Below are positions 1-64,000 of a stretch of 64,000 nucleotides of DNA, piece by piece. Each line of letters opens with the position of its first letter. Positions within the stretch are counted from its first letter, which is position 1. Source of the DNA: Methanobrevibacter gottschalkii DSM 11977 (lineage in GTDB: Archaea; Methanobacteriota; Methanobacteria; Methanobacteriales; Methanobacteriaceae). A program made the translations under genes and the position numbers. Below the pieces are notes generated by a model. It ran no database searches, was not told where the DNA came from, and saw only the letters and a list, made by a program, of their open reading frames with translations. The stretch lies in NCBI RefSeq assembly GCF_003814835.1, contig NZ_RKRG01000001.1:310001-374000 (forward strand), in the 5' to 3' direction.

Positions 1-805
1 CAATTTGTTGGAAATCAGAAACATCATGCCTTGCATTGTTTACATCATTTATAAAGAATGCCCTGTTTGTATTTACTTCAGAAATTGTCTGCTTATCACA
101 ACTAGCTGCACCATAAGATAATTTATAAAGTGCAGACACCAATGCTGCAGGACGGTTTCCAAAATCAACACTTGCTTCATCAGCATAGTATTCACGAGTT
201 CTTGAAATAAAGAGCACCAGCAATTGACCAATCAAATAGAACACATATCCAAGAATTCCGATTATAATTCCGCCACCATTGTCATTATCTCCTGAAAACA
301 TGAAAGATAATGCAATATAATAACAAATCATTGGAATAACACTAACAGCAGCAGTAACAATCATATCATTATGTTTAATATGCCCCATTTCATGACCAAT
401 AACGGCTTTCAGTTCATCACGGTCAAGTAATCCCAAAATTGGACGGGTAATTGCAATGTGTCCACTTCTGCTTGATCTGCCATATGCAAATGCATTTGGA
501 ATATTAATTTCAGATAAACCAATTTCTGGTTTTGGAATTCCAGCTGCGTCTGCTAATTCCTGAACCATCTGATGAATATGAGGTGCTTCAGCTTCTGATA
601 AGGGCCTTACATTCATTGAACGTTTTACCAATGATGGTCCAAACCAATATTGTAAAAATACGATTACTAAGCTTGCTCCAAAGTATAATTTCCAGCTGCT
701 CACACCAAGGTACAACCCTACAAGCATGATAAGGAAATATACAATAGTAAACATTACAACTGATGTAAGAATCATTCTTAACTTAAGTTTCCATGTATTT
801 TTCAT
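1..805 (-). CDS. htpX: HtpX-type membrane zinc metalloprotease, 3' end outside window
   Basis: Family M48 membrane protease that degrades misfolded membrane proteins. The frame starts at an ATG whose first base is 805 and is still open at base 1, so about 268 N-terminal residues are visible and the C-terminus is missing. The zinc site is seen as HEMGH at residues 138-142 with the likely third ligand Glu205 in an EYYAD context, matching the HExxH...E arrangement of HtpX. Two hydrophobic segments near residues 12-50 and two more after the zinc motif fit the family topology. It is transcribed away from rfcS, with a 153-bp AT-rich divergent promoter region between them. Stress-protease role is family knowledge. 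Confidence 0.93.
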   Translation of the reverse strand, partial: MKNTWKLKLRMILTSVVMFTIVYFLIMLVGLYLGVSSWKLYFGASLVIVFLQYWFGPSLVKRSMNVRPLSEAEAPHIHQMVQELADAAGIPKPEIGLSEINIPNAFAYGRSSRSGHIAITRPILGLLDRDELKAVIGHEMGHIKHNDMIVTAAVSVIPMICYYIALSFMFSGDNDNGGGIIIGILGYVFYLIGQLLVLFISRTREYYADEASVDFGNRPAALVSALYKLSYGAASCDKQTISEVNTNRAFFINDVNNARHDVSDFQQI

Positions 806-958
806 ATTTTATAACACCTTAATTTTTGTTGTAAACATTAGTTTTAAAATGCTCACTTTAAATATATATTTATTAGATTTCATATACTTTAAAAGTTAAT
901 CAAAAAATAATTTAATTACAAAATACATAAATTTTACTATATAAAAAATGGTGATTAA

Positions 959-1906
959 ATGAGCGGACCATGGGTAGAAAAATATAGACCACAAAAATTA
1001 GAAGACATTGTAGGACAAAAACAGATTGTTGCAAGATTACAAAAATATGTAGGCGAAGAAAGTATGCCTAACTTAATGTTTACAGGTCCTGCAGGTGTTG
1101 GTAAAACAACCACAGCCTTAGCATTAGTAAAATCCATTTTAGGAGAATACTGGAGACAAAACTTTTTAGAATTAAATGCATCTGATGCAAGAGGAATTGA
1201 AACTGTAAGAAATAATATTAAAAATTTCTGTAGATTGAAACCTGTTGGTGCTCCATTTAGAATAATATTTTTAGATGAAGTGGACAACATGACAAAAGAT
1301 GCTCAGCATGCCCTTCGTCGTGAAATGGAAATGTATACTAAAACCGCTTCATTTATACTTTCATGTAATTACTCATCAAAAATCATTGATCCGATTCAAT
1401 CAAGATGTGCAATATTCAGATTTGCTCCAATTAAAGGAGAAGAAATTAAAGAACGTTTAAAATATATTTGTGAAAGTGAAGGATTCCAAGCTGATGATGA
1501 AGGTCTTGAATCAATTGTTTATTTTGCTGAAGGAGATATGAGAAAAGCAGTAAATGTCCTTCAAGCCGCAACATCCGAAGGAGAAACAGTCACAGAAGAT
1601 TCAGTTTACGAAGTTGTTTCAAAAGCTAAACCACAAGACATTGAAAATATGATAAATAAAGCATTAATGGGTGACTTTATGGGTGCTCGCACACTTCTTA
1701 GAGAAACTATAGTACTTCAGGGAACAAGCGGAGAAGATATGGTTACTCAAATTTACCAAGATGTTTCTAAAAGAGTTCTTGAAGGAAAAATGGATGCGTC
1801 AATCTACATGGATTTAATTGAATCTATCGCTGAATGTGATTTCAGAATAAGGGAAGGAGCAAATCCAAGAATTCAACTCGAAGCTTTGTTAACCCAATTC
1901 TTATAA
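959..1906 (+). CDS. rfcS: Replication factor C small subunit
   Basis: Small subunit of the archaeal clamp loader, which uses ATP to load PCNA onto primed DNA. The 315-residue AAA+ protein has Walker [10 protein letters not shown] at residues 43-51, a Walker B reading LDEVD, and the arginine-finger SRC motif in QSRCAIFRF. Length matches archaeal RfcS. The start follows a GGTGATT ribosome-binding site directly upstream. rfcL begins 9 bp after its stop, so the two clamp-loader subunits are co-transcribed and translated in the expected order. Confidence 0.97.
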
Positions 1907-1915
1907 GGTATATAA

Positions 1916-3361
1916 ATGTTATGGACTGATAAATACCGACCACAAGAATTAAGTGCAGTGGTAGGTAATAAAAAAGAGATTAAAATAATTACAGATTGGG
2001 TTAATGCATGGAAATCAAATAACCCCCAAATACCACTACTTTTAGTTGGTCCGCCAGGCATTGGAAAAACAACCCTATCTCAAATTATAGCAAAACAATT
2101 CTCAGAACATATTGAGCTTAACGCTAGTGATAAACGTTCACAAGAGATTATCAAAAGTACAATTGGAGAGTCATCATCTTCCAGATCCCTTTTTGGAGAC
2201 GAATACAAATTAATAATCCTTGATGAAGTAGACGGCATTCACGGAACTAACGACCGTGGAGGAGTTAAAGCTATTGGAGATATAATTAAAAGTTCAAAAC
2301 ATCCAATGATTTTAATAGCTAACGATTTTTACTCAAAAAGATTGCAATCTATAAAACCAAAATGCCAAGTAATTAAGATGAAAAAGTCAAGATGGAATTC
2401 CATCACAAAACTTTTAAGAGAAATTGCTCAAGCAGAAAACGTGGATGCAAATCCTGCAGCATTAAAAGAGATTGCCTTAAAATCACAAGGAGATGTAAGA
2501 TCAGCAATCAACACATTGCAAGCATTATCCAGTAAAGATTCTACACTTGAAGTCCAAGATGTAGAAAACATGAAAACCAAGGATACCCGTTCAGACATAT
2601 TTAATGCAATTACAGGTGTTTTAAAAAGTAAAACACCAGCACACGTTAAAGAAGCGATGTGGATTGAAGAAGATCCAACACTTGTCATGGAATATATTGC
2701 TGAAAACATTCCAAGAGAATACAAGAAAAAAGATGAAATCAAAAAAGCTTATGACTACATTTCAAAAGCAGACATTTTCTTTGGAAGAACACAACGCAGC
2801 AGAAATTACGGCTATTGGAAATATGCAAGCGACTTTATGGGAATTGGAGTAAGTAACTCCAAACATGAAACATATAAAAAATTCACAAAAATACAAACTC
2901 CAACCATATTCACATTAATGAGCCGTAATAGGGGCAAAAGAAATCTTAGAGATGAAATTGCTGAAAAAATGTCTGTAAAATTACACGTTTCACATTCAAT
3001 AGCTATTTCAATGTTCCCATATCTTGAGATAATGTTTAAAAACGATGAACTTGCTTGGGAGATTTCTGATTATTTGGAACTTGAAGATAATGAAATCAAA
3101 AGATTTAGATCTAAAAAAATTCCTAAGAAAGTTATTAATAAAATGGAAAAACAGAAAGCTCAAATGAGAGTTGAAGAACGTGACAGGCGTGCTGAAGAAC
3201 TTAAAAACCAAATGATAACAGCTGCAGTTGAAATTGAAGATTCATATGAAATTTCAAAACCTGATGAAACTAAAGCTGAAGATACAGTTAAAAAAGAACC
3301 CCCAAAAGAGAAAAAGGAAAAAAAGAAAACTGACAAACAGGTTTCATTGTTCAGTTTCTAA
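1916..3361 (+). CDS. rfcL: Replication factor C large subunit
   Basis: Large clamp-loader subunit, 481 residues, partner of the gene just upstream. Walker A is GPPGIGKTT at residues 45-53 and Walker B is ILDEVDG. The last ~90 residues are rich in Lys and Glu, and the protein ends in QVSLFSF, a good match to a PCNA-interacting (PIP) box, which is where archaeal RFC-L is known to contact PCNA. The final 18 bp overlap the 3' end of the convergent gene on the other strand, so neither has room for a separate terminator. Confidence 0.97.
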
Positions 3362-4033
3362 TTTTTTTTCAATATATTTAGCTGCTTTAACAACATTTTC
3401 TTTATATTGCGGAGCTACATCTTCCAAAAATTCACTGAATGAGGCAGCTAACCTGTTTTTATTTTTATTTTCAATTGATTTTTGACCATCCATTTCTAAA
3501 AAGGAATTAATCCAGTTTAAAGGTACATTAATTAACGGATAAATCTCATTAGAATTAATATTAAAATTTAAACCTTCCCCATTGAAAATACCTTCAAATA
3601 TATCATTTACTTGATCATCTAAAATCAATGGATTAACCATCAAATCATAATCCCCCTCATAAACTAGCCTAGCACCGTACTTACGTGTATAAGGCTCCAT
3701 GATTAGCTCAACTATGAAATTATCTTTAGGCATTAAGACAAGTGAATTTGGTTTAATTTCCAAAGCCAAGTGTTTTGATGACTTAGAACATATCTTTTGG
3801 AATAATGAGCTTCTTACAACTTCAATTTCAGGATATTGCTTATTAAAGGTAGCTTGTCTTTTTCTTGAAAACTTTGAAAATCTTAAATTATTAATGTAAA
3901 TTTTATCTGGTGTGTAAGATACAAAACGACTGTCTACTCCAATTATTTTCAGAAATTTCAACACATCTTTTTTTGAAGTTGAAAACTCTTCTTTTTCACC
4001 TGCCAATCCTGAAACATCAAACATTAAATCCAT
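3344..4033 (-). CDS. Conserved-looking protein of unknown function, downstream of aroE
   Basis: I do not recognise this 229-residue protein. It has no signal peptide, membrane segment or P-loop that I can see; it is mixed alpha/beta in character with a Lys/Glu-rich helical C-terminus. The ATG at 4033 is preceded by GAGTGAT, a good ribosome-binding site. It starts 4 bp after the stop of aroE and should be translated from the same message. Its 3' end overlaps rfcL by 18 bp. Context gives only a weak hint (aromatic amino-acid pathway or simple hitch-hiking), so no function is proposed. Confidence 0.75.
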
Positions 4034-4037
4034 ATTA

Positions 4038-4889
4038 TCACTCTAAATTAAGTGTTTCCCCTAAAGCCTTTTCCATTACATCAATTGGTGCTTTTCTTCC
4101 AGTCCATATTTTAAAGCTTTCTGCTCCCTGATAAAGTAACATTTTAATTCCATAAACTGGTTTTGCACCTGCTTTAATTGCTTCTTTTATTAAAACAGTT
4201 TCATTAGGATTATAAACTGCATCAAATACAACTAAATCTTCTTGCATATTTTCCGCTCGAGCAATAGGCTCATCATCTGTGTGAGGGTGCATTCCCCTAG
4301 GCGTTGTATCAACTAGAATATCTGCATCAGACAAATAGCTGTTGATTTCAGAGATGGAATCTGATTTAATTTCAGTAATTAATCCGGAATCCAAAATATC
4401 TTCTGCAAGATTCATTGCCCTGTCAACATTCCTATTTAGTAGAGTTATAGTGTCTGCACCATACCTAGCAAGATAAAATGAAATGGCTCTTGATGCACCG
4501 CCTGCACCAGCAACTACAACATTTTTATTTTTAATATTAGTAACTTCTTCAATTGCCCTTACAGCACCGATTCCATCAGTATTATATCCTTTTAAATTTT
4601 TAAAGTCAATTGTATTAACTGCACCTATTAAACTAGCAACCTCATCAATTTCATCTAAAAATTGCATTATTCCAATTTTATGAGGAATTGTAACATTAAA
4701 CCCTTTAATATTTAATGATTTAGCACCATCAATTGCTGATTTTAGATTATTAGAATCAACATCAAAAGCAACATATGCATAATCCATATTTAATTTATCA
4801 AATGCAGCATTGTGCATAGGTGGAGAGAAACTGTGTTCAACAGGATGGCCAATTAATCCTACAATATTTGTACTACCTTTAATTTTCAT
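4038..4889 (-). CDS. aroE: Shikimate dehydrogenase
   Basis: Reduces 3-dehydroshikimate to shikimate with NADPH in aromatic amino-acid synthesis. The 283-residue protein carries the N-terminal shikimate-binding motif GHPVEHSFSPPMHN, the GFNVTIPHK motif with the catalytic lysine, NTDG, and the NADP-binding glycine loop in VVVAGAGGASRA. Length and motif order are normal for AroE. It is divergent from hisS across an 85-bp gap that contains a perfect palindrome, and the unknown 229-residue gene follows it after 4 bp. Confidence 0.96.
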   Translation of the reverse strand: MKIKGSTNIVGLIGHPVEHSFSPPMHNAAFDKLNMDYAYVAFDVDSNNLKSAIDGAKSLNIKGFNVTIPHKIGIMQFLDEIDEVASLIGAVNTIDFKNLKGYNTDGIGAVRAIEEVTNIKNKNVVVAGAGGASRAISFYLARYGADTITLLNRNVDRAMNLAEDILDSGLITEIKSDSISEINSYLSDADILVDTTPRGMHPHTDDEPIARAENMQEDLVVFDAVYNPNETVLIKEAIKAGAKPVYGIKMLLYQGAESFKIWTGRKAPIDVMEKALGETLNLE

Positions 4890-4923
4890 ATAATATTTAA
4901 TTGATTAACAAAGATTATATAAA

Positions 4924-4937
4924 TTTGTATATACAAA
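4924..4937. promoter_or_regulatory. 14-bp palindrome between divergent aroE and hisS
   Basis: TTTGTATATACAAA is a perfect palindrome almost midway between the aroE ATG (4889) and the hisS ATG (4975). Its TATATA centre could serve as a TATA box in both directions, and the whole could also be an operator. Both readings are inference from position and symmetry. Confidence 0.45.
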
Positions 4938-4974
4938 CTTAAACTATAATATATCATTTATAAGGAGAGTAAAA

Positions 4975-6270
4975 ATGGAATTTACAAGACCGAGAGGTAC
5001 AAGAGATTTTTTATTTGAAGAAATGAGAGAAAGAAAACAAGCAGAAAGTACCTTAAGAACAGTATTTGAAAGTTACGGTTATCAAGAGATTCAAACACCA
5101 TTATTTGAAGAATTGAAATTATTCACAACCAAATCTGGAGAAGAAATTGTAAATCAATTATACAATTTTAAAGATAAATCTGATAGAGAATTGACTTTAA
5201 GACCTGAAATAACAGCACCAGTTGCTAGATTATATTTGAATGAACTTGAAAAAACATCGACTAAACCAATTAAACTCTATTATTATGGAAGCTGTTTTAG
5301 ATATGAAAGACCTCAGAAAGGAAGATTCAGGCAATTTTGGCAATTTGGTTGTGAATTAATAGGTGCTAAAACACCTCAAGGTGAAGCAGAAGTTATTGCA
5401 CTTTGTTGTGATGCAATTAAATCCCTTGGAATTACAACAGCTGATGTCAATCTTAACCACCTTGGAATTATAAGAGGATTATTCAAACATTTTGACATTT
5501 CAGTTGAAACTCAAAGGGAAATTATGGTAGTTATTGATAAGGGAGATAAAGATTTGCTTATTGAATCATTAAGTGGAGACGAACCTGTAATCAATAATGA
5601 AGAATTAAACCAGATTTTATTAAAACTGATTGATCTTGTAGGAGATAAATCAATTATTCCTGAAGTTGAAGAATTAATATCCCCTTATGAAGAATCGAAA
5701 GCAGCATTAGAAGAATTTAAAGAATTAATTTCACTTTTAGATGCTTTTAAAGTTGAAAATTATACATTAAATCTAGGTGTTGCAAGAGGTCTTGATTATT
5801 ATACCGGAATCGTGTTTGAGATTTATGTTCCAGAACTTGGTGCCCAAAAACAAATATGCGGTGGAGGATCATACAGCCTCGTTAAACTTTTTGGAGGCCA
5901 GGAAGTAGAATCCACTGGTTTTGCTCTAGGTTTTGACAGATTAATGAATGCAATTGAGGAACTTGCAGATAAAGAGGAATTGCCTTCCCACTTAGATGTT
6001 TATGTAGCTCCTATTTCTAACGATGTTAGACTAAAAGCATTTGAAATAACCCAAATTTTAAGAAAAAATGGATTTAAGGCAGATGTCGATTTAAACGGTA
6101 AAAAATTCAAGAAATTAATGAATTACGCTGATAAAATCAAAGTTGAAAAAATGATTATTATCGGTGCTAATGACCTTAAATCAGATAAAGTCACTATTAA
6201 AAATATGATTAATGGCGAACAAGAATTAGTTGGTATTAATAATATTGTAGATTATCTTAAAGAGGAATAG
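4975..6270 (+). CDS. hisS: Histidyl-tRNA synthetase
   Basis: Class II synthetase that charges tRNA-His. The 431-residue protein has motif 2 in [11 protein letters not shown], the two histidine-specific motifs ARGLDYYTG and [13 protein letters not shown], and a C-terminal anticodon-binding domain from roughly residue 335. Length matches HisRS. A strong AAGGAGAG ribosome-binding site precedes the ATG. hisI begins 2 bp after the stop, so histidine activation and histidine biosynthesis share a transcript here. Confidence 0.97.
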
Positions 6271-6272
6271 AA

Positions 6273-6680
6273 ATGAAAGTCAACTTCAGGCATGAAATTA
6301 ACGGAGTTAAAGTAATTACTGCTATTGCACAAGACGCAAAAACAAATCAAATATTAATGCTTGCAAATATGAACAAAGAAGCACTAATCAAAACTATTAA
6401 AACAGGCAAAGCTCATTATTGGAGTACTTCAAGAAACAAATTATGGCTTAAAGGTGAAAGTTCAGGCCACATCCAAGAAGTTGAAGAAATCCTTGTTGAT
6501 TGTGATATGGATGCAATTATACTAAAAATCAACCAAACAGGCGCTGCTTGCCATGAAGGATATCTTTCATGTTTTTATAGAAAAATAAACACAAAAAATG
6601 AAGTTGATATTGACGATTTAAAAGATGAAGATTTAGAAGTTATTTTAGAAAGACTTGTAAACCCAGAAGACGTGTATTAA
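6273..6680 (+). CDS. hisI: Phosphoribosyl-AMP cyclohydrolase
   Basis: Opens the purine ring of phosphoribosyl-AMP, the third step of histidine biosynthesis. The 135-residue protein is the single-domain HisI form without a fused HisE. Family motifs seen are [17 protein letters not shown] and the metal-binding stretch CDMDA followed by [11 protein letters not shown]; the conserved cysteines are present. It lies 2 bp after hisS and 1 bp before the PIN-ATPase gene, so all three are probably translated from one message. Confidence 0.96.
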
Positions 6681-6681
6681 A

Positions 6682-8526
6682 ATGAAATGTATAATACCAG
6701 ACACAAGTGCTGTTATTATAGGTGCAATAACTGAATTAATTGAAAAGGAGAATATTGATTATCCTGAAATTATTGTACCTGAAGCAGTTGTTTGTGAACT
6801 TGAACACCAAGCCAATGCTAACAGATCAGAAGGTCAAAAAGGATTAAAAGAATTGCAAAAATTACAAGAACTCCAATACGATGGAGAGCTATCCATTAGC
6901 TTTAAAGGAAGAAGACCAACCAATCATGATATCAAATATGCTAAAAGTGGTGAAATTGATAGCATAATAAGAGATTTAGCAAGAAGCGAAATGGGAACTC
7001 TTCTTACAAATGACAAAGTACAGGCTGAAACTGCTAAAGCTCAAGGAATTCCTGTTTATTATTTTGAACAGGAATACAAAGAAACTCCACTTTCAATTGA
7101 AAAATTTTTTGATGATGAGACCATGTCCATTCATTTAAAAGAAAATGTTGTTCCAATGGCTAAAAAAGGAACTCCAGGACATGTTGATTTTAAAATATTA
7201 AACGAAAAACGTTATACTTACAAAGAACTCAAAAAAATTGTTGATGAAATTCTTGATAAAGCAAAAAGTGATCCTAAGACTTATCTTGAAAGTGAAAAAG
7301 AGGGTTCTTTTGTTGTTCAATCAAGAGAATATAGGATTTCAATAGCTTATCCTCCATTTTCAGAGGCTTTAGAAATTACAGCCGTAAGACCTGTTGTTAG
7401 TATAAGTTTAAATGAATACAACCTATCTGAAAAATTATTAGATAGGATTAGAACTAGCGCTGAAGGAATATTAATCTCTGGTTCACCCGGAGCAGGAAAA
7501 TCTACATTTGTACAGGCTATTGCAAAATATTATTCTTCAAAATTAAATAAAGTTGTAAAAACAATGGAATCTCCAAGAGATTTGCAACTTCCAGATGAAA
7601 TTACGCAATACAGCCCATTAGAAGGGAGTATGGAAAATACTGCAGATGTTTTATTACTTGTAAGACCGGATTATACTATTTATGACGAACTTAGAAAAAA
7701 TAGTGACTTTAATATCTTTGCAGATATGAGATTGGCCGGCGTTGGAATGATTGGAGTAGTGCATGCAACTCGGCCAATAGATGCAATCCAAAGAATAGCT
7801 TCAAGAGTTGAACTTGGAGTAATCCCCTCCATTGTTGATACAAGTATTTATATTGAAGACGGGAAAGTTACTCATGTTTATGAAACAAAAATGACTGTAA
7901 AAGTTCCCACCGGAATGAAAGAAGCAGATCTTGCAAGACCCGTAATTGAAGTAAGAGACTTTGAAACTGGTGAGCTTAAAAATGAAATCTACACTTATGG
8001 TGAGCAGACCATAGTCATGGACATGGATTTAGTCAATGGTTCTCAAAATAGTGAAAGACAAAAAACTGCAGTTGAAAAAATTGCAGAAAAAGAAATCTTA
8101 AGAAAAATTAGAAAAATTCTTCCGAAAAAAGCTAAAGTTGATGTGGAAGTTACCTCTCCTGAGCGAGCAAACATTTACATTCCAGAAGATTTTATTCCAA
8201 AAATCATTGGAAAAAACGGTAAAAGAATTGCTGAGATTGAAGAAAGTATTGGAATAAGTCTTGGAGTTGAAGTAATCGAATCAAAACCAATAAATAAACA
8301 TCCAATTGAAGTTGATATTATCCACACAAAAAAACAATTAATTTTAGATTTAGGTCGTGACAAAGGAAGGAAGAATTTTGATGTATTTATAGACGGGGAA
8401 TATTTACTTACAGCTACAACTTCTAAAAAAGGAGAAATAAAAATTAAAAGAGGAATAGAATTATCTGATTTCATTATTGAAGCTATTGAAATGGGATTAG
8501 AAATTACTGCAATTCAAAAAATGTGA
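6682..8526 (+). CDS. PIN domain-ATPase-KH domain protein
   Basis: A 614-residue three-part protein. Residues 1-130 form a PIN nuclease-like domain (PDTSAVI with Asp at position 7, further acidic residues around GEIDSIIRDLA and TNDKVQAE). The middle is a PilT/VirB11-like secretion-type ATPase with Walker A GSPGAGKST near residues 267-275. A KH RNA-binding motif with IIGKNGKRI lies near residues 500-530. This order is known in a widespread archaeal family (PINc ATPase), but its cellular role is unsettled; RNA cleavage or remodelling is an inference from the PIN and KH domains. It follows hisI by 1 bp. Confidence 0.9.
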   Translation: MKCIIPDTSAVIIGAITELIEKENIDYPEIIVPEAVVCELEHQANANRSEGQKGLKELQKLQELQYDGELSISFKGRRPTNHDIKYAKSGEIDSIIRDLARSEMGTLLTNDKVQAETAKAQGIPVYYFEQEYKETPLSIEKFFDDETMSIHLKENVVPMAKKGTPGHVDFKILNEKRYTYKELKKIVDEILDKAKSDPKTYLESEKEGSFVVQSREYRISIAYPPFSEALEITAVRPVVSISLNEYNLSEKLLDRIRTSAEGILISGSPGAGKSTFVQAIAKYYSSKLNKVVKTMESPRDLQLPDEITQYSPLEGSMENTADVLLLVRPDYTIYDELRKNSDFNIFADMRLAGVGMIGVVHATRPIDAIQRIASRVELGVIPSIVDTSIYIEDGKVTHVYETKMTVKVPTGMKEADLARPVIEVRDFETGELKNEIYTYGEQTIVMDMDLVNGSQNSERQKTAVEKIAEKEILRKIRKILPKKAKVDVEVTSPERANIYIPEDFIPKIIGKNGKRIAEIEESIGISLGVEVIESKPINKHPIEVDIIHTKKQLILDLGRDKGRKNFDVFIDGEYLLTATTSKKGEIKIKRGIELSDFIIEAIEMGLEITAIQKM

Positions 8527-8530
8527 TATT

Positions 8531-9280
8531 ATGAAAATTGGAGCATCAACACTTGCAGGAATAGAATATAAATTAGAAAATACTTTAGAATTTATTGAAG
8601 ATTTAGGACTGAATTATGCTGAATTAGTGCACCAATTTCCTAATGAAAGTATTGATGTTGAATTATTAGAAAATTTTAATCTAAAATATTCAATTCACAC
8701 ACCTTTTATGGATGTTAATATTGCAAGTTTACAAAATCAGAGCAGAATAAATGCAATCAATCAAATTAAATCCTCATTTAAACTCGCAAATAAAATTGAC
8801 TGCGAATCGGTTGTCATACATCCTGGAACTATTCCCTTTTTAGCAAACAAATACTTTAGAAGCAAAGTTATTGATGTTGCTAATAAATCGATGATCGAAC
8901 TTGGAGGATATGGAGAAGATTTAGGAGTACAAACTACTTTTGAAAATATGCCCCAGTTTGACAATATGATTTACAGCAATATCGAAAAATTACATGAATT
9001 TCTAACAGACAACAACCTCTCAATGACTTTAGACATTGGTCATGCTAAACATGCAGGATATTCGTCAGAGGAAATGTATTTTGATTCCATTAAACACATA
9101 CACATCCATGATAATTTTGGTGATGATGACACACACCTTGCATTAGGTGAGGGGTCAATTGATTTAAACCATATAGTAAACACTTTAGAGAAAAATAATT
9201 ACGATGGCATCTACATCATTGAAGTAAATAACTATGATTCCATCAAAAAAAGTTACGAATATATGAAAAAGAACTTTTAG
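8531..9280 (+). CDS. Sugar phosphate isomerase/epimerase-like TIM-barrel protein
   Basis: A 249-residue protein of the xylose isomerase-like/AP endonuclease 2 fold. Probable metal ligands are visible in the expected order: HPGT, the Glu of ENMP, DIGHA, HIHDN and the late Glu of IIEVN. The family includes sugar isomerases, epimerases and endonuclease IV; the residues seen do not decide between them, so substrate is unknown. It begins 4 bp after the PIN-ATPase gene and its last 4 bp overlap the convergent hef gene. Confidence 0.8.
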   Translation: MKIGASTLAGIEYKLENTLEFIEDLGLNYAELVHQFPNESIDVELLENFNLKYSIHTPFMDVNIASLQNQSRINAINQIKSSFKLANKIDCESVVIHPGTIPFLANKYFRSKVIDVANKSMIELGGYGEDLGVQTTFENMPQFDNMIYSNIEKLHEFLTDNNLSMTLDIGHAKHAGYSSEEMYFDSIKHIHIHDNFGDDDTHLALGEGSIDLNHIVNTLEKNNYDGIYIIEVNNYDSIKKSYEYMKKNF

Positions 9281-11598
9281 AGAAGCCTTTTTTCTTTAAT
9301 TTCCTTTTCAAAATAAAGGTATTTTGAATCAATTACCTTTCTAATATTTTCTGCTGTTTTTTTACCAATACCTTCAACTTCCTGAAGGTCACTTTCACTT
9401 GCATTTATTATTTTTCCAACACTACCGAAATGAGCAAGCAAATTTTTAGCATTAACAGGACCAATATTCGGTAAAGACTCGACAATGAACAGTTGTTGTT
9501 CCAACATGCTTACAGGTTTTTTATCTGTTCTAATCTGAATAGGAGTCCTTTCACCATTTTGTTCACGAACTGCAATTCTTTTAATCATTGCAGCAGTATC
9601 CTGAGCATTTCTTGTTGGAATAATGCTAATGCCAAAATCAATTGCAATTGATGCTAATGATCCGCGAATTGCATTTGGATTAACCATACCAGCATATAAA
9701 TCATCACCTTCAAGAATCAATAAAGGACGTTTAAATTCCTCTGATAATTCACGAGCTTGTTTAAATAATCTTTTATCAATAATTGAATCAACAAAATCTT
9801 TTGCTGTTTTTCTCTCAATTGCCACTTCATCACTTACCTGATAATCAGCAACAGCCATTGAATTAACTTTAACATCAATTTCCATTTCAGTTAAGTGCCT
9901 AATTACTTTTGAATTACCTTCACGGGAATCCGCATAAACAATTGGAAAATTGTTTTCTTTTTTAGGCTTTTCAATGACTTTTACATTTCTTTGATTTTCC
10001 ATACGTTCAATTGCAGATGCATTTAACTCTTCTAAAACATCCGGATCTATTAATTGATTTTTCATACGGCTTTCTTTATTGACACTGGTCCAGTAATAAG
10101 CTTCATCCCTTGTTCCATTAGTCATCAATACTTTTACACGACCAGTTCTTTTACGGCCAGTTCTTCCACGTCTTTGAATCATACGTACTTCAGAGGGAAC
10201 TGGCTCATATAATATAACCAAATCCACAGCAGGAATATCAATGCCCTCTTCAGCCACACTGGTAGATATCAAAACATCATATTCCCCCATTTTAAATGAT
10301 TTGATAATCGCTTTTTGCTGTTTTTGAGTTAAACCTTTTTCACCATCTTTTGACGCTTGTCCAAAGAATTTAACTGATTTAATTCCTTCTTTTTCAAGTT
10401 TCTGATGAATCATCTCAAGAGTATCACGATATTGAGTAAATACCATAATTTTAGATGCATTCTTATCATTCTTATCATCAAAACGATTAGTAGTCAATTT
10501 AAGTTGACCATCACTTTCTCCCAATTCCTTTTTGATGATTTTTGTAATTTCTCCTAATTTTGGATGCTCCCACCCATGCTTTTCAGCTTCCCTTGCCAAT
10601 TTAATAGCACGGCTAAAATTATCATCCCACATTAATGATTTAGCGGCTTTAGTTTTCTTTTTACGTAGCCTTGCAACATATTTATTAAATGTTTGAACAC
10701 CCTGAGTTTCGATTAACTCCTGAGCATGTTGAATATTAATAACAGCACTTAAAATAGAAATAGCCTGAAATAAATCTTTATCAGGATTAGTGGATCTTGC
10801 AATCTCGCCTTGAACTTTTCCCCTTGCTTTTAAAATATCAACTTTTCCAACAGATACGGTTCTAATAATTCCCATATTTTTCAAAGCTTTGAGTCTTATT
10901 TTTAGAGATTTATCTACATATCCTTTAATTTTCTCAATTTCACTACTCATCTTTACTCTAACCCAATCCAGTTCTACTGGATTAAAGTAAGGTTTCACAT
11001 CAGCATCCTCTTCTGTTTTAACAACAATGTTTTGAATGTATAAATTCTCACAAACTTCTTTGATTTTAAGTTTATCTGAACCTGGAGAAGCAGTAAGAGC
11101 TAAAATTAGATTAAACTTAGATTCCTGAACATATCGAGACGCCAGATATACATAAGAATAAGATCCGACACCATGATGACATTCATCAAATACCATTAAA
11201 GAAACACTACTCAAATCATAACGTCCATTTAATAAGTCAGACTCAACAGTTTGAGGTGTTGCAGAAATTATTCTTGATTCTTCCCATCTTTTAACTCTCT
11301 CTTCTGGCTTAATAGCACCAGTTATTGAAGCGCATGGGAGAGTAATAAACTCTTTAAAACTAGCTTCATGTTGAATTGCTAATGGTTTGGAAGGAGCTAA
11401 AATCAGTATTTTAGAATTTTTAACCTTCTGCAACCTATCTGCTGCAACTAAAACTGCCACAATTGTTTTACCTAAAGCAGTAGGTGCAACAACCATAGTG
11501 TTTCCTTTTTTTAAAACATCCCCTGCAAGCACTTGCTGATATAATCTTGATTCAATTGCATTCTCTTTCAATAGAGGATGAGAAATATAACTAGTCAT
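9277..11598 (-). CDS. hef: Hef: DEAD-type helicase fused to XPF-family nuclease
   Basis: Processes stalled replication forks and branched DNA. The 773-residue protein has an SF2 helicase with Walker A APTALGKT near residue 38 and a DECH box, helicase C-terminal motifs including QRRGRTGR, then an XPF-type nuclease domain with IERKTAKDF, preceded by the acidic DSREG, and two helix-hairpin-helix motifs at the end (LPNIGPVNAKNLL and VEGIGKKTAENI). Helicase and nuclease are both apparently intact, as in euryarchaeal Hef. The 107-bp region after its ATG holds its promoter and the end of the Mur ligase pair upstream. Confidence 0.96.
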   Translation of the reverse strand: MTSYISHPLLKENAIESRLYQQVLAGDVLKKGNTMVVAPTALGKTIVAVLVAADRLQKVKNSKILILAPSKPLAIQHEASFKEFITLPCASITGAIKPEERVKRWEESRIISATPQTVESDLLNGRYDLSSVSLMVFDECHHGVGSYSYVYLASRYVQESKFNLILALTASPGSDKLKIKEVCENLYIQNIVVKTEEDADVKPYFNPVELDWVRVKMSSEIEKIKGYVDKSLKIRLKALKNMGIIRTVSVGKVDILKARGKVQGEIARSTNPDKDLFQAISILSAVINIQHAQELIETQGVQTFNKYVARLRKKKTKAAKSLMWDDNFSRAIKLAREAEKHGWEHPKLGEITKIIKKELGESDGQLKLTTNRFDDKNDKNASKIMVFTQYRDTLEMIHQKLEKEGIKSVKFFGQASKDGEKGLTQKQQKAIIKSFKMGEYDVLISTSVAEEGIDIPAVDLVILYEPVPSEVRMIQRRGRTGRKRTGRVKVLMTNGTRDEAYYWTSVNKESRMKNQLIDPDVLEELNASAIERMENQRNVKVIEKPKKENNFPIVYADSREGNSKVIRHLTEMEIDVKVNSMAVADYQVSDEVAIERKTAKDFVDSIIDKRLFKQARELSEEFKRPLLILEGDDLYAGMVNPNAIRGSLASIAIDFGISIIPTRNAQDTAAMIKRIAVREQNGERTPIQIRTDKKPVSMLEQQLFIVESLPNIGPVNAKNLLAHFGSVGKIINASESDLQEVEGIGKKTAENIRKVIDSKYLYFEKEIKEKRLL

Positions 11599-11705
11599 AA
11601 TACCAAACCTTAAATATTATCATATTACTCTTTGATATTTATAAAATGTTTAGTGAGAGCATTTGAAAAGTAATATTGCTTAGAAAGTAAATTTAAAAAA
11701 TAGGA

Positions 11706-13217
11706 TTATAAATCAAAAACAGCATTCTTGAATTTAGTAGCAGCTTCTCCAATAGCTATTACCATTTCACAATCCAAATTTAAAGCTTTTCTTAAACCAT
11801 CCCGAACTTCATCTTCAGAAGCCCCAAGAGTTCCAGTTTTCTCAAAGTTATCAATATGGTTTAAAAATATCCTATCATTTAATTCGGGCTTTGATTTAAG
11901 TTTTTCAATTGCTATTTTTTGTGATGCAACTGATGCTGGAACAATGAATTTTGAAAATTTCAAAGCACTGTTAAATATATCAATATCCCCAACATATCCT
12001 GATTCAGATGAAACTGTAATTACAGTTGTAAAGTCTCCAAATAACTTTTTAAATTCTTTTAAAACTGTTTCTACACCTGCAGGATTATGTGCATAATCAA
12101 CAAAAATATCTTTCCCTTTAACTTTTGCAACTTCTTCCATTCTTCCACTTACACCAGTGAAACTTGCAATTGTAGGTAAAATTTTATCATAAGGTAAGTC
12201 TAAGAATTTATGAGCTGCAATAATGACTCCAGTTAAATTGTATACATTGTGAAGTCCATCAACTCCCATCTTAACTGTTAATTTTTCAGTTGGAGTATGC
12301 AAATCAAAAGTTCTATTTTTTAAATCAATATTTGTTGCAATATAATCAGCTTGAGGAGTTGTAAGGCCGCATTTACAGAAGTAGTATCCGCAGCCCGAAA
12401 TTATTTCTTTAACAGCAATTTCATTTCCGCATACACATTCTTTCATTCCAATTGAATCCGGGAGTTCATCAACCCCAAAGGTAATTACTTCTCCTTTAAA
12501 ATCAAGTTCTCTTAAAAGTCCCATAATTGTTGGATCTTGTCCATTTACAATTAATTGACCAAGACCGAGTTCAGAAATGAATTCCGCTTTAACTTTTGCA
12601 TAATCCATGAAACTTCCAAGATCATTTAAATGATCAGGAGTAATATTTGTAATTAAACCGCCGGACATTCCAGTATTTTTAACTATTCTTCCAATAGTTC
12701 CCGGAACACCAAAAGTTCCCACTTCAATAATTCCAACATCTCCATCCAATCTAGATTGTAAAATTGGAATAAACTCAGCATTACCTTGCATGCCTTCCAA
12801 ATCATGTTCACATGGTTTAATTCCATTATCATAAGCAATTTTTTTAAGTAATGTAGTGGTGGTTGTCTTACCATTAGTACCAGTTATTCCAAAGACTGGT
12901 TTTTCAGATTGAATCATTTCAATTACATCATATAATTCAAAAATAGGTTTGTCCCCCATTTGTTTAAATAAACTAGAATCTTTAGATAAACTAGCAGGAG
13001 GAATTATATAATCTGCCTTTTTAAAGAAAGCTTCCGGAGCATTTCCGTAGAATACTTCAATATCATAACCTTCTAATGCTTTAGCAAACCGGCAATCCTT
13101 TTTGAAAGACAGATCAGTCCCGATAACATTATATCCTCTTTGTTTAAGAATCCTTGCTATTAAATTTCCGTTTGCTCCACAAACACCAATAACTCCGAAG
13201 GTTTTATTTTTATTCAT
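11706..13217 (-). CDS. Mur ligase-family protein with Cys4 zinc-ribbon insert
   Basis: ATP-dependent amide ligase related to bacterial MurC/D/E/F and MurT, about 503 residues. The Mur P-loop GTNGKTTTT lies near residue 113. Four cysteines (CVCGN ... CGYYFCKCG, near residues 258-287) form a zinc-ribbon insert of the kind known in MurT. I choose the ATG at 13217 because AGAGGAAGT sits just upstream and the frame then overlaps the preceding Mur-type gene by 8 bp; a longer frame to 13259 would overlap more without a ribosome-binding site. Role in pseudomurein peptide synthesis is inferred from the host group and the paired gene. Another amide-ligase role, such as in coenzyme F430 synthesis, is not excluded. 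Confidence 0.85.
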   Translation of the reverse strand: MNKNKTFGVIGVCGANGNLIARILKQRGYNVIGTDLSFKKDCRFAKALEGYDIEVFYGNAPEAFFKKADYIIPPASLSKDSSLFKQMGDKPIFELYDVIEMIQSEKPVFGITGTNGKTTTTTLLKKIAYDNGIKPCEHDLEGMQGNAEFIPILQSRLDGDVGIIEVGTFGVPGTIGRIVKNTGMSGGLITNITPDHLNDLGSFMDYAKVKAEFISELGLGQLIVNGQDPTIMGLLRELDFKGEVITFGVDELPDSIGMKECVCGNEIAVKEIISGCGYYFCKCGLTTPQADYIATNIDLKNRTFDLHTPTEKLTVKMGVDGLHNVYNLTGVIIAAHKFLDLPYDKILPTIASFTGVSGRMEEVAKVKGKDIFVDYAHNPAGVETVLKEFKKLFGDFTTVITVSSESGYVGDIDIFNSALKFSKFIVPASVASQKIAIEKLKSKPELNDRIFLNHIDNFEKTGTLGASEDEVRDGLRKALNLDCEMVIAIGEAATKFKNAVFDL

Positions 13218-14595
13218 ACTTTTTACTTCCTCTTTCAAGTCCTTTAATAATTTTATCAACAGTAGTTAATCTATCATATGCTATAAGTGGCCCCATGTGT
13301 AAAATAACATCTCCAGGCTCGGAATATTTGAAAGTTAATTCAGCTGCTTTTTCTATTGTTTCAACAGCAACTTTTTCAATGTTTATATTAGTTATAGCAT
13401 CTAAAATTTCATTTGCAGCATCCATTTCAACAGCCTGTGTAACCTCATTAAATCCGCTAGCTATAACTGCTTTAAGGTTATATTCACTTATTAGATTGCC
13501 AACTTCTGCCTTGTCCCTTACAGACAAGGTATCAAAATGATCTAAGAACAATACAACACTATCATCTTTAAAGTAATCAAGGGTAATTTTCATTCCATCA
13601 TATAAAAACGCAGAATCCAAAATTACTTTTCTGCCATTATACTCCCCAACATCTTCCATATGCGCAGGCAAACCTTTAAATGCCTTTAAAGCATCGATGA
13701 TATCTTTTTCATTAACTCCATATGTTAATGCAATAGAGGCTGCTGCAACAGAGTTTTCAAAGAAATAACTCATCATATTAAACGGTGTTGTAAATTCATT
13801 ATCACCATAGGCAATAGTTAATGACTTATCACCAACAGTACCTTTAAAGTCAACATCTTCATCTAAAGCATAAAATATTGCATCATCACGGACTTTTTCA
13901 ATTATATCATGACATGAATTATTTGATATGAAAATCTCACTCATTGCCTGCAATAACAGTTTACGTTTCTGATACTTTTCAAGAGAACCACCGAACTCTG
14001 ATAAATGATCCTCTGCAATATTAGTTAAAAGACCAATTTTAATATTTAATTTGTTTAAAAGACCAATAGTACCATGAGGAAGTTCAAAAATAGCTATATC
14101 ACATTCATTGACTTTACCTTTAACAATACCGTCAACAATAGCTTCTGAAACTAAATTATTTACAAGAGAAGAACATGACCACACTTTATATCCTGCTTGT
14201 TTAAATAAGCTAGTTGTAATAAAAGTAGTAGTTGTTTTTCCCATAGTTCCAGTAATTCCAATAATATCCACATCAATTAAATCATTTACGATTTTAGAGA
14301 ATTCTTCATTAGTTAAAATTTTTAAGTCAGACTCATAAATTTTTTGAGCGATTGGAGCTGTTTCGGGCAAAGTAGGAGGCATATAAACAGCATCAAAACC
14401 TTCAACTGAAGGATTTTTGTTAGCCATATCTAATCTTACCCCTTCTTTTTCCATTTCAATTAAACTTCTTTGAAATTCTATTTTAAATTCAGAAATATCT
14501 TTTAAATCTGTTACAACAACATCATGACCCAAATAATTTAATAATCTTGCAACAGGCCTACTAGCATTTCCAGCACCAACAACTAAATAATTCAT
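13210..14595 (-). CDS. Mur ligase-family protein
   Basis: Second Mur-type ligase, 461 residues, upstream of and overlapping the first by 8 bp, so the two are translationally coupled. An N-terminal Rossmann-like segment (VVGAGNASRPVARLL) is followed by the central ATPase domain with GTMGKTTTT near residue 115, the LLTNIAEDHLSEFG motif and a C-terminal domain. It lacks the zinc-ribbon cysteines of its partner. Both paralogues in one operon suggest successive ligation steps or a heteromer. Pseudomurein peptide synthesis is the likeliest pathway but is inferred, not shown. Confidence 0.83.
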   Translation of the reverse strand: MNYLVVGAGNASRPVARLLNYLGHDVVVTDLKDISEFKIEFQRSLIEMEKEGVRLDMANKNPSVEGFDAVYMPPTLPETAPIAQKIYESDLKILTNEEFSKIVNDLIDVDIIGITGTMGKTTTTFITTSLFKQAGYKVWSCSSLVNNLVSEAIVDGIVKGKVNECDIAIFELPHGTIGLLNKLNIKIGLLTNIAEDHLSEFGGSLEKYQKRKLLLQAMSEIFISNNSCHDIIEKVRDDAIFYALDEDVDFKGTVGDKSLTIAYGDNEFTTPFNMMSYFFENSVAAASIALTYGVNEKDIIDALKAFKGLPAHMEDVGEYNGRKVILDSAFLYDGMKITLDYFKDDSVVLFLDHFDTLSVRDKAEVGNLISEYNLKAVIASGFNEVTQAVEMDAANEILDAITNINIEKVAVETIEKAAELTFKYSEPGDVILHMGPLIAYDRLTTVDKIIKGLERGSKKYE

Positions 14596-14677
14596 AAAAA
14601 AGTCTTCCCCACAGTTTGTATCAGTATAATATTTGAATCTTATTAAATTTAAGATTTTTTAAAAAAAAATAGAAAAT

Positions 14678-15874
14678 TTATTTAAACTGTATTAAATTTT
14701 CCACATCATTATATACAACATCAAGTCCGCACATTGACGGAACATAGTTTGCCGCTTTTGCTGAGTTCACACCTATTACTTCAAAGCCCATATCTTCAAT
14801 AGGAGCTACAACCATACAAGTATCACATACAATATTTCCACCTGCTTGTTCAATAATCTTAGTATAGCCCATTCTATCAGATGTTGCCTTTACACTTACG
14901 GACGTACAAATCCATAATTTATTTTTAATAGTTTTTCCTTGAACAATGCTAGCTACTTGTTTAATTTCATCAAGAGATGCATGAGGACATCCTAAACAAA
15001 TTAAATCTGGTTTTTTATCAGTAGTGGATAATTTTTGGCGAGTTTCATTAATTTGATCTCTTGAAACAAACATGATATCTTCAACATCATCTTTTCCAGC
15101 ATTTTTATGTTCGGGAGTTATATTTTCCATGTGATAAAGAGCAACTGAACCTGAAGATGCAAGTGCCGCCCCTAAAGTTTTTAAATCATTATTATTGGGA
15201 GAATTCATTAAATTGAAGTATGGAACTCCACCACCAACAAATTTACCAATAATATAACCTAATGCACCAAAATCTGCACCATTGATTTTGCAATCAACAT
15301 TGACAATTAAATTAGCTTTCCTATTTTGCTCCAAGTGGAATCCATATAATGGAGTTTTACCGACAATAGCTGCCGCCAATGCCGCCGGACCACCTTCACG
15401 ATTAGTCCTAGCTCCGATAACAGAATTAACAAATGCCACAGCAGATGATTCTGACCAGGACACATGATCTGCAAATCTTGGAACATTACCCACCAAATAG
15501 GGTGTACAAGTACAAGTTTTATAAATTCCCAGATTTGCATAAGCATCCACAATTTGATTTTGCTTAATTGCAAATTCTTCTGGAAAACCTAACTCTTTCC
15601 AGTTATCCAAATCAGTTCCTGGCGGGTTTAATGAAGCATTAATGGTAGCTTTACCTGATCCGTCACGAGCCAAATCTTCAAGATATTCTAAACCAGCATC
15701 TCCAATAGTTTTATATGAAACACCAGATACCTGTGCGGAAGTAATATCAACCAATTTAGAAGCACCATAGATATCCCCTAAAGCAACTAAGATATCCATG
15801 CTTTTTCTGATAGTTTCTCCAAACTCCCCATCACACATTTGTTCTTCTTTTTTTGTTAAAAACATATTAATCAT
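14678..15874 (-). CDS. Aconitase X-type protein, likely phosphomevalonate dehydratase large subunit
   Basis: 398-residue member of the AcnX family. In archaea the large AcnX subunit together with a small swivel-domain subunit dehydrates mevalonate 5-phosphate in the modified mevalonate pathway for isoprenoid lipids. Seen here are the family signature around [19 protein letters not shown], and cysteines in [16 protein letters not shown] and CDTCMVV that would bind the Fe-S cluster. The small subunit is not adjacent. The first 8 bp overlap the end of the DHH nuclease gene upstream; a second in-frame ATG at 15865 is an alternative start and neither has a clear ribosome-binding site. Confidence 0.87.
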
Positions 15875-17201
15875 TTGTTAATTGATATTCAACCATTTCA
15901 TCAACTAGGTGTAGGAACTTATCTTTAAATTCATAAGCAACCATAGCACCCGCTGCGATGTCATGACCTCCTCCGGTACCACCAAAGTTGTTTGAAGAGT
16001 CTTGCAATGCTTTACCTAAATTAACTCCCTTTGCAACCATATTACGAGTGGTTCTGCCAGATATCTTAATATCCTTATGAAGCCTTGAAAGACCAATCAC
16101 TGGTTTTGAATCATCCAATAATTCAACTGACAAACCTATACTTGCAATAGTACCCATCACAGACTTTAATACTTTATCTTCAGAATATAAGTACTGAATA
16201 CTATTAAGCTGTTCAGCACCTTGTTTCTTAATCCATTCAAGACCTTTAACAATTTGATCCCTATATTGACTTTGTAATTTTAAAGCAGTGTCAAGTGCTT
16301 GATCACGTTCGCCAAGTGCAATACTTAAACCAAGGCCTTGTTTTTTGTTTTTACCGCATGCATCAAGAATATAAGAATACTCCTCCAGATCACGCAATAA
16401 TGGTACTTCTTTTGGAACTGTATAACAATCTCCAAAAATATCCGGATTAATAGACATCAACGCTTCTTTTAATAAATCTTTCTCTTCGTCTTCCAAATCT
16501 GTGAATTTAATTCCATAAGACAAGTTCATACGTTCTAAAAATTCACGTGCACCCTCAAAATCTCCACTAATCTTAGGAAGAGGAGGTGAAAAAGTATAAG
16601 CTAAAGATTTAAAAATTGGTTCAGATGATTTGGAAACAATTTTCAACCCTTCATGAATTTCTAAAGTTCCGCTTTCAATAGCATCATCAACAATTAGTTT
16701 GTTTACTCCAGTAAATCCATTTTGTCCTTGCATATCACCAAATGCACCGATTAAAGCAAAATAAGCTAAATGTTTTTTATCAAGCCCGCGAATAGTAAGA
16801 TAACTTGAACCTGCACCACATAAATCTTTACTACCATCTATTCCAAACAAATGAGGATTCAAGTGTACAACATTGCTTTCCGCTTCAGTATCATTTACTT
16901 GATGATGATCTGCAACAATAACATCATGTTTATATGTGTTGAATTCTTTAATAAATGGACTTCCCATGTCTGAGAATATGAATAAATCATATTTTTCATG
17001 CCTTAATTGATTTACAATATCACCTTTAAGACGAGGAATAATTGTAGTATGGAATTGTACATCCTCTTCGGCAAGAGCATTCGCTAATACGGCTGCAGAG
17101 GATATTCCATCCGCATCGTTATGAGAAATTATTCTTATAACGTCATCATTTTCAATATGCTCCTTGAGCATATCTGTTGCTTCACTAGCCCTATTTAACA
17201 A
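15867..17201 (-). CDS. Archaeal RecJ-like DHH-family nuclease (GAN type)
   Basis: Single-strand exonuclease-like protein of the DHH/DHHA1 superfamily, about 444 residues. Motifs seen are [17 protein letters not shown] (the DHH triad) and [14 protein letters not shown] of the DHHA1 domain. Archaeal relatives bind GINS at the replication fork, and their gene is commonly next to the S15 gene, as it is here. The open frame reaches 17255 but would overlap rpsO by 65 bp; I take a TTG at 17201 that overlaps the rpsO stop by 11 bp, with an ATG at 17171 as the alternative. No ribosome-binding site settles the choice. Confidence 0.88.
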
Positions 17202-17589
17202 GGAGTGCTGCTTCTTTTGGATTATATCTCCATCCTTCAGGTAATGCACCTTCACTTACATAGTAAGATGCTAATCTTCTGATTCTTGATTCGATGATAG
17301 TTAAACCTCTTTTAGAGTGTAAATCTTTAGGATTTTCAGATAAGTGATCTCTGATGTTAACAGCTCTTTTGATTAAATTTAATAAATCTTCCGGGTATTG
17401 TCCAGCTTGATCATTTCTTTTTAAAATTTGAGTGATTCTTTCACCAGTAACATCTTTAACAGATGGAATTCCATATTGATCTCTTAATACAATACCGATT
17501 TCAGAAGTGCTTTTACCTTCTTTGTTAAATTTTAAAATCATTTCTTCAATTTCTTCATCACTATAAGTTACCCATTCTGGTCTTGCCAT
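17191..17589 (-). CDS. rpsO: Small ribosomal subunit protein uS15
   Basis: Binds 16S rRNA in the platform of the small subunit. The 132-residue protein has the archaeal/eukaryotic N-terminal extension ([18 protein letters not shown]) and the conserved core ending in [25 protein letters not shown] precedes the ATG. It heads a minus-strand chain rpsO-recJ-acnX in which the genes overlap at each junction. Confidence 0.97.
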
Positions 17590-17653
17590 AATATAACCTC
17601 TTTAATATTTATAAATAAGCCCAATTAGTATAAATTTAAAATCTTTAGAAAAA

Positions 17654-18205
17654 TTATTCTTGACTAGAATACCATTTAATAAATTGTTCTAAAGAATTTT
17701 TTCTATGTGAAAATTGGTTTTTTTCCTCAGTTGTAAGTTCACCAAATGTTTTACCAAGACTTGGAACATAAAAAAGTGGATCAAAGGCAAACCCTAAATC
17801 TCCTCTTTCTTCAACTGCGATTTCACCTGATACCTTACCTAAAAAGATCTTGGGCTCAGAATTGGGAGCACAGTACCCAATAACTGACCTGAATTCGGCA
17901 TAACGGTCATCAGTATCTGCTAATAACTTTAAAATTCCCTGATTTCCCAATGTATCTTGAACATAATGTGAATATGTTCCAGGAAATCCTTTTAAAGCTT
18001 TAATGAATAAACCAGCATCTTCAACAATCACAGGTTTATCAAGTTTACGACAGGCATATTCTGCACCTGATATAGCTACTTCCTCAAGAGTTCCTTGAGG
18101 TTCTTCATAACCTAAATCAATATGCTCTAAATTAATGTCATAATCTTTGAAAATATTCTCTGCTTCTTTAACTTTATGTTCATTACCAGTTATAAATGTT
18201 ATCAT
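17654..18205 (-). CDS. rdgB: XTP/dITP diphosphatase
   Basis: Housecleaning enzyme of the HAM1/RdgB family that hydrolyses non-canonical purine triphosphates (XTP, dITP, ITP) to monophosphates. At 183 residues it has the family length; the N-terminal [10 protein letters not shown] substrate loop, VEDAGLFI with the catalytic acids, [10 protein letters not shown] and the C-terminal SHR motif ([11 protein letters not shown]) are all present. It stands between kae1-bud32 and rpsO with 43 and 64 bp gaps. Confidence 0.95.
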
Positions 18206-18248
18206 ATTTTTAAATATGATTTCATTTTTTTATATAGTTAATCCAAAA

Positions 18249-19847
<1,599 letters not shown>

Positions 19848-19928
19848 CTAAAAAAATTTAATTAATTAGTATATTACTTTTTAAAAATATAAAAATATTT
19901 TTTAAATCTAAAAAACATAACAATAAAT

Positions 19929-20429
19929 ATGGGATTTTATAACGCTAATACTCCAGAACAGAAAAGAGTTAAAAAATTAACAGGAGATATTAACATCAGT
20001 GATCTGTTTAAAAACGAATGTAAAACCCGTGGAATTGCAATTTATAATGCTTATAATATTCAAAAAAGATTATTGCACGAGGTAGAACAAGAACAACTTC
20101 ATGGTGTTAAAGAAGTAGATGATAGATTAATGGAATTACTTGACGAAAGGGGAAAAAATAAAGTAACACATAGATATGTTGATTTCATTTCCAATGAAGA
20201 TAGTGCATCAAAAGGAATTATACCCCAAAAAACAAATGAACAAAATCCACTTCCTCCAAATCAAATTAGAATTCCACCAAGAGCAAGAGACGGAAAACAA
20301 TTCTTAAATGATGATGAATTACCAGAAATAGAAATGTTAAAGAAAATCATGCTACAAAATAAAAAGATTATTAATCAAAATAAAATAATTTTAGAACAGT
20401 TGAGGAAACTTGGTGAAAAAGATGATTGA
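19929..20429 (+). CDS. Uncharacterised protein coupled to CobT-family gene
   Basis: I do not recognise this 166-residue soluble protein. The N-terminal ~85 residues look globular and charged, residues about 90-125 are a proline-rich linker (PLPPNQIRIPP), and the last ~40 residues form a probable coiled coil (MLKKIMLQNKKIINQNKI). Its last 8 bp overlap the next start, so it is translationally coupled to the CobT-family gene, the only clue to function. The ATG has no strong ribosome-binding site, suggesting a leaderless message. Confidence 0.75.
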   Translation: MGFYNANTPEQKRVKKLTGDINISDLFKNECKTRGIAIYNAYNIQKRLLHEVEQEQLHGVKEVDDRLMELLDERGKNKVTHRYVDFISNEDSASKGIIPQKTNEQNPLPPNQIRIPPRARDGKQFLNDDELPEIEMLKKIMLQNKKIINQNKIILEQLRKLGEKDD

Positions 20430-21483
20430 TGGAATAAAAACATATGGATCAACTGAACTTATTGAAAAACTGCAGGAATGTGATGACCCAGTATTCTTAC
20501 TTACAATAGGAACGACTGATACTTCAACAATTCCAGATATTTCAGGAGCTGGCGCAACACCTGAATTAACAGTATTTACACCAGCAGCAGATGCTGAATT
20601 TTTAGTTTTAGGAGAAGTCCATTGTACCCGAACTGCAGCCGAAACAGTTGTTGATGGTGCGGCAGCACCAACACCTGCAAGACTTACAAAAGCGGCACTC
20701 CAGCTTTCAAATATCCCATTTGTTATTATTGATGCAGGTTCAAAAGTTAAAGCAGACGTATCATATTACAGTTTTGGAAAAGAACATGGGAGAGATATAA
20801 GAACTGGAGAAGGTATTTTAAATCCATTAGAAATTATTGAAAATGGAAAAGATTTAGGTAATGAGCTATCTAGAAGACATGAAATGCTCATCATTGGTGA
20901 AAGCATACCTGCAGGAACAACAACAGCACTAGGAGTTTTAAAAGCCTTAGGTTATGAAGCTAATGAAAAAGTTAGTGGAAGTATGCCTCACAATCCACAT
21001 GATTTAAAATCAAAAGTTGTTGATGAAGGTTTGAGAAATGCTGGAATAATACCCGGTGAAGCAGATGCCATACAAGTGATTGGTGCTGTAGGAGATCCGA
21101 CAATTCCTGCAATTGCAGGTCTTGTGTTAGGTTCTGATATTCCAATTATTTTAGCAGGCGGGACACAAATGGCAGCAACATGTGCTGTAATAAAATCAAT
21201 TCAGCCAAACTTTGATTTTTCAAGAATTAATTTAGCTACTACAGTATTTGTTGCAGCTGATGAAACTGCAGATTTATTCGGTATTTTAAATCAGATTGAC
21301 AGCAGCATTACTGTTCATGTAGTAGATCCTAAATTTGAAGATTCAAAACATGAAGGATTAAAAAATTATTTAACTGGATTTGTTAAAGAAGGTGCAGGTG
21401 CTGGAGGAATGATGTTTACAGCACTTGTTTTAGGAAGTTCTGTTGAAGAATTAAGAGAAAAAATAGAAAAAGTATGTAAATAG
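20422..21483 (+). CDS. CobT-family protein (nicotinate-nucleotide:DMB phosphoribosyltransferase-like)
   Basis: 353 residues of the archaeal family related to bacterial CobT, which transfers phosphoribose to the lower-ligand base of cobamides. Glycine-rich stretches GESIPAGTTTALGVLKALGY, VIGAVGDPTIPAIAG and PIILAGGTQMAA are typical of the fold. Archaeal members do not necessarily use dimethylbenzimidazole, so substrate is open. ATG at 20422 is chosen over the in-frame TTG at 20410 because GGTGA lies at 20412-20416. The gene ends in a hairpin shared with convergent uppP. Confidence 0.87.
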   Translation: MIDGIKTYGSTELIEKLQECDDPVFLLTIGTTDTSTIPDISGAGATPELTVFTPAADAEFLVLGEVHCTRTAAETVVDGAAAPTPARLTKAALQLSNIPFVIIDAGSKVKADVSYYSFGKEHGRDIRTGEGILNPLEIIENGKDLGNELSRRHEMLIIGESIPAGTTTALGVLKALGYEANEKVSGSMPHNPHDLKSKVVDEGLRNAGIIPGEADAIQVIGAVGDPTIPAIAGLVLGSDIPIILAGGTQMAATCAVIKSIQPNFDFSRINLATTVFVAADETADLFGILNQIDSSITVHVVDPKFEDSKHEGLKNYLTGFVKEGAGAGGMMFTALVLGSSVEELREKIEKVCK

Positions 21484-21509
21484 AGATATTAATCTCTATT
21501 TTAATTTTA
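21481..21509. terminator. Bidirectional hairpin between CobT-family gene and uppP
   Basis: TAGAGAT, a 4-base ATTA loop and ATCTCTA form a perfect 7-bp stem (21481-21498), with a T-rich tract on the plus strand. The stem starts at the stop codon of the CobT-family gene, and the convergent uppP stop lies just beyond it, so one hairpin could serve both. Confidence 0.6.
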
Positions 21510-22340
21510 AAATATATGGGAAATTGATCCCATAAACACTATAATACCCATCAGCCAGCAATAATATGCAAAGATATCCAAGCTTCTGTTTTTAATTAAA
21601 TCCAACATCCATTTAATAGCCAGATATCCTGCAAGTATAGATACAATAAAACCTATGAAAACCGGTAAAAAGTTAACATCCATTGCAGAACCTATGTCTT
21701 TTAATTTAAAAATGAATGCTCCAAAAATTGCTGGAATGGATAAAATAAAACTGAATTTAGCAGCGAACTCTTTATCAAGACCCATTACCAAACCTGCTGC
21801 GATTGTAGTTCCTGAACGTGAAAGACCCGGCAATATTGCACATGCCTGACCTAATCCCATTACCAATGCCTCAACCTTAGACATGTTATTCATGTTAATC
21901 TTTCCACTATTCATTCTTTGAGACAAATAAAGAATAGTACCAGTTACAAATAAAAAGAATGCCGGAACATAAAGTGCGCCTGCAAATAATGATTCTATTG
22001 CATCATCAAATAAGACTCCAACAATACCAACTGGAATAGTTGCTAAAATAACATACCATGCAAGTCTCTTATAAGGATCATCATAAAAACCTTGTTTAAA
22101 TCTTCCTTGCAATAAATCACCAATACTCAACCACCAAGATTTAAGCATTTTAATTATGTCCCAACGGAAGAACCAAAGAACAGCAATCAATGTTCCCAAA
22201 TGAAGTAAAACATCAAATGTAAGAGAACTTTCAACACCCACTAATTTTTGAGCGAATACTAAATGTGCTGAGCTACTAACTGGTAAAAATTCAGTTAACC
22301 CTTGAACAATACCAATTATTATAGCCTGTAATATATCCAT
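21507..22340 (-). CDS. uppP: Undecaprenyl-diphosphatase family (BacA/UppP)
   Basis: Integral membrane phosphatase that recycles polyprenyl diphosphate carriers in wall synthesis. The 277-residue protein has the two catalytic regions GLTEFLPVSSSAHLV near the N-terminus and LPGLSRSGTTIAAGL mid-protein, and about eight hydrophobic helices. In a methanogen with pseudomurein the carrier is also a polyprenyl diphosphate, so a role in that cycle is likely. GGTGTAAATT precedes the ATG; ilvE lies 12 bp upstream on the same strand. Confidence 0.95.
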   Translation of the reverse strand: MDILQAIIIGIVQGLTEFLPVSSSAHLVFAQKLVGVESSLTFDVLLHLGTLIAVLWFFRWDIIKMLKSWWLSIGDLLQGRFKQGFYDDPYKRLAWYVILATIPVGIVGVLFDDAIESLFAGALYVPAFFLFVTGTILYLSQRMNSGKINMNNMSKVEALVMGLGQACAILPGLSRSGTTIAAGLVMGLDKEFAAKFSFILSIPAIFGAFIFKLKDIGSAMDVNFLPVFIGFIVSILAGYLAIKWMLDLIKNRSLDIFAYYCWLMGIIVFMGSISHIF

Positions 22341-22352
22341 AATTTACACCGC

Positions 22353-23276
22353 TTAGATGTAAGATAACCAACCATATTTATCTTCTACTTTAGCTTCCAC
22401 AATCTCGAAGAAAGCAGTTTGTAGTTTTTCAGAAATTGGTCCCCTTTTACCTATACCTATAGTTCTGTGATCAATTGAACGGATCGGAGTTACTTCAGCT
22501 GCAGTTCCTGTAAAAAATACTTCATTAGCAGAGTATAATCTTTCTCTTGAAATAACTTCTTCAATAACTTCATAACCCAAATCACGTGCAACAGTCATTA
22601 TAGAATCTCTTGTAATACCTTTAAGGTTTGATGATGACATTGCTGGAGTGAATAGTTTTTCATCTTCAACAAGGAAGATATTTTCCCCACTTCCTTCGGA
22701 AACATGCCCCTCATAATCAAGCATGATAGCCTCATCATATCCATTATCAATAGCTTCGAGTTTTGCTAATTGGGAGTTCATATAATTTGCACCACATTTT
22801 GCAAGTGCTGGGAAGGTATCAGGTGCCGGTTTTCTCCAAGAAGATACTCCAATATCCACACCATTTGCCATTCCTTCTTCACCCAAATAGGATCCCCATT
22901 CCCAAGCAGCAATAACTACATTAACAGGACAGCTTGAAGGATCTACACCTAATTGTCCATATCCTTTAAATGCAATAGGACGAATATAACATCCATTTAA
23001 ATCATTTACACGAACAACTTCTAAAATTGCTTCTTGAATTTCTTCTTGTGTAAATGGAATTTCCATTTTATATATTTTTGCGGAATCAAATAAACGTTGT
23101 ACATGTTCTTTTAAACGGAATACCGCTACACCATTTTCATTTTTATATGCACGAATTCCTTCAAAAACACTTGTACCATAGTGGACCACATGAGAAAGTA
23201 CATGAATTTTTGCATCTTTCCAATCAACCATGTCTCCATCTACCCAAATTTTACTAGCTGTGTCATCCCATGCCAT
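22353..23276 (-). CDS. ilvE: Branched-chain amino acid aminotransferase
   Basis: PLP enzyme for the last step in Val, Ile and Leu synthesis. The 307-residue class IV aminotransferase begins with the typical [20 protein letters not shown], has [13 protein letters not shown], the PLP lysine in [11 protein letters not shown], the EGSGENIF motif and the C-terminal [12 protein letters not shown]. Length is normal. It is followed 12 bp later by uppP; the rest of the ilv pathway (ilvC, ilvBN) is more than 20 kb away in this window. Confidence 0.96.
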
Positions 23277-23366
23277 TATATCACTTCTATAATATTTTTA
23301 TATTATGTAATTATGTTTTTATTATATATTAAAATTTACTTTGTTCAAATTTGAAAAAAGGAAAGA

Positions 23367-23374
23367 TATATATA
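23367..23374 (+). promoter_or_regulatory. TATA box of tRNA-Val
   Basis: TATATATA 27-34 bases before the first base of the tRNA gene, the usual position for archaeal stable-RNA promoters. Confidence 0.65.
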
Positions 23375-23400
23375 CTATTAATTTCATAACATTACATGTT

Positions 23401-23472
23401 GGTTCCGTGGTCTAGTGGTATGATACCTCCCTTACAAGGAGGGGATCACGAGTTCGAATCTCGTCGGAACCA
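23401..23472 (+). tRNA. tRNA-Val, anticodon TAC
   Basis: The 72-base gene folds as a cloverleaf: acceptor GGTTCCG pairs with CGGAACC, the anticodon stem CCTCC/GGAGG encloses loop CTTACAA (anticodon TAC, reading GTA and possibly other valine codons), and a T-loop GTTCGAAT follows. The discriminator base is A; CCA is not encoded. A TATATATA box lies about 30 bases upstream, and TTTTT soon after the 3' end may stop transcription. Confidence 0.96.
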
Positions 23473-23686
23473 CTCTCTAATTTTTAAAATATTATTACTT
23501 AAAGACAATATTTTTGCCTATTCAAAAGTAAAATTTAACATGAAACATGTATAATTATAAAATTCTTTTTCTTAAAAAAATCTTAAATCAATAGCCAATA
23601 GTATATATTTTTATTAAATAAATTAAAAAATGAACAATATTTTATAAAATACGTACTAAAATGATTAACAATAACAAATAATAAAA

Positions 23687-23730
23687 TTTAAATAGTTTTC
23701 TAACTAAAATTAGTATTATCGAAAAAGGAG
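23687..23730 (+). promoter_or_regulatory. mtd promoter and strong ribosome-binding site
   Basis: TTTAAATA at 23687-23694 is a plausible TATA box, and AGGAG at 23726-23730 lies 8 bases before the mtd ATG, one of the stronger ribosome-binding sites in the window, as fits an abundant methanogenesis enzyme. The remainder of the 266 bp between the tRNA and mtd is AT-rich with nothing else I can name. Confidence 0.55.
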
Positions 23731-23738
23731 ACTTAATT

Positions 23739-24566
23739 ATGGTAGTTAAAATTGCTATTATTAAAAGTGGTAATATTGGTACTTCACCAGTAATTGACCT
23801 ATTGTTAGATGAAAGAGCAGACAGACCAAATATCGATGTAAGAACATTTGGATCTGGAGCAAAAATGAACCCTGAACAAGTAGAAGACGTTGTACCTAAA
23901 ATAGATGCATTCGAACCTGATTTTGCAATCTTTATCAGCCCAAACCCAGGAGCACCTGGTCCTGCTAAGGCAAGAGAAATGTTATCTGAAAAAGATATTC
24001 CTGCAATTATCGTTGGTGACGCACCTGGTAAAGGTAAAAAAGATGAAATGGATGAACAAGGATTAGGTTACATCATCGTTATGTCTGACCCAATGATTGG
24101 TGCAAAAAGAGAATGGTTAGACCCAACTGAAATGGCTATCTTCAACTCCGACATCTTAAAAGTATTAGCTGAAACTGGAGCATTAAGATTAGTCCAACAA
24201 ACTATTGATACTGTAATCGAACAAGCTGAAGCAGGTGAAATCGAATTACCTAAACTTATAGTAACTGCTGAAAAAGCTGCTGAAGCAGGTGGATTCGCAA
24301 ACCCTTACGCAAAAGCAAAAGCTATTGCTGCATATGAAATGGCTGGATCCGTTGCAAACTTAGACATGAAAGGTTGTTTCATGACCAAAGGTTTCGAAAA
24401 CTTCATCCCATTAGTAGCTGCTGCTCACGAAATTGCTGCATGTGCTGCTAAATTAGCTCAAGAAGCAAGAGAAATTGAAAAAGCTAATGATACTGTTTTA
24501 AGAACCCCTCACATGAAAGAAGGAAACCTTGGTTCTAAAACTGACTTAATCTCAAAACCAGAATAA
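23739..24566 (+). CDS. mtd: F420-dependent methylenetetrahydromethanopterin dehydrogenase
   Basis: Core enzyme of CO2-reducing methanogenesis: reduces methenyl-H4MPT to methylene-H4MPT with F420H2 in the cytoplasm. The 275-residue protein matches the family over its full length, including the start MVVKIAIIKSGNIGTSPVID and the FISPNPGAPGPAKARE and VGDAPGKGKKDEM stretches. Codon use is biased to common codons, as expected for high expression. The gene has its own promoter, strong ribosome-binding site and terminator and stands alone. Confidence 0.98.
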   Translation: MVVKIAIIKSGNIGTSPVIDLLLDERADRPNIDVRTFGSGAKMNPEQVEDVVPKIDAFEPDFAIFISPNPGAPGPAKAREMLSEKDIPAIIVGDAPGKGKKDEMDEQGLGYIIVMSDPMIGAKREWLDPTEMAIFNSDILKVLAETGALRLVQQTIDTVIEQAEAGEIELPKLIVTAEKAAEAGGFANPYAKAKAIAAYEMAGSVANLDMKGCFMTKGFENFIPLVAAAHEIAACAAKLAQEAREIEKANDTVLRTPHMKEGNLGSKTDLISKPE

Positions 24567-24600
24567 GTAGTTTTTCACTACTTTTCTTTTTTATTTTTTT
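24565..24600 (+). terminator. mtd terminator hairpin
   Basis: AAGTAGT / TTTTC loop / ACTACTT is a perfect 7-bp stem starting at the mtd stop codon, followed by a long T-rich tract. Confidence 0.7.
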
Positions 24601-24654
24601 AATAAACCATAAAAACCATTTAAAATGTAAACTAATTTTTAAAAATAAGCTCTA

Positions 24655-24687
24655 TAAAATAAAAAAGATAGCTAATTTAATAGCTAT
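24655..24687 (-). terminator. hisB terminator hairpin
   Basis: ATAGCTA (24668-24674) and TAGCTAT (24681-24687) make a 7-bp stem overlapping the hisB stop; a run of T follows in the direction of hisB transcription. Confidence 0.6.
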
Positions 24688-25262
24688 AAAACACCTTTTG
24701 TCGATGGAATCTGATTGTGCTCAATTTTGATTGCTTCTTTAATAGATTTTGCAAATGCTTTAAAAACAGCTTCAGCCTTATGATGATCATTTGCACCTTC
24801 AACAGTACCATAGATATTTAATTTGGCAGAACCGGCAAAAGATTCAAAAAAATGAATTACAACATCAGAGGTCATATCCCCTATTTTTTCATTTTTAAAT
24901 TTCAAGTCCATATTACAATAGCTACGTCCACTAATATCTATTGCTATTGTTGCTACTGATTCATCCATTGGAACAATAGAATGTGCCATTCTTTTAATTC
25001 CCTTTTTATCACCAATAGCCTTGTTAAATGCTTCACCAAGTAATATTCCAACATCTTCAATTGTGTGGTGGTCATCGATTTCAATATCCCCTCTGGCTTG
25101 AACATCCAAATCAATCATACTGTGCTTTGAAAACGATTCTAACATGTGATTAAAGAAGTTCACACCAGTTGAAATATTATATTTGCCTGTACCATCAAGA
25201 TTCATTTTAATATTAATGTCAGTTTCAGATGTCTTTCTTGAAACATTTATATTCCTAGTCAT
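24684..25262 (-). CDS. hisB: Imidazoleglycerol-phosphate dehydratase
   Basis: Histidine biosynthesis enzyme that dehydrates imidazoleglycerol phosphate. At 192 residues it is the single-function archaeal form without the phosphatase domain of some bacteria. The duplicated metal-binding motifs are seen as [11 protein letters not shown] near residue 67 and [12 protein letters not shown] near residue 163, along with NFFNHMLE. The ferredoxin gene lies 47 bp upstream on the same strand. Confidence 0.96.
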
Positions 25263-25309
25263 AATTTAACCTATAAAATAATTAATTCAGCTTAAATAAT
25301 TCATATAGT

Positions 25310-25501
25310 TCAACCATTACGTTCAATTTTAATGCATTGTGTAGGGCATTCCATTGCACATAAAGTACAAACATGACAATATCTTAAATCCAATATATGT
25401 GCAACGTCCTTAACTTTCCAAATTTTAGCAGATTTTGGACAAATCTCAGCACAATTTCCACAACCAATACACTTTTCTTCATCAACTAAAATTTGTAACA
25501 T
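25310..25501 (-). CDS. Two-cluster 4Fe-4S ferredoxin
   Basis: Small electron carrier of 63 residues with two cluster-binding motifs, CIGCGNCAEIC and CHVCTLCAMEC, each completed by a further Cys-Pro. GAGGAGATTAA upstream of the ATG is a strong ribosome-binding site. The ModE-type regulator lies 17 bp upstream in the same direction, so they probably share a transcript. The redox partner is not evident from neighbours. Confidence 0.92.
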   Translation of the reverse strand: MLQILVDEEKCIGCGNCAEICPKSAKIWKVKDVAHILDLRYCHVCTLCAMECPTQCIKIERNG

Positions 25502-25518
25502 TTAATCTCCTCATAATA

Positions 25519-26211
25519 TCATAATTTTAATGTTGCAACAGACATTGCTTTAAAACCTACATAAACTTCGGTGCCTATATTAAGATTTAACTCTTTTTCA
25601 GCAGAAACAGTAATATCAGAACACAAAACAACTCCGCCAACATCCACTTTAACACGAATTATCTCATTTTGAAGACTCATTTCAATGATCTGGCCTTTTA
25701 AAACATTACGGATACTTGAAGACTGAGGTTCCAGCATTAAAAATATATTATCATAACTTATTAAAGCTAAAATTTTATCCCCAATATCATAATTCCTGTT
25801 TAACGGGGCATTTATTTCAAACTGATTCATTTTAATAGTCATTACACCCTTCTCAACATTAATGTCAACAATATCCGCTTCAATTTCATTAACGTCCTTA
25901 TGAAGTTCCATGATTGCATTAATCTTTTTACACTCCTTTAAGATAGAGTAACCCTCATCTGTAAGAGAGGTTCCTCCACCTCCACCTTTACCACCTTTAG
26001 TAGTATTAACAATTTTTACATTAAGTGCAGATTCCATTTTTTCAATATAACTTAAAGCAGTCCTATAAGAAACTTTAATTTCCTTAGACGCATTTGTTAA
26101 AGAACCAGTATCTAAGATAGATTGTAATAATTGGTATTTTTTATTATCCAATAAAAATAAATTACCATCAACATTAATTTTATATTCAACACCAGCATTT
26201 ACATCCGCCAT
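25519..26211 (-). CDS. ModE-type molybdate/tungstate-responsive regulator
   Basis: About 230 residues: an N-terminal LysR-like winged helix (ASKEIKVSYRTALSYIEKME), the glycine-rich wing GGKGGGGGTSLTD characteristic of ModE, then two MOP/TOBE-like segments (about residues 115-165 and 168-230) that would bind oxyanion. In bacteria ModE represses molybdate transport when bound to molybdate. I take the ATG at 26211, preceded by GGGAGATT, and reject the open frame back to 26403 because its extra 64 residues look non-coding. Regulation of formylmethanofuran dehydrogenase or Mo/W uptake is an inference. Confidence 0.85.
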   Translation of the reverse strand: MADVNAGVEYKINVDGNLFLLDNKKYQLLQSILDTGSLTNASKEIKVSYRTALSYIEKMESALNVKIVNTTKGGKGGGGGTSLTDEGYSILKECKKINAIMELHKDVNEIEADIVDINVEKGVMTIKMNQFEINAPLNRNYDIGDKILALISYDNIFLMLEPQSSSIRNVLKGQIIEMSLQNEIIRVKVDVGGVVLCSDITVSAEKELNLNIGTEVYVGFKAMSVATLKL

Positions 26212-26377
26212 GATAATCTCCCGAATATTATATTTATATTTCCCATAATTAAATAATTTTTGATTATATGCCACATGACCACATTTTTTTAATATTACAT
26301 GATTATACACAATATCCGAGTTTGTTGAATCACCAGATGAACGAACCAGCACTATGCATATCACATATGACACATGT

Positions 26378-27934
26378 CTATCTAAATTCAATCCTTTCAA
26401 CAAAATTTAACATTTTATTAATAAGTTTAGAAAACGGGCCAAATTTAGATGAAAATTTCCTTAAACTTTCAATATCATCTTTTTGGAAAAATTTAACTAA
26501 AATCAAAGCAAAAAAGTAAACAACCATACATAATACTATCCCAGGGAATAAAAATAAAGTACTTTTTGGGATAAAGTATGCAACTATACCCATAACTGCA
26601 GAAGCAACCAATATTTTAGCTACTGCAACAACAGGAGCTTTGGTTTTTGTTAATCTAAATACAAAGTATATACATGGAACCATCATTAAAAAACAAGCAA
26701 CACTAGTAGCAAGTGCACCACCAGCGATTCCAAGAGTTGGAACCATTATCCAATTAAGAACTCCAGTAACAACAGCCCCGCCAACTAAAATATACATAGG
26801 AATTCTTGGATTTCCAATACCTTGAACAATACTAGTTGAAATAGCAAATATTGAATAAAAGGTCATTCCAATAGATAGAATTGCTAATGCCATTGCTCCA
26901 GCCACATAAGCAGGATTTTTAAAGTAGAGAACTCTTAAAGTAGGTTCTGCAAATAATGCAAGACCAACACACATCGGAACAACAAACAACAATGAAAACT
27001 TATAAGCTTCTGAAACATATTTTTGAAGCATGCCAATGTCTTTTAACTTGAATGCCTCAGAAGAAGCCGGTAAAATTGTAGTTGCGATGGAAATTGAAAT
27101 AATTAAAGGAAGCCTTGCAATAGGATCTGCCGCAGCGAAAAATCCAATGTCATCAAATGTTAAAAATTTACCCATAACAATTGTACAGATATTATAAATA
27201 AGCATTTCAGCAATAGCTGTAATAATTACAGGAATAGAAAATTTAACCAGGACAGTTGCAAGTTTTAATTCATCACGTCTTGTAAAAACAAAATCATCAC
27301 TAGGTTCCGGTATTAAATTTCCCATATGATATTTGAAAATATAAACCGCCGCTACAACAGAAAGAGAATATCCTAAAACAGTACCCCATAACGCTCCAAC
27401 TGTAGATAAACCTATTAATACAAATGCAGTTGCAAATAAAATCATACCAAGTTGCTCTACAGCACGAGTATATACAATATACTCCATTTTATATACCCCT
27501 TGGAATGCTCCTCTAAATGCACCAACAATAACACTGAATGGAGTAATAAGCCCTACAATCTGTAAAGGGATTAAAGCTTCAGGTTTCCCCAAATAACCAT
27601 AAGCCAAATATGGAGCAACAATGAAAATCATCAATACTCCAAAGAATAAACCTAGAAAAACCATAATCTTTAAGGCAGTGTAGATTGTTTGCCGAGCCAT
27701 GTCCTTTTCATCAATAGCTTCGTATTCTGCAACATATTTAGCAATAGCGGGAGGGAGCCCACCAGCAGATAAAGTCTGAAAAATTCCTTGAAATGGTAAA
27801 GTAATTCCTAAAATACCATATGCAGTAGGTCCAAGTAAAATTGCCATTAAGAAACGGTAAATATAACCCCCAATACGGAAAATTACATTACCTATTAAAA
27901 TTATTAAACTACCACGAATTAACTTATTTGCCAT
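26378..27934 (-). CDS. Flippase / polysaccharide biosynthesis membrane protein (MOP superfamily)
   Basis: 518-residue integral membrane protein with about 14 hydrophobic helices, related to Wzx/MurJ-type lipid-linked glycan flippases. The N-terminal GGYIYRFLMAILLGPTAYGI and the GGLPPAIAKYVAEYEA stretch are characteristic of this superfamily. Moving lipid-linked pseudomurein or glycoprotein precursors across the membrane is a reasonable inference given the Mur-type ligases, UppP and polymerase elsewhere in the window. It lies 166 bp upstream of the ModE gene and downstream of the flavoprotein gene on the same strand. Confidence 0.87.
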   Translation of the reverse strand: MANKLIRGSLIILIGNVIFRIGGYIYRFLMAILLGPTAYGILGITLPFQGIFQTLSAGGLPPAIAKYVAEYEAIDEKDMARQTIYTALKIMVFLGLFFGVLMIFIVAPYLAYGYLGKPEALIPLQIVGLITPFSVIVGAFRGAFQGVYKMEYIVYTRAVEQLGMILFATAFVLIGLSTVGALWGTVLGYSLSVVAAVYIFKYHMGNLIPEPSDDFVFTRRDELKLATVLVKFSIPVIITAIAEMLIYNICTIVMGKFLTFDDIGFFAAADPIARLPLIISISIATTILPASSEAFKLKDIGMLQKYVSEAYKFSLLFVVPMCVGLALFAEPTLRVLYFKNPAYVAGAMALAILSIGMTFYSIFAISTSIVQGIGNPRIPMYILVGGAVVTGVLNWIMVPTLGIAGGALATSVACFLMMVPCIYFVFRLTKTKAPVVAVAKILVASAVMGIVAYFIPKSTLFLFPGIVLCMVVYFFALILVKFFQKDDIESLRKFSSKFGPFSKLINKMLNFVERIEFR

Positions 27935-27982
27935 AATCTAGCCTTAAAAATATCTATCATTAATATAAATCGATTTTAATAT

Positions 27983-28567
27983 TTAAATATATTTATTTAG
28001 AAAATTTTCAAATTCGTGCAAAGTTCTGTTTAATGAATCCATACCATAATAATCTTCTTTAATATCATCTAAAGAATCTTTTGACCAGAATGAAGCACCT
28101 AAATTAGAACCAAAAGGACCTCCACTTACTGGAATAATACCATGTATCATGAAATAAGTAATATTTTTTAAATGGGCAAAATCTTGTCCACCTGTACGAT
28201 CGCCGCCAACAGTGATGCTCATTCCGATTTTACCTCTTAGAATATTATAATCGATAGCTTCTAATGCTCTAGTCCTATCCATAATAGCTGACAGATAACT
28301 ACTGATACCACCATTTTGAACTGGAGTAGCTAAAATAATCCCATCAGCAGTTAAAAGACCTTTATAAACATCCCCCATGTCATCTTGGATTATGCATTTT
28401 TTATGTTCCAAACAATAATCACAATGCATGCACGGTTTAATATCTTTTGATTGGCAAGTAAACATTTCCGTTTCAAAACCTTCTTCATTCAGTCTCCTCA
28501 TAGCTTTTGATAACGCATATTCAGTTGTATTATTTCTAGGACTAGCACAAATACCAAAAATCTTCAT
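27983..28567 (-). CDS. Iron-sulfur flavoprotein / NADPH-dependent FMN reductase family
   Basis: 194-residue flavodoxin-like protein. FMN phosphate loop CASPRNNTTEYALSKA at the start, and a compact cysteine motif CMHCDYCLEHKKC (C-x2-C-x2-C-x5-C) that in methanogen Isf proteins binds a 4Fe-4S cluster. Such proteins transfer electrons from ferredoxin to oxygen, peroxide or other acceptors; the actual acceptor here is unknown. It lies 58 bp after the DUF2149 gene, on the same strand, and might be the last gene of that operon. Confidence 0.87.
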   Translation of the reverse strand: MKIFGICASPRNNTTEYALSKAMRRLNEEGFETEMFTCQSKDIKPCMHCDYCLEHKKCIIQDDMGDVYKGLLTADGIILATPVQNGGISSYLSAIMDRTRALEAIDYNILRGKIGMSITVGGDRTGGQDFAHLKNITYFMIHGIIPVSGGPFGSNLGASFWSKDSLDDIKEDYYGMDSLNRTLHEFENFLNKYI

Positions 28568-28625
28568 GAAAATAGTTTTATTTACATTAATTAAAATAAT
28601 TTTGTAAAAAAATAATTTTGATTAA

Positions 28626-28964
28626 TTAACCTTCAACCATGATTAATTTACCCGTGTCAGAATCTCGATAAACTTTACCCATTTCAGTAAAACCTTTTCC
28701 AGAAGATTTACTTATATCCGGAGTATCATTTAATTCATTGCCCTGGTCAATTTGTGAAACCTCTTTTATTGCATTTTTCACTTTTTCTTTTTGTTGTTCA
28801 TCCATATTTTCATTAAATACAATATTCTGCATGTTCCAAGAAATAACTAAAAATATCAGCAGTCCAACAGCAATAACCAACATTACATCAACTAAATTTG
28901 ATGTTCCACTCATAGGATCTTCTTCACCTTGACTGAGAAATTTTCCTTTTTTTCTACGAATCAT
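28626..28964 (-). CDS. DUF2149 protein, ExbD/TolR-like
   Basis: 112 residues: short basic N-terminus, one membrane helix near residues 23-44, and a ~65-residue C-terminal part probably outside the membrane. The stretch LVDVMLVIAVGLLIFLV closely resembles the ExbD/TolR membrane signature, and Asp26 sits where the essential proton-pathway aspartate of ExbD lies. DUF2149 assignment is from family memory; the ExbD comparison is read from the sequence. It starts 8 bp after the ExbB/TolQ-type gene, the order found in bacterial exbB-exbD operons. Confidence 0.82.
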   Translation of the reverse strand: MIRRKKGKFLSQGEEDPMSGTSNLVDVMLVIAVGLLIFLVISWNMQNIVFNENMDEQQKEKVKNAIKEVSQIDQGNELNDTPDISKSSGKGFTEMGKVYRDSDTGKLIMVEG

Positions 28965-28972
28965 AATAATCC

Positions 28973-29614
28973 CTAATCGTTTAAATTCTCTAAAACTGCA
29001 TTTACAAATAACTGAAGATTAGATGAATATTCCTCATACCATCTACGTCTAATTTTTGATATAACATAAGCAACAGCACCAGACCCGATACCAACGACTG
29101 TTGTGTCGAATGCTACAATGATAGCAGCAGCCAATGTTGAAACATCCCCATTACCTAATGCTGCAAGACCGGGACCCATTGGGATTAAAGTACCCATTAA
29201 TCCAAGAGTTGGACCAATACGAGTAACAATATCTATTTTTTCAAGAGATTTGGCCATGACGACCTCTTCTTCCTCAATTAAATTTAAAGCCCATGATTCT
29301 CGAGATTCACAAGATAATGAATGTGCATCAGCTATTTTTAATAGAACTTCTTTTTGAGAATTATAAATCTCTGAACCATCAACAGCATGTTTAAGTTCAT
29401 CGACTGTTTTAGAATTAACTAAAGAAAATATTAACTTTTCTTTATAATCCCTATTTAATTTTATACGAGTCCTATAATCTGAAATAAGACCTCCAAAAGC
29501 AAAAACTGCAAAAACTGCAAAAATCAATAAGAAAATAATTACTGGAATCTGTAAACTTTGAGAAACTACATTTAAAGCAGCAGTTAAAAACTCACTCCCA
29601 GGAATAGCCACCAT
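28973..29614 (-). CDS. MotA/TolQ/ExbB proton-channel family protein
   Basis: About 213 residues with one N-terminal hydrophobic helix, a cytoplasmic region (about residues 50-125) and two C-terminal helices separated by the typical RIGPTLGLMGTLIPMGPGLAAL and DTTVVGIGSGAVAYVI motifs. In bacteria ExbB or TolQ pentamers surround an ExbD/TolR dimer and convert ion flow into work across the envelope. I take the ATG at 29614 with GGTGATT upstream; the ATG at 29626 contains that site. It is followed 8 bp later by the ExbD-like gene and preceded by DUF2162. Confidence 0.9.
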   Translation of the reverse strand: MVAIPGSEFLTAALNVVSQSLQIPVIIFLLIFAVFAVFAFGGLISDYRTRIKLNRDYKEKLIFSLVNSKTVDELKHAVDGSEIYNSQKEVLLKIADAHSLSCESRESWALNLIEEEEVVMAKSLEKIDIVTRIGPTLGLMGTLIPMGPGLAALGNGDVSTLAAAIIVAFDTTVVGIGSGAVAYVISKIRRRWYEEYSSNLQLFVNAVLENLND

Positions 29615-29648
29615 ATAAATCACCATATAATTTTTTATAATTTTAAAA

Positions 29649-30332
29649 TCATTTCAATAAAGTATTTCTTTTATAATACAACAAACCTAAAACCATTATC
29701 ACAATCAATAAAATAAAAATAAAAGCTATTGAATCAATTGAAACAATATTTATAGGTTTCATATCCCCCATATTCAAAGAGATGATATTTGGAAGCAATA
29801 ATGAAATCATTAAACAATAAATTCCCAATATTAAATACAAGCTTCCAAAACTTCTATAAGACCTATCAATCAACTTTAATTTTCTACAAGCAAAGAATAC
29901 AACAAGGATCAATGAATTAAACAATAGTGTTGCTAATAAACTAATTTGTAAATCATCCAATCCAAAAATAGATTCTTTAGAACCTATACAAATTAACATC
30001 ACCAATATAAAACTTAAGTAAGATAACAAAAGAACATTTATAAAAGTTCTTCCGCACCCATTTTCTTTGATAATAATATATCCTATAAACATTAATAGGA
30101 ATGCAATTAAAAACAATAAAACATAATTATAACTACCTATAATTGAATTTAACTGAATTTTAAAAATGCAAATCGAATAAATAAGAATTAAAGTAGATAT
30201 AAATAAAACAAAAACTAATTTGACTAAATTTTTATTCGAATTAATTTTAGAATTAATAACCAAACCAATAGATATCGCAAAAACCACTATTGAAACAGCA
30301 AATCCAACAGACCATAACAAACTAAAACTCAT
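29649..30332 (-). CDS. DUF2162-type polytopic membrane protein
   Basis: 227 residues with about seven hydrophobic helices and very short loops. I assign it to DUF2162 by gene context and hydropathy rather than by a diagnostic motif. GGAGATATT precedes the ATG. It sits between the Ser-rich secreted protein gene (17 bp upstream) and the ExbB/TolQ gene (34 bp downstream), implying one operon. A permease or motor-coupled transporter role is inference only. Confidence 0.75.
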   Translation of the reverse strand: MSFSLLWSVGFAVSIVVFAISIGLVINSKINSNKNLVKLVFVLFISTLILIYSICIFKIQLNSIIGSYNYVLLFLIAFLLMFIGYIIIKENGCGRTFINVLLLSYLSFILVMLICIGSKESIFGLDDLQISLLATLLFNSLILVVFFACRKLKLIDRSYRSFGSLYLILGIYCLMISLLLPNIISLNMGDMKPINIVSIDSIAFIFILLIVIMVLGLLYYKRNTLLK

Positions 30333-30349
30333 AATATCTCCAAGTTATT

Positions 30350-30865
30350 TTAAGAAAATAATTTAAATAGAATAACACTTATGAAAAACCCACAAAACAA
30401 TACAATAATCAATAATAGAATATTGTTTACTGTAAATAATTCATCATTATCAATTTCACCTGAATCATTAGTTAAATTTTCATTTGTTTTATTTGCATCT
30501 TTAAGAGAAGAATTATCTTTTACAACAGAATTAGATGATGAACCTTGATATGAATCATGGTTTGAATCATGAGCTCCTGAAGAACTAGAGCTACTAGAAT
30601 AAGGGTCAGAACTAGAATAACTAGAACTACGTGAAGAACTAGAGCTACTAGAAGAAGATGAAGCTGGAACGGTAGAACCACCAGAGTTACTTGAAGAACC
30701 AGAACTACCTGAAGAAGATCCGGAATTACTTGATGAACCAACATCATCAGAAGTCACTTCTTCCACATACTCAGAACCATGACCAGGATGAGCGAATACT
30801 CCAGATGCTGCAAATGACATAATAAAAATAACTGAAATCAACAATGCTAATTTTTTACATTCCAT
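30350..30865 (-). CDS. Secreted Ser-rich protein with C-terminal anchor and HPGHG N-terminus
   Basis: 171 residues. A signal peptide (about 1-25, ending in SGVFA) would leave a mature N-terminus starting HPGHGSEYVEEV, with closely spaced histidines that could bind metal. Residues about 42-110 are almost all Ser with Gly and Asn, a flexible spacer probably crossing the wall. A hydrophobic helix near residues 147-168 anchors the C-terminus. It begins the apparent operon with DUF2162, ExbB- and ExbD-like genes. Function is unknown; metal capture or motor coupling is inferred. Confidence 0.75.
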   Translation of the reverse strand: MECKKLALLISVIFIMSFAASGVFAHPGHGSEYVEEVTSDDVGSSSNSGSSSGSSGSSSNSGGSTVPASSSSSSSSSSRSSSYSSSDPYSSSSSSSGAHDSNHDSYQGSSSNSVVKDNSSLKDANKTNENLTNDSGEIDNDELFTVNNILLLIIVLFCGFFISVILFKLFS

Positions 30866-30940
30866 TTAACCACCACATAATTAAATTAAATTTAATTAAG
30901 TAAAATTCTTAAAAAATTTATTTAATTAAATTTAACTTAA

Positions 30941-30973
30941 AAAAATAAAAAAATAATAACTCAGAGAGTTATT
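30941..30973 (-). terminator. Terminator of the FmdE-domain surface protein gene
   Basis: AATAACTC / AGA / GAGTTATT is a perfect 8-bp stem (30955-30973) just after the stop, followed in the direction of transcription by long T runs. It separates this gene from the Ser-rich protein operon downstream. Confidence 0.65.
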
Positions 30974-30983
30974 ACCTTTAAAA

Positions 30984-33914
30984 CTATTTTTTATCACGTT
31001 TCATATAACCTACACCAAGCAAAATTCCAATAGCCAATACACCAATTAAAGCATAAATTAAACTATTTGAATCAGCAGATTTTGCTGCAGGAGATTTAGA
31101 TACCTCATATGATTTTGCATCATCAGGACCGTTTTGTGAATCTTCAGATTCAGCATCTTTAGTAAACTCGCCAACATATGCACTAGAAACTACTGCACCA
31201 GAAGTTCCAACACTTCCAGAAGATGAAGGATTGGAATTTGTATGAGATGCTATAGCATTTGAACTACTGTTAGAATTGGAATTTGAATTACTATTAGGGT
31301 TAATGTTAGGCTTAGAGTTTGAATTTGAATTACTATTGGAATTTTGATTTATTGATTTTAATAAATCTTCTTTAGTGATATCATCAAGGCTTTTCAAGTA
31401 TGAAAGTACATTAAAATCATCACCAGCACCTTGTTTTAACATGTTAAATTGTTCTTCAGTAATCCATTTTTCATTTACGGTTGAGACAATTGGTTTAGAT
31501 TTAACATTTGGATTGTTCCTATTACCATATATGTCAATATAAGCTTTAATTTGACTAGCACGTTTTGCTTCACTAGTTACATACATACTTGTGTCAATTG
31601 TACCCCAATCATCAAAATTAACAATTACTGCCTTACCTATTTTAAGATTTTTATCCCATACGACAAGAACACCTTGAGATATTCCATTTTCAGTTTCATT
31701 TTTTGGTAATTTTTGTACATAAAAAGTACCTAAACCTGGAGATAAATCCAATAGATAAGTTAAACTGTCATCTTTACAATAAATACTAGATGCAATGTAA
31801 GTGTAAGATTCATTTTCACCTAATGGATATTTTTCCTGAATATAATCAGTTATAAAGAAACCTGGTTGAACGCCAGGACATACATGAGCATGATACAAGA
31901 AAGTAGCCATCTGATCAAATAAAGGATGTTCATTCCATGCGTTTACAATACTTTGAATATTAAACCAATTTCCATCAGGAACAAAAGATTTTGCAATAGC
32001 TTTTAATTTATCACTATTATTTAATGTTTCAAAACCAATATCCACAACTCTATTACCATCAAGAGTTCCAACAAAGAAATCTTTAGTATCTGGATTATAT
32101 CTTAAATAAATCATATCAACTAAATCAGAATCCGGATAACGAATTGCAAATGCAAACCACAACGGTTTCCATACAGCTTGGTGAAGACTTAATAAATTTT
32201 GACTATATAATGTTCCTCCAAGGACTTCATGAAGACCATCACGAACAACTACAGTATCTTGGCCATTTAAAAATGCATATCCTGCATCAGTTAAAGCTAG
32301 AAAATCAATATCATCCCTATCAATTTCAACACCCAATTCTTCATTGAATATTTTTTTAGCTTTATTGGCTGCATCAATACCAATTTGTTTAAGTTCAGCA
32401 TCAGTTAATTTAGCATGAGCAACACTATTGATTGTTCTTTTAGCAGTGGGGAGATTTAAAGATAAAATATAGTTTAAATCTAAACCATGACCATCAAGAC
32501 CATACTCTGCAGGTTCACCATCATAAGTTATATTTTCAGTAGTTCCCATCAAGTAATTATATTGTTCTTGATTTAAACCTGTAAATTCATATAAAAAATC
32601 AACTAATTTTTCAGGATTATTATTAATTTTATTAATCCACCAAGAGCAGTATTTTAATTCTTCCAAACTTCCAGCATCAGCATTTATTTTAGTTTCTTTT
32701 TTGAAAAGTTTTTTAAGTTTAGTGGAATTAAATGACATGATAATTAAATCACCAGTCTTTTGTTTGGAATTCCATTTAATAAAACCAATCATATTCTCAG
32801 TAGCCCCAGTATTAGTGGTATTCATACCAGCATAACCAGTTTTACCAATTGTATCATCTAAAAAGAATAATGCTGCATCATCATCCGATCCGCCAGGAAC
32901 TCCGAGTACTTTATAAGCAGTAATATCTGCAGGAGAACCAATTCCACCAGGATTATTTTCTTGCTCAGGCGGATAGTATTTCAACAAAGCTTGAATAATA
33001 CTATATCCACCCAAAGTACCTTCACAAATATGGCCATGAAAAGCGGCTTCTTGAAGAATTTCTCTAGAAACACCAGCAGCCCAACCATTTGCCAAGCTAG
33101 CAAATGCCCAGGAATTTTCACCAACAAGTGACTTATAATATTTATTCCATTGAGCTTTTGTCATGTTCTCAGAAATAGTTCCCAAATATGAATATTTAGT
33201 AGATGCATTTTGGAAAATGATAGCTTTTAACTCATTTCCTTTCTTAACAATAAAAGCAAAATCAATAGGATCAATAGCACTTTGACGTAACATTAATATA
33301 TTGCTATAAGATATTTTTCCATAATTAACCATTGCTTCCATTGCATCTTCACTAGTCTTACCATTATATTTTGCAACACCAGCAGTTGTAATAGCTAAAA
33401 CATCATCAGCATTTTTAAAATCAAGTAATTTATCTGCTTCCGCAGTTACATCTCTACCTAATTTGTAACTTTCAGAAGATTCCATATTAAAAGTGACATT
33501 AGCCAAAATAGATTTACCCATGTTTGGAGTGACTATTTTATATTGAGTCAAATATCCCGGTGCAGAAATAGAAATATTAAGTTTATCTGCAATATTTGTA
33601 GAATTAATTATAACATTATAATTTTGATATGAACTATTAAATTCTTTTGATATAATATGTTTATCATTAACTTTAATAGTAGGATTTATTTTTCCATTAT
33701 CATCAGCATATTGATAATTAACTTTAACATTTAAATTAGATATATCCAAATCATCTTCAGATAAATCATCTTGCTGAATATCCGTAGAGATTGGATTTTC
33801 AAAAACATCTGAATTACCGATATCTTCTGCATAAACTCCACCTGCCATTAGCAAAACTAAAATGCAAAAAAATAAAAGTGAAATTAAATGTTTGTTAATA
33901 TTTTTACCCCCCAT
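30984..33914 (-). CDS. Large surface protein with two FmdE-type domains
   Basis: 976 residues: signal peptide (about 1-29), an N-terminal beta-rich region, two related modules, an Asn/Ser-rich spacer (about 870-905) and a C-terminal membrane helix ending in Arg/Lys. Each module has an AlaGly/Asn-Gly sensor-like part and an FmdE core; the metal motif is H293-G-H-I-C297 in the first and H675-A-H-V-C679 in the second. The second keeps a later Cys713 in YCKDDS; the first has Ser343 at the comparable place. FmdE domains are named after a formylmethanofuran dehydrogenase-linked gene; a cell-surface metal-binding role here is inference. Start is the first ATG; no clear ribosome-binding site. Confidence 0.87.
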   Translation of the reverse strand: MGGKNINKHLISLLFFCILVLLMAGGVYAEDIGNSDVFENPISTDIQQDDLSEDDLDISNLNVKVNYQYADDNGKINPTIKVNDKHIISKEFNSSYQNYNVIINSTNIADKLNISISAPGYLTQYKIVTPNMGKSILANVTFNMESSESYKLGRDVTAEADKLLDFKNADDVLAITTAGVAKYNGKTSEDAMEAMVNYGKISYSNILMLRQSAIDPIDFAFIVKKGNELKAIIFQNASTKYSYLGTISENMTKAQWNKYYKSLVGENSWAFASLANGWAAGVSREILQEAAFHGHICEGTLGGYSIIQALLKYYPPEQENNPGGIGSPADITAYKVLGVPGGSDDDAALFFLDDTIGKTGYAGMNTTNTGATENMIGFIKWNSKQKTGDLIIMSFNSTKLKKLFKKETKINADAGSLEELKYCSWWINKINNNPEKLVDFLYEFTGLNQEQYNYLMGTTENITYDGEPAEYGLDGHGLDLNYILSLNLPTAKRTINSVAHAKLTDAELKQIGIDAANKAKKIFNEELGVEIDRDDIDFLALTDAGYAFLNGQDTVVVRDGLHEVLGGTLYSQNLLSLHQAVWKPLWFAFAIRYPDSDLVDMIYLRYNPDTKDFFVGTLDGNRVVDIGFETLNNSDKLKAIAKSFVPDGNWFNIQSIVNAWNEHPLFDQMATFLYHAHVCPGVQPGFFITDYIQEKYPLGENESYTYIASSIYCKDDSLTYLLDLSPGLGTFYVQKLPKNETENGISQGVLVVWDKNLKIGKAVIVNFDDWGTIDTSMYVTSEAKRASQIKAYIDIYGNRNNPNVKSKPIVSTVNEKWITEEQFNMLKQGAGDDFNVLSYLKSLDDITKEDLLKSINQNSNSNSNSNSKPNINPNSNSNSNSNSSSNAIASHTNSNPSSSGSVGTSGAVVSSAYVGEFTKDAESEDSQNGPDDAKSYEVSKSPAAKSADSNSLIYALIGVLAIGILLGVGYMKRDKK

Positions 33915-34544
33915 ATTATTTTAAATTCATTTGTATCCATAATTGAATATGCAATAATAAAGATTAATCGTATGAATACATTTTAAAAATTGAAGTAATA
34001 AATATATAAATATAATTATTATTTATATTAATAAAAATTATAAAAAAGTATTACTATTCCATTATTTGAACTATTGAAAAAAGAACAATGAAAAAGAATT
34101 ATAATAAGATTCTGATAAAAAAAGTTTAATTACAAGAAATAATTCAAAAAAATAGATTGTTTTATTAAAAACCGTTTCTAATCTGCTAAAAATTGAAATA
34201 AATAAAAGATTTAACAAAATTCAAAAAGTAATAATAAAAAATATCGTATCTTTAATAACAAAGTTATAAAAAAGTATTACGAATTTAAAAAGTAATACAT
34301 TTCATATTTGGACAAATAAAACCATAATTACATCTTAATTATTATAAACCAAGCAGTAAAATGAAATTAAATCTTATTACTTTTAAAAATTAGTTAAACA
34401 AAATTTTAAAATGAATAACAACAATTAAACAAACTAAAATAAGTAATACTCTTTTAAAAAATATCTAAAAAAAGTAATATGGAAATAGTATTATAATGTA
34501 TTACTTCTAATTTCAACTATCGACAATTAAAAAAAAGTGAGAAA
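33915..34544. promoter_or_regulatory. 630-bp divergent control region with repeated AAGTAATAC motif
   Basis: No gene fits here. The region separates the FmdE-domain gene from cbiM. The 8-mer AAGTAATA occurs exactly at 33993, 34226, 34290, 34441 and 34472, and its complement TATTACTT at 34375 and 34499; related AGTATTAC copies lie at 34047 and 34273, and GTATTAT at 34488. One pair, GTATTAC (34274-34280) and GTAATAC (34292-34298), is a perfect inverted repeat with an 11-base spacer. That geometry resembles NikR-type half-site spacing described for Helicobacter, but regulator identity is inferred. Confidence 0.65.
34274..34298. promoter_or_regulatory. Best candidate operator, GTATTAC-N11-GTAATAC
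   Basis: Perfect 7-bp inverted repeat with an 11-base AT spacer, total 25 bp, about 250 bp before cbiM and 360 bp before the FmdE-domain gene. It is the only complete inverted pair among roughly ten half-site copies in this region. Binding by a metal-responsive repressor is inferred. Confidence 0.5.
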
Positions 34545-35168
34545 ATGCATTTACCTGATGGAATAATAAGTTTCGAACAAGCAATAATCTATTGGACAAT
34601 AACATTGATAATTGTTTCACTATTCTTTTACAAATTTTCTAATGATGAAAATAAAGAAAAAAGAATAATATCAATAGCTTTGTTTAGTGTTTTTACAATA
34701 GGCATTACATCATTATCAATCCCATCACCGCTTGGAGTGCCAATCCACTTCTTCATAATACCATTAATAGCTATGTTATTAGGTCCCTTTTCTAGCACAA
34801 TAGTATCTTTTGTAACTTTGATTATGCAAGCATTAACTCTGAATATGGGTGGTATAACATCATTAGGTGCTAATTTCATTGTAATTGGATTCATATTGTC
34901 TGTAGCAACATATGGGTTTTATAAACTATTTTTAAATTTAAATAAAAAATTTGCAATATTTGGATCAACAGTTATTGGAATTATTATTGCCACATTTGGA
35001 CAGATAGGCATTTTATTAATTTCAGGAGCAATGAACCTTGATGTATTATTATCAACATTATTGCCATTTTATGTATTCATCTCATTTATAGAAGGTTTTG
35101 CTAATGTGATTATAATAACAGCTATTGAAAAAATAAAACCCGAAATAATTGAAATAAATAAAATTTAG
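34545..35168 (+). CDS. cbiM: CbiM-type metal permease subunit (Co/Ni ECF transporter S component)
   Basis: 207-residue membrane protein with about six helices. The N-terminus MHLPDGII matches the invariant MH-PDG start of CbiM/NikM, where the amino group and His2 bind Co2+ or Ni2+; HFFIIPLIAMLLGPF and the FVTLIMQALTLNMGGITSLGANF-like central region are also family features. The energising CbiQ and CbiO subunits are not adjacent. GTGAGAAA precedes the ATG. The substrate (Co or Ni) cannot be told from these residues. Confidence 0.88.
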   Translation: MHLPDGIISFEQAIIYWTITLIIVSLFFYKFSNDENKEKRIISIALFSVFTIGITSLSIPSPLGVPIHFFIIPLIAMLLGPFSSTIVSFVTLIMQALTLNMGGITSLGANFIVIGFILSVATYGFYKLFLNLNKKFAIFGSTVIGIIIATFGQIGILLISGAMNLDVLLSTLLPFYVFISFIEGFANVIIITAIEKIKPEIIEINKI

Positions 35169-35176
35169 GTGATAAA

Positions 35177-35659
35177 ATGAAATATTTAAAAATATCAATA
35201 TTGTTATTAATATTACTTTTAGGAATAAGTACGGTGTCATCACATGGAGTAGATGTAACAGCAGACACCATGGTTGTTGCTAATGACAGCAATGGAAAAA
35301 TGGTCAAAAGTATTGCAGAATCAAATAATATTAACATTAGCGTTTATAAATTCACATCTGAAGATGAAGTTACACATATCCTTGAACATAGTATAAACAA
35401 CACAAACAAAAGAATATTGTTTACTGCATATCAAGAGACTGCTAATGATTTTTTAAAAAAGCATCCTGACATGTCCAATAGAATAATTGTAATAGACAAT
35501 GTAAACGACAATACAACTCTTGAAGGACTTCAAAATATTATGAATGTGCCCGTAGAAAATGTAAATAGTGAAAATAATTTTGGATTGCCATTAACAATCG
35601 GTATCATAATAGGTTTATTAATTGGTATTGGCTGTGGAGCATATATAATGAAAAGATAG
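35177..35659 (+). CDS. Two-anchor extracytoplasmic protein paired with CbiM (CbiN/NikL-like topology)
   Basis: 160 residues starting 8 bp after cbiM with GGTGATAAA before the ATG. An N-terminal hydrophobic segment (about 5-22) is followed by SSHGVDVTADTMVV, a ~110-residue soluble region, and a Gly-rich C-terminal helix ending MKR. CbiN and NikL partners of CbiM/NikM have the same two-anchor layout, but this one is longer than usual CbiN and I see no diagnostic motif. If the first segment is cleaved, a His would be at or near the mature N-terminus. Role as accessory to CbiM is inferred from position and topology. Confidence 0.75.
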   Translation: MKYLKISILLLILLLGISTVSSHGVDVTADTMVVANDSNGKMVKSIAESNNINISVYKFTSEDEVTHILEHSINNTNKRILFTAYQETANDFLKKHPDMSNRIIVIDNVNDNTTLEGLQNIMNVPVENVNSENNFGLPLTIGIIIGLLIGIGCGAYIMKR

Positions 35660-35755
35660 GAATTAAATTAATAATTCAAAATCCCCACTTCTTTTTTAAA
35701 AACTACATAATATTTATAATCTTAAAAACACAATATTATACTAAAAGGGATGATT

Positions 35756-36595
35756 ATGAAGATTGGAAAAGGTATCGTGAAAAAATATTCTCGGAAGTAT
35801 AACAGAACACTTAAAAATGGCGAACAAAAGAAATATACTACCGAACAAATACAAATTACCATCCCTAAAAATGAAGATATTTATTACAATCAAGAAGAAG
35901 TTTTAATTATCCCAAATAGTGAAATTGAAAATTTTAAGAGTAGAGAAGAAGAAAATGAATTTTTAAAAATCGCTAATTATTTTTATGTTGAGGAAGTGAA
36001 ACAATTGAATGAACAGATGGATGAAAATTTAAACTCTACTTCAGAATATGAAAAAGAAATTGAAGAGTTAAAAGCTAAGATTACTTCTTTAAAAGATATT
36101 GAAGACAAATATAATTCAATTAAAAAAGATAATATTGACCAACTCAAACAAGAAAACGAGAATATTCGAGATAAACACTCCAAATTGATTATCGAGAATG
36201 AAAACTTAAAAAATAAATTTGTCAATATTAAAACTGAAAATGAAAACTTAAAAAGCAAATATTCAAGTATTAAAGAAGAAAATAGGAATCTTAAAATCAA
36301 ATGTTCCAATTTAAAAGATGAACATTCCACTATTAAAGATAGTTACAATCAAGTTTCAACAAAATACGATCAGTTAAAACAAGAAAACCTCAATACAAAA
36401 ACAGGTTATGCTGAAATCTATGAAATCAATGAAGAATTAGAAAAAGACTATGACACTCTTCGTTTAGAATACAATGACCTGGTCGATAAAATTAACAGTT
36501 TAGAAGAAGAATTATATAAAATTAAAGCTATGAAAGACCACGACACATATATAGCCAATAAAGTTAAAGAATTTATTTTAAAAAGTGGAAATTAA
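35756..36595 (+). CDS. Coiled-coil protein with 14-residue repeats
   Basis: About 279 residues, no recognised family. The first ~75 residues look globular and basic; most of the rest is a long coiled coil. Between about residues 130 and 215 a two-heptad unit recurs, with the pattern x-IK-x-EN-x-NLK-x-K repeated several times. No membrane segment. The ATG at 35756 follows GGGATGATT; the ATG at 35750 lies inside that site. Convergent with the zinc-ribbon gene, overlapping by 4 bp. Structural or DNA/chromosome-associated roles are possible but nothing decides. Confidence 0.78.
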   Translation: MKIGKGIVKKYSRKYNRTLKNGEQKKYTTEQIQITIPKNEDIYYNQEEVLIIPNSEIENFKSREEENEFLKIANYFYVEEVKQLNEQMDENLNSTSEYEKEIEELKAKITSLKDIEDKYNSIKKDNIDQLKQENENIRDKHSKLIIENENLKNKFVNIKTENENLKSKYSSIKEENRNLKIKCSNLKDEHSTIKDSYNQVSTKYDQLKQENLNTKTGYAEIYEINEELEKDYDTLRLEYNDLVDKINSLEEELYKIKAMKDHDTYIANKVKEFILKSGN

Positions 36596-36873
36596 AGAGT
36601 TTTATAATCATCTTGAAACTCTGGATTCCATCTCTTAAGTCCTGGAATAAACACTGCAGTAATACCTGTAGCTTGTGTTTCAGGCAATCTCGGATTTTTT
36701 TCCATCATTTCCTTTGTTTTTCTTGTAATCATTTCTGCTAGAGTTATATCAGGTTCCGTATATTCACCATTTTGATAACAATCTTTACAAAAATCAGGGT
36801 TTAAACTTCCATCCTTGTTAGTTCCATAATCTTCTTTTACAATTGGTCTACCACATGAATTGCAAAATCCCAT
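36592..36873 (-). CDS. Small zinc-ribbon protein
   Basis: 93 residues. CNSCGRP near the start and FCKDCYQNG near residue 28 give a Cys4 zinc site, with the YGTNKDGSLNPDFC segment typical of the putative zinc-ribbon domain family PF12674 (assignment from memory). The remaining ~50 residues are helical without a known domain. It stands alone between the coiled-coil gene and fae-hps. Function unknown. Confidence 0.83.
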   Translation of the reverse strand: MGFCNSCGRPIVKEDYGTNKDGSLNPDFCKDCYQNGEYTEPDITLAEMITRKTKEMMEKNPRLPETQATGITAVFIPGLKRWNPEFQDDYKTL

Positions 36874-36904
36874 AATAAAAACTCCATTAAAAAAAATAGT
36901 TGTA

Positions 36905-36924
36905 AATTAGAAAAAAATCTAATT
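36905..36924 (-). terminator. Possible fae-hps terminator
   Basis: AATTAGA, six A, TCTAATT forms a 7-bp stem just beyond the stop of the Fae-Hps gene, with a T run about 12 bases further on. Confidence 0.45.
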
Positions 36925-36926
36925 CA

Positions 36927-38177
36927 CTAGTCATCTTTTACTTCAATGTTTTCATCTTCATCCATAGCAAGTCTCATGTTGTCTGGATCTGGTTCAAAAT
37001 GTTCTAAGAAGTCTTGTGCAGCTCTTCTTACATCTTTAGAACCAATAATGTATCTACCAGCGATAATGATGTTAGCACCTTTTTCAATAGCTTCTTCAGC
37101 ATTGTTAGGTCTAATACCACCTGCAACAGCAACAAGACCTTTATCACCAAGCATTGATTTAATATCTTTAATGTTACCCCATTCAGTCATGTCACTAGTG
37201 TCTTCACCATGTTCTGCTCTGTAAGTTTCCATGTCTACATTTCTGTGTAATAAAACAATATCTGGTTTTAAGTCTTTAGGAAGTTTGGCTAATTTTTCTT
37301 CAAATCCTGCGACATTCATCATGTCTAAAATGGAATAGATACCTTGTTTTTGAGTTTCATGAATAGCTTTAGCAATAGATTCAACAGTACCGAGACCAGA
37401 AATAGCTACTGCATCAGCAGTTTCATCTGCCGCCATTTTAACTTCAACACGACCCACATCTAAAGTTTTTAAGTCAGCAATAATGAATGCATCAGGACGT
37501 AAAGCTCTGATTTTGCCAATGATTCCAACACCGAATTTTTTAACGAGTGGAGTGCCAGCTTCGAGTAATATTCTGTCATTATCAGGCAAATCATTAATTA
37601 TTCTTTCCATAGCATCTTCATTATCTAAGTCAAGAGCAACTTGTAAGTATGGTGGTGACCAAAGTTTTTTGACTTTGAATCCCATAATTGGATGAGTTCC
37701 ACGGTCTTTTTCTGCTAAAACTTTTTCAATTGATGGATAATCTTCCATTGCTCTTCTGATAGCTAATTTGGTTGCTCCGTAGTTGTATTGATAAATTTTT
37801 CTGTAATCTTTAGCAGATGGATCAATGAATACACTTACATTAATTACAATATCTTCTACAATTTCTTTTGGAATATATCCGTCTTCTACTGCATCAGCTA
37901 CTGCTCTTGCAACAGCAGTTTGTGCAGGTCCGAAAATTTTACCAGCATCATCTAAATCACCAACTGTTACTTTAGGAATAATTAAAGTAGCTGGTTTAGT
38001 CATTAAGTTAGGTCTAATTACGCTTGTTAAAGGAGTGTGTCCTACAGATAAGTTTGATAAACCATTAGCGAAAGCCTGACCAATAGGTCCGAATTTATCA
38101 CCAATCAATAAATCAATGTGTGCTAATTCAGGGCCATCTCCAATAAGAGCTTCTCCTATTTTATACATTGGGTCCAT
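36927..38177 (-). CDS. Bifunctional formaldehyde-activating enzyme / hexulose-6-phosphate synthase
   Basis: 416-residue fusion. Residues 1-165 are Fae ([20 protein letters not shown], NPKxT-like region around [17 protein letters not shown]), which condenses formaldehyde with H4MPT. The rest is Hps, with the DLKTLDVG catalytic motif and a TIM-barrel phosphate site [12 protein letters not shown]. In archaea the pair runs the ribulose monophosphate route in reverse to make ribulose 5-phosphate and trap the formaldehyde released. GGAGGAAAT before the ATG is a strong ribosome-binding site. Confidence 0.95.
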
Positions 38178-38221
38178 TAAATTTCCTCCATATTATAGTA
38201 TTAGTTTATTTATAGATATAA

Positions 38222-40048
38222 TTATTGGAAGTTAATCCTTCTTGAGATATCTTTAGGCAAAGGTAATCTTCTAAAAGGTTTTCCTTCACATTTTTCGTTG
38301 ATTTCATTAATTAACTCATCAACTGTCATGTCAACTTTTTCACCAGTCTCACGTACAGTTACTTGGAATTTGCCAGATTCAACTTCTTTATCTCCAACGA
38401 CAAAAATGTATGGAATCCATTCTTTAGATGCATTTCTAATTTTTTTACCTACACTTTCATCCCTATCATCAATATCTACACGAATGTTTGAAGCATTAAT
38501 TTTAGAATATAATTCTTCTGCAAATTCTTTGTGAGATTCACCAACAGTTAAAATTCTTGCCTGGATTGGACTTAACCAAGTTGGCAACATTGGTGATTTT
38601 TCGTTTAATTCAATTGCGGTTTTTTCAAGCATTGCACATAAAACTCTTTCAATACTTCCGGTTGGAGAACAGTGCAATATAGTTGGATTATGCTGTTCAC
38701 CATCCTCTCCTAAGTAAGAAATATCAAATCTTTTACCACTTTCAACATCAATTTGAACAGTTGGATTTTCAATTGGACGACCTAAAGCATCGATGTTTGC
38801 TAAGTCTATTTTACATACCCAATAATGGTGTCTTTCTGGTAAAATTTCTAATAAGACAGGTTTTCCGAATTTTTCAGCAACTTCATACATCCATTCCTCA
38901 TGCTCATCAAAGAAGTCCTGGGTTGCTCTGAAAATTACTTCAAAGTCCAAATTTAAATCGTTTCCAGTTTGCATGCACATTTCAGTTTGATTTGAAAATT
39001 CTTCAAGAGATGCCGGAACATCAGCACAGAATGAATGGAAATCAGGCATGGTAAATGCTCTTAATCTTTTAAGACCAACAACTTCTCCTTTTTTCTCAAA
39101 ACGGAAACTATAAGTAGACAATTCATAAACTTTAGCAGGTAAGTTTTTCCAAGTTAAATATGAATCAGACATTACCCTAAATGCTCCAAAACAACAGGCA
39201 AATCTAAGCATTAAATTCTTTTTAGTATCAGTTCTATACTGTCTTTCACCAAATTTGTAAGCATGCTGATATATGGCTTCATTATCTAAATCATAGAAAA
39301 TTGGAGTTTCAATTGGCATTGCTCCATGATCTACAGTAAGGTTGTAAACATAATCAGCGAGCAAATCTCTTATTAATCTACCTTTTGGATACCATCTAAG
39401 GTTTCCAACATCAGAAGCTGGTTCATAATCACAAATTTCTTTCTCCCTCATTAATTTAACATGAGGAGGTTCGCCTTCATCAGATGCGCCTTGTCCCAAT
39501 TCATAATCAACTAGTTGTTTGAAAGTTTTATTATCAAATTCAAAGTCTTCAATTTGAGTGATTTTGTTACCTTCAAGAATTTGCCATTTTGAAGGTTTTC
39601 TTTCAACTTTAGCCTTTTCTGCATCATCAGCAGTGATAGTTCTTGAAAGTTCACTTAATGGATGACCTTTACAAGATATTTCAAATGCTTTATACCATCC
39701 GAAAGGCACTCTTTTTACATTAAAATCTTCAGCAAGTAAAGCTTCTTCCACATCTTTTAATATTTGTATAGCAACTTTTGGAGAGCTTAATGAAGAAGAT
39801 AAGTGAGCATACGGATATAATACAATATTTTCAGCTTTAACTTGATCATTAGTTTTTTTAACTTCACTAACTAAATTTTTAACAATACCTTCTGGATTAT
39901 TTTCATCATCTTTTTCAACAGCTGTAAATACAACTAAAGAATCATCAAAGGAACCTTCTTTTTTAGCTTCCTCAATATCTTCAGCTACAGGTGTTTTATT
40001 TTTTACATTATAATTTAAATAATCAGAATGAATTAATAAAATTCTCAT
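38222..40048 (-). CDS. thrS: Threonyl-tRNA synthetase, archaeal type
   Basis: 608 residues. The N-terminal ~140 residues are the archaeal D-aminoacyl-deacylase-like editing domain (start [13 protein letters not shown]), not the bacterial TGS/SAD editing unit. The class II core has [15 protein letters not shown]-type motif 2 around [18 protein letters not shown], and the C-terminal anticodon domain begins near [12 protein letters not shown]. Length matches euryarchaeal ThrRS. Divergent from cbiA with a 129-bp AT-rich gap. Confidence 0.96.
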
Positions 40049-40177
40049 TTTACCACCATATATTATGATTTAGATTTTATTTTTAATGTTATATAAAAAT
40101 AGCTAATATTAAAAGTATTTTTGAATATGGATTTAAAAAGATAACTTTAATAAAATATCTCACCAATAATTATAAAC

Positions 40178-41533
40178 ATGAGAATTATTTTAGCAGGAAC
40201 CGGAAGTGCAGTTGGAAAAACAACAATAGCTACCGGAATAATGAAAGCATTAAGTGAAAAATATAATGTTCAACCGTTTAAGGTTGGACCAGATTATATT
40301 GATCCATCTTACCACACATTAGCTACTGAAAATATTTCAAGAAATTTAGATTCGTTTTTTATGAAAGAAGGTCAAGTTAGGGATTCATATCTTAAGGGAA
40401 TGGAAGGAAAAGATATTGCAATTATTGAAGGTGTAAGAGGACTTTTTGAAGGAATAGATTCTGTAAATGACATTGGAAGTACGGCTTCAATAGCGAAATC
40501 TCTAAAAGCACCAGTAATATTAATTATTAATTCTAGAAGCTTGGTTAAAAGTGCAGCAGCTATAGTTTTAGGATTTAAATCACTAGATCCTGAAATTAAT
40601 ATTGCAGGAGTTATTTTAAATAAAGTTAAAAATAAAGCACATTATCTGAAAACTAAAAAATCAATTGAAGAGATAACAAATACCGAGGTTATTGGTGGAA
40701 TAATCCGTGATGACAATATTTCCATTGAACAAAGACATTTAGGCCTTGTTCCTGCCCGTGAAAGAGAAAGCTCACTTAAATTTATTGAATTATGGTCCGA
40801 AGTTATTAAAAATTCAATTGATTTGGATAGATTAATTGAAATTGCAAAAACTGCTCCAAGAATTACATCCAATATTACTCCTATCTGGAATAAATTAAAT
40901 AAACAGCAGGTAAAAATAGGTGTTGCTTATGATGAAGTATTCAATTTTTATTATAAAGAAAATATTGAATCACTTGAAGCAAATAATGCTAAAATAAAAT
41001 ATTTTTCACCATTAAAGGATGAAGAGCTGCCTGATGTTGATGGAATATACATTGGTGGAGGATATCCAGAACTATTTTCAAAAGAACTTAATGCAAATCA
41101 AAATATGCTATCACAAATCAAGAACTTCCACATGGAAGACAGACCTATTTTTGCCGAATGTGGTGGTTTAATGTATCTTATGAACTCAATACATGAAGAT
41201 GCAGTGGTAAATATATACCCTTATAAGTCAATTCTAACAGATAGAGTACAAGCATTAAAATACACTATCGCTGAAGTTAAAGAAGATAACATTATTTCTA
41301 AAAAAGGTGAAAAATTCAATGGTCATGAGTTTCATTACTCAAAAGTTCTTGTAAATGACAATAATATTAAAAACAAACTAGCATTTGAGATATTAAGAGG
41401 GAAAGGATCTTATAATAACCAAGACGGATTTATGGAAAGAAATACGCTTGCAAGTTATGTTCACACCCATGTAGCCGCTATGCCAAACTTCGGTGGAAAC
41501 TTCTGTATTTCTTCTCTAGAAATTGGAGGATAA
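40178..41533 (+). CDS. Cobyrinate / Ni-sirohydrochlorin a,c-diamide synthase
   Basis: 451 residues: an N-terminal DTBS-like ATPase domain with [13 protein letters not shown] and [10 protein letters not shown], and a C-terminal glutamine amidotransferase domain with the nucleophile in [10 protein letters not shown] and a late HTHVAAMPN. The family amidates the a and c side chains of cobyrinate (CbiA) or of Ni-sirohydrochlorin on the way to coenzyme F430 (CfbB). A methanogen may need both activities and sequence alone does not separate them. The next gene follows directly after the stop. Confidence 0.9.
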
Positions 41534-41534
41534 A

Positions 41535-42596
41535 ATGAATATTAGAAAAATTGATTTTTTCAATCCATTAATTGTTGTAGTTGCAATTGTCGTTTTTTTA
41601 TTAATGGGGTATGCCGGATCGTTTGACTACAGATTTGAAGATCCTCTCAACATGAATGTATTTTTAACAATTATTTTTGCATGCATTGTTTTTGCAACTG
41701 GCTTTTTAGTCATGGAAAATAAAATTATTGTTGATAAGACTAAGGAAATCAATTTTATTTCTGAAAGGTTATTAATAATTCTTGTTTTAATAGCTTTGAT
41801 ATTACAGACTCTAAATATAATCTTAATTGGAGGTATTCCTCTTTTTAATAGTGTTTTAAAGTCAAATTCAACAACAAATATTTGGAGAATAGCATATCCG
41901 CTATTTTTGATAATGATAAACCTTTTACTTGCAAAATATTATAATAAAAAATATTTAATTTTAGTTGCTCTTGGAGCTTTAATATTTGGTCTTAACGGAT
42001 ATAGAACATCTGTTTTGGGAATTTTAGGAAGTTCTTTTATTACCCTATATTATTTGAATAGAATATCTAAAAAAATAGGAATTTTATTCATAGCAATAAT
42101 AGCTATTGGATTTATGGCAATCGGATATATTGCCTCCCAATCAATAGCTAATCAGCATTGGACATTGAATCCTGGTCAATTAGTACTGTATAGAGCAGCA
42201 TTTACCCTAGAAGTTTTTGAAAAAATAATTCCCCTTGCCGGTTCAACAAATGGACATATTTTAAGTATGATTTTCTCATCTGGAAGCCCCAGAACATTTA
42301 TAGGCGAATATGTCCTGCACTACAATGTTTGCCTTACTTCAACATTATTCGGACCAGTTACCCTTGATTTCGGATTAATTGGCCTTGCAATTCAAATGTT
42401 ATTTATGGGAGTATTTATTGGAATAATATATAAATTAAAAGAAGGAATAGGAGTTGGAGTTTACTCCATTATTTTAACACACACATTAATTTGGATAGAA
42501 ACAGGTCCCACAGACATTATGATTTGGTTTTTATATTTCCTTGGATTAATCTTAATAATAATTAATCATAATTATATTAAATTAAACAAAAATTAA
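41535..42596 (+). CDS. O-antigen/oligosaccharide repeat-unit polymerase-like membrane protein
   Basis: About 353 residues with roughly ten hydrophobic helices and one larger extracytoplasmic loop around residues 220-270 (GSTNGHILSMIFSSGSPRTFIGEYVL). Hydropathy and the FGLNGYRTSVLGILGSS region resemble Wzy-type polymerases found in methanogens. GGAGG lies just before the ATG at 41535, overlapping the end of the cbiA-like gene. Polymerisation of surface glycan or pseudomurein repeat units is inferred; the family is diverse and the call is moderate. Confidence 0.72.
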   Translation: MNIRKIDFFNPLIVVVAIVVFLLMGYAGSFDYRFEDPLNMNVFLTIIFACIVFATGFLVMENKIIVDKTKEINFISERLLIILVLIALILQTLNIILIGGIPLFNSVLKSNSTTNIWRIAYPLFLIMINLLLAKYYNKKYLILVALGALIFGLNGYRTSVLGILGSSFITLYYLNRISKKIGILFIAIIAIGFMAIGYIASQSIANQHWTLNPGQLVLYRAAFTLEVFEKIIPLAGSTNGHILSMIFSSGSPRTFIGEYVLHYNVCLTSTLFGPVTLDFGLIGLAIQMLFMGVFIGIIYKLKEGIGVGVYSIILTHTLIWIETGPTDIMIWFLYFLGLILIIINHNYIKLNKN

Positions 42597-43484
42597 TATA
42601 ATTAAAATAATTAATGAAATAAAGAATATGAATGTTCCTTTAACAATAAAATCCCTATTTCTATCAGTATACAATGATAAACCATATGAAAGGAATAATG
42701 CCACAATCATCTCAATTAATCCACTTATTCCAGCATCTACTTTTAATAGATTACCTGCAATATAAGAAATGATATATGAAACTGCTACAACTAAAATAAT
42801 AAGAACAATTGGATTTTTAACTAAATTAAACAACAATGAATCTTGTCCAAAAGTACTTTTTCTGGATTGGTAATTATATAAATTAGTTACACCGGATAAA
42901 CTACTATTTCTTGAACTTCCCCTATTTAAAATTGATGAAAATCCAGTGTGCCTATCTTCATCGATTTGCCTATACAATGTATTTTTATAAACAGCAGGAT
43001 TTTGCTCCCTTCTTCTCATCAAATACTCCATATCAGAAGCATCATAAGTATATTCAGGATATTCATCTTCAATATATTGGGATGCTCCTCCATCATAAGG
43101 AGTATTATCCAATGTAGTTTGTGAAGTCCTGTCCTGATATTTCTTAGCAAGTTCAAGTAAATTATCCCTATCTACTAATTTAATGTTTTTTCTAAGAGCA
43201 TAGTTCTTTGCTTGATCTGAAAAATAAGATGAAGAAACAATAGTTACCTTAGATGCTTTAATACTCTGTTGAACTTCTTCCATTTCCCTTAATACATCGA
43301 CTCCAATTTTAAAATCTTTATCATAGTTTTTACATGCTACAACAACACCAAAATCGCCAATTGTAGTAGGTAAAATAGCATATATATCTATAACTCTCTG
43401 AGAAGTTTTAAAATTCTTATAAACCTTAAAACCAGAGTCCTCCATTACTTTAGCTATAAAATTAATTAATTGTGGTTTTTCCAA
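42582..43484 (-). CDS. Mrr/restriction endonuclease-like domain fused to membrane anchor
   Basis: 300 residues. The N-terminal ~115 residues resemble PD-(D/E)xK nucleases of the Mrr/RecB-like group: VIDIYAIL with an Asp, then FGVVVACKNYDK with the lysine, but Ala-Cys stands where Gln/Glu-x usually precedes the Lys. A low-complexity linker follows, then three hydrophobic helices near residues 215-300. The start is a TTG at 43484 with GGGTGG upstream. The 3' ends of this and the polymerase gene overlap by 15 bp. DNA cleavage activity is uncertain. Confidence 0.75.
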   Translation of the reverse strand: MEKPQLINFIAKVMEDSGFKVYKNFKTSQRVIDIYAILPTTIGDFGVVVACKNYDKDFKIGVDVLREMEEVQQSIKASKVTIVSSSYFSDQAKNYALRKNIKLVDRDNLLELAKKYQDRTSQTTLDNTPYDGGASQYIEDEYPEYTYDASDMEYLMRRREQNPAVYKNTLYRQIDEDRHTGFSSILNRGSSRNSSLSGVTNLYNYQSRKSTFGQDSLLFNLVKNPIVLIILVVAVSYIISYIAGNLLKVDAGISGLIEMIVALFLSYGLSLYTDRNRDFIVKGTFIFFISLIILIILIFV

Positions 43485-43607
43485 GTTTCCACCCGTTGTA
43501 TTTTTTGCAGTTATTATTATAATTTATAAAGGAAATTGTTATTAAACTTTTTTATACAATTAATAAAATATAAAATTATTTTAACAAGATTAAACCTTAA
43601 TATAATT

Positions 43608-44384
43608 ATGAATGCATTAATAAGTAACGATGATGGAATAACCGCTTCAGGAATTCTAGCTTCAAAAAAAGCCATGGAAAATTTATGTGATACATACGTT
43701 GTTGCACCTGAAACACAACAAAGTGGAATAGGCCATGCATTAACATTATTTGAACCATTGAGAGTAAATGAATATACTTTAAGAGATGGAAGCATGGGTT
43801 ATGGTGTGAATGGAACACCAACCGATGCTGTAACAATTGGATTATTTGAAATATTAGATAAAAAACCAGACATAATGATTTCTGGAATAAATACTGGTTT
43901 TAATATTGGAAAAGCAGAATTAACAACATCCGGAACATTAGGAGCAGCAATGGAAGCTGCAAGTTTTGGAATTCCTACAATCGCCATTTCTCAAGAAGTA
44001 ACACAGGACGATGTTAAATTTGAAAATGGTAAAGTAGAAGTAGATTTTGATTTTGCAGTTAAAATGCTTAATAAATTAGCAAAAATAGTATTAAAAAAAG
44101 GATTACCTGAAGGAATTGATTTGCTAAACGTTAATATTCCTGTAAACCCTTCAGATGATGAATTTGAAGTTGTAGAATTAGGAAATAGGATGTATTCCCC
44201 TGTAGTCGAACAGCGCTTAGATCCCCGTGGAAAACCATACTACTGGATTGATGGCGAACCCTATGAGTTTAATGAACCTGGAAGCGATGGTTATGAATTA
44301 AAAATAAAACAAAAAACTACAATTACACCATTAAAAATTGATTTAACTGGTGATATGAGCTTAATAAAAGAATGGTTAAAGTAA
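43608..44384 (+). CDS. surE: 5'/3'-nucleotidase SurE
   Basis: Metal-dependent nucleoside monophosphate phosphatase of 258 residues. The N-terminal SNDDGI motif carries the metal-binding acids, followed by VVAPETQQSG, VNGTPTDAVTIG and SGINTGFNIG, all characteristic. The ATG at 43608 is chosen because the family starts with M-x-ILxSNDDG; the open frame reaches further upstream to 43536 without conserved residues. Standalone transcription unit. Confidence 0.95.
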   Translation: MNALISNDDGITASGILASKKAMENLCDTYVVAPETQQSGIGHALTLFEPLRVNEYTLRDGSMGYGVNGTPTDAVTIGLFEILDKKPDIMISGINTGFNIGKAELTTSGTLGAAMEAASFGIPTIAISQEVTQDDVKFENGKVEVDFDFAVKMLNKLAKIVLKKGLPEGIDLLNVNIPVNPSDDEFEVVELGNRMYSPVVEQRLDPRGKPYYWIDGEPYEFNEPGSDGYELKIKQKTTITPLKIDLTGDMSLIKEWLK

Positions 44385-44389
44385 AATAC

Positions 44390-44533
44390 TTATAAATTTA
44401 AATCTTTAAGTATTTTATCCCTTTCTTCCCTAAGTTCATTTAAAATTTTTTCATCAGTACATCCATCTCTTTTTAATTGAGCTATTGTACGAGTAATAGC
44501 TTCTAAATTACTTTCTAATTGATTAATTGCCAT
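44390..44533 (-). CDS. Small helical protein, 47 residues
   Basis: A short open frame from ATG at 44533 to TAA at 44390. The product (starting MAINQLESNLEA) is predicted as a helical hairpin with heptad-like spacing and one Cys. A TATA-like TTTATATA lies upstream of it on the minus strand and the gene is divergent from the LSM gene. Absence of stops alone would be weak evidence; amino-acid composition and spacing make it plausible. No known family. Confidence 0.6.
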   Translation of the reverse strand: MAINQLESNLEAITRTIAQLKRDGCTDEKILNELREERDKILKDLNL

Positions 44534-44609
44534 ATTATATAATATAAATGTCAAACTATATAAAGATGAAACATCAAAATAAATGTAGAATATCGAGGAT
44601 TTGAAAAAA

Positions 44610-44813
44610 ATGAATCAAGATAAAGATAATGTAAATAAAATGTTTAAACAATTTAAGAATAAATATGTAACTGTTGATTTAAGAGGAAACTATCAAAGCG
44701 AAGGAAAAATAATCGCAATTGACAATTACTTAAACATCATCCTTGAAAATGAAAATGGTTTGGAAACTGTCAAAGGTGGAAATATCATTTTTATTAGTGT
44801 AAAAGAAGAATAA
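44610..44813 (+). CDS. Sm-like (LSM) archaeal protein
   Basis: 67 residues of the Sm/Lsm fold: Sm1 motif in VTVDLRGNYQSEGKIIAIDNYLNIIL and a shortened Sm2 part ending KGGNIIFISV. Archaeal Lsm rings bind U-rich RNA. I take the ATG at 44610 preceded by GAGGAT; a TTG at 44601 is in frame but sits on the ribosome-binding site. The gene is convergent with the methanogenesis marker 12 gene, 2 bp between stops. Confidence 0.85.
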   Translation: MNQDKDNVNKMFKQFKNKYVTVDLRGNYQSEGKIIAIDNYLNIILENENGLETVKGGNIIFISVKEE

Positions 44814-44815
44814 AG

Positions 44816-45823
44816 TTAGGAAATATTAACTTCAATACCCAATATTTCTTCTTTACCATTATAAACATCCATTGCAATTTGAGCAGCACCAATAGCTCCA
44901 GATTCTTTAGAAATTACTTTTAAATGATACTTATTTTTGAAATATTTATTAATTTCATCTTCAAAATTAAATGGTTCAATTGCACTTCCAATAGATCCAG
45001 TAAGTACAATTCCCTCAATTTCATTTTCACATATCACATCCAAACCAGCAATTTCCATTGCAACAGTCATGATTAAAGTATCAATAGCTAACTTTGCTTT
45101 TTCATCCCCATTTCTATACTTTTCTAAAAGTACATCTTTCACATTAGCGACTTTACCACTAATTCCTGCAATTTTAATTGCTCCAGCATGTGAAAAACAA
45201 TCATTAGCCGAAGATTTTCCTTCATCAATATCCCTAATCATTTTTAAATCAATAGGTCCATGAACAACACCCATAGCGCCAAGACATGCATCCATAGCAC
45301 CTTTAATTTTCCCGTTTTCAATCAGTATATCGACACTATTAGATGAAATATCTGCTACAATAAAATTAGACCATCCTGTTTCCTTTAATCCATTATAACA
45401 AATACTTACTTTTTCAGGACTAGCCTGATGAGAATAAGCTGCTCTAAATAATTCATTTAAAGAATTAGAGTCTTTATGAAGACCAGGAATCATGATTGAA
45501 TCAATATCCAATGATTCTAATTCGGAAAATACGGAAGTTCCACCTCCAGTTACTTTTCCAGCTCCATCAATAGATAAAATACCTCTATCTTCAACTTTGT
45601 CTGTAGGCAAAATCTGGTTTATTCCATCACCCATGGCATAAGTGATAGCCATTAATTTTACAGAGTCCAGATCAACACGTTTTGTTATTTCTTCAGTTGC
45701 AGAAACTAAACCTTTTTTACTTTCTTCTCTTCCTAATTTAAAAACATCGAGTACCTCGCCATCATCAGACATTATGCAAAAAGAGATTCCAGTAGTTCCA
45801 TGGTCCATTCCAATAAATACCAT
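44816..45823 (-). CDS. Methanogenesis marker protein 12
   Basis: About 335 residues of an ASKHA-fold (Hsp70/actin/acetate-kinase-like) family found only in methanogens. MVFIGMDHGTTGISFCIM provides the phosphate-1 loop, ATYAMG-like and GGGTSVFSEL stretches follow, and VLTGSIGSA gives the adenosine motif. Its exact function is not established to my knowledge. The start is the ATG following GTGGTAATC. It is convergent with the LSM gene. Confidence 0.88.
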   Translation of the reverse strand: MVFIGMDHGTTGISFCIMSDDGEVLDVFKLGREESKKGLVSATEEITKRVDLDSVKLMAITYAMGDGINQILPTDKVEDRGILSIDGAGKVTGGGTSVFSELESLDIDSIMIPGLHKDSNSLNELFRAAYSHQASPEKVSICYNGLKETGWSNFIVADISSNSVDILIENGKIKGAMDACLGAMGVVHGPIDLKMIRDIDEGKSSANDCFSHAGAIKIAGISGKVANVKDVLLEKYRNGDEKAKLAIDTLIMTVAMEIAGLDVICENEIEGIVLTGSIGSAIEPFNFEDEINKYFKNKYHLKVISKESGAIGAAQIAMDVYNGKEEILGIEVNIS

Positions 45824-45882
45824 GATTACCACACTACAATATAAATAATTAAATAAAAAAATAGTAAAAGGATTAAAAAGAC

Positions 45883-46875
45883 TTAATCATCTTTTTGTAA
45901 TCCGCAAGCTTTTCTTAATCTTTCACCAACAATTTCGATTTCTTTTTGACCTTCAGCAGCTCTCATTTCTTTTAAATTAGCTCCATCAGTAGCATTTTCA
46001 TCAGCAAATTGTTTTTTGAAAGTTCCATCTTGGATTTGTTTTAAAGCGACTTTCATACCTTCTTTTGCTTCATCAGTGATGATGGTTTTTCCTCTAGTTA
46101 ATCCACCATATTCAGCAGTGTTACTTACATCATTCCACATTCCAGCAAAACCTTTTTCATAGATTAAATCAACAATGAGTTTTACTTCATGGCAAGTTTC
46201 GAAGTAAGCGATTTCAGGTTGATAACCAGCTTCAACTAAAGTTGTAAATCCAGCATTGATCAATTCAGTAATACCACCACATAATACTGTTTGCTCACCA
46301 AATAAATCAGTTTCAGTTTCTTCTTTGAAAGTAGTTTCTAAAACACCCGCTTTAGTTAAACCACATGCTTTTGCCATACCTAATGCGAGTTGTAATGCAT
46401 CACCAGTAGCATCTCTTTCCACTGCAACTAAACCAGGAATACCAAATCCTTCTTCGTAAGTTCTCCTTACCATAGATCCAGGCCCTTTAGGTGCAAACAT
46501 TACAATATTTACATCAGCAGCAGGATCAATTAAACCAAAATGAATGTTATAACCATGAGAAAATGAAATGGTGTTACCAGATTCCACATAAGGAGCTATT
46601 TGTTCTTTGTAAACCTTTTCTTGAATTTCATCAGGGAGTAAAATGTGAATAATATCAGCTTCTTTTGCTGCATCTTCGATAGTTTTTACAGTCATGCCAT
46701 CTTCTTGAACCAAATTCCAAGAACTTCCATTTTTTCTTACACCAACAATGACATTAGCTCCACTATCAGCCATATTTCTAGATTGTGCTCTGCCTTGTGA
46801 ACCGTAACCGATTACAGCTATGGTTTTTCCTTTAAGAGCATCTGTATTTACATCAGCATCGTAATACATTTTCAT
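45883..46875 (-). CDS. ilvC: Ketol-acid reductoisomerase
   Basis: NADPH- or NADH-dependent rearrangement and reduction of acetolactate/acetohydroxybutyrate in Val, Leu and Ile synthesis. The 330-residue class I enzyme has the Rossmann loop [18 protein letters not shown], the [12 protein letters not shown] motif and metal-binding [17 protein letters not shown]. Length matches. It has its own promoter region with a set of AT palindromes upstream and is separated from ilvBN by the carbonic anhydrase gene. Confidence 0.97.
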
Positions 46876-46923
46876 TTTAAAATCATCTCTTATTTTTTTT
46901 AATTAATAAATAAAATTGAATTG

Positions 46924-46973
46924 AATATATTATAAAATATCCATTATAATATATTAATTTTAATAATATATTA
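46924..46973. promoter_or_regulatory. Three AATATATTA palindromes upstream of ilvC
   Basis: AATATATTA at 46924-46932, TAATATATTA at 46947-46956 and again at 46964-46973, 50-100 bp before the ilvC ATG. The last two are perfect 10-bp palindromes 17 bp apart. They may be operator sites or simply TATA-rich promoter DNA; the region is so AT-rich that chance cannot be dismissed. Confidence 0.35.
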
Positions 46974-47023
46974 AGTTTTATATTTCATAAATCGAACATA
47001 TGAAAAAATAGAAAAAAAGATGA

Positions 47024-47551
47024 TTAGTAACCATCTACTAAAACTTTTAATTCACCAGTAACAACATCCAAAATAAGACCATGTACAGGCACATCAGGGA
47101 TTAATGGGTGGTTTTTAATTTTTTCAACAACATTCTTAATATTTTCCTCTTCGTCGTCAAATCCGCCAATCCATTTAGACAAATCATATTTAGCGATGTC
47201 TTCTTCTTTGATTCCTCTTGCAAGCATTTTTTCTTTTAGAGCTTCAACATCTGCACCTGCCATACCACATTCAGTATGACCAACAACTAACACTTCTTCA
47301 GCTCCGAGGTTGTATAAAGCCGCTCCAATTGATCTGATTGCATCTTCTCCAACGATGGAATTTCCTGCATTTCTTACTATTTTTGCATCCCCTCTTTTAA
47401 GACCTAAAGCAGGTTCAAAAAAGTTAATTAATCTACAATCCATACAAGTTAAGATAGCTAAATTTTTTTGTGCATGGTGGGACATTTCTTCGCCTTCAAA
47501 GTTTTCAACAAATTTCTTATTATCTTCTAAAACATTTTCTAAAATACTCAT
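47024..47551 (-). CDS. Beta-class carbonic anhydrase
   Basis: Interconverts CO2 and bicarbonate. About 175 residues, close to the small methanogen Cab enzymes. The zinc ligands are visible as CMDCR (Cys-x-Asp-x-Arg form) and VVGHTECGMAG (His-x2-Cys). The ATG at 47551 follows AGAGGTG, which lies in the last codons of ilvN, so it is coupled to the acetolactate synthase operon. Supply of bicarbonate or handling of CO2 from the synthase is inferred from this link. Confidence 0.94.
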   Translation of the reverse strand: MSILENVLEDNKKFVENFEGEEMSHHAQKNLAILTCMDCRLINFFEPALGLKRGDAKIVRNAGNSIVGEDAIRSIGAALYNLGAEEVLVVGHTECGMAGADVEALKEKMLARGIKEEDIAKYDLSKWIGGFDDEEENIKNVVEKIKNHPLIPDVPVHGLILDVVTGELKVLVDGY

Positions 47552-47552
47552 T

Positions 47553-48038
47553 TTATACACCTCTAGCCATAGCGGTAAGGCCGGTACGGGAAATAGTTTT
47601 GATTCCGTAACCTTTTATTAAAGATATAAACGCATTAATTTTTCCTATATCTCCAGTAAGCTCAATAATTAAGTTTTCTTCAGAAACATCTACTATTTTT
47701 GCTCTAAAAATATTTGTATATTGCATTATTTCAGCTCTTGCTTTTTCATTAGGAATATGCACTTTAATAAGGCATAACTCCCTATTAACTGCATTTTGTG
47801 TAATATCTTTAATCTTTATAACATCAACTAATTTATTTAGTTGTTTTGTAACTTGTTCAAGGCCTTGTTTATCAGCATTGACACTAATTACCATACGAGA
47901 TAATCCTTCAACTTCAGATGCTCCAACAGTAATACTGTCAATGTTAAAGCCTCTCCTATTAAATAACCCTGCAATTTTTTGTAAAACCCCTGGCCTATCC
48001 TCTACCAATGTGGATATAACATGATATTCTTTATTCAT
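47553..48038 (-). CDS. ilvN: Acetolactate synthase regulatory subunit
   Basis: 161 residues with an N-terminal ACT domain (HVISTLVEDRPGVLQKIAGLF) that binds valine for feedback control and a conserved C-terminal half. The start overlaps the end of ilvB in an ATGA arrangement. The gene runs directly into the carbonic anhydrase gene. Confidence 0.96.
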   Translation of the reverse strand: MNKEYHVISTLVEDRPGVLQKIAGLFNRRGFNIDSITVGASEVEGLSRMVISVNADKQGLEQVTKQLNKLVDVIKIKDITQNAVNRELCLIKVHIPNEKARAEIMQYTNIFRAKIVDVSEENLIIELTGDIGKINAFISLIKGYGIKTISRTGLTAMARGV

Positions 48039-49732
48039 CTAATCACATCCTTCTCAAGTTTGTATTCACCAATCATCTCACTAATTCCGGCTCCAGGAGG
48101 AAGCATAGGTAATGCTTCTTCAGAATCAATTACAATATTTAATAAAACTGGTTCATTATCTTTAATTGCGGAAGCTACTTCTTTTTTAGTTTCACCAGGT
48201 TCGGTAATTCTAACACCATTTACACCAAAGCTTTCTGCTAATTTAACAAAGTCCGGACTATTACCAAGTAAAGTTTGTGAGTGTCTTCCATTATACAATA
48301 AACTTTGCCATTGATATACCATTCCTAAAGTTCTATTTTCCAAAACAATGGCAATAACAGGCAAATCATATTCACGAATGGTTGCTAATTCTTGACAAAC
48401 CATTAAAAATCCGCCATCACCATTAAGTGATACAACAGGATATTCAGGACAAGCTACTTTAGCACCAATGGCTGCCGGGAATCCAAATCCCATAGTTCCA
48501 AGACCACCTGAAGAGATAAATTTACGTGGCTTTTGAGTTTCGAAGAAATGTGCTGCCCACATCTGATTCTGACCAACATCTGTTGTTAATATTGAATCTG
48601 AAGTTAATGCCTCAGCTATTTCTTTTATAACAGTTTGTGGTTTTAAGGGAACATCAGAATAAGAAACTCTAGGACGTAATTTTTGTTTTTTTTCTTTAAT
48701 CATGTTTGCCCATTCAGTTACATCCCTGGAAACTTTATATTCTTTTAGATAATTATTCAATGAAGTTAAAACATTATGTGCATCCCCTACAATTGGTAAA
48801 TCAACATCAACATTCTTACCAATTTCAGCAGGATCAATATCAATATGAATAACTTTAGTATCAGGAGCAAAACTATCTAATCTACCAGTAGTTCTATCTG
48901 AAAATCTAACACCAATAGCTATCAACAAATCTGATTCATTAATATAATCATTAGAAACTTTTCTTCCATGCATCCCAAGCATACCTAACGCCAAATCATC
49001 AGTTTCATCAATTGCTCCTTTACCTAAAAGAGAAGTCATGACCGGAGCATTAATAGTATGTGCAAGTTTTTTTAGTTCACAACATGCACCAGATATAATG
49101 ACACCTGCACCAGCTAAAATCATTGGTTTTTTAGCATCTTTAATCAAATTGCAAGCTTTCCTTATTTGTCTAAGGTTACCTTTAGTGGTAGGATTGTAAC
49201 CCGGTGTATCAATTAACGAATCATCAAAATCACTTAGTTCACCTTCTTGAACTTCTTTCGGAACATCAATTACAACAGGTCCAGGTCTTCCGCTTGCAGC
49301 AATTTCAAAACCAGATTTTATCATTGAAGGAATATAATTTGGATTTTTAGGCTGAAAACTATGTTTAGTAATAGGCATTGTAATTCCAATAATATCAGCT
49401 TCTTGGAATGCATCATTTCCAATCAAATGAGTAGGAACTTGTCCTGTAATAGCCACAATTGGAGAAGAATCCATATATGCTGTAGCAATACCAGTAACAA
49501 GGTTAGTCGCACCTGGACCAGAAGTTGCTAAACACACACCAACACGGCCAGAAGCTCTTGCATATCCATCTGCTGCATGAGCTGCGCATTGTTCGTGTCT
49601 TACTAATATATGTTCCATGTCTGAGTCATATAACATGTCATAAAACGGTATGGTTTGTCCACCCGGATAACCAAATATTGTTTTAACCCCCATGTTTTTT
49701 AGGGATTGAATTATCGCTTCTCCGCCTCTCAT
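48035..49732 (-). CDS. ilvB: Acetolactate synthase catalytic subunit
   Basis: ThDP-dependent enzyme condensing pyruvate to acetolactate. 565 residues; the catalytic glutamate lies in VRHEQCAAHAADGYARASG and the ThDP-Mg site in LNGDGGFLM with a later Asn. Family length is normal. First gene of the ilvB-ilvN-carbonic anhydrase operon, all genes touching or overlapping. Confidence 0.97.
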   Translation of the reverse strand: MRGGEAIIQSLKNMGVKTIFGYPGGQTIPFYDMLYDSDMEHILVRHEQCAAHAADGYARASGRVGVCLATSGPGATNLVTGIATAYMDSSPIVAITGQVPTHLIGNDAFQEADIIGITMPITKHSFQPKNPNYIPSMIKSGFEIAASGRPGPVVIDVPKEVQEGELSDFDDSLIDTPGYNPTTKGNLRQIRKACNLIKDAKKPMILAGAGVIISGACCELKKLAHTINAPVMTSLLGKGAIDETDDLALGMLGMHGRKVSNDYINESDLLIAIGVRFSDRTTGRLDSFAPDTKVIHIDIDPAEIGKNVDVDLPIVGDAHNVLTSLNNYLKEYKVSRDVTEWANMIKEKKQKLRPRVSYSDVPLKPQTVIKEIAEALTSDSILTTDVGQNQMWAAHFFETQKPRKFISSGGLGTMGFGFPAAIGAKVACPEYPVVSLNGDGGFLMVCQELATIREYDLPVIAIVLENRTLGMVYQWQSLLYNGRHSQTLLGNSPDFVKLAESFGVNGVRITEPGETKKEVASAIKDNEPVLLNIVIDSEEALPMLPPGAGISEMIGEYKLEKDVIR

Positions 49733-49827
49733 TGTAAAAACCTTTTATCTATTATAAATTAAGTTATAAGCATAAAAATATATATAATTATTGAAAAAAT
49801 TTAATGTAGTAAACTTGTGTTGATACT

Positions 49828-50160
49828 ATGGAACTAACAAAATATATTTGTCACAGAAAACCAGAGCGAAGTTTCCACATAAAAAATCATCAATTCCCAG
49901 TCTGTGCAAGATGTTGTGGATTTTACACAGGATTAATTGTTTATTTAATTTGTTATCAATTTTACAATCACAATTATGATTTAAATATGCTATTAATTTC
50001 TATGATTCTTATGATTCCCGTTGCAATTGATGGTTTCACACAATATTTTAGTTTAAGAGAAAGTAAGAACAACTTAAGATTTATAACAGGTTTAATTGGT
50101 GGGATTGGTTTAATAATCTTTTTAAAAATAATTATAAGGTGGATTTTATATGTATTGTAG
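49828..50160 (+). CDS. DUF2085 membrane protein
   Basis: 110 residues. The signature CHRKPERSF ... [13 protein letters not shown] near the N-terminus is typical of DUF2085 proteins, with cysteines probably binding metal, followed by three hydrophobic helices. Function of the family is unknown. The zinc-ribbon gene begins 11 bp before its stop, so the two were coupled. Confidence 0.85.
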
Positions 50161-50396
50161 AAATTGTGGTGAAGAGAATCCAGAAGAAGCAGTATTCTGT
50201 AAATTGCGGAACTAAACTAAAAGATGATGAAATTAAAAAAACAGTGATTGAACCTTCAGTGGAAGAAAATACGTATAATAATAATCAGAATATAAGATCT
50301 ACAACTAATACAAATACAAATAATGAAAGTTGGATAGAATGTTGTTTATGCTTAATTGGAATTTTTATAATCTTTGCAATAATCGGATCAATTTAA
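50150..50396 (+). pseudogene. Zinc-ribbon membrane protein with 2-bp frameshift
   Basis: The ATG at 50150 follows AAGGTGG and encodes [17 protein letters not shown], the first half of a common Cys4 zinc ribbon, but the frame stops after 21 codons. From about 50201 a different frame continues with VNCGTKLKDDEI, a low-complexity Asn/Thr linker and a C-terminal hydrophobic helix, ending at 50396. Joining the two restores a C-x2-C ... C-x2-C ribbon if one GT is added back to TTCTGTAAAT. The 2-bp loss makes this a broken gene, unless it is a sequencing error or translational recoding. Confidence 0.75.
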
Positions 50397-50632
50397 AGTG
50401 AAAAACTAAATTCATTAACAATTATAAACTTTATTTTTACAATGAAAATATTCGTTCATTTCCATAATAGTAAACAGAATAAATAGTGATGCTGATTTGA
50501 ATAATTCCAGATAAACAATCAGCATTTAAGGATTATTTACTAAATACAGAAATTACAATTCCCTTAAATATCAAATTTAATAATAATTCCATATTTAATA
50601 TTTATAGATTTAAAAAAGTAATTTAAAAGAAT
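50397..50632. other. AT-rich gap with one hairpin
   Basis: No gene found. ATGCTGATT at 50489-50497 and AATCAGCAT at 50517-50525 can pair as a 9-bp stem with a 19-base loop. It may be part of a terminator or an RNA, or remain chance. Confidence 0.35.
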
Positions 50633-51541
50633 TTAATCCTTCATATAATAATATAAAACAGCTTTTTGGGCATGCATTCTGTTTTCAGCTTCATCAAAAA
50701 TAACTGATTTTGGTCCATCAATAACATCACCAGTTACTTCTTGACCTCTAATTGCGGGCAAACAGTGCATAAAAATAGCTTCATCATTAGCTATACTCAT
50801 TAAATCAGAATTAACCTGAAATGGAGCAAAATCTATTTCTCTTTGTTTTGTTTCAGCTTCATCACCCATACTTACCCAAACATCAGTATAAACTACATCA
50901 ACATTTTCCAATGCAACACCAATATCATCACTTACAATAATTTCAGTATTATTTTCCATAGCATACTCTTTAGCAGTTTTTAAAATAGTTTCAGAAGGTT
51001 CATAACCTTTTGGACAAGCAACAGACATATTCATACCAAGGAGAGGAGCAATCAATAAAAGGGAATTACATACATTGTTTCCATCTCCAACAAAACAGAT
51101 TTTTTTACCTTTCCAAACACCAAAATGTTCTTTGATTGTTAACATGTCAGCCAATGCCTGACAAGGGTGTTCTAAATTAGTTAATCCACTAATAACAGGA
51201 ACATCAGAGTGTTTAGCTAATTCAATTACATCATCGTGTTCAATAGCACGAATCATTATCCCGTCAACAAAACGGCTTAAAACTTTTGCAGTATCAGAAA
51301 TTGGTTCTCCCCTACCCATTTGCAAATCATTAGAAGATAAAAAAATTGCTCTTCCACCTAACTGATACATTCCAACATCAAAAGAAACTCTAGTTCTTGT
51401 TGATGATTTTTGGAAAATCATTGCTAATGTTTTATCTTTTAGTGGTTTTTCTTCAATTTCACCTGCTTTAATTTTAGAGGCTAACTCCAAAATATATTTA
51501 ACATCATCTTTAATGTCTGTAACTGATAATAAACTACCCAT
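50633..51541 (-). CDS. argF: Ornithine carbamoyltransferase
   Basis: Forms citrulline from ornithine and carbamoyl phosphate in arginine biosynthesis. The 302-residue protein has the carbamoyl phosphate loop FQKSSTRTRVSFDVGMYQLGG, HPCQALAD, and the ornithine-side HCLPAIRGQEV with Cys. GGGGATTTG precedes the ATG. It stands in a run of minus-strand genes with no other arg gene adjacent. Confidence 0.96.
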   Translation of the reverse strand: MGSLLSVTDIKDDVKYILELASKIKAGEIEEKPLKDKTLAMIFQKSSTRTRVSFDVGMYQLGGRAIFLSSNDLQMGRGEPISDTAKVLSRFVDGIMIRAIEHDDVIELAKHSDVPVISGLTNLEHPCQALADMLTIKEHFGVWKGKKICFVGDGNNVCNSLLLIAPLLGMNMSVACPKGYEPSETILKTAKEYAMENNTEIIVSDDIGVALENVDVVYTDVWVSMGDEAETKQREIDFAPFQVNSDLMSIANDEAIFMHCLPAIRGQEVTGDVIDGPKSVIFDEAENRMHAQKAVLYYYMKD

Positions 51542-51603
51542 TCAAATCCCCTTTACAATAACAATAAAATTAACTATTTATTAAAAGTATTTATTAAAGT
51601 TAT

Positions 51604-52437
51604 CTATTCATTCATTTTAAATCTAATATCCCTAATTGTAGATATTACAGGAACTAGTAAGAATAAATAAATAAAATAACTTGAAACATGGAAATCCAAG
51701 AGGTTCACAACAATGGTTAATCCCATTATCATTCCAAAAGTTTGATAAACATAATTTCGCTCTTTTTTTGAAGGCGCATTTTCAAGAAAATGCATTGAAT
51801 TTGCATAATGATACATTAATAAGAAGGAAATTATTGTTAATAGAATATTAATTCCAAAAATGACTTCAGATAAAAAGAAATGTGAGTAATGTCCAATTAA
51901 TGAAGTTGTAAATGGAACAAATGATATACAAATTAAAAAGAAAACATTCAACCATAAGTAAGGAATATTAAGATTATTCACTTTAATAAATTCATGATGA
52001 TAAATCCAAAAAGAACTTAATAAAACAAAACTGACAACAGTAACTCCAATTGTTGGAGCCAAACTTGAAAAAAATGACAAAAATGTGGAATAATATGTTA
52101 TCTGTAATTCTGGAAGTGCAATACCAAATACCAAAAGAGTCATTACCATTCCAAAGATTCCGTCTGTAAGACCCATTAATCTTCCAGGATCAATATCTAT
52201 ATTTTTCTCTAAAGCCTTTTTAAAACGTTGATAATAACTTAGACCTGTATTAATTCTGTTTAATTTTTCAGTTTTTATATCTTCATCATCAATCTGAGAA
52301 TATTTATCAGCCAAATATGAAGCAAAATTATTTAATTTTTCTATTTCTTCTTCCGACTCGGCATTCTCTTTTAAAAACTCAAGTTTCTCAGATAACTCAA
52401 ATTTTATTTTATCTAAATCTTTAGGCATATTATTCAT
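51604..52437 (-). CDS. TMEM175-like (DUF1211) channel with coiled-coil N-terminus
   Basis: 277 residues. The first ~85 residues are charged and helical; then GLTDGIFGMVMTLLVFGIALPEL and FVLLSSFWIYHHEFIKVNN match the TMEM175/DUF1211 repeat, whose members are potassium channels in lysosomes and some prokaryotes. Five to six hydrophobic helices are visible. One TMEM175 repeat per chain is normal for prokaryotic forms, which assemble as tetramers. Channel activity here is inferred from family. Confidence 0.82.
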   Translation of the reverse strand: MNNMPKDLDKIKFELSEKLEFLKENAESEEEIEKLNNFASYLADKYSQIDDEDIKTEKLNRINTGLSYYQRFKKALEKNIDIDPGRLMGLTDGIFGMVMTLLVFGIALPELQITYYSTFLSFFSSLAPTIGVTVVSFVLLSSFWIYHHEFIKVNNLNIPYLWLNVFFLICISFVPFTTSLIGHYSHFFLSEVIFGINILLTIISFLLMYHYANSMHFLENAPSKKERNYVYQTFGMIMGLTIVVNLLDFHVSSYFIYLFLLVPVISTIRDIRFKMNE

Positions 52438-52464
52438 AAAATCAAAAAAAAGAATAAAAGAAAT

Positions 52465-53775
52465 TTAGCTTAAAATTTCTTTCATGTGTTCAACACGTTT
52501 GTTAACAAGTTCAGTTGTACCGACATCTCTTCTATGGTAAACATTACCTTTAACGAATTCACATGCTTTTTCAGCTATTTTTTCAGCTTCTTCAATAGAA
52601 TTACCACTAGCTACAATACCTAATGCCCTTGAGCCAGATAAGTGAATACCATCATCTTCTGCAGAAACTGCTGCATAAAATACTTTAGCACCTAATTTCT
52701 CGATAGATTCTTCATCTACATCAACCAGATCTCCAGCGAATTCTGTTTCAGGATATCCGTCAGGCACTACATATTTACATACACTTGCTTTATCTTTAAA
52801 TTCTACTTTATCTAAGTTACCATCAACAATAGCTTGACAAACATCAATTAATGGAGTTTTAAGTAATGGTAAAACATTCATTGCTTCTGGATCTCCAAAT
52901 CTTGCATTGTATTCAATTAGTTTTGGACCGTCAGCAGTTAACATGAATTGGCCATATAAAATACCTTTGTATGGTTCAGCTTCTTTAGCAATAGCTTTTA
53001 AAGTAGATTCCATAATTTTTACAGCATCATCATAATCATTTTGAGTTAAAAAAGGCAGTAATCCTCCAACATCAGAATAAGATCCCATACCACCAGTAAT
53101 TGCTCCAACATCCCCTTCAAATGCATGAGGATGGTCTTGTGCTGCAGGCATTGGAGCTAAGTGTTCACCATCACAAAATGCCTGAATTGTAAATTCCTCA
53201 CCAATTAATCTTTCTTCAATAATTACTTGAGCAAATCCACCCATTACATTGTCAATTACTTCACATGAATATTCTTTTGCTTCTTCATTATCTTTTAAAT
53301 GATCACCAACAATTTTAACTCCCTTACCTCCAGTTAATCCAACAGGTTTTACAACAACATCCCTCTCAAATTCATCTAAAAATGCAGAAACATCAGCAGA
53401 GTTATCAAATACTTTGTAAACAAGTGATCCATCAATATTATAATCTTCAAAAAGTTTTCTCATGAATGATTTATCAGTTTCAATTCTTGCTGCACTTTGA
53501 GTTGGTCCAACACAACTGATCCCATTTTTTTGAAGTTCATCGACAATTCCTTTTCCAAGAGGAGCTTCAGGACCAATAAATGCAATATCAATATCCTTTT
53601 CAACAGCATATTCTGCTACTTTTTCAACTTCACCCTCATCACCTTGTTTAAATTCAGCAATTTTAGACATTCCAGGGTTTACTTTACTCATGTAACAGTA
53701 TAATTCCACATCCTCTTTTAAAGCATCAGCAATAGCATGTTCACGAGCACCAGTTCCAACAACTAAAACCTTCAT
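52465..53775 (-). CDS. purD: Phosphoribosylamine-glycine ligase
   Basis: Second step of purine synthesis, an ATP-grasp enzyme of 436 residues. [15 protein letters not shown] at the start, [32 protein letters not shown] and the metal site [11 protein letters not shown] mark it clearly. GGAGACTATA precedes the ATG. Divergent from the MATE operon. Confidence 0.97.
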
Positions 53776-53829
53776 AATATAGTCTCCTGTTATTTATGTT
53801 TATGTTAGTGAAAATATTTATATATTAAC

Positions 53830-53863
53830 ACTTGCATATACAAGTGTATCATTGCATATGCAA
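53830..53863. promoter_or_regulatory. Twin palindromes upstream of the MATE-MarR-nitroreductase operon
   Basis: ACTTGCATATACAAGT at 53830-53845 (one mismatch from a perfect palindrome) and TTGCATATGCAA at 53852-53863 (perfect). Their centres are 20 bp apart, two helical turns, and they cover the promoter 20-50 bp before the MATE ATG. This is what paired MarR-family operators look like; the operon encodes a MarR protein, so autoregulation is a natural inference. Confidence 0.65.
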
Positions 53864-53881
53864 GAGTAAGAGGAAAATAAT

Positions 53882-55246
53882 ATGGAAAAAAATTCAAATA
53901 TAGAAATGATTACAGGAGATCCTAAAAAGGCAATTAATAAATTATCAATACCAATTATCGCTAGTATGTTTTTAATTTTCGCCAACAATATTATTGACAG
54001 TGTTTGGGTAGCAGGACTTGGTGCAGATCCATTAGCTGCACTAGGATATGTAACACCATTATTTATGGTGCTTATCGGAATTGGAAACGGAATAGGTGCT
54101 GGCGGTAACTCATTAATTTCACGTTATATTGGAGCTGAAAAGAGACAGTCAGCCAATAATGCCGCAATTCACAACTTAATTTTAGGAATAATTTTATCAA
54201 TAGCAGTCTCAATAATTTTACTTACATTTTTAAAACCATTATTAATTGTTATGGGAGCATCAGCTGTTTTAAAATACGCAATGGATTACGGAATTGTAAT
54301 TTTTGCATTTTCATTTGCTATGTTACTTCCACCAATCTTCGGAGGAGCATTCAGAGCAGAAGGAGATGTAAAAAGAGCAACAATACCCCTTGCAATTTCA
54401 GCAATAACCAATATGATTATTGACCCAATTTTCATTTATACATTCAATTTAGGGGTCGCAGGTGCAGCATGGGCAACTGTTATTGCACATATATTCGCAG
54501 TAGCTGCAATGCTTTATTGGATGCTTGTTAAAAAAGATACCTATCTTAAATATAATCGTGAAAGTTTTAAAAATGATTTAACAATGTATAAAGATATTTT
54601 AGTTGTGGGTATCCCAGCCAGTTTAGAACAATTAATCTTATCTGCATTAACAATAGTTGTAAATTTCATGCTTACAATTGTATCAGGACCTGTTGCAGTA
54701 GCTGTTTATACAGCAGGTTGGAGAATAATAAACATCGGAATGCTTCCGGCAATTGGAGTTGGAACTGCAGCAATATCAGTTTCAGGAGTAGCATATGGAG
54801 CTCGTAAATATGAAAATTTAAGAATTACAGCAAGATATGCAGTTAAAGTTGCATTAATAGCTTCAATTATTGTTTGTATTATATTAAATATATTTGCAAA
54901 TCAAATTGCATTCATATTTTCATATTCTGAAAGTAGTGCTCAATTAGAACCATTAATTGCAAGTTTCTTACAAATTATGTGTTTATTTATATTATATGTA
55001 CCATTTGGAGCAAGTGCAGGAAATGTATTCCAAGGAGTTGGAAAAGGATCCATTTCATTTATTTTAACATCATTTAGGGAATTTGTATTAGTATTAATCT
55101 TTGCATATGTACTTGGATTTACCCTCAATATGGGGGAATTCGGAATATACTGTGGAATGCTTCTAGGTGGAGGAATTGGTTCATTAATATGTTATATTTG
55201 TATTGAACTATATATCAACAGATTAATGAGGAGTATTGAATCATGA
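53882..55246 (+). CDS. MATE-family efflux transporter
   Basis: 454-residue membrane protein with about 12 helices. It exports organic cations or drugs using a Na+ or H+ gradient in characterised members. The GIGNGIGAGGNSLISRYIGAEKR loop and the PPIFGGAFRAEGDVKRA stretch are typical of the family. It heads a three-gene operon with overlapping starts, with the twin palindromes in its promoter. Confidence 0.93.
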   Translation: MEKNSNIEMITGDPKKAINKLSIPIIASMFLIFANNIIDSVWVAGLGADPLAALGYVTPLFMVLIGIGNGIGAGGNSLISRYIGAEKRQSANNAAIHNLILGIILSIAVSIILLTFLKPLLIVMGASAVLKYAMDYGIVIFAFSFAMLLPPIFGGAFRAEGDVKRATIPLAISAITNMIIDPIFIYTFNLGVAGAAWATVIAHIFAVAAMLYWMLVKKDTYLKYNRESFKNDLTMYKDILVVGIPASLEQLILSALTIVVNFMLTIVSGPVAVAVYTAGWRIINIGMLPAIGVGTAAISVSGVAYGARKYENLRITARYAVKVALIASIIVCIILNIFANQIAFIFSYSESSAQLEPLIASFLQIMCLFILYVPFGASAGNVFQGVGKGSISFILTSFREFVLVLIFAYVLGFTLNMGEFGIYCGMLLGGGIGSLICYICIELYINRLMRSIES

Positions 55247-55659
55247 AGTTTAATGAAAATAAACCCAGTGCTGCATTTATTTCAATAATTCATAAAGAAC
55301 ATGCTAAATACATTAACGAAAATGTAAAGGATGAAGACTTAAGCTTTGGCCTCCATCCAATTTTAATCATAATATATGAAAATGAAGGAATAAATCAGGA
55401 AAAATTAGCTGAAGTATTGCATTTAAATGAAAGTACAATAACAAGAAATCTTAAAAAACTTGAAGATAAAGGATTTATTGAAAGAATTAAAAATAAAAGA
55501 AAAAAAATTATTAAATTGACATCTAAAGGTAGAAAAACAGCTCAAAAAGTTATAAATTACGATTACAAATGGGATGAAAAATTAAAACAAAATTTAACAG
55601 AAGAAGAATATGCAAATTTCTTAGAAGCACTTAGAACAATTTGTGAGGAATTACTATGA
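55243..55659 (+). CDS. MarR-family transcriptional regulator
   Basis: 138-residue winged-helix protein. The recognition-helix region INQEKLAEVLHLNESTITRNLKKLEDKGFIERIKN followed by a charged wing is standard MarR. Its ATG overlaps the stop of the MATE gene by 4 bp. Release from DNA on ligand binding would derepress the operon, an inference from the family and the palindromes upstream. Confidence 0.93.
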   Translation: MKFNENKPSAAFISIIHKEHAKYINENVKDEDLSFGLHPILIIIYENEGINQEKLAEVLHLNESTITRNLKKLEDKGFIERIKNKRKKIIKLTSKGRKTAQKVINYDYKWDEKLKQNLTEEEYANFLEALRTICEELL

Positions 55660-56189
55660 ATCAAACAATAAATGACTTAAAAAGTAGAAGAAGCATCAGA
55701 AAATTTAAAGACAAACAAATCAGTGACGAAGATTTAAAAACTATTTTAGAAACTGGAACTTATGCACCAACTGCAAGAGGAATGCAATCCCCTAAAATTG
55801 TTGTGATTCAAAATCCAGAAACTATTAAAGAATTATCAAAATGGAATAGAAGTTATTTCCCAGTTGATGTTCCCGAAGATATGGATCCATTTTATGGAGC
55901 AAAAACAATATTAATTGTTTTAGCAGATAGCAAAATGCCAACATTTGTTGAAGATGGTGCTAGCGTACTTGCAGTTCTTGTAAATGCCGCTCATGCAATC
56001 GGTGTTGGATCCTGCTGGATTCACAGAGCTCGTGATGAGTTTTCATCTGAAAAAGGAAAAGCATTACTTAAAAAATGGGGCATTCCTGAAAGTTACGAAG
56101 GAATTGGCCATGTAGCCCTTGGTTATCCTGACATGGAATCACCTAAACCATTACCAAGAAAAGAAGATTACATCCACTATGTGGACTAA
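55656..56189 (+). CDS. Nitroreductase-family flavoprotein
   Basis: 177-residue FMN protein of the nitroreductase family; LKSRRSIRKFKDKQISDED and the GVGSCWIHRARDEF and HVALGYPDM motifs are seen. Substrates in the family range from nitro compounds and quinones to flavins. Its start overlaps the MarR gene stop by 4 bp. With a pump and a ligand-sensing repressor, a detoxification role is plausible but inferred. Confidence 0.92.
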   Translation: MNQTINDLKSRRSIRKFKDKQISDEDLKTILETGTYAPTARGMQSPKIVVIQNPETIKELSKWNRSYFPVDVPEDMDPFYGAKTILIVLADSKMPTFVEDGASVLAVLVNAAHAIGVGSCWIHRARDEFSSEKGKALLKKWGIPESYEGIGHVALGYPDMESPKPLPRKEDYIHYVD

Positions 56190-56480
56190 TTTTTTATTAT
56201 TTCTCCCATTTTGCAATAATTTATGTAGCATTATTAAATTAACAATATAATTCAAAATTTTCATAAAATGAAGCTAAACTCAAAAATCCAAAAATTTCTG
56301 AAATAAATTCAGAAATTATACAAGACTGTTCGCCAAAAGTAATTTTTTCGATGTAAATTTTTCTTTGTTTTTGAATTGAAGTATTTTTAATCAGTTTCAA
56401 AAATTAATTTTAGATTTTTGGCGGACACCCACAATATAAAAAAACAAGTCAAAAAAATTAAAGATGAGTTAAATCCCCAT
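56190..56480. other. Intergenic gap with hairpin and inverted-repeat remnant
   Basis: 291 bp with no gene. AATTTCTGAA (56293-56302) and TTCAGAAATT (56308-56317) form a 10-bp stem with a 5-base loop. Further right is the inverted-repeat pair described separately. The left part follows the nitroreductase stop and may end that operon; a clear T-tract directly after the stem is lacking. Confidence 0.45.
56326..56428. repeat. 103-bp segment bounded by 15-bp imperfect inverted repeats
   Basis: CTGTTCGCCAAAAGT at 56326-56340 and, inverted, GTGTCCGCCAAAAAT ending at 56428 agree at 12 of 15 positions. Their GC-containing CGCC cores stand out in AT-rich DNA. This suggests a decayed insertion-sequence end pair or a small non-autonomous element. 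No clear target duplication is seen and no transposase is present. Confidence 0.4.
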
Positions 56481-58181
56481 CTACATTTTTTCAGGTGCAA
56501 CAACACCTAAAATATCTAAAGCATTTTTAATAGTTGTTTTAGCCCTATCAACTAAAATTAGTCTTGTATTTTCTAAATCAGACCCAATAACTTGTTGTGA
56601 TTTGTAGAATTTATTAAATGAACCAGCTAAATCTTGACAGTACTGAGTAATATTATGAACTCTTTGTTTGTTAGCGCAATCTTCAACAACTTGTGGGAAT
56701 TTAGCTATTTGCCTTACTAATTCCTGTTCATCCTCATTAGGAATCCAATCATCACTAACAGTTAAAGAATTAATATCTTTACCTGATTTTGCAAGTAATT
56801 TGCATGCCCTTGCATGAGCATATTGAATAGAAGCACAGCCTCTTTCAAAGCTTAAAGCTTCATCCCATTTGAATGTCAGGTGTTTTTCAGGAGACAATTT
56901 AGCAATAAAGAACCTAATTGCTCCAACACCAATATCTTCAGCCATCGGTGCAATTTCCTCTTCATTTAATTCAGGGTTTCTAGATTTGATTTCATCATGA
57001 GCTCTTGAAACTGCCTCATTAATTAATTCATCAACAGATACAAATTTACCTTTTCTAGTAGACATTGACCCCTCCGGAAGTGTAATAAATTCATAAAAGA
57101 TTACTTCAGGAGCCTTTTGTCTTAAAATTTCTTCAAAGATAACTTTAATTTGTTTAGCTGCTAATTTATGGTCTGAACCTAAAATATCAAGCACAGTATC
57201 ACCTAAAGTAGCTTTGTATTTGTGATAAGCTAAATCCCTTGTAGAATAAAGAGAAGTTCCGTTAGATCTTCTAAGTACGAACTCTTTATCAATATTAAAA
57301 TCAGTTAAATCAATGAACAGTACATCTTCTTCTCTTGTAAATCCTTCTTTTTGGATGTAATTTACAAGATTATTGACTTCCCCACTTCTTACAAATTGAC
57401 CTTCCCATACAAAATCATCATGGACAATATTCATTCTTAAAAGAGACTCTTTCATTCCAGAAATACATTTAGCTACAACATCTTCGAAGATTTTATTTAA
57501 TTTTTTATCAGAGCCTTCTTCATATTTTCGGATTAATTCATCAACTTTATCATTTAAAGCCTCATCTTCTTCAACAGCTTTGTTTGCATCGAAGTATAGT
57601 TTTCCAATTTTATGGTCTATTTTGTCCCCATCATAATCTTCAATTTTTAAACCACATTCAGTTATACCACACACAATAATAGCTATTTGTCTTCCCATAT
57701 CATTTACATAGTATTGAGTTATAACATCTCTTCCAGCTAATTTTAGCAATCTTGAAAGAGAATCCCCAAAAATAGAATTTCTAATGTGCCCAATGTGTAA
57801 TGGTCCATTTGGATTTGCTGAAGTGTGTTCCAATACAATCTTTTCACCATATGCTGGAAGTTGCCCATAATTTTCATCAACTTTTTCCAATAATAATTTA
57901 GAGAATTTACTGTAATCAATGAAAAAATTAACATAAGGTCCAAAATTTTGTACTTTAGAAAAAATTTCAGGCACTTCAATTTTCTCAACTAAACCTTTTG
58001 CAACCTCAGGAGGTGAAGTTTTTAATTTTTTAGTAAGTGCAAATGCAATTGTGCTTGCTAAATCACCTAAATTTGGATTAGGTGGAAATTCTAATTTAAA
58101 ATTTCTATCAACTTCTACATCATATTGATCTAATGCTTTATTAATAGCATCAATAGCTTGTTTTTCAATTTCAAAATACAT
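56481..58181 (-). CDS. argS: Arginyl-tRNA synthetase
   Basis: Class I synthetase of 566 residues. N-terminal tRNA-binding domain, HIGH motif in NGPLHIGHIRNSIFG, KMSKS-equivalent in GSMSTRKGKFVSVDEL, and a C-terminal helical DALR anticodon domain. AAGGTGAG precedes the ATG. The signal peptidase gene lies 19 bp upstream on the same strand. Confidence 0.97.
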   Translation of the reverse strand: MYFEIEKQAIDAINKALDQYDVEVDRNFKLEFPPNPNLGDLASTIAFALTKKLKTSPPEVAKGLVEKIEVPEIFSKVQNFGPYVNFFIDYSKFSKLLLEKVDENYGQLPAYGEKIVLEHTSANPNGPLHIGHIRNSIFGDSLSRLLKLAGRDVITQYYVNDMGRQIAIIVCGITECGLKIEDYDGDKIDHKIGKLYFDANKAVEEDEALNDKVDELIRKYEEGSDKKLNKIFEDVVAKCISGMKESLLRMNIVHDDFVWEGQFVRSGEVNNLVNYIQKEGFTREEDVLFIDLTDFNIDKEFVLRRSNGTSLYSTRDLAYHKYKATLGDTVLDILGSDHKLAAKQIKVIFEEILRQKAPEVIFYEFITLPEGSMSTRKGKFVSVDELINEAVSRAHDEIKSRNPELNEEEIAPMAEDIGVGAIRFFIAKLSPEKHLTFKWDEALSFERGCASIQYAHARACKLLAKSGKDINSLTVSDDWIPNEDEQELVRQIAKFPQVVEDCANKQRVHNITQYCQDLAGSFNKFYKSQQVIGSDLENTRLILVDRAKTTIKNALDILGVVAPEKM

Positions 58182-58200
58182 TAACTCACCTTAATAATAA

Positions 58201-58626
58201 TTATAACCCTCTTAACCAAAGGGAAAGATAACCAATTTTTGGAATTACGACTAAATTATCATCAACTGTTACTACTTTTTCTTTTATTTGACTTGAAGTA
58301 ACATAATATGGGTCAGGAGCATTATTATTATCTCCTTTAATTACATACATCGTAGTTCCATTAATATCTGTAATATTAATAATTCTATGGATAACTGGCT
58401 GGTTATACCAAGCTGCATCATAAACAACTACATCACCAACTTTGACATCACTTGCATTAAACTCATGAATACCAAAGAAATCTGCTTTTTCAACTAAAAC
58501 AATGTCACCCCTATAAAAGGCAGGTTCCATACTTCCAGATACAACAACATTAAGATGTTGAGCGGCAATTAAAACAATAATGAGGATAACTACATATGAT
58601 GCAATTTCTTTATAATCAATTTCCAT
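58201..58626 (-). CDS. Signal peptidase I, archaeal/Sec11 type
   Basis: Removes signal peptides from secreted proteins. 141 residues: one N-terminal membrane helix, then VSGSMEPAFYRGDIVLVEK with the catalytic serine, VIHRII with the histidine that replaces the bacterial catalytic lysine, and IKGDNNNAPDPYYV with the acidic residue. It would process the secreted proteins of the metal locus among others. Lies between hemL and argS, 5 bp after hemL. Confidence 0.94.
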   Translation of the reverse strand: MEIDYKEIASYVVILIIVLIAAQHLNVVVSGSMEPAFYRGDIVLVEKADFFGIHEFNASDVKVGDVVVYDAAWYNQPVIHRIINITDINGTTMYVIKGDNNNAPDPYYVTSSQIKEKVVTVDDNLVVIPKIGYLSLWLRGL

Positions 58627-58631
58627 TTAAA

Positions 58632-59906
58632 CTACCTTCTTCTTTTTTTAAAAGCTTCATGTAAAGAAATTTCAATAGCATCTGAAGTTTTTTGTAAATC
58701 TTCCATACTATGAGCATTTGAAATAAAATTACATTCAAATTGGGAAGGTGGAATGAATACACCTTGTTTTAATAATGATTTAAAGTATCTTAAGAATTTT
58801 TTTCTGTCAGATTCCTGAGCATCAGCATAATTATAAACTGGTGCTGGATTGAAATAAATTTGAAACATGGATGAAAACCCAACCGGTTGAACATTATATT
58901 CTTCATCATCAATTATAGATTGAATATTGCCTCTAAGAAAATTACCTTTCCTTTCTAATTCTTTGTAAAATGCATTATTTAATTGAGTTAAAGTAGATAT
59001 TCCTGCTTGTACAGATATAGGATTTCCTGAAAAAGTACCTGCCTGATAAACAGGACCATTTGGAGCAATTAATTCCATGATTTCTTTTTTACCACAAAAA
59101 GCTCCCATAGGAAGTCCGCCACCAACAATTTTACCAAGAGTAGTTAAATCAGGAGTGACTCCATAATATTCTTGAGCTCCCCCTCTGGAAGCTCTAAAAC
59201 CAGTGATAACTTCATCAAAAATTAGAACTATGTTATTTTCTTCTGTAATTTTTCTAACAAATTCTAAAAATCCCGGTTTTGGTTCAATACAACCAACATT
59301 ACCCATGACAACTTCCATTATAATGCAAGCAATATTGTCACCTTCTCTTTCAATTAAATCTGTTAAAATCTCTTCATCATTAAATGGAACAGATAAAGTG
59401 TTTTTTGTAGTATCAACTGGAATACCTGCACTATCAGGCAAAGTTGCAGCACCAGATCCTCCTTTAACCAATACATAATCATGTGCTCCATGATAAGCAC
59501 CTTCAAATTTAACAATTTTATCTCTACCCGTAAAACCACGTGCCAATCTAATTGCACTCATAGTGGCTTCAGTACCACTATTACAGAATCTTACCATTTC
59601 AGCAGATGGAATTCTATCAATAACCTCTTTTGCAAGAGTAATTTCATTTTCAGTTGGAGTACCATAAGCAGTACCAATAGTTAATTGATTAGAAACCTCC
59701 CTTACAACTTTAGGATTAGCATGCCCTAAAATTAACGGACCATATGCTAAACAATAATCAATGTAACTTTTTCCATCTTCATCAGTAAGTTTTGAACCTC
59801 CGGCATTTTTAACAAAAAATGGATAAGGTTTAAAAGCACGTACAGGAGAATTTACTCCCCCCGGAAAATAATTTTTAGATTCATTGAATAATTCTTCAGA
59901 ATTCAT
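58632..59906 (-). CDS. hemL: Glutamate-1-semialdehyde 2,1-aminomutase
   Basis: PLP enzyme that makes 5-aminolevulinate, the tetrapyrrole precursor for corrinoids and F430. 424 residues; [12 protein letters not shown] at the start, the [18 protein letters not shown] motif, FDEVITGFR and the PLP lysine in [15 protein letters not shown]. Upstream cbiC (9 bp away) is another tetrapyrrole gene on the same strand. Confidence 0.96.
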
Positions 59907-59915
59907 TTTATCACG

Positions 59916-60545
59916 TTATAAATGTTGTATTAATGAATTTACACAAGCAACTGCTATCGGTGTTCCACCTTTAGGTCCTTCAACAATAATATTAGGAATA
60001 TTAGAATTATGTAGAGCTTCTTTTGAATCAGCAGCTCCAACAAAACCAACAGGAACTCCAACAATAGCTTTAAGATTCATTTCACCTTTTTCATATAAGT
60101 CCATAGCTTCAAAAACAGCAGTTGGCGCATTGCCCGAAACCACAATACCCTCAAAACCATTATCAGCAGCATAACGCATTGCGGCAGCTGCTCTTGTAAT
60201 TTGATTTTCTTTAGCTATTTTAATAACTTCTTTATTTTTTATATAACACTCTACTTCCCCTTCATATCTTGTAATACCATATTTAACCATATTAATATCA
60301 GTTAAAATGGTTTCTTTATTTTTTAGGGAAGCCATAGCTGCATCTACAAAATCAGGACTAATTTTTACTAATTTTGCATATTCAGGATCAGCTGTTGAGT
60401 GGACAATCCTCTCAACAATATCCCTTTCAGCAGGATTTAAATCTTTGACATCATCTCCAATAAGGTTACGGATAATTTCCCTACTTTTATTAGCAATATC
60501 CAAACCTTGTTTAGTTGATGCACCCATGAACATTTTGTCTGACAT
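59916..60545 (-). CDS. cbiC: Precorrin-8X/cobalt-precorrin-8 methylmutase
   Basis: Moves a methyl group from C-11 to C-12 to give cobyrinate in corrinoid synthesis. 209 residues; STKQGLDIANKSREIIR-like N-terminal region, RIVHSTADPEYAKLV with the catalytic His, GNAPTAVFEAMDL and GVPVGFVGAADSKEAL match CbiC/CobH. It is upstream of hemL and probably in the same operon. Confidence 0.95.
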   Translation of the reverse strand: MSDKMFMGASTKQGLDIANKSREIIRNLIGDDVKDLNPAERDIVERIVHSTADPEYAKLVKISPDFVDAAMASLKNKETILTDINMVKYGITRYEGEVECYIKNKEVIKIAKENQITRAAAAMRYAADNGFEGIVVSGNAPTAVFEAMDLYEKGEMNLKAIVGVPVGFVGAADSKEALHNSNIPNIIVEGPKGGTPIAVACVNSLIQHL

Positions 60546-60612
60546 ATTATAACTATTAGTAAATATATAAGTTAAATATTTTGTTTATTTGATAAAAAAA
60601 TTAAAATAAAAA

Positions 60613-61818
60613 TTATTTTTCACTTGCAGATAACCCAGCCAGATAACCTGTTGAAAAAGCAATTTTTAAATTATAACCTCCTGTAGGTCCATGTAAATCT
60701 AAAACTTCACCTGCAAAGTATAAATTAGGTATGATTGTTGATTGCATTGTTTTTGGATTAACATTATTTAAATCAATACCACCAACTGTTATTTTAGCCA
60801 AATCATTATTAAAACCTTTTATTTTAAAATTAAAACTTTTTAAATTTTTAATTAAACGATTTTTACTTTTTTTATTAATTCTTGATAATTGAGTTTCCCT
60901 GTCAAGATTTATTTCGTCTAAAAAGAAATCAATGAAGTTGTTAGTTAAAAATAATTTTAAATAATTTTTAATCATCGTTTTTCCTTTAACTTGAAAGTCT
61001 TGATTGAATTTTTCTTGTAATTTTTCACGGCTGAAATCAGGGCATAAGTCAATAGCTATTTCAAAATTAATATCACAATTATCATTTTCCAATAAGTTAT
61101 AACTTATACTTTCTGATATAAAATTACTTAAATCAATAATTGCCGGACCAGTTAAACCAAAATGGGAAATTAAAACATTACCTTTAACTTTAGTTTTCTT
61201 ATAACTTACAATAACATCATATAATGTTATACCAGCAATATCAGACAAATCTTTTTTTGTAATTAATGGTGATAGTCCATATTTAATATCAGTAATAGGC
61301 TGTTTTGTTAAAGAATAGTTTTTAATGCTGCAACCAGTTTTCGGATATGTTATACCACCTGTAGCAATAATTATCTTATCTGCTTTTAACTTATCATTTA
61401 TAACAAAATCCTCATCGATGCTTTTAACTTCGAAGTTATAACTTATAATTATATCTTCTAAGTAATCAGTTAAAATTTTTAAGATATCAATAGATTTTTC
61501 AGTTTCAGGAAATATTCTATTATTTGCTTCTTCAATGAATTTTAATCCTTTATTCTCAAAAAAAGATAGTAATTTTTCATTTGAAAGTGTATAAAAAGCG
61601 TGTTTTAAAAAATTTTTTTGAGGATAGAATTTTAATAACTCTCTTATTGGTTTAGCATTCGTAATATTACATCTCCCTCCACCAGTAGTTAGGAGTTTAC
61701 GACCCAATTTAGGATTTTTTTCAAGTAATATTACGCTTGAAGAATTTTGACTTGCAGCTATTGCGGCCATTATTCCTGCCGGTCCTCCACCAATTACAGC
61801 TATTTCATATTCTTCCAT
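60613..61818 (-). CDS. HI0933/BaiN-type NAD(P)/FAD-dependent oxidoreductase
   Basis: About 401-residue flavoprotein. FAD-binding GGGPAGIMAAIAAS at the N-terminus, the family mark GRKLLTTGGGRCNITN, and a C-terminal GPTGGYNLKIAFSTGYLAG that closes the FAD site. Substrates are unknown for most relatives. I take the ATG at 61818 (MEEYEIAVIGGG), not the open frame to 61878, which would overlap aspS. It follows aspS by 17 bp. Confidence 0.9.
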   Translation of the reverse strand: MEEYEIAVIGGGPAGIMAAIAASQNSSSVILLEKNPKLGRKLLTTGGGRCNITNAKPIRELLKFYPQKNFLKHAFYTLSNEKLLSFFENKGLKFIEEANNRIFPETEKSIDILKILTDYLEDIIISYNFEVKSIDEDFVINDKLKADKIIIATGGITYPKTGCSIKNYSLTKQPITDIKYGLSPLITKKDLSDIAGITLYDVIVSYKKTKVKGNVLISHFGLTGPAIIDLSNFISESISYNLLENDNCDINFEIAIDLCPDFSREKLQEKFNQDFQVKGKTMIKNYLKLFLTNNFIDFFLDEINLDRETQLSRINKKSKNRLIKNLKSFNFKIKGFNNDLAKITVGGIDLNNVNPKTMQSTIIPNLYFAGEVLDLHGPTGGYNLKIAFSTGYLAGLSASEK

Positions 61819-61835
61819 AATATCTAAAAAAGGAA

Positions 61836-63155
61836 TTAAGGAGTTAATCTGTGTCTGTCTCTTGGGAATAGTACACATTCACGGATGTTTTCAGAGCCAG
61901 TAAGTACCATAGTTAATCTATCAGCACCTAAACCCCAACCTGCATGAGGAGGCATACCATATTCAAATGCTTTAAGATAACTTCCAAATCCATCAGGATT
62001 TAATCCTCTTTCTTCTATTTGTTTTACAAGTAAATCATGCTGATGAACACGAGTAGCACCAGAAGATAACTCTAAATTATTATACATTAAATCGAAAGCA
62101 TGGGAGTATTTTTCATCTCCTTCTTGAGGCATTACATAAAATGGTTTAATTGCAGACGGCCATTCAGTTAAAAAATAAAATCCACCCATTGAATCGCCTA
62201 ATGCTTTTTCAGCTTCACGAGATAAATCTTCTCCCCATTCCATTTCAACTCCACGTGAATTTACAATATCAACAGCTTCATCATAAGTTACAACAGGGAA
62301 ATTTCCTTTAGGCACATCTAATTCATATCCTAAAATAGATAATTCATCACTACATTTATCGTTGACATCAGTTAATACGTTGATAAGCATGTCATTCAAT
62401 ACTTTCATTACATCAACATCGTCCATGAAAGAAGCTTCTGCATCGATGGAAATAGCTTCATTCAAGTGTCTTAAAGTATCATGTTCTTCAGCTCTGAAAA
62501 TTTGACCAATTTCAAAGACTTTGTCCATTCCAGCACCCATCATCATTTGCTTGTATAATTGAGGAGATTGACCTAAGAATGCTTCTTTTTCAAAGTAAGT
62601 AATTGGGAATAATTCAGTACCTCCTTCAGTAGCGGAAGCTACAAGTTTAGGAGTATTAATTTCATGAAATCCATTATTATAAAAATAATCTCTAATAGTA
62701 TGGAACATTTGACCTTTAATTTTGAAAATTGCTGAAACATTTTCTTTTCTTAAATCAATGAATCTTGAATCTAATCTGGTATCAATTCCGGCCTGAACTT
62801 TTTCAGTAGGATCCATTGGTAAAGGTTGATTAGATAAGTTTAATACTTTAATTTCATTAGGAATTATTTCAACACCATTAGGTGCTTTTGGAGCTTCTTG
62901 AACTAATCCTCTAACAGCAACAACTGACTCTTTTCTGAATTTTCTAATATCTTCTAATATTTCCGCTTCTACTTTTTTACTTGGAGCAGTTAATTGAACT
63001 CTACCAGTAACATCTCGGATAACAACAAAAATAATACCGCCTAAATCACGGATTTCATGTACCCATCCCATGATGGTAACATCACTACCTGCAATATCAG
63101 GGGTAGTTTCTTTAGCATAATGAGTTCTTCTCCAGTCATTTAATAAACCTTGCAA
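61836..63155 (-). CDS. aspS: Aspartyl-tRNA synthetase, archaeal type
   Basis: Class II synthetase of about 439 residues. OB-fold anticodon domain with [15 protein letters not shown], then the core with [26 protein letters not shown] motif 2 and [13 protein letters not shown] motif 3. I take the TTG at 63155 ([13 protein letters not shown]) because GAGGTGA lies at the right distance; a GTG at 63164 overlaps that site. Whether it also charges tRNA-Asn, as some archaeal forms do, is not decided here. Confidence 0.94.
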
Positions 63156-63270
63156 ATTATTCACCTCGGTTGTAAAAATAAAATAATGATAAAATTTTCA
63201 TTATGAATTTAATTTAGTTTTAATGTTTTATAAAGATATGTAAAAAAATGATTAAAAATAAGAAAGTAAA

Positions 63271-63296
63271 AAATAGCTAAATAATTTTAGCTATTT
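63271..63296 (-). terminator. hisD terminator hairpin
   Basis: AAATAGCTAAA and TTTAGCTATTT form a perfect 11-bp stem with a 4-base loop, overlapping the last codons and stop of hisD; T runs follow on the minus strand. Confidence 0.6.
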
Positions 63297-64000
63297 CCAA
63301 TCATCTTTAAGTCTTGTTTTAAATGAGTTTGCATGTTCAAAGAAACCTTCATACTCAGCAATAGGTACCGAAGTTTTTGATAATTCTTTAAGACCCTCTT
63401 TAGTAATTCGCTGAACAGTGGGTTTTTTAATAAATGCTTCAGTAGATAATCCTGAATACATCTTAGCTCCACCTCCGGTCGGAAGAACATGGTTAGTTCC
63501 GGATCCATAATCTCCTGCTGCTACTGGTGAATAAGAACCTAAAAAGATAGAACCAGCATTATTAATGTGTGATAATGTATCATCATCATCTTTAGTAGAT
63601 ATGATTAAATGTTCAGGAGCATATTCATTTGTGATATAAATAGCCTCTTCAAAAGTGTTAGTGATAATAATTTTTCCACTTTTAGATAATGATTTTTCAA
63701 TAATTTCACGTCTTGGAGCAACTTCAGTTAATTTTTTTACAAATTCATCAACTTCAATAGCTAATTTTTCAGAGTCAGTAACTAAAAAACAAGATGCATT
63801 AGGATCATGTTCTGCTTGTGCTAATATATCAGTTGCTAAAAATTCCGGATTTGCAGTTTCATCTGCTAATATTAACACTTCAGATGGTCCTGCAGGGAAT
63901 TCAATATCAACTTGACCATACACTAATTTTTTAGCTGCAGTAACGAATATATTTCCCGGGCCCACAATTTTTTCTACTTGCGGAATAGATTCAGTTCCAT
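63291..64000 (-). CDS. hisD: Histidinol dehydrogenase, 5' end outside window
   Basis: Last two oxidation steps of histidine biosynthesis. The reading frame is open across the right edge, so only the C-terminal ~235 residues are seen; an internal GTG at 63965 is not the start. Visible motifs are [34 protein letters not shown] and the metal/substrate region [21 protein letters not shown]-like stretch. Everything is typical for HisD. Confidence 0.94.

Follow-up and report, generated by a model that had tools for sequence, protein, structure and literature searches.

Gene organization of the locus

We analyzed a window of 64,000 nt from Methanobrevibacter gottschalkii DSM 11977 (contig NZ_RKRG01000001.1, 310,001-374,000), and all coordinates given below are positions in this window. 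Between 28626 and 35659, seven genes form two divergent arms, the left one on the - strand and the right one on the + strand:

28626-28964, - strand: DUF2149 protein, HmuV homologue (PF09919, 81 bits)
28973-29626, - strand: MotA/TolQ/ExbB-family motor protein, HmuU homologue (PF01618, 41 bits)
29649-30332, - strand: DUF2162 membrane protein of the subtype without PCPCC (PF09930, 56 bits)
30350-30865, - strand: Ser-rich HPGHG protein (171 aa)
30984-33914, - strand: FmdE2x surface protein (976 aa, two PF02663 stretches)
33915-34544, between the arms: shared control region (630 bp, 16% GC)
34048-34054: candidate operator heptamer GTATTAC
34274-34298: inverted pair GTATTAC-N11-GTAATAC (25 bp, heptamers starting at 34274 and 34292)
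34443-34449: candidate operator heptamer GTAATAC
34498-34504: candidate operator heptamer GTATTAC
34545-35168, + strand: CbiM/NikM-family permease (PF01891, 131 bits)
35177-35659, + strand: two-anchor partner (no Pfam family)

The seven genes and the single common control region named in a preliminary description of this DNA are all present in the sequence. That description has no mention of the operator array, of paralogous loci elsewhere in the genome, of a link to NAS (a nicotianamine-synthase-like gene) or of the homology of ExbB and DUF2149 to HmuU and HmuV. An Rfam scan of the window returned a tRNA only, and no riboswitch.

Operator heptamers and the predicted nickel regulon

The control region contains five GTATTAC/GTAATAC heptamers, compared with 0.08 expected from dinucleotide-preserving shuffles. 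Since the seven genes also recur in other genera, chance can be excluded as an explanation for the locus. That the heptamers merely reflect AT-rich DNA was ruled out by the shuffles, by other intergenic regions and by cross-species tests. The other intergenic regions held 9 heptamers in 18.3 kb, compared with 26 in 3.9 kb at loci that had partly been chosen by the motif itself. Only 10 exact inverted pairs exist genome-wide, that of the window among them, and they fall into only 7 regions: the window locus, nikMNQO, hmd/hmdC, nikDE, an operon with a CooC-like gene and FmdE2x, a cobN-motor locus and one unclear region. Reversed-pattern controls still occurred at 3 places in the genome.

The heptamer was also found upstream of hmd, a nikABCDE-like operon, an operon of surface cobN with motor genes, and an NAS-like gene. 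At least two heptamers precede nikM in 22 of 23 loci and the cobalt permease gene cbiM in 1 of 25. Most FmdE2x/CbiM-like units are likewise preceded by heptamers, as are 20 of 30 NAS genes, and in Methanothermobacter-type genomes heptamers stand just before the HPGHG gene in all five cases. Three loci with the CbiM-like permease and partner but no FmdE2x nearby (L170, L172, L178) are preceded by few heptamers or none.

Judged by these predicted operators, the locus is in one regulon with nickel importers and the nickel-free hydrogenase hmd. The delta-proteobacterial NikR half-site is GTGTTAC/GTAACAC, and a nickel-free hydrogenase there has a site that reads GTaTTAC (PMC545781). The M. gottschalkii genome holds one NikR gene, and its product very probably binds the heptamers. 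However, the heptamers are variably spaced, in steps of 18, 31-33 and 53-55 bp, and the NikR palindrome is fixed, so another nickel-responsive factor may act here. As for the direction of control, we infer that the locus would be switched on at low nickel. In a published proteome of a relative, Methanothermobacter marburgensis, CobN1, NikR1 and the transporter MTBMA_c10530 increase under nickel limitation (PMC12350162). CobN of this species corresponds to MTBMA_c10550-10570 (PMC3087415) and, taken together with the gene order, our own mapping would place MTBMA_c10530 on the motor genes.

Permease, partner and surface proteins

The CbiM-like protein keeps Met1, His2 and His68. In NikM, the N-terminal Met-His and the second His act as nickel ligands. 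Its nearest solved relatives are 4M5B/4M58, not the cobalt transporter 5X3X. It is an orphan S component, as the locus has no Q/O genes; two complete Q/O sets lie elsewhere in the genome. The partner gene adjoins the CbiM-like gene in every locus read. It encodes a signal anchor, a predicted mature N-terminus HGxDVT, a small α/β domain (AlphaFold pLDDT 81.9) and a C-terminal TM helix, with H67 and H71 conserved in an alignment of 13 sequences. Searches of Pfam and of the PDB by sequence and fold gave nothing significant for this protein.

FmdE2x begins with a hydrophobic segment, followed by two repeats, each of an α/β and an FmdE domain, a low-complexity Ser/Asn stalk and a C-terminal TM helix. 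In its AlphaFold model (pLDDT 70.5), the stalk is disordered (860-950) and leads into a helix (951-971). Both repeats carry an HxHxC motif (H293, H295, C297 and H675, H677, C679), invariant among 18 aligned homologues. PDB sequence and fold searches returned no significant match to FmdE2x. The HPGHG protein comprises a signal peptide, the HPGHG motif at the predicted mature N-terminus, a Ser-rich tether and a C-terminal TM helix. Among 15 homologues, the motif is the sole invariant stretch, and it directly follows an AxA-like predicted cleavage site.

Motor proteins

By sequence, ExbB and DUF2149 are homologues of two proteins encoded in the hmu heme operon of bacteria, HmuU and HmuV, respectively. 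The match of Bacteroides HmuV to PF09919 has an E-value of 2e-34, and the membrane-helix aspartate of DUF2149, D26, is invariant across archaeal and bacterial copies. The conserved GLMGTLI region of ExbB, as well as T146 and T175, recurs in ExbB of Bacteroidota hmu operons. A tblastn search in plasmids gave ExbB matches pointing to bacterial hmu operons and no match for DUF2149. Previously, DUF2149 had been called ExbD-like, a label that holds for the membrane helix with its invariant Asp but not for the remainder of this 112 aa protein, which ends in a short, conserved extracytoplasmic C-terminal tail. The DUF2162 protein of the window lacks the PCPCC motif; cobN-linked DUF2162 copies carry it.

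Conservation and the link to NAS

In several genera of the phylum, FmdE2x, HPGHG, CbiM, partner, DUF2162, ExbB and DUF2149 form a collinear operon. Co-occurrence beyond close relatives, on which the preliminary description had made its reading depend, was found: FmdE2x and the CbiM-partner pair lie within ~6 kb of each other in 30 of 55 partner-bearing genomes, spread over nine genera. CobN is present in a sister locus of the same genome (L017) and in loci of relatives (L050, L241, L248). The motor is missing beside FmdE2x-CbiM in several genomes (L044-L051, L054) and is thus not an absolute requirement. Two motor paralogues (L016, L018) have no operator, and this motor family may therefore have further functions.

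Among others, Methanothermobacter has parts of the operon joined to NAS and cobN. The NAS protein matches thermonicotianamine synthase 3O31 at 1e-85 and also matches CntL. In the genome of the window, NAS and a paralogous FmdE2x locus are ~28 kb apart on another contig. We found no prior description of a nicotianamine-methanogen-nickel link among the titles and abstracts that a literature search returned.

Proposed function and alternatives

Methanogens have a high nickel need, for F430 of methyl-CoM reductase and for [NiFe]-hydrogenases, and their nickel uptake is little known (PMC10617489). The locus likely serves nickel acquisition and would be on at low nickel, very probably via NikR at the heptamers. 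As a system induced by nickel limitation, it probably binds the metal at the surface and imports it, with a membrane motor known until now from heme-uptake clusters of bacteria. The metal-uptake reading of the preliminary description is supported in its surface capture proteins, motor (of Hmu type) and CbiM/NikM-type permease, as predicted from sequence. Its range of metals narrows to nickel because of regulon membership, in spite of the names CbiM, CobN and FmdE; cobalt, molybdenum and tungsten drop out.

In the mechanism that we propose, surface-anchored FmdE2x would bind nickel or a nickel chelate at its two HxHxC sites, and two proteins predicted to start with His once mature, the tethered HPGHG protein and the partner, may relay the ion. 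The CbiM/NikM-type permease would then import it via the Met1-His2-His68 site, alone or with NikQO of nikMNQO. DUF2162, ExbB and DUF2149 would form an HmuTUV-type motor driven by ions, powering capture or release at the surface protein, presumably FmdE2x in the window locus and CobN in the sister locus. As the locus is joined to an NAS-like gene in relatives, a nicotianamine-type chelator may serve as the ligand. Tentatively, NAS could make a nickel chelator of this type, surface FmdE2x/CobN could capture its nickel chelate, and the Hmu-type ion-channel motor could remove the metal or pass it on with neither TonB nor an outer membrane.

Somewhat doubtful is the salvage of nickel tetrapyrroles, in which surface CobN/FmdE would take nickel out of F430 or products of its breakdown for import by the CbiM-like permease. 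HmuS, which strips iron from heme as a de-chelatase and has archaeal homologues without a known role (PMC12583661), offers a parallel, and elsewhere in the genome this motor and operator accompany a surface-anchored CobN. However, the window operon has no CobN, and NAS beside cobN in several genomes suggests a small chelator. Cobalt or corrinoid uptake, with the CbiM-like permease and CobN relatives serving cobalamin, is very unlikely. The names of these two families suggest it, as does Trichlorobacter, in which a DUF2162-ExbB-DUF2149-CobN set and a TonB receptor lie together amid cobalamin genes. Yet the operator is common to nikM, hmd and nikDE and not to CbiN-linked cobalt cbiM, the locus has neither a B12 riboswitch nor a cob gene, and the closest structures of the permease argue likewise against cobalt. 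A surface store or sensor of nickel, in place of uptake, is likewise very unlikely. Ser-rich tethers and His N-termini could merely hold metal, and some clusters do lack the motor, but a CbiM permease that carries metal ligands is a conserved part of the unit, and the unit shares its operator with importers. Molybdenum or tungsten handling, suggested by the FmdE family name and a nearby ModE-like gene (25519-26403), is scarcely credible, as ModE, MATE and RbcL are synteny neighbors of the window locus and not of its paralogues, and the operator evidence points to nickel.

Read as a nickel-acquisition system, the locus offers a testable role for DUF2149, DUF2162 and surface FmdE proteins, as well as for the archaeal thermonicotianamine synthase family and archaeal CobN/HmuS homologues, the latter of a use described as unclear (PMC12583661). 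An Hmu motor also occurs here naturally with no TonB receptor, a case that could show what the motor drives.

Comparison with known systems

The half-site of the delta-proteobacterial NikR regulon is one transition away from GTATTAC/GTAATAC (PMC545781). In both regulons, nickel importers and a nickel-free hydrogenase are among the targets and both half-site orientations occur, but the delta-proteobacterial site is a fixed 27-28-bp palindrome, whereas here spacing varies and promoters have 2-6 half-sites. With the NikMNQO/CbiMNQO ECF transporters, the locus shares a PF01891 permease with N-terminal Met-His and a second His. Their Q and O subunits are absent, and the partner resembles CbiN/NikN in topology only, matching neither the CbiN family (PF02553) nor the PDGLE family of NikN (PF13190). 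FmdE of formylmethanofuran dehydrogenase operons is a single domain encoded with Fmd/Fwd genes; FmdE2x, in contrast, has two FmdE domains and surface signals, in a locus without Fmd genes. Staphylopine/Cnt systems likewise have a chelator synthase of the NAS family (the CntL match) and a NikA/CntA-type ABC transporter, the latter within the operator group here, but our system is set apart by its Hmu-type motor and by FmdE/CobN proteins at the surface, and no opine dehydrogenase was noticed in it. The conserved ExbB Thr and the membrane Asp of the small subunit recur from ExbB-ExbD-TonB, although DUF2149 lacks a periplasmic domain of ExbD size and the locus lacks a TonB gene.

The closest likeness in motor genes is to hmuYRSTUV of Bacteroidota (Bacteroides, Porphyromonas), where HmuU and HmuV are adjacent and in the same order as ExbB-DUF2149. 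An equation of DUF2162 with HmuT was not supported in Bacteroidota, whose HmuT does not match DUF2162 and has no Pfam match; the Trichlorobacter counterpart is DUF2162. Neither the TonB-dependent receptor HmuR nor the hemophore HmuY was found among the neighbors read at these loci. The likeness extends further in the sister locus, where genes for a membrane protein and a surface CobN (HmuS) precede those of the motor, while the locus at 28626-35659 has FmdE2x in place of the CobN-type HmuS and adds a CbiM-type permease and nickel-type control. If the tentative reading of a captured nickel chelate and a motor that strips or passes on its metal holds, the bacterial HmuTUV motor would also energize the surface chelatase rather than the TonB receptor.

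Gene content of the locus

Every gene named in the preliminary description was found where it had been placed within the window (C1:310001-374000 of a 1.88-Mb genome), and the nearest named relatives of the locus belong to Methanobrevibacter. Its seven genes (28626-35659) form two divergent arms, and its function is very probably nickel acquisition.

Minus strand, left operon: FmdE2x (976-aa surface protein with two FmdE domains), Ser-rich HPGHG protein, DUF2162, ExbB, DUF2149
33915-34544, control region between the arms: 630 bp, 16% GC
Plus strand, right pair: CbiM-family permease and partner (two-anchor protein, 35177-35659)

Sequence comparison revealed invariant HxHxC pairs in the FmdE2x homologues, a sole invariant stretch, HPGHG, in the Ser-rich protein, conserved His residues in the partner and retention of NikM-type residues in the window permease. 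The DUF2162 protein of this FmdE-linked motor (the DUF2162-ExbB-DUF2149 set; DUF2162 at 29649-30332) lacks the PCPCC motif, which the cobN-linked copies retain.

The locus is adjoined by an NADPH-dependent FMN reductase-like flavoprotein (27983-28567), which could act as an electron supplier; such a gene also adjoins the CbiM-partner pair in relatives (L046, L049, L051, L054, L171). A ModE-like molybdate regulator (HTH and TOBE; 25519-26403) lies in conserved synteny with a MATE gene and the locus, outside the nickel operator group. On the other side, a coiled-coil protein (35750-36595) sits between the locus and an RbcL-like gene, conserved in many relatives. A possible F430 gene 5 kb away from the locus (40178-41533) encodes an amidotransferase of CbiA/CobB type, which belongs to the cobyrinate or Ni-sirohydrochlorin a,c-diamide synthase family.

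The genome encodes four DUF2149 motors. One follows a 1713-aa surface-anchored CobN (L017), and two are lone motors (L016 6002-7703; L018 6204-7796) without a surface protein of the FmdE2x or CobN families. Besides the window copy there are two FmdE2x proteins: the first is followed by an HPGHG protein but by no motor (L019), and the second comes after a CooC-like ATPase (L020). Among three CbiM-family permeases, that of the window is an orphan, the second is linked to Q, O and an N subunit of the PDGLE (NikN) type, and the third to a true CbiN.

Conservation of the gene unit

The collinear operon FmdE2x-HPGHG-CbiM-partner-DUF2162-ExbB-DUF2149 occurs at L052, L055, L056, L057, L103, L104, L169 and L180, and in the same order, with HPGHG not detected, at L058. 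Close relatives (L038-L040, L174, L181) share the divergent split, and L044-L051 and L054 carry an FmdE2x-CbiM unit without an adjoining motor. L052 is a contig binned as 'uncultured Bacillales' with the complete seven-gene methanogen operon, and is probably mis-binned. Across 152 genomes of the phylum, DUF2149 was found in 136, FmdE2x in 72, the partner in 55 and the latter two together in 48 (Fisher p ~3e-14, uncorrected for ancestry). By the listed coordinates, FmdE2x and partner lie at most about 6 kb apart in 30 genomes from nine genera.

A shared operator

The control region contains five copies of GTATTAC or its complement, compared with 0.08 in shuffles. A whole-genome search for exact inverted heptamer pairs 4-34 bp apart returned 10 sites in seven regions; a reversed control pattern returned three places. 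Six regions precede the window locus, the NikN-linked permease operon, divergent hmd and hmdC (named by NCBIfam), an ABC operon, the cobN-motor operon and the CooC-like...FmdE2x operon. The solute-binding protein of the ABC operon resembles NikA most and CntA, the receptor for staphylopine, next, with scores below the curated cut-offs. Three heptamers also lie upstream of the NikA/CntA-type binding protein (L035 7045-7380), which suggests nickel control of the ABC system in both its halves. The seventh region, with an inverted pair at C2:390281-390320 (L036 5282-5321), precedes genes for a HisA-like protein and a CDF cation-efflux protein and may mark another nickel target. Heptamers also occur 3' of the cobN-motor operon (L017 7988 and 8071), before a large surface-adhesin-like protein. 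In the same genome the operator is missing from nikR, from both lone motors and from the cobalt operon with CbiN, the heptamer controls on this genome being drawn partly from loci picked by the motif.

Independently of motif-based locus choice, at least two heptamers lie upstream of nikM at 22 of 23 loci versus 1 of 25 for cobalt cbiM; as the genomes are related, such cross-species counts do not represent independent events. In each of the 20 genomes retrieved for the nikM comparison, 2-6 heptamers stand upstream of this gene, mostly at a 31-33-bp step. Most FmdE2x/CbiM-like control regions hold 2-6 copies, and a heptamer immediately precedes HPGHG-CbiM-partner in 5/5 Methanothermobacter-type genomes. 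For hmd, heptamers occur in most members of the genus, while in genomes farther away most Hmd paralogues lack them. The exceptions (L170, L172, L178) are CbiM-like/partner loci without FmdE2x nearby.

The delta-proteobacterial NikR signal is GTGTTAC-N13/14-GTAACAC; one site, upstream of a nickel-free hydrogenase, is written GTaTTAC, and reversed half-sites occur in one species (PMC545781). Because this half-site is one transition from the locus heptamer and the genome has a single NikR gene, NikR is the likely binder, although the variable spacing of the locus heptamers is a real difference.

Nickel limitation and a candidate ligand

Evidence on mechanism at the window locus comes from sequence comparison, and experimental data from the relative M. 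marburgensis. There, CobN1 and NikR1 reach high levels solely under nickel limitation, and the 'Transporter' MTBMA_c10530, Hmd and HcgG increase (PMC12350162). CobN of this species spans three tags, MTBMA_c10550-10570 (PMC3087415). In genome G144, which by gene order and size is probably M. marburgensis, cobN is split into three pieces with DUF2162, ExbB and DUF2149 behind it. This would place MTBMA_c10530 at ExbB, with an uncertainty of one gene.

A nicotianamine-synthase-like gene (NAS) is present in 104/152 genomes, with a heptamer upstream at 20/30 loci. It opens the order NAS-FmdE2x-CobN-DUF2162-ExbB-DUF2149 in Methanothermobacter-type genomes (L248) and NAS-FmdE2x-HPGHG-CbiM-partner-CobN-CobN-DUF2162-ExbB-DUF2149 in another genus (L242 with L107). 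The single NAS of the window's genome lies 205 bp behind a heptamer, and its protein matches thermonicotianamine synthase of known structure (3O31, 1e-85) and, less strongly, the staphylopine-synthesis protein CntL. Given this neighbourhood, the heptamers and the 3O31 match, a nicotianamine-type ligand is a reasonable guess, if a tentative one.

Proposed mechanism and relation to bacterial hmu operons

The operator group, the conserved gene unit and the homologies of the locus are evident at the sequence level. In the mechanism we propose, FmdE2x would capture the metal, His-first proteins would relay it and the permease would import it, with the motor energising capture or release. That the motor acts on a surface protein is about an even bet.

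Tblastn with ExbB matched Bacteroidota replicons with the order HmuY/TonB receptor-CobN-hypothetical-ExbB-DUF2149, and Trichlorobacter, with TonB receptor-DUF2162-ExbB-DUF2149-CobN within a cobalamin cluster. HmuV of Bacteroides is a DUF2149 protein (2e-34); Bacteroidota HmuT gave no match to DUF2162. Archaeal and bacterial ExbB keep the GLMGTLI region and two Thr, and DUF2149 keeps its membrane Asp. The motor of the archaea is thus homologous to HmuU/V. Whereas the Bacteroidota hmu operon has a TonB receptor, the archaeal loci read have neither TonB nor receptor; the usual neighbours of the archaeal motor are a surface CobN or FmdE2x.
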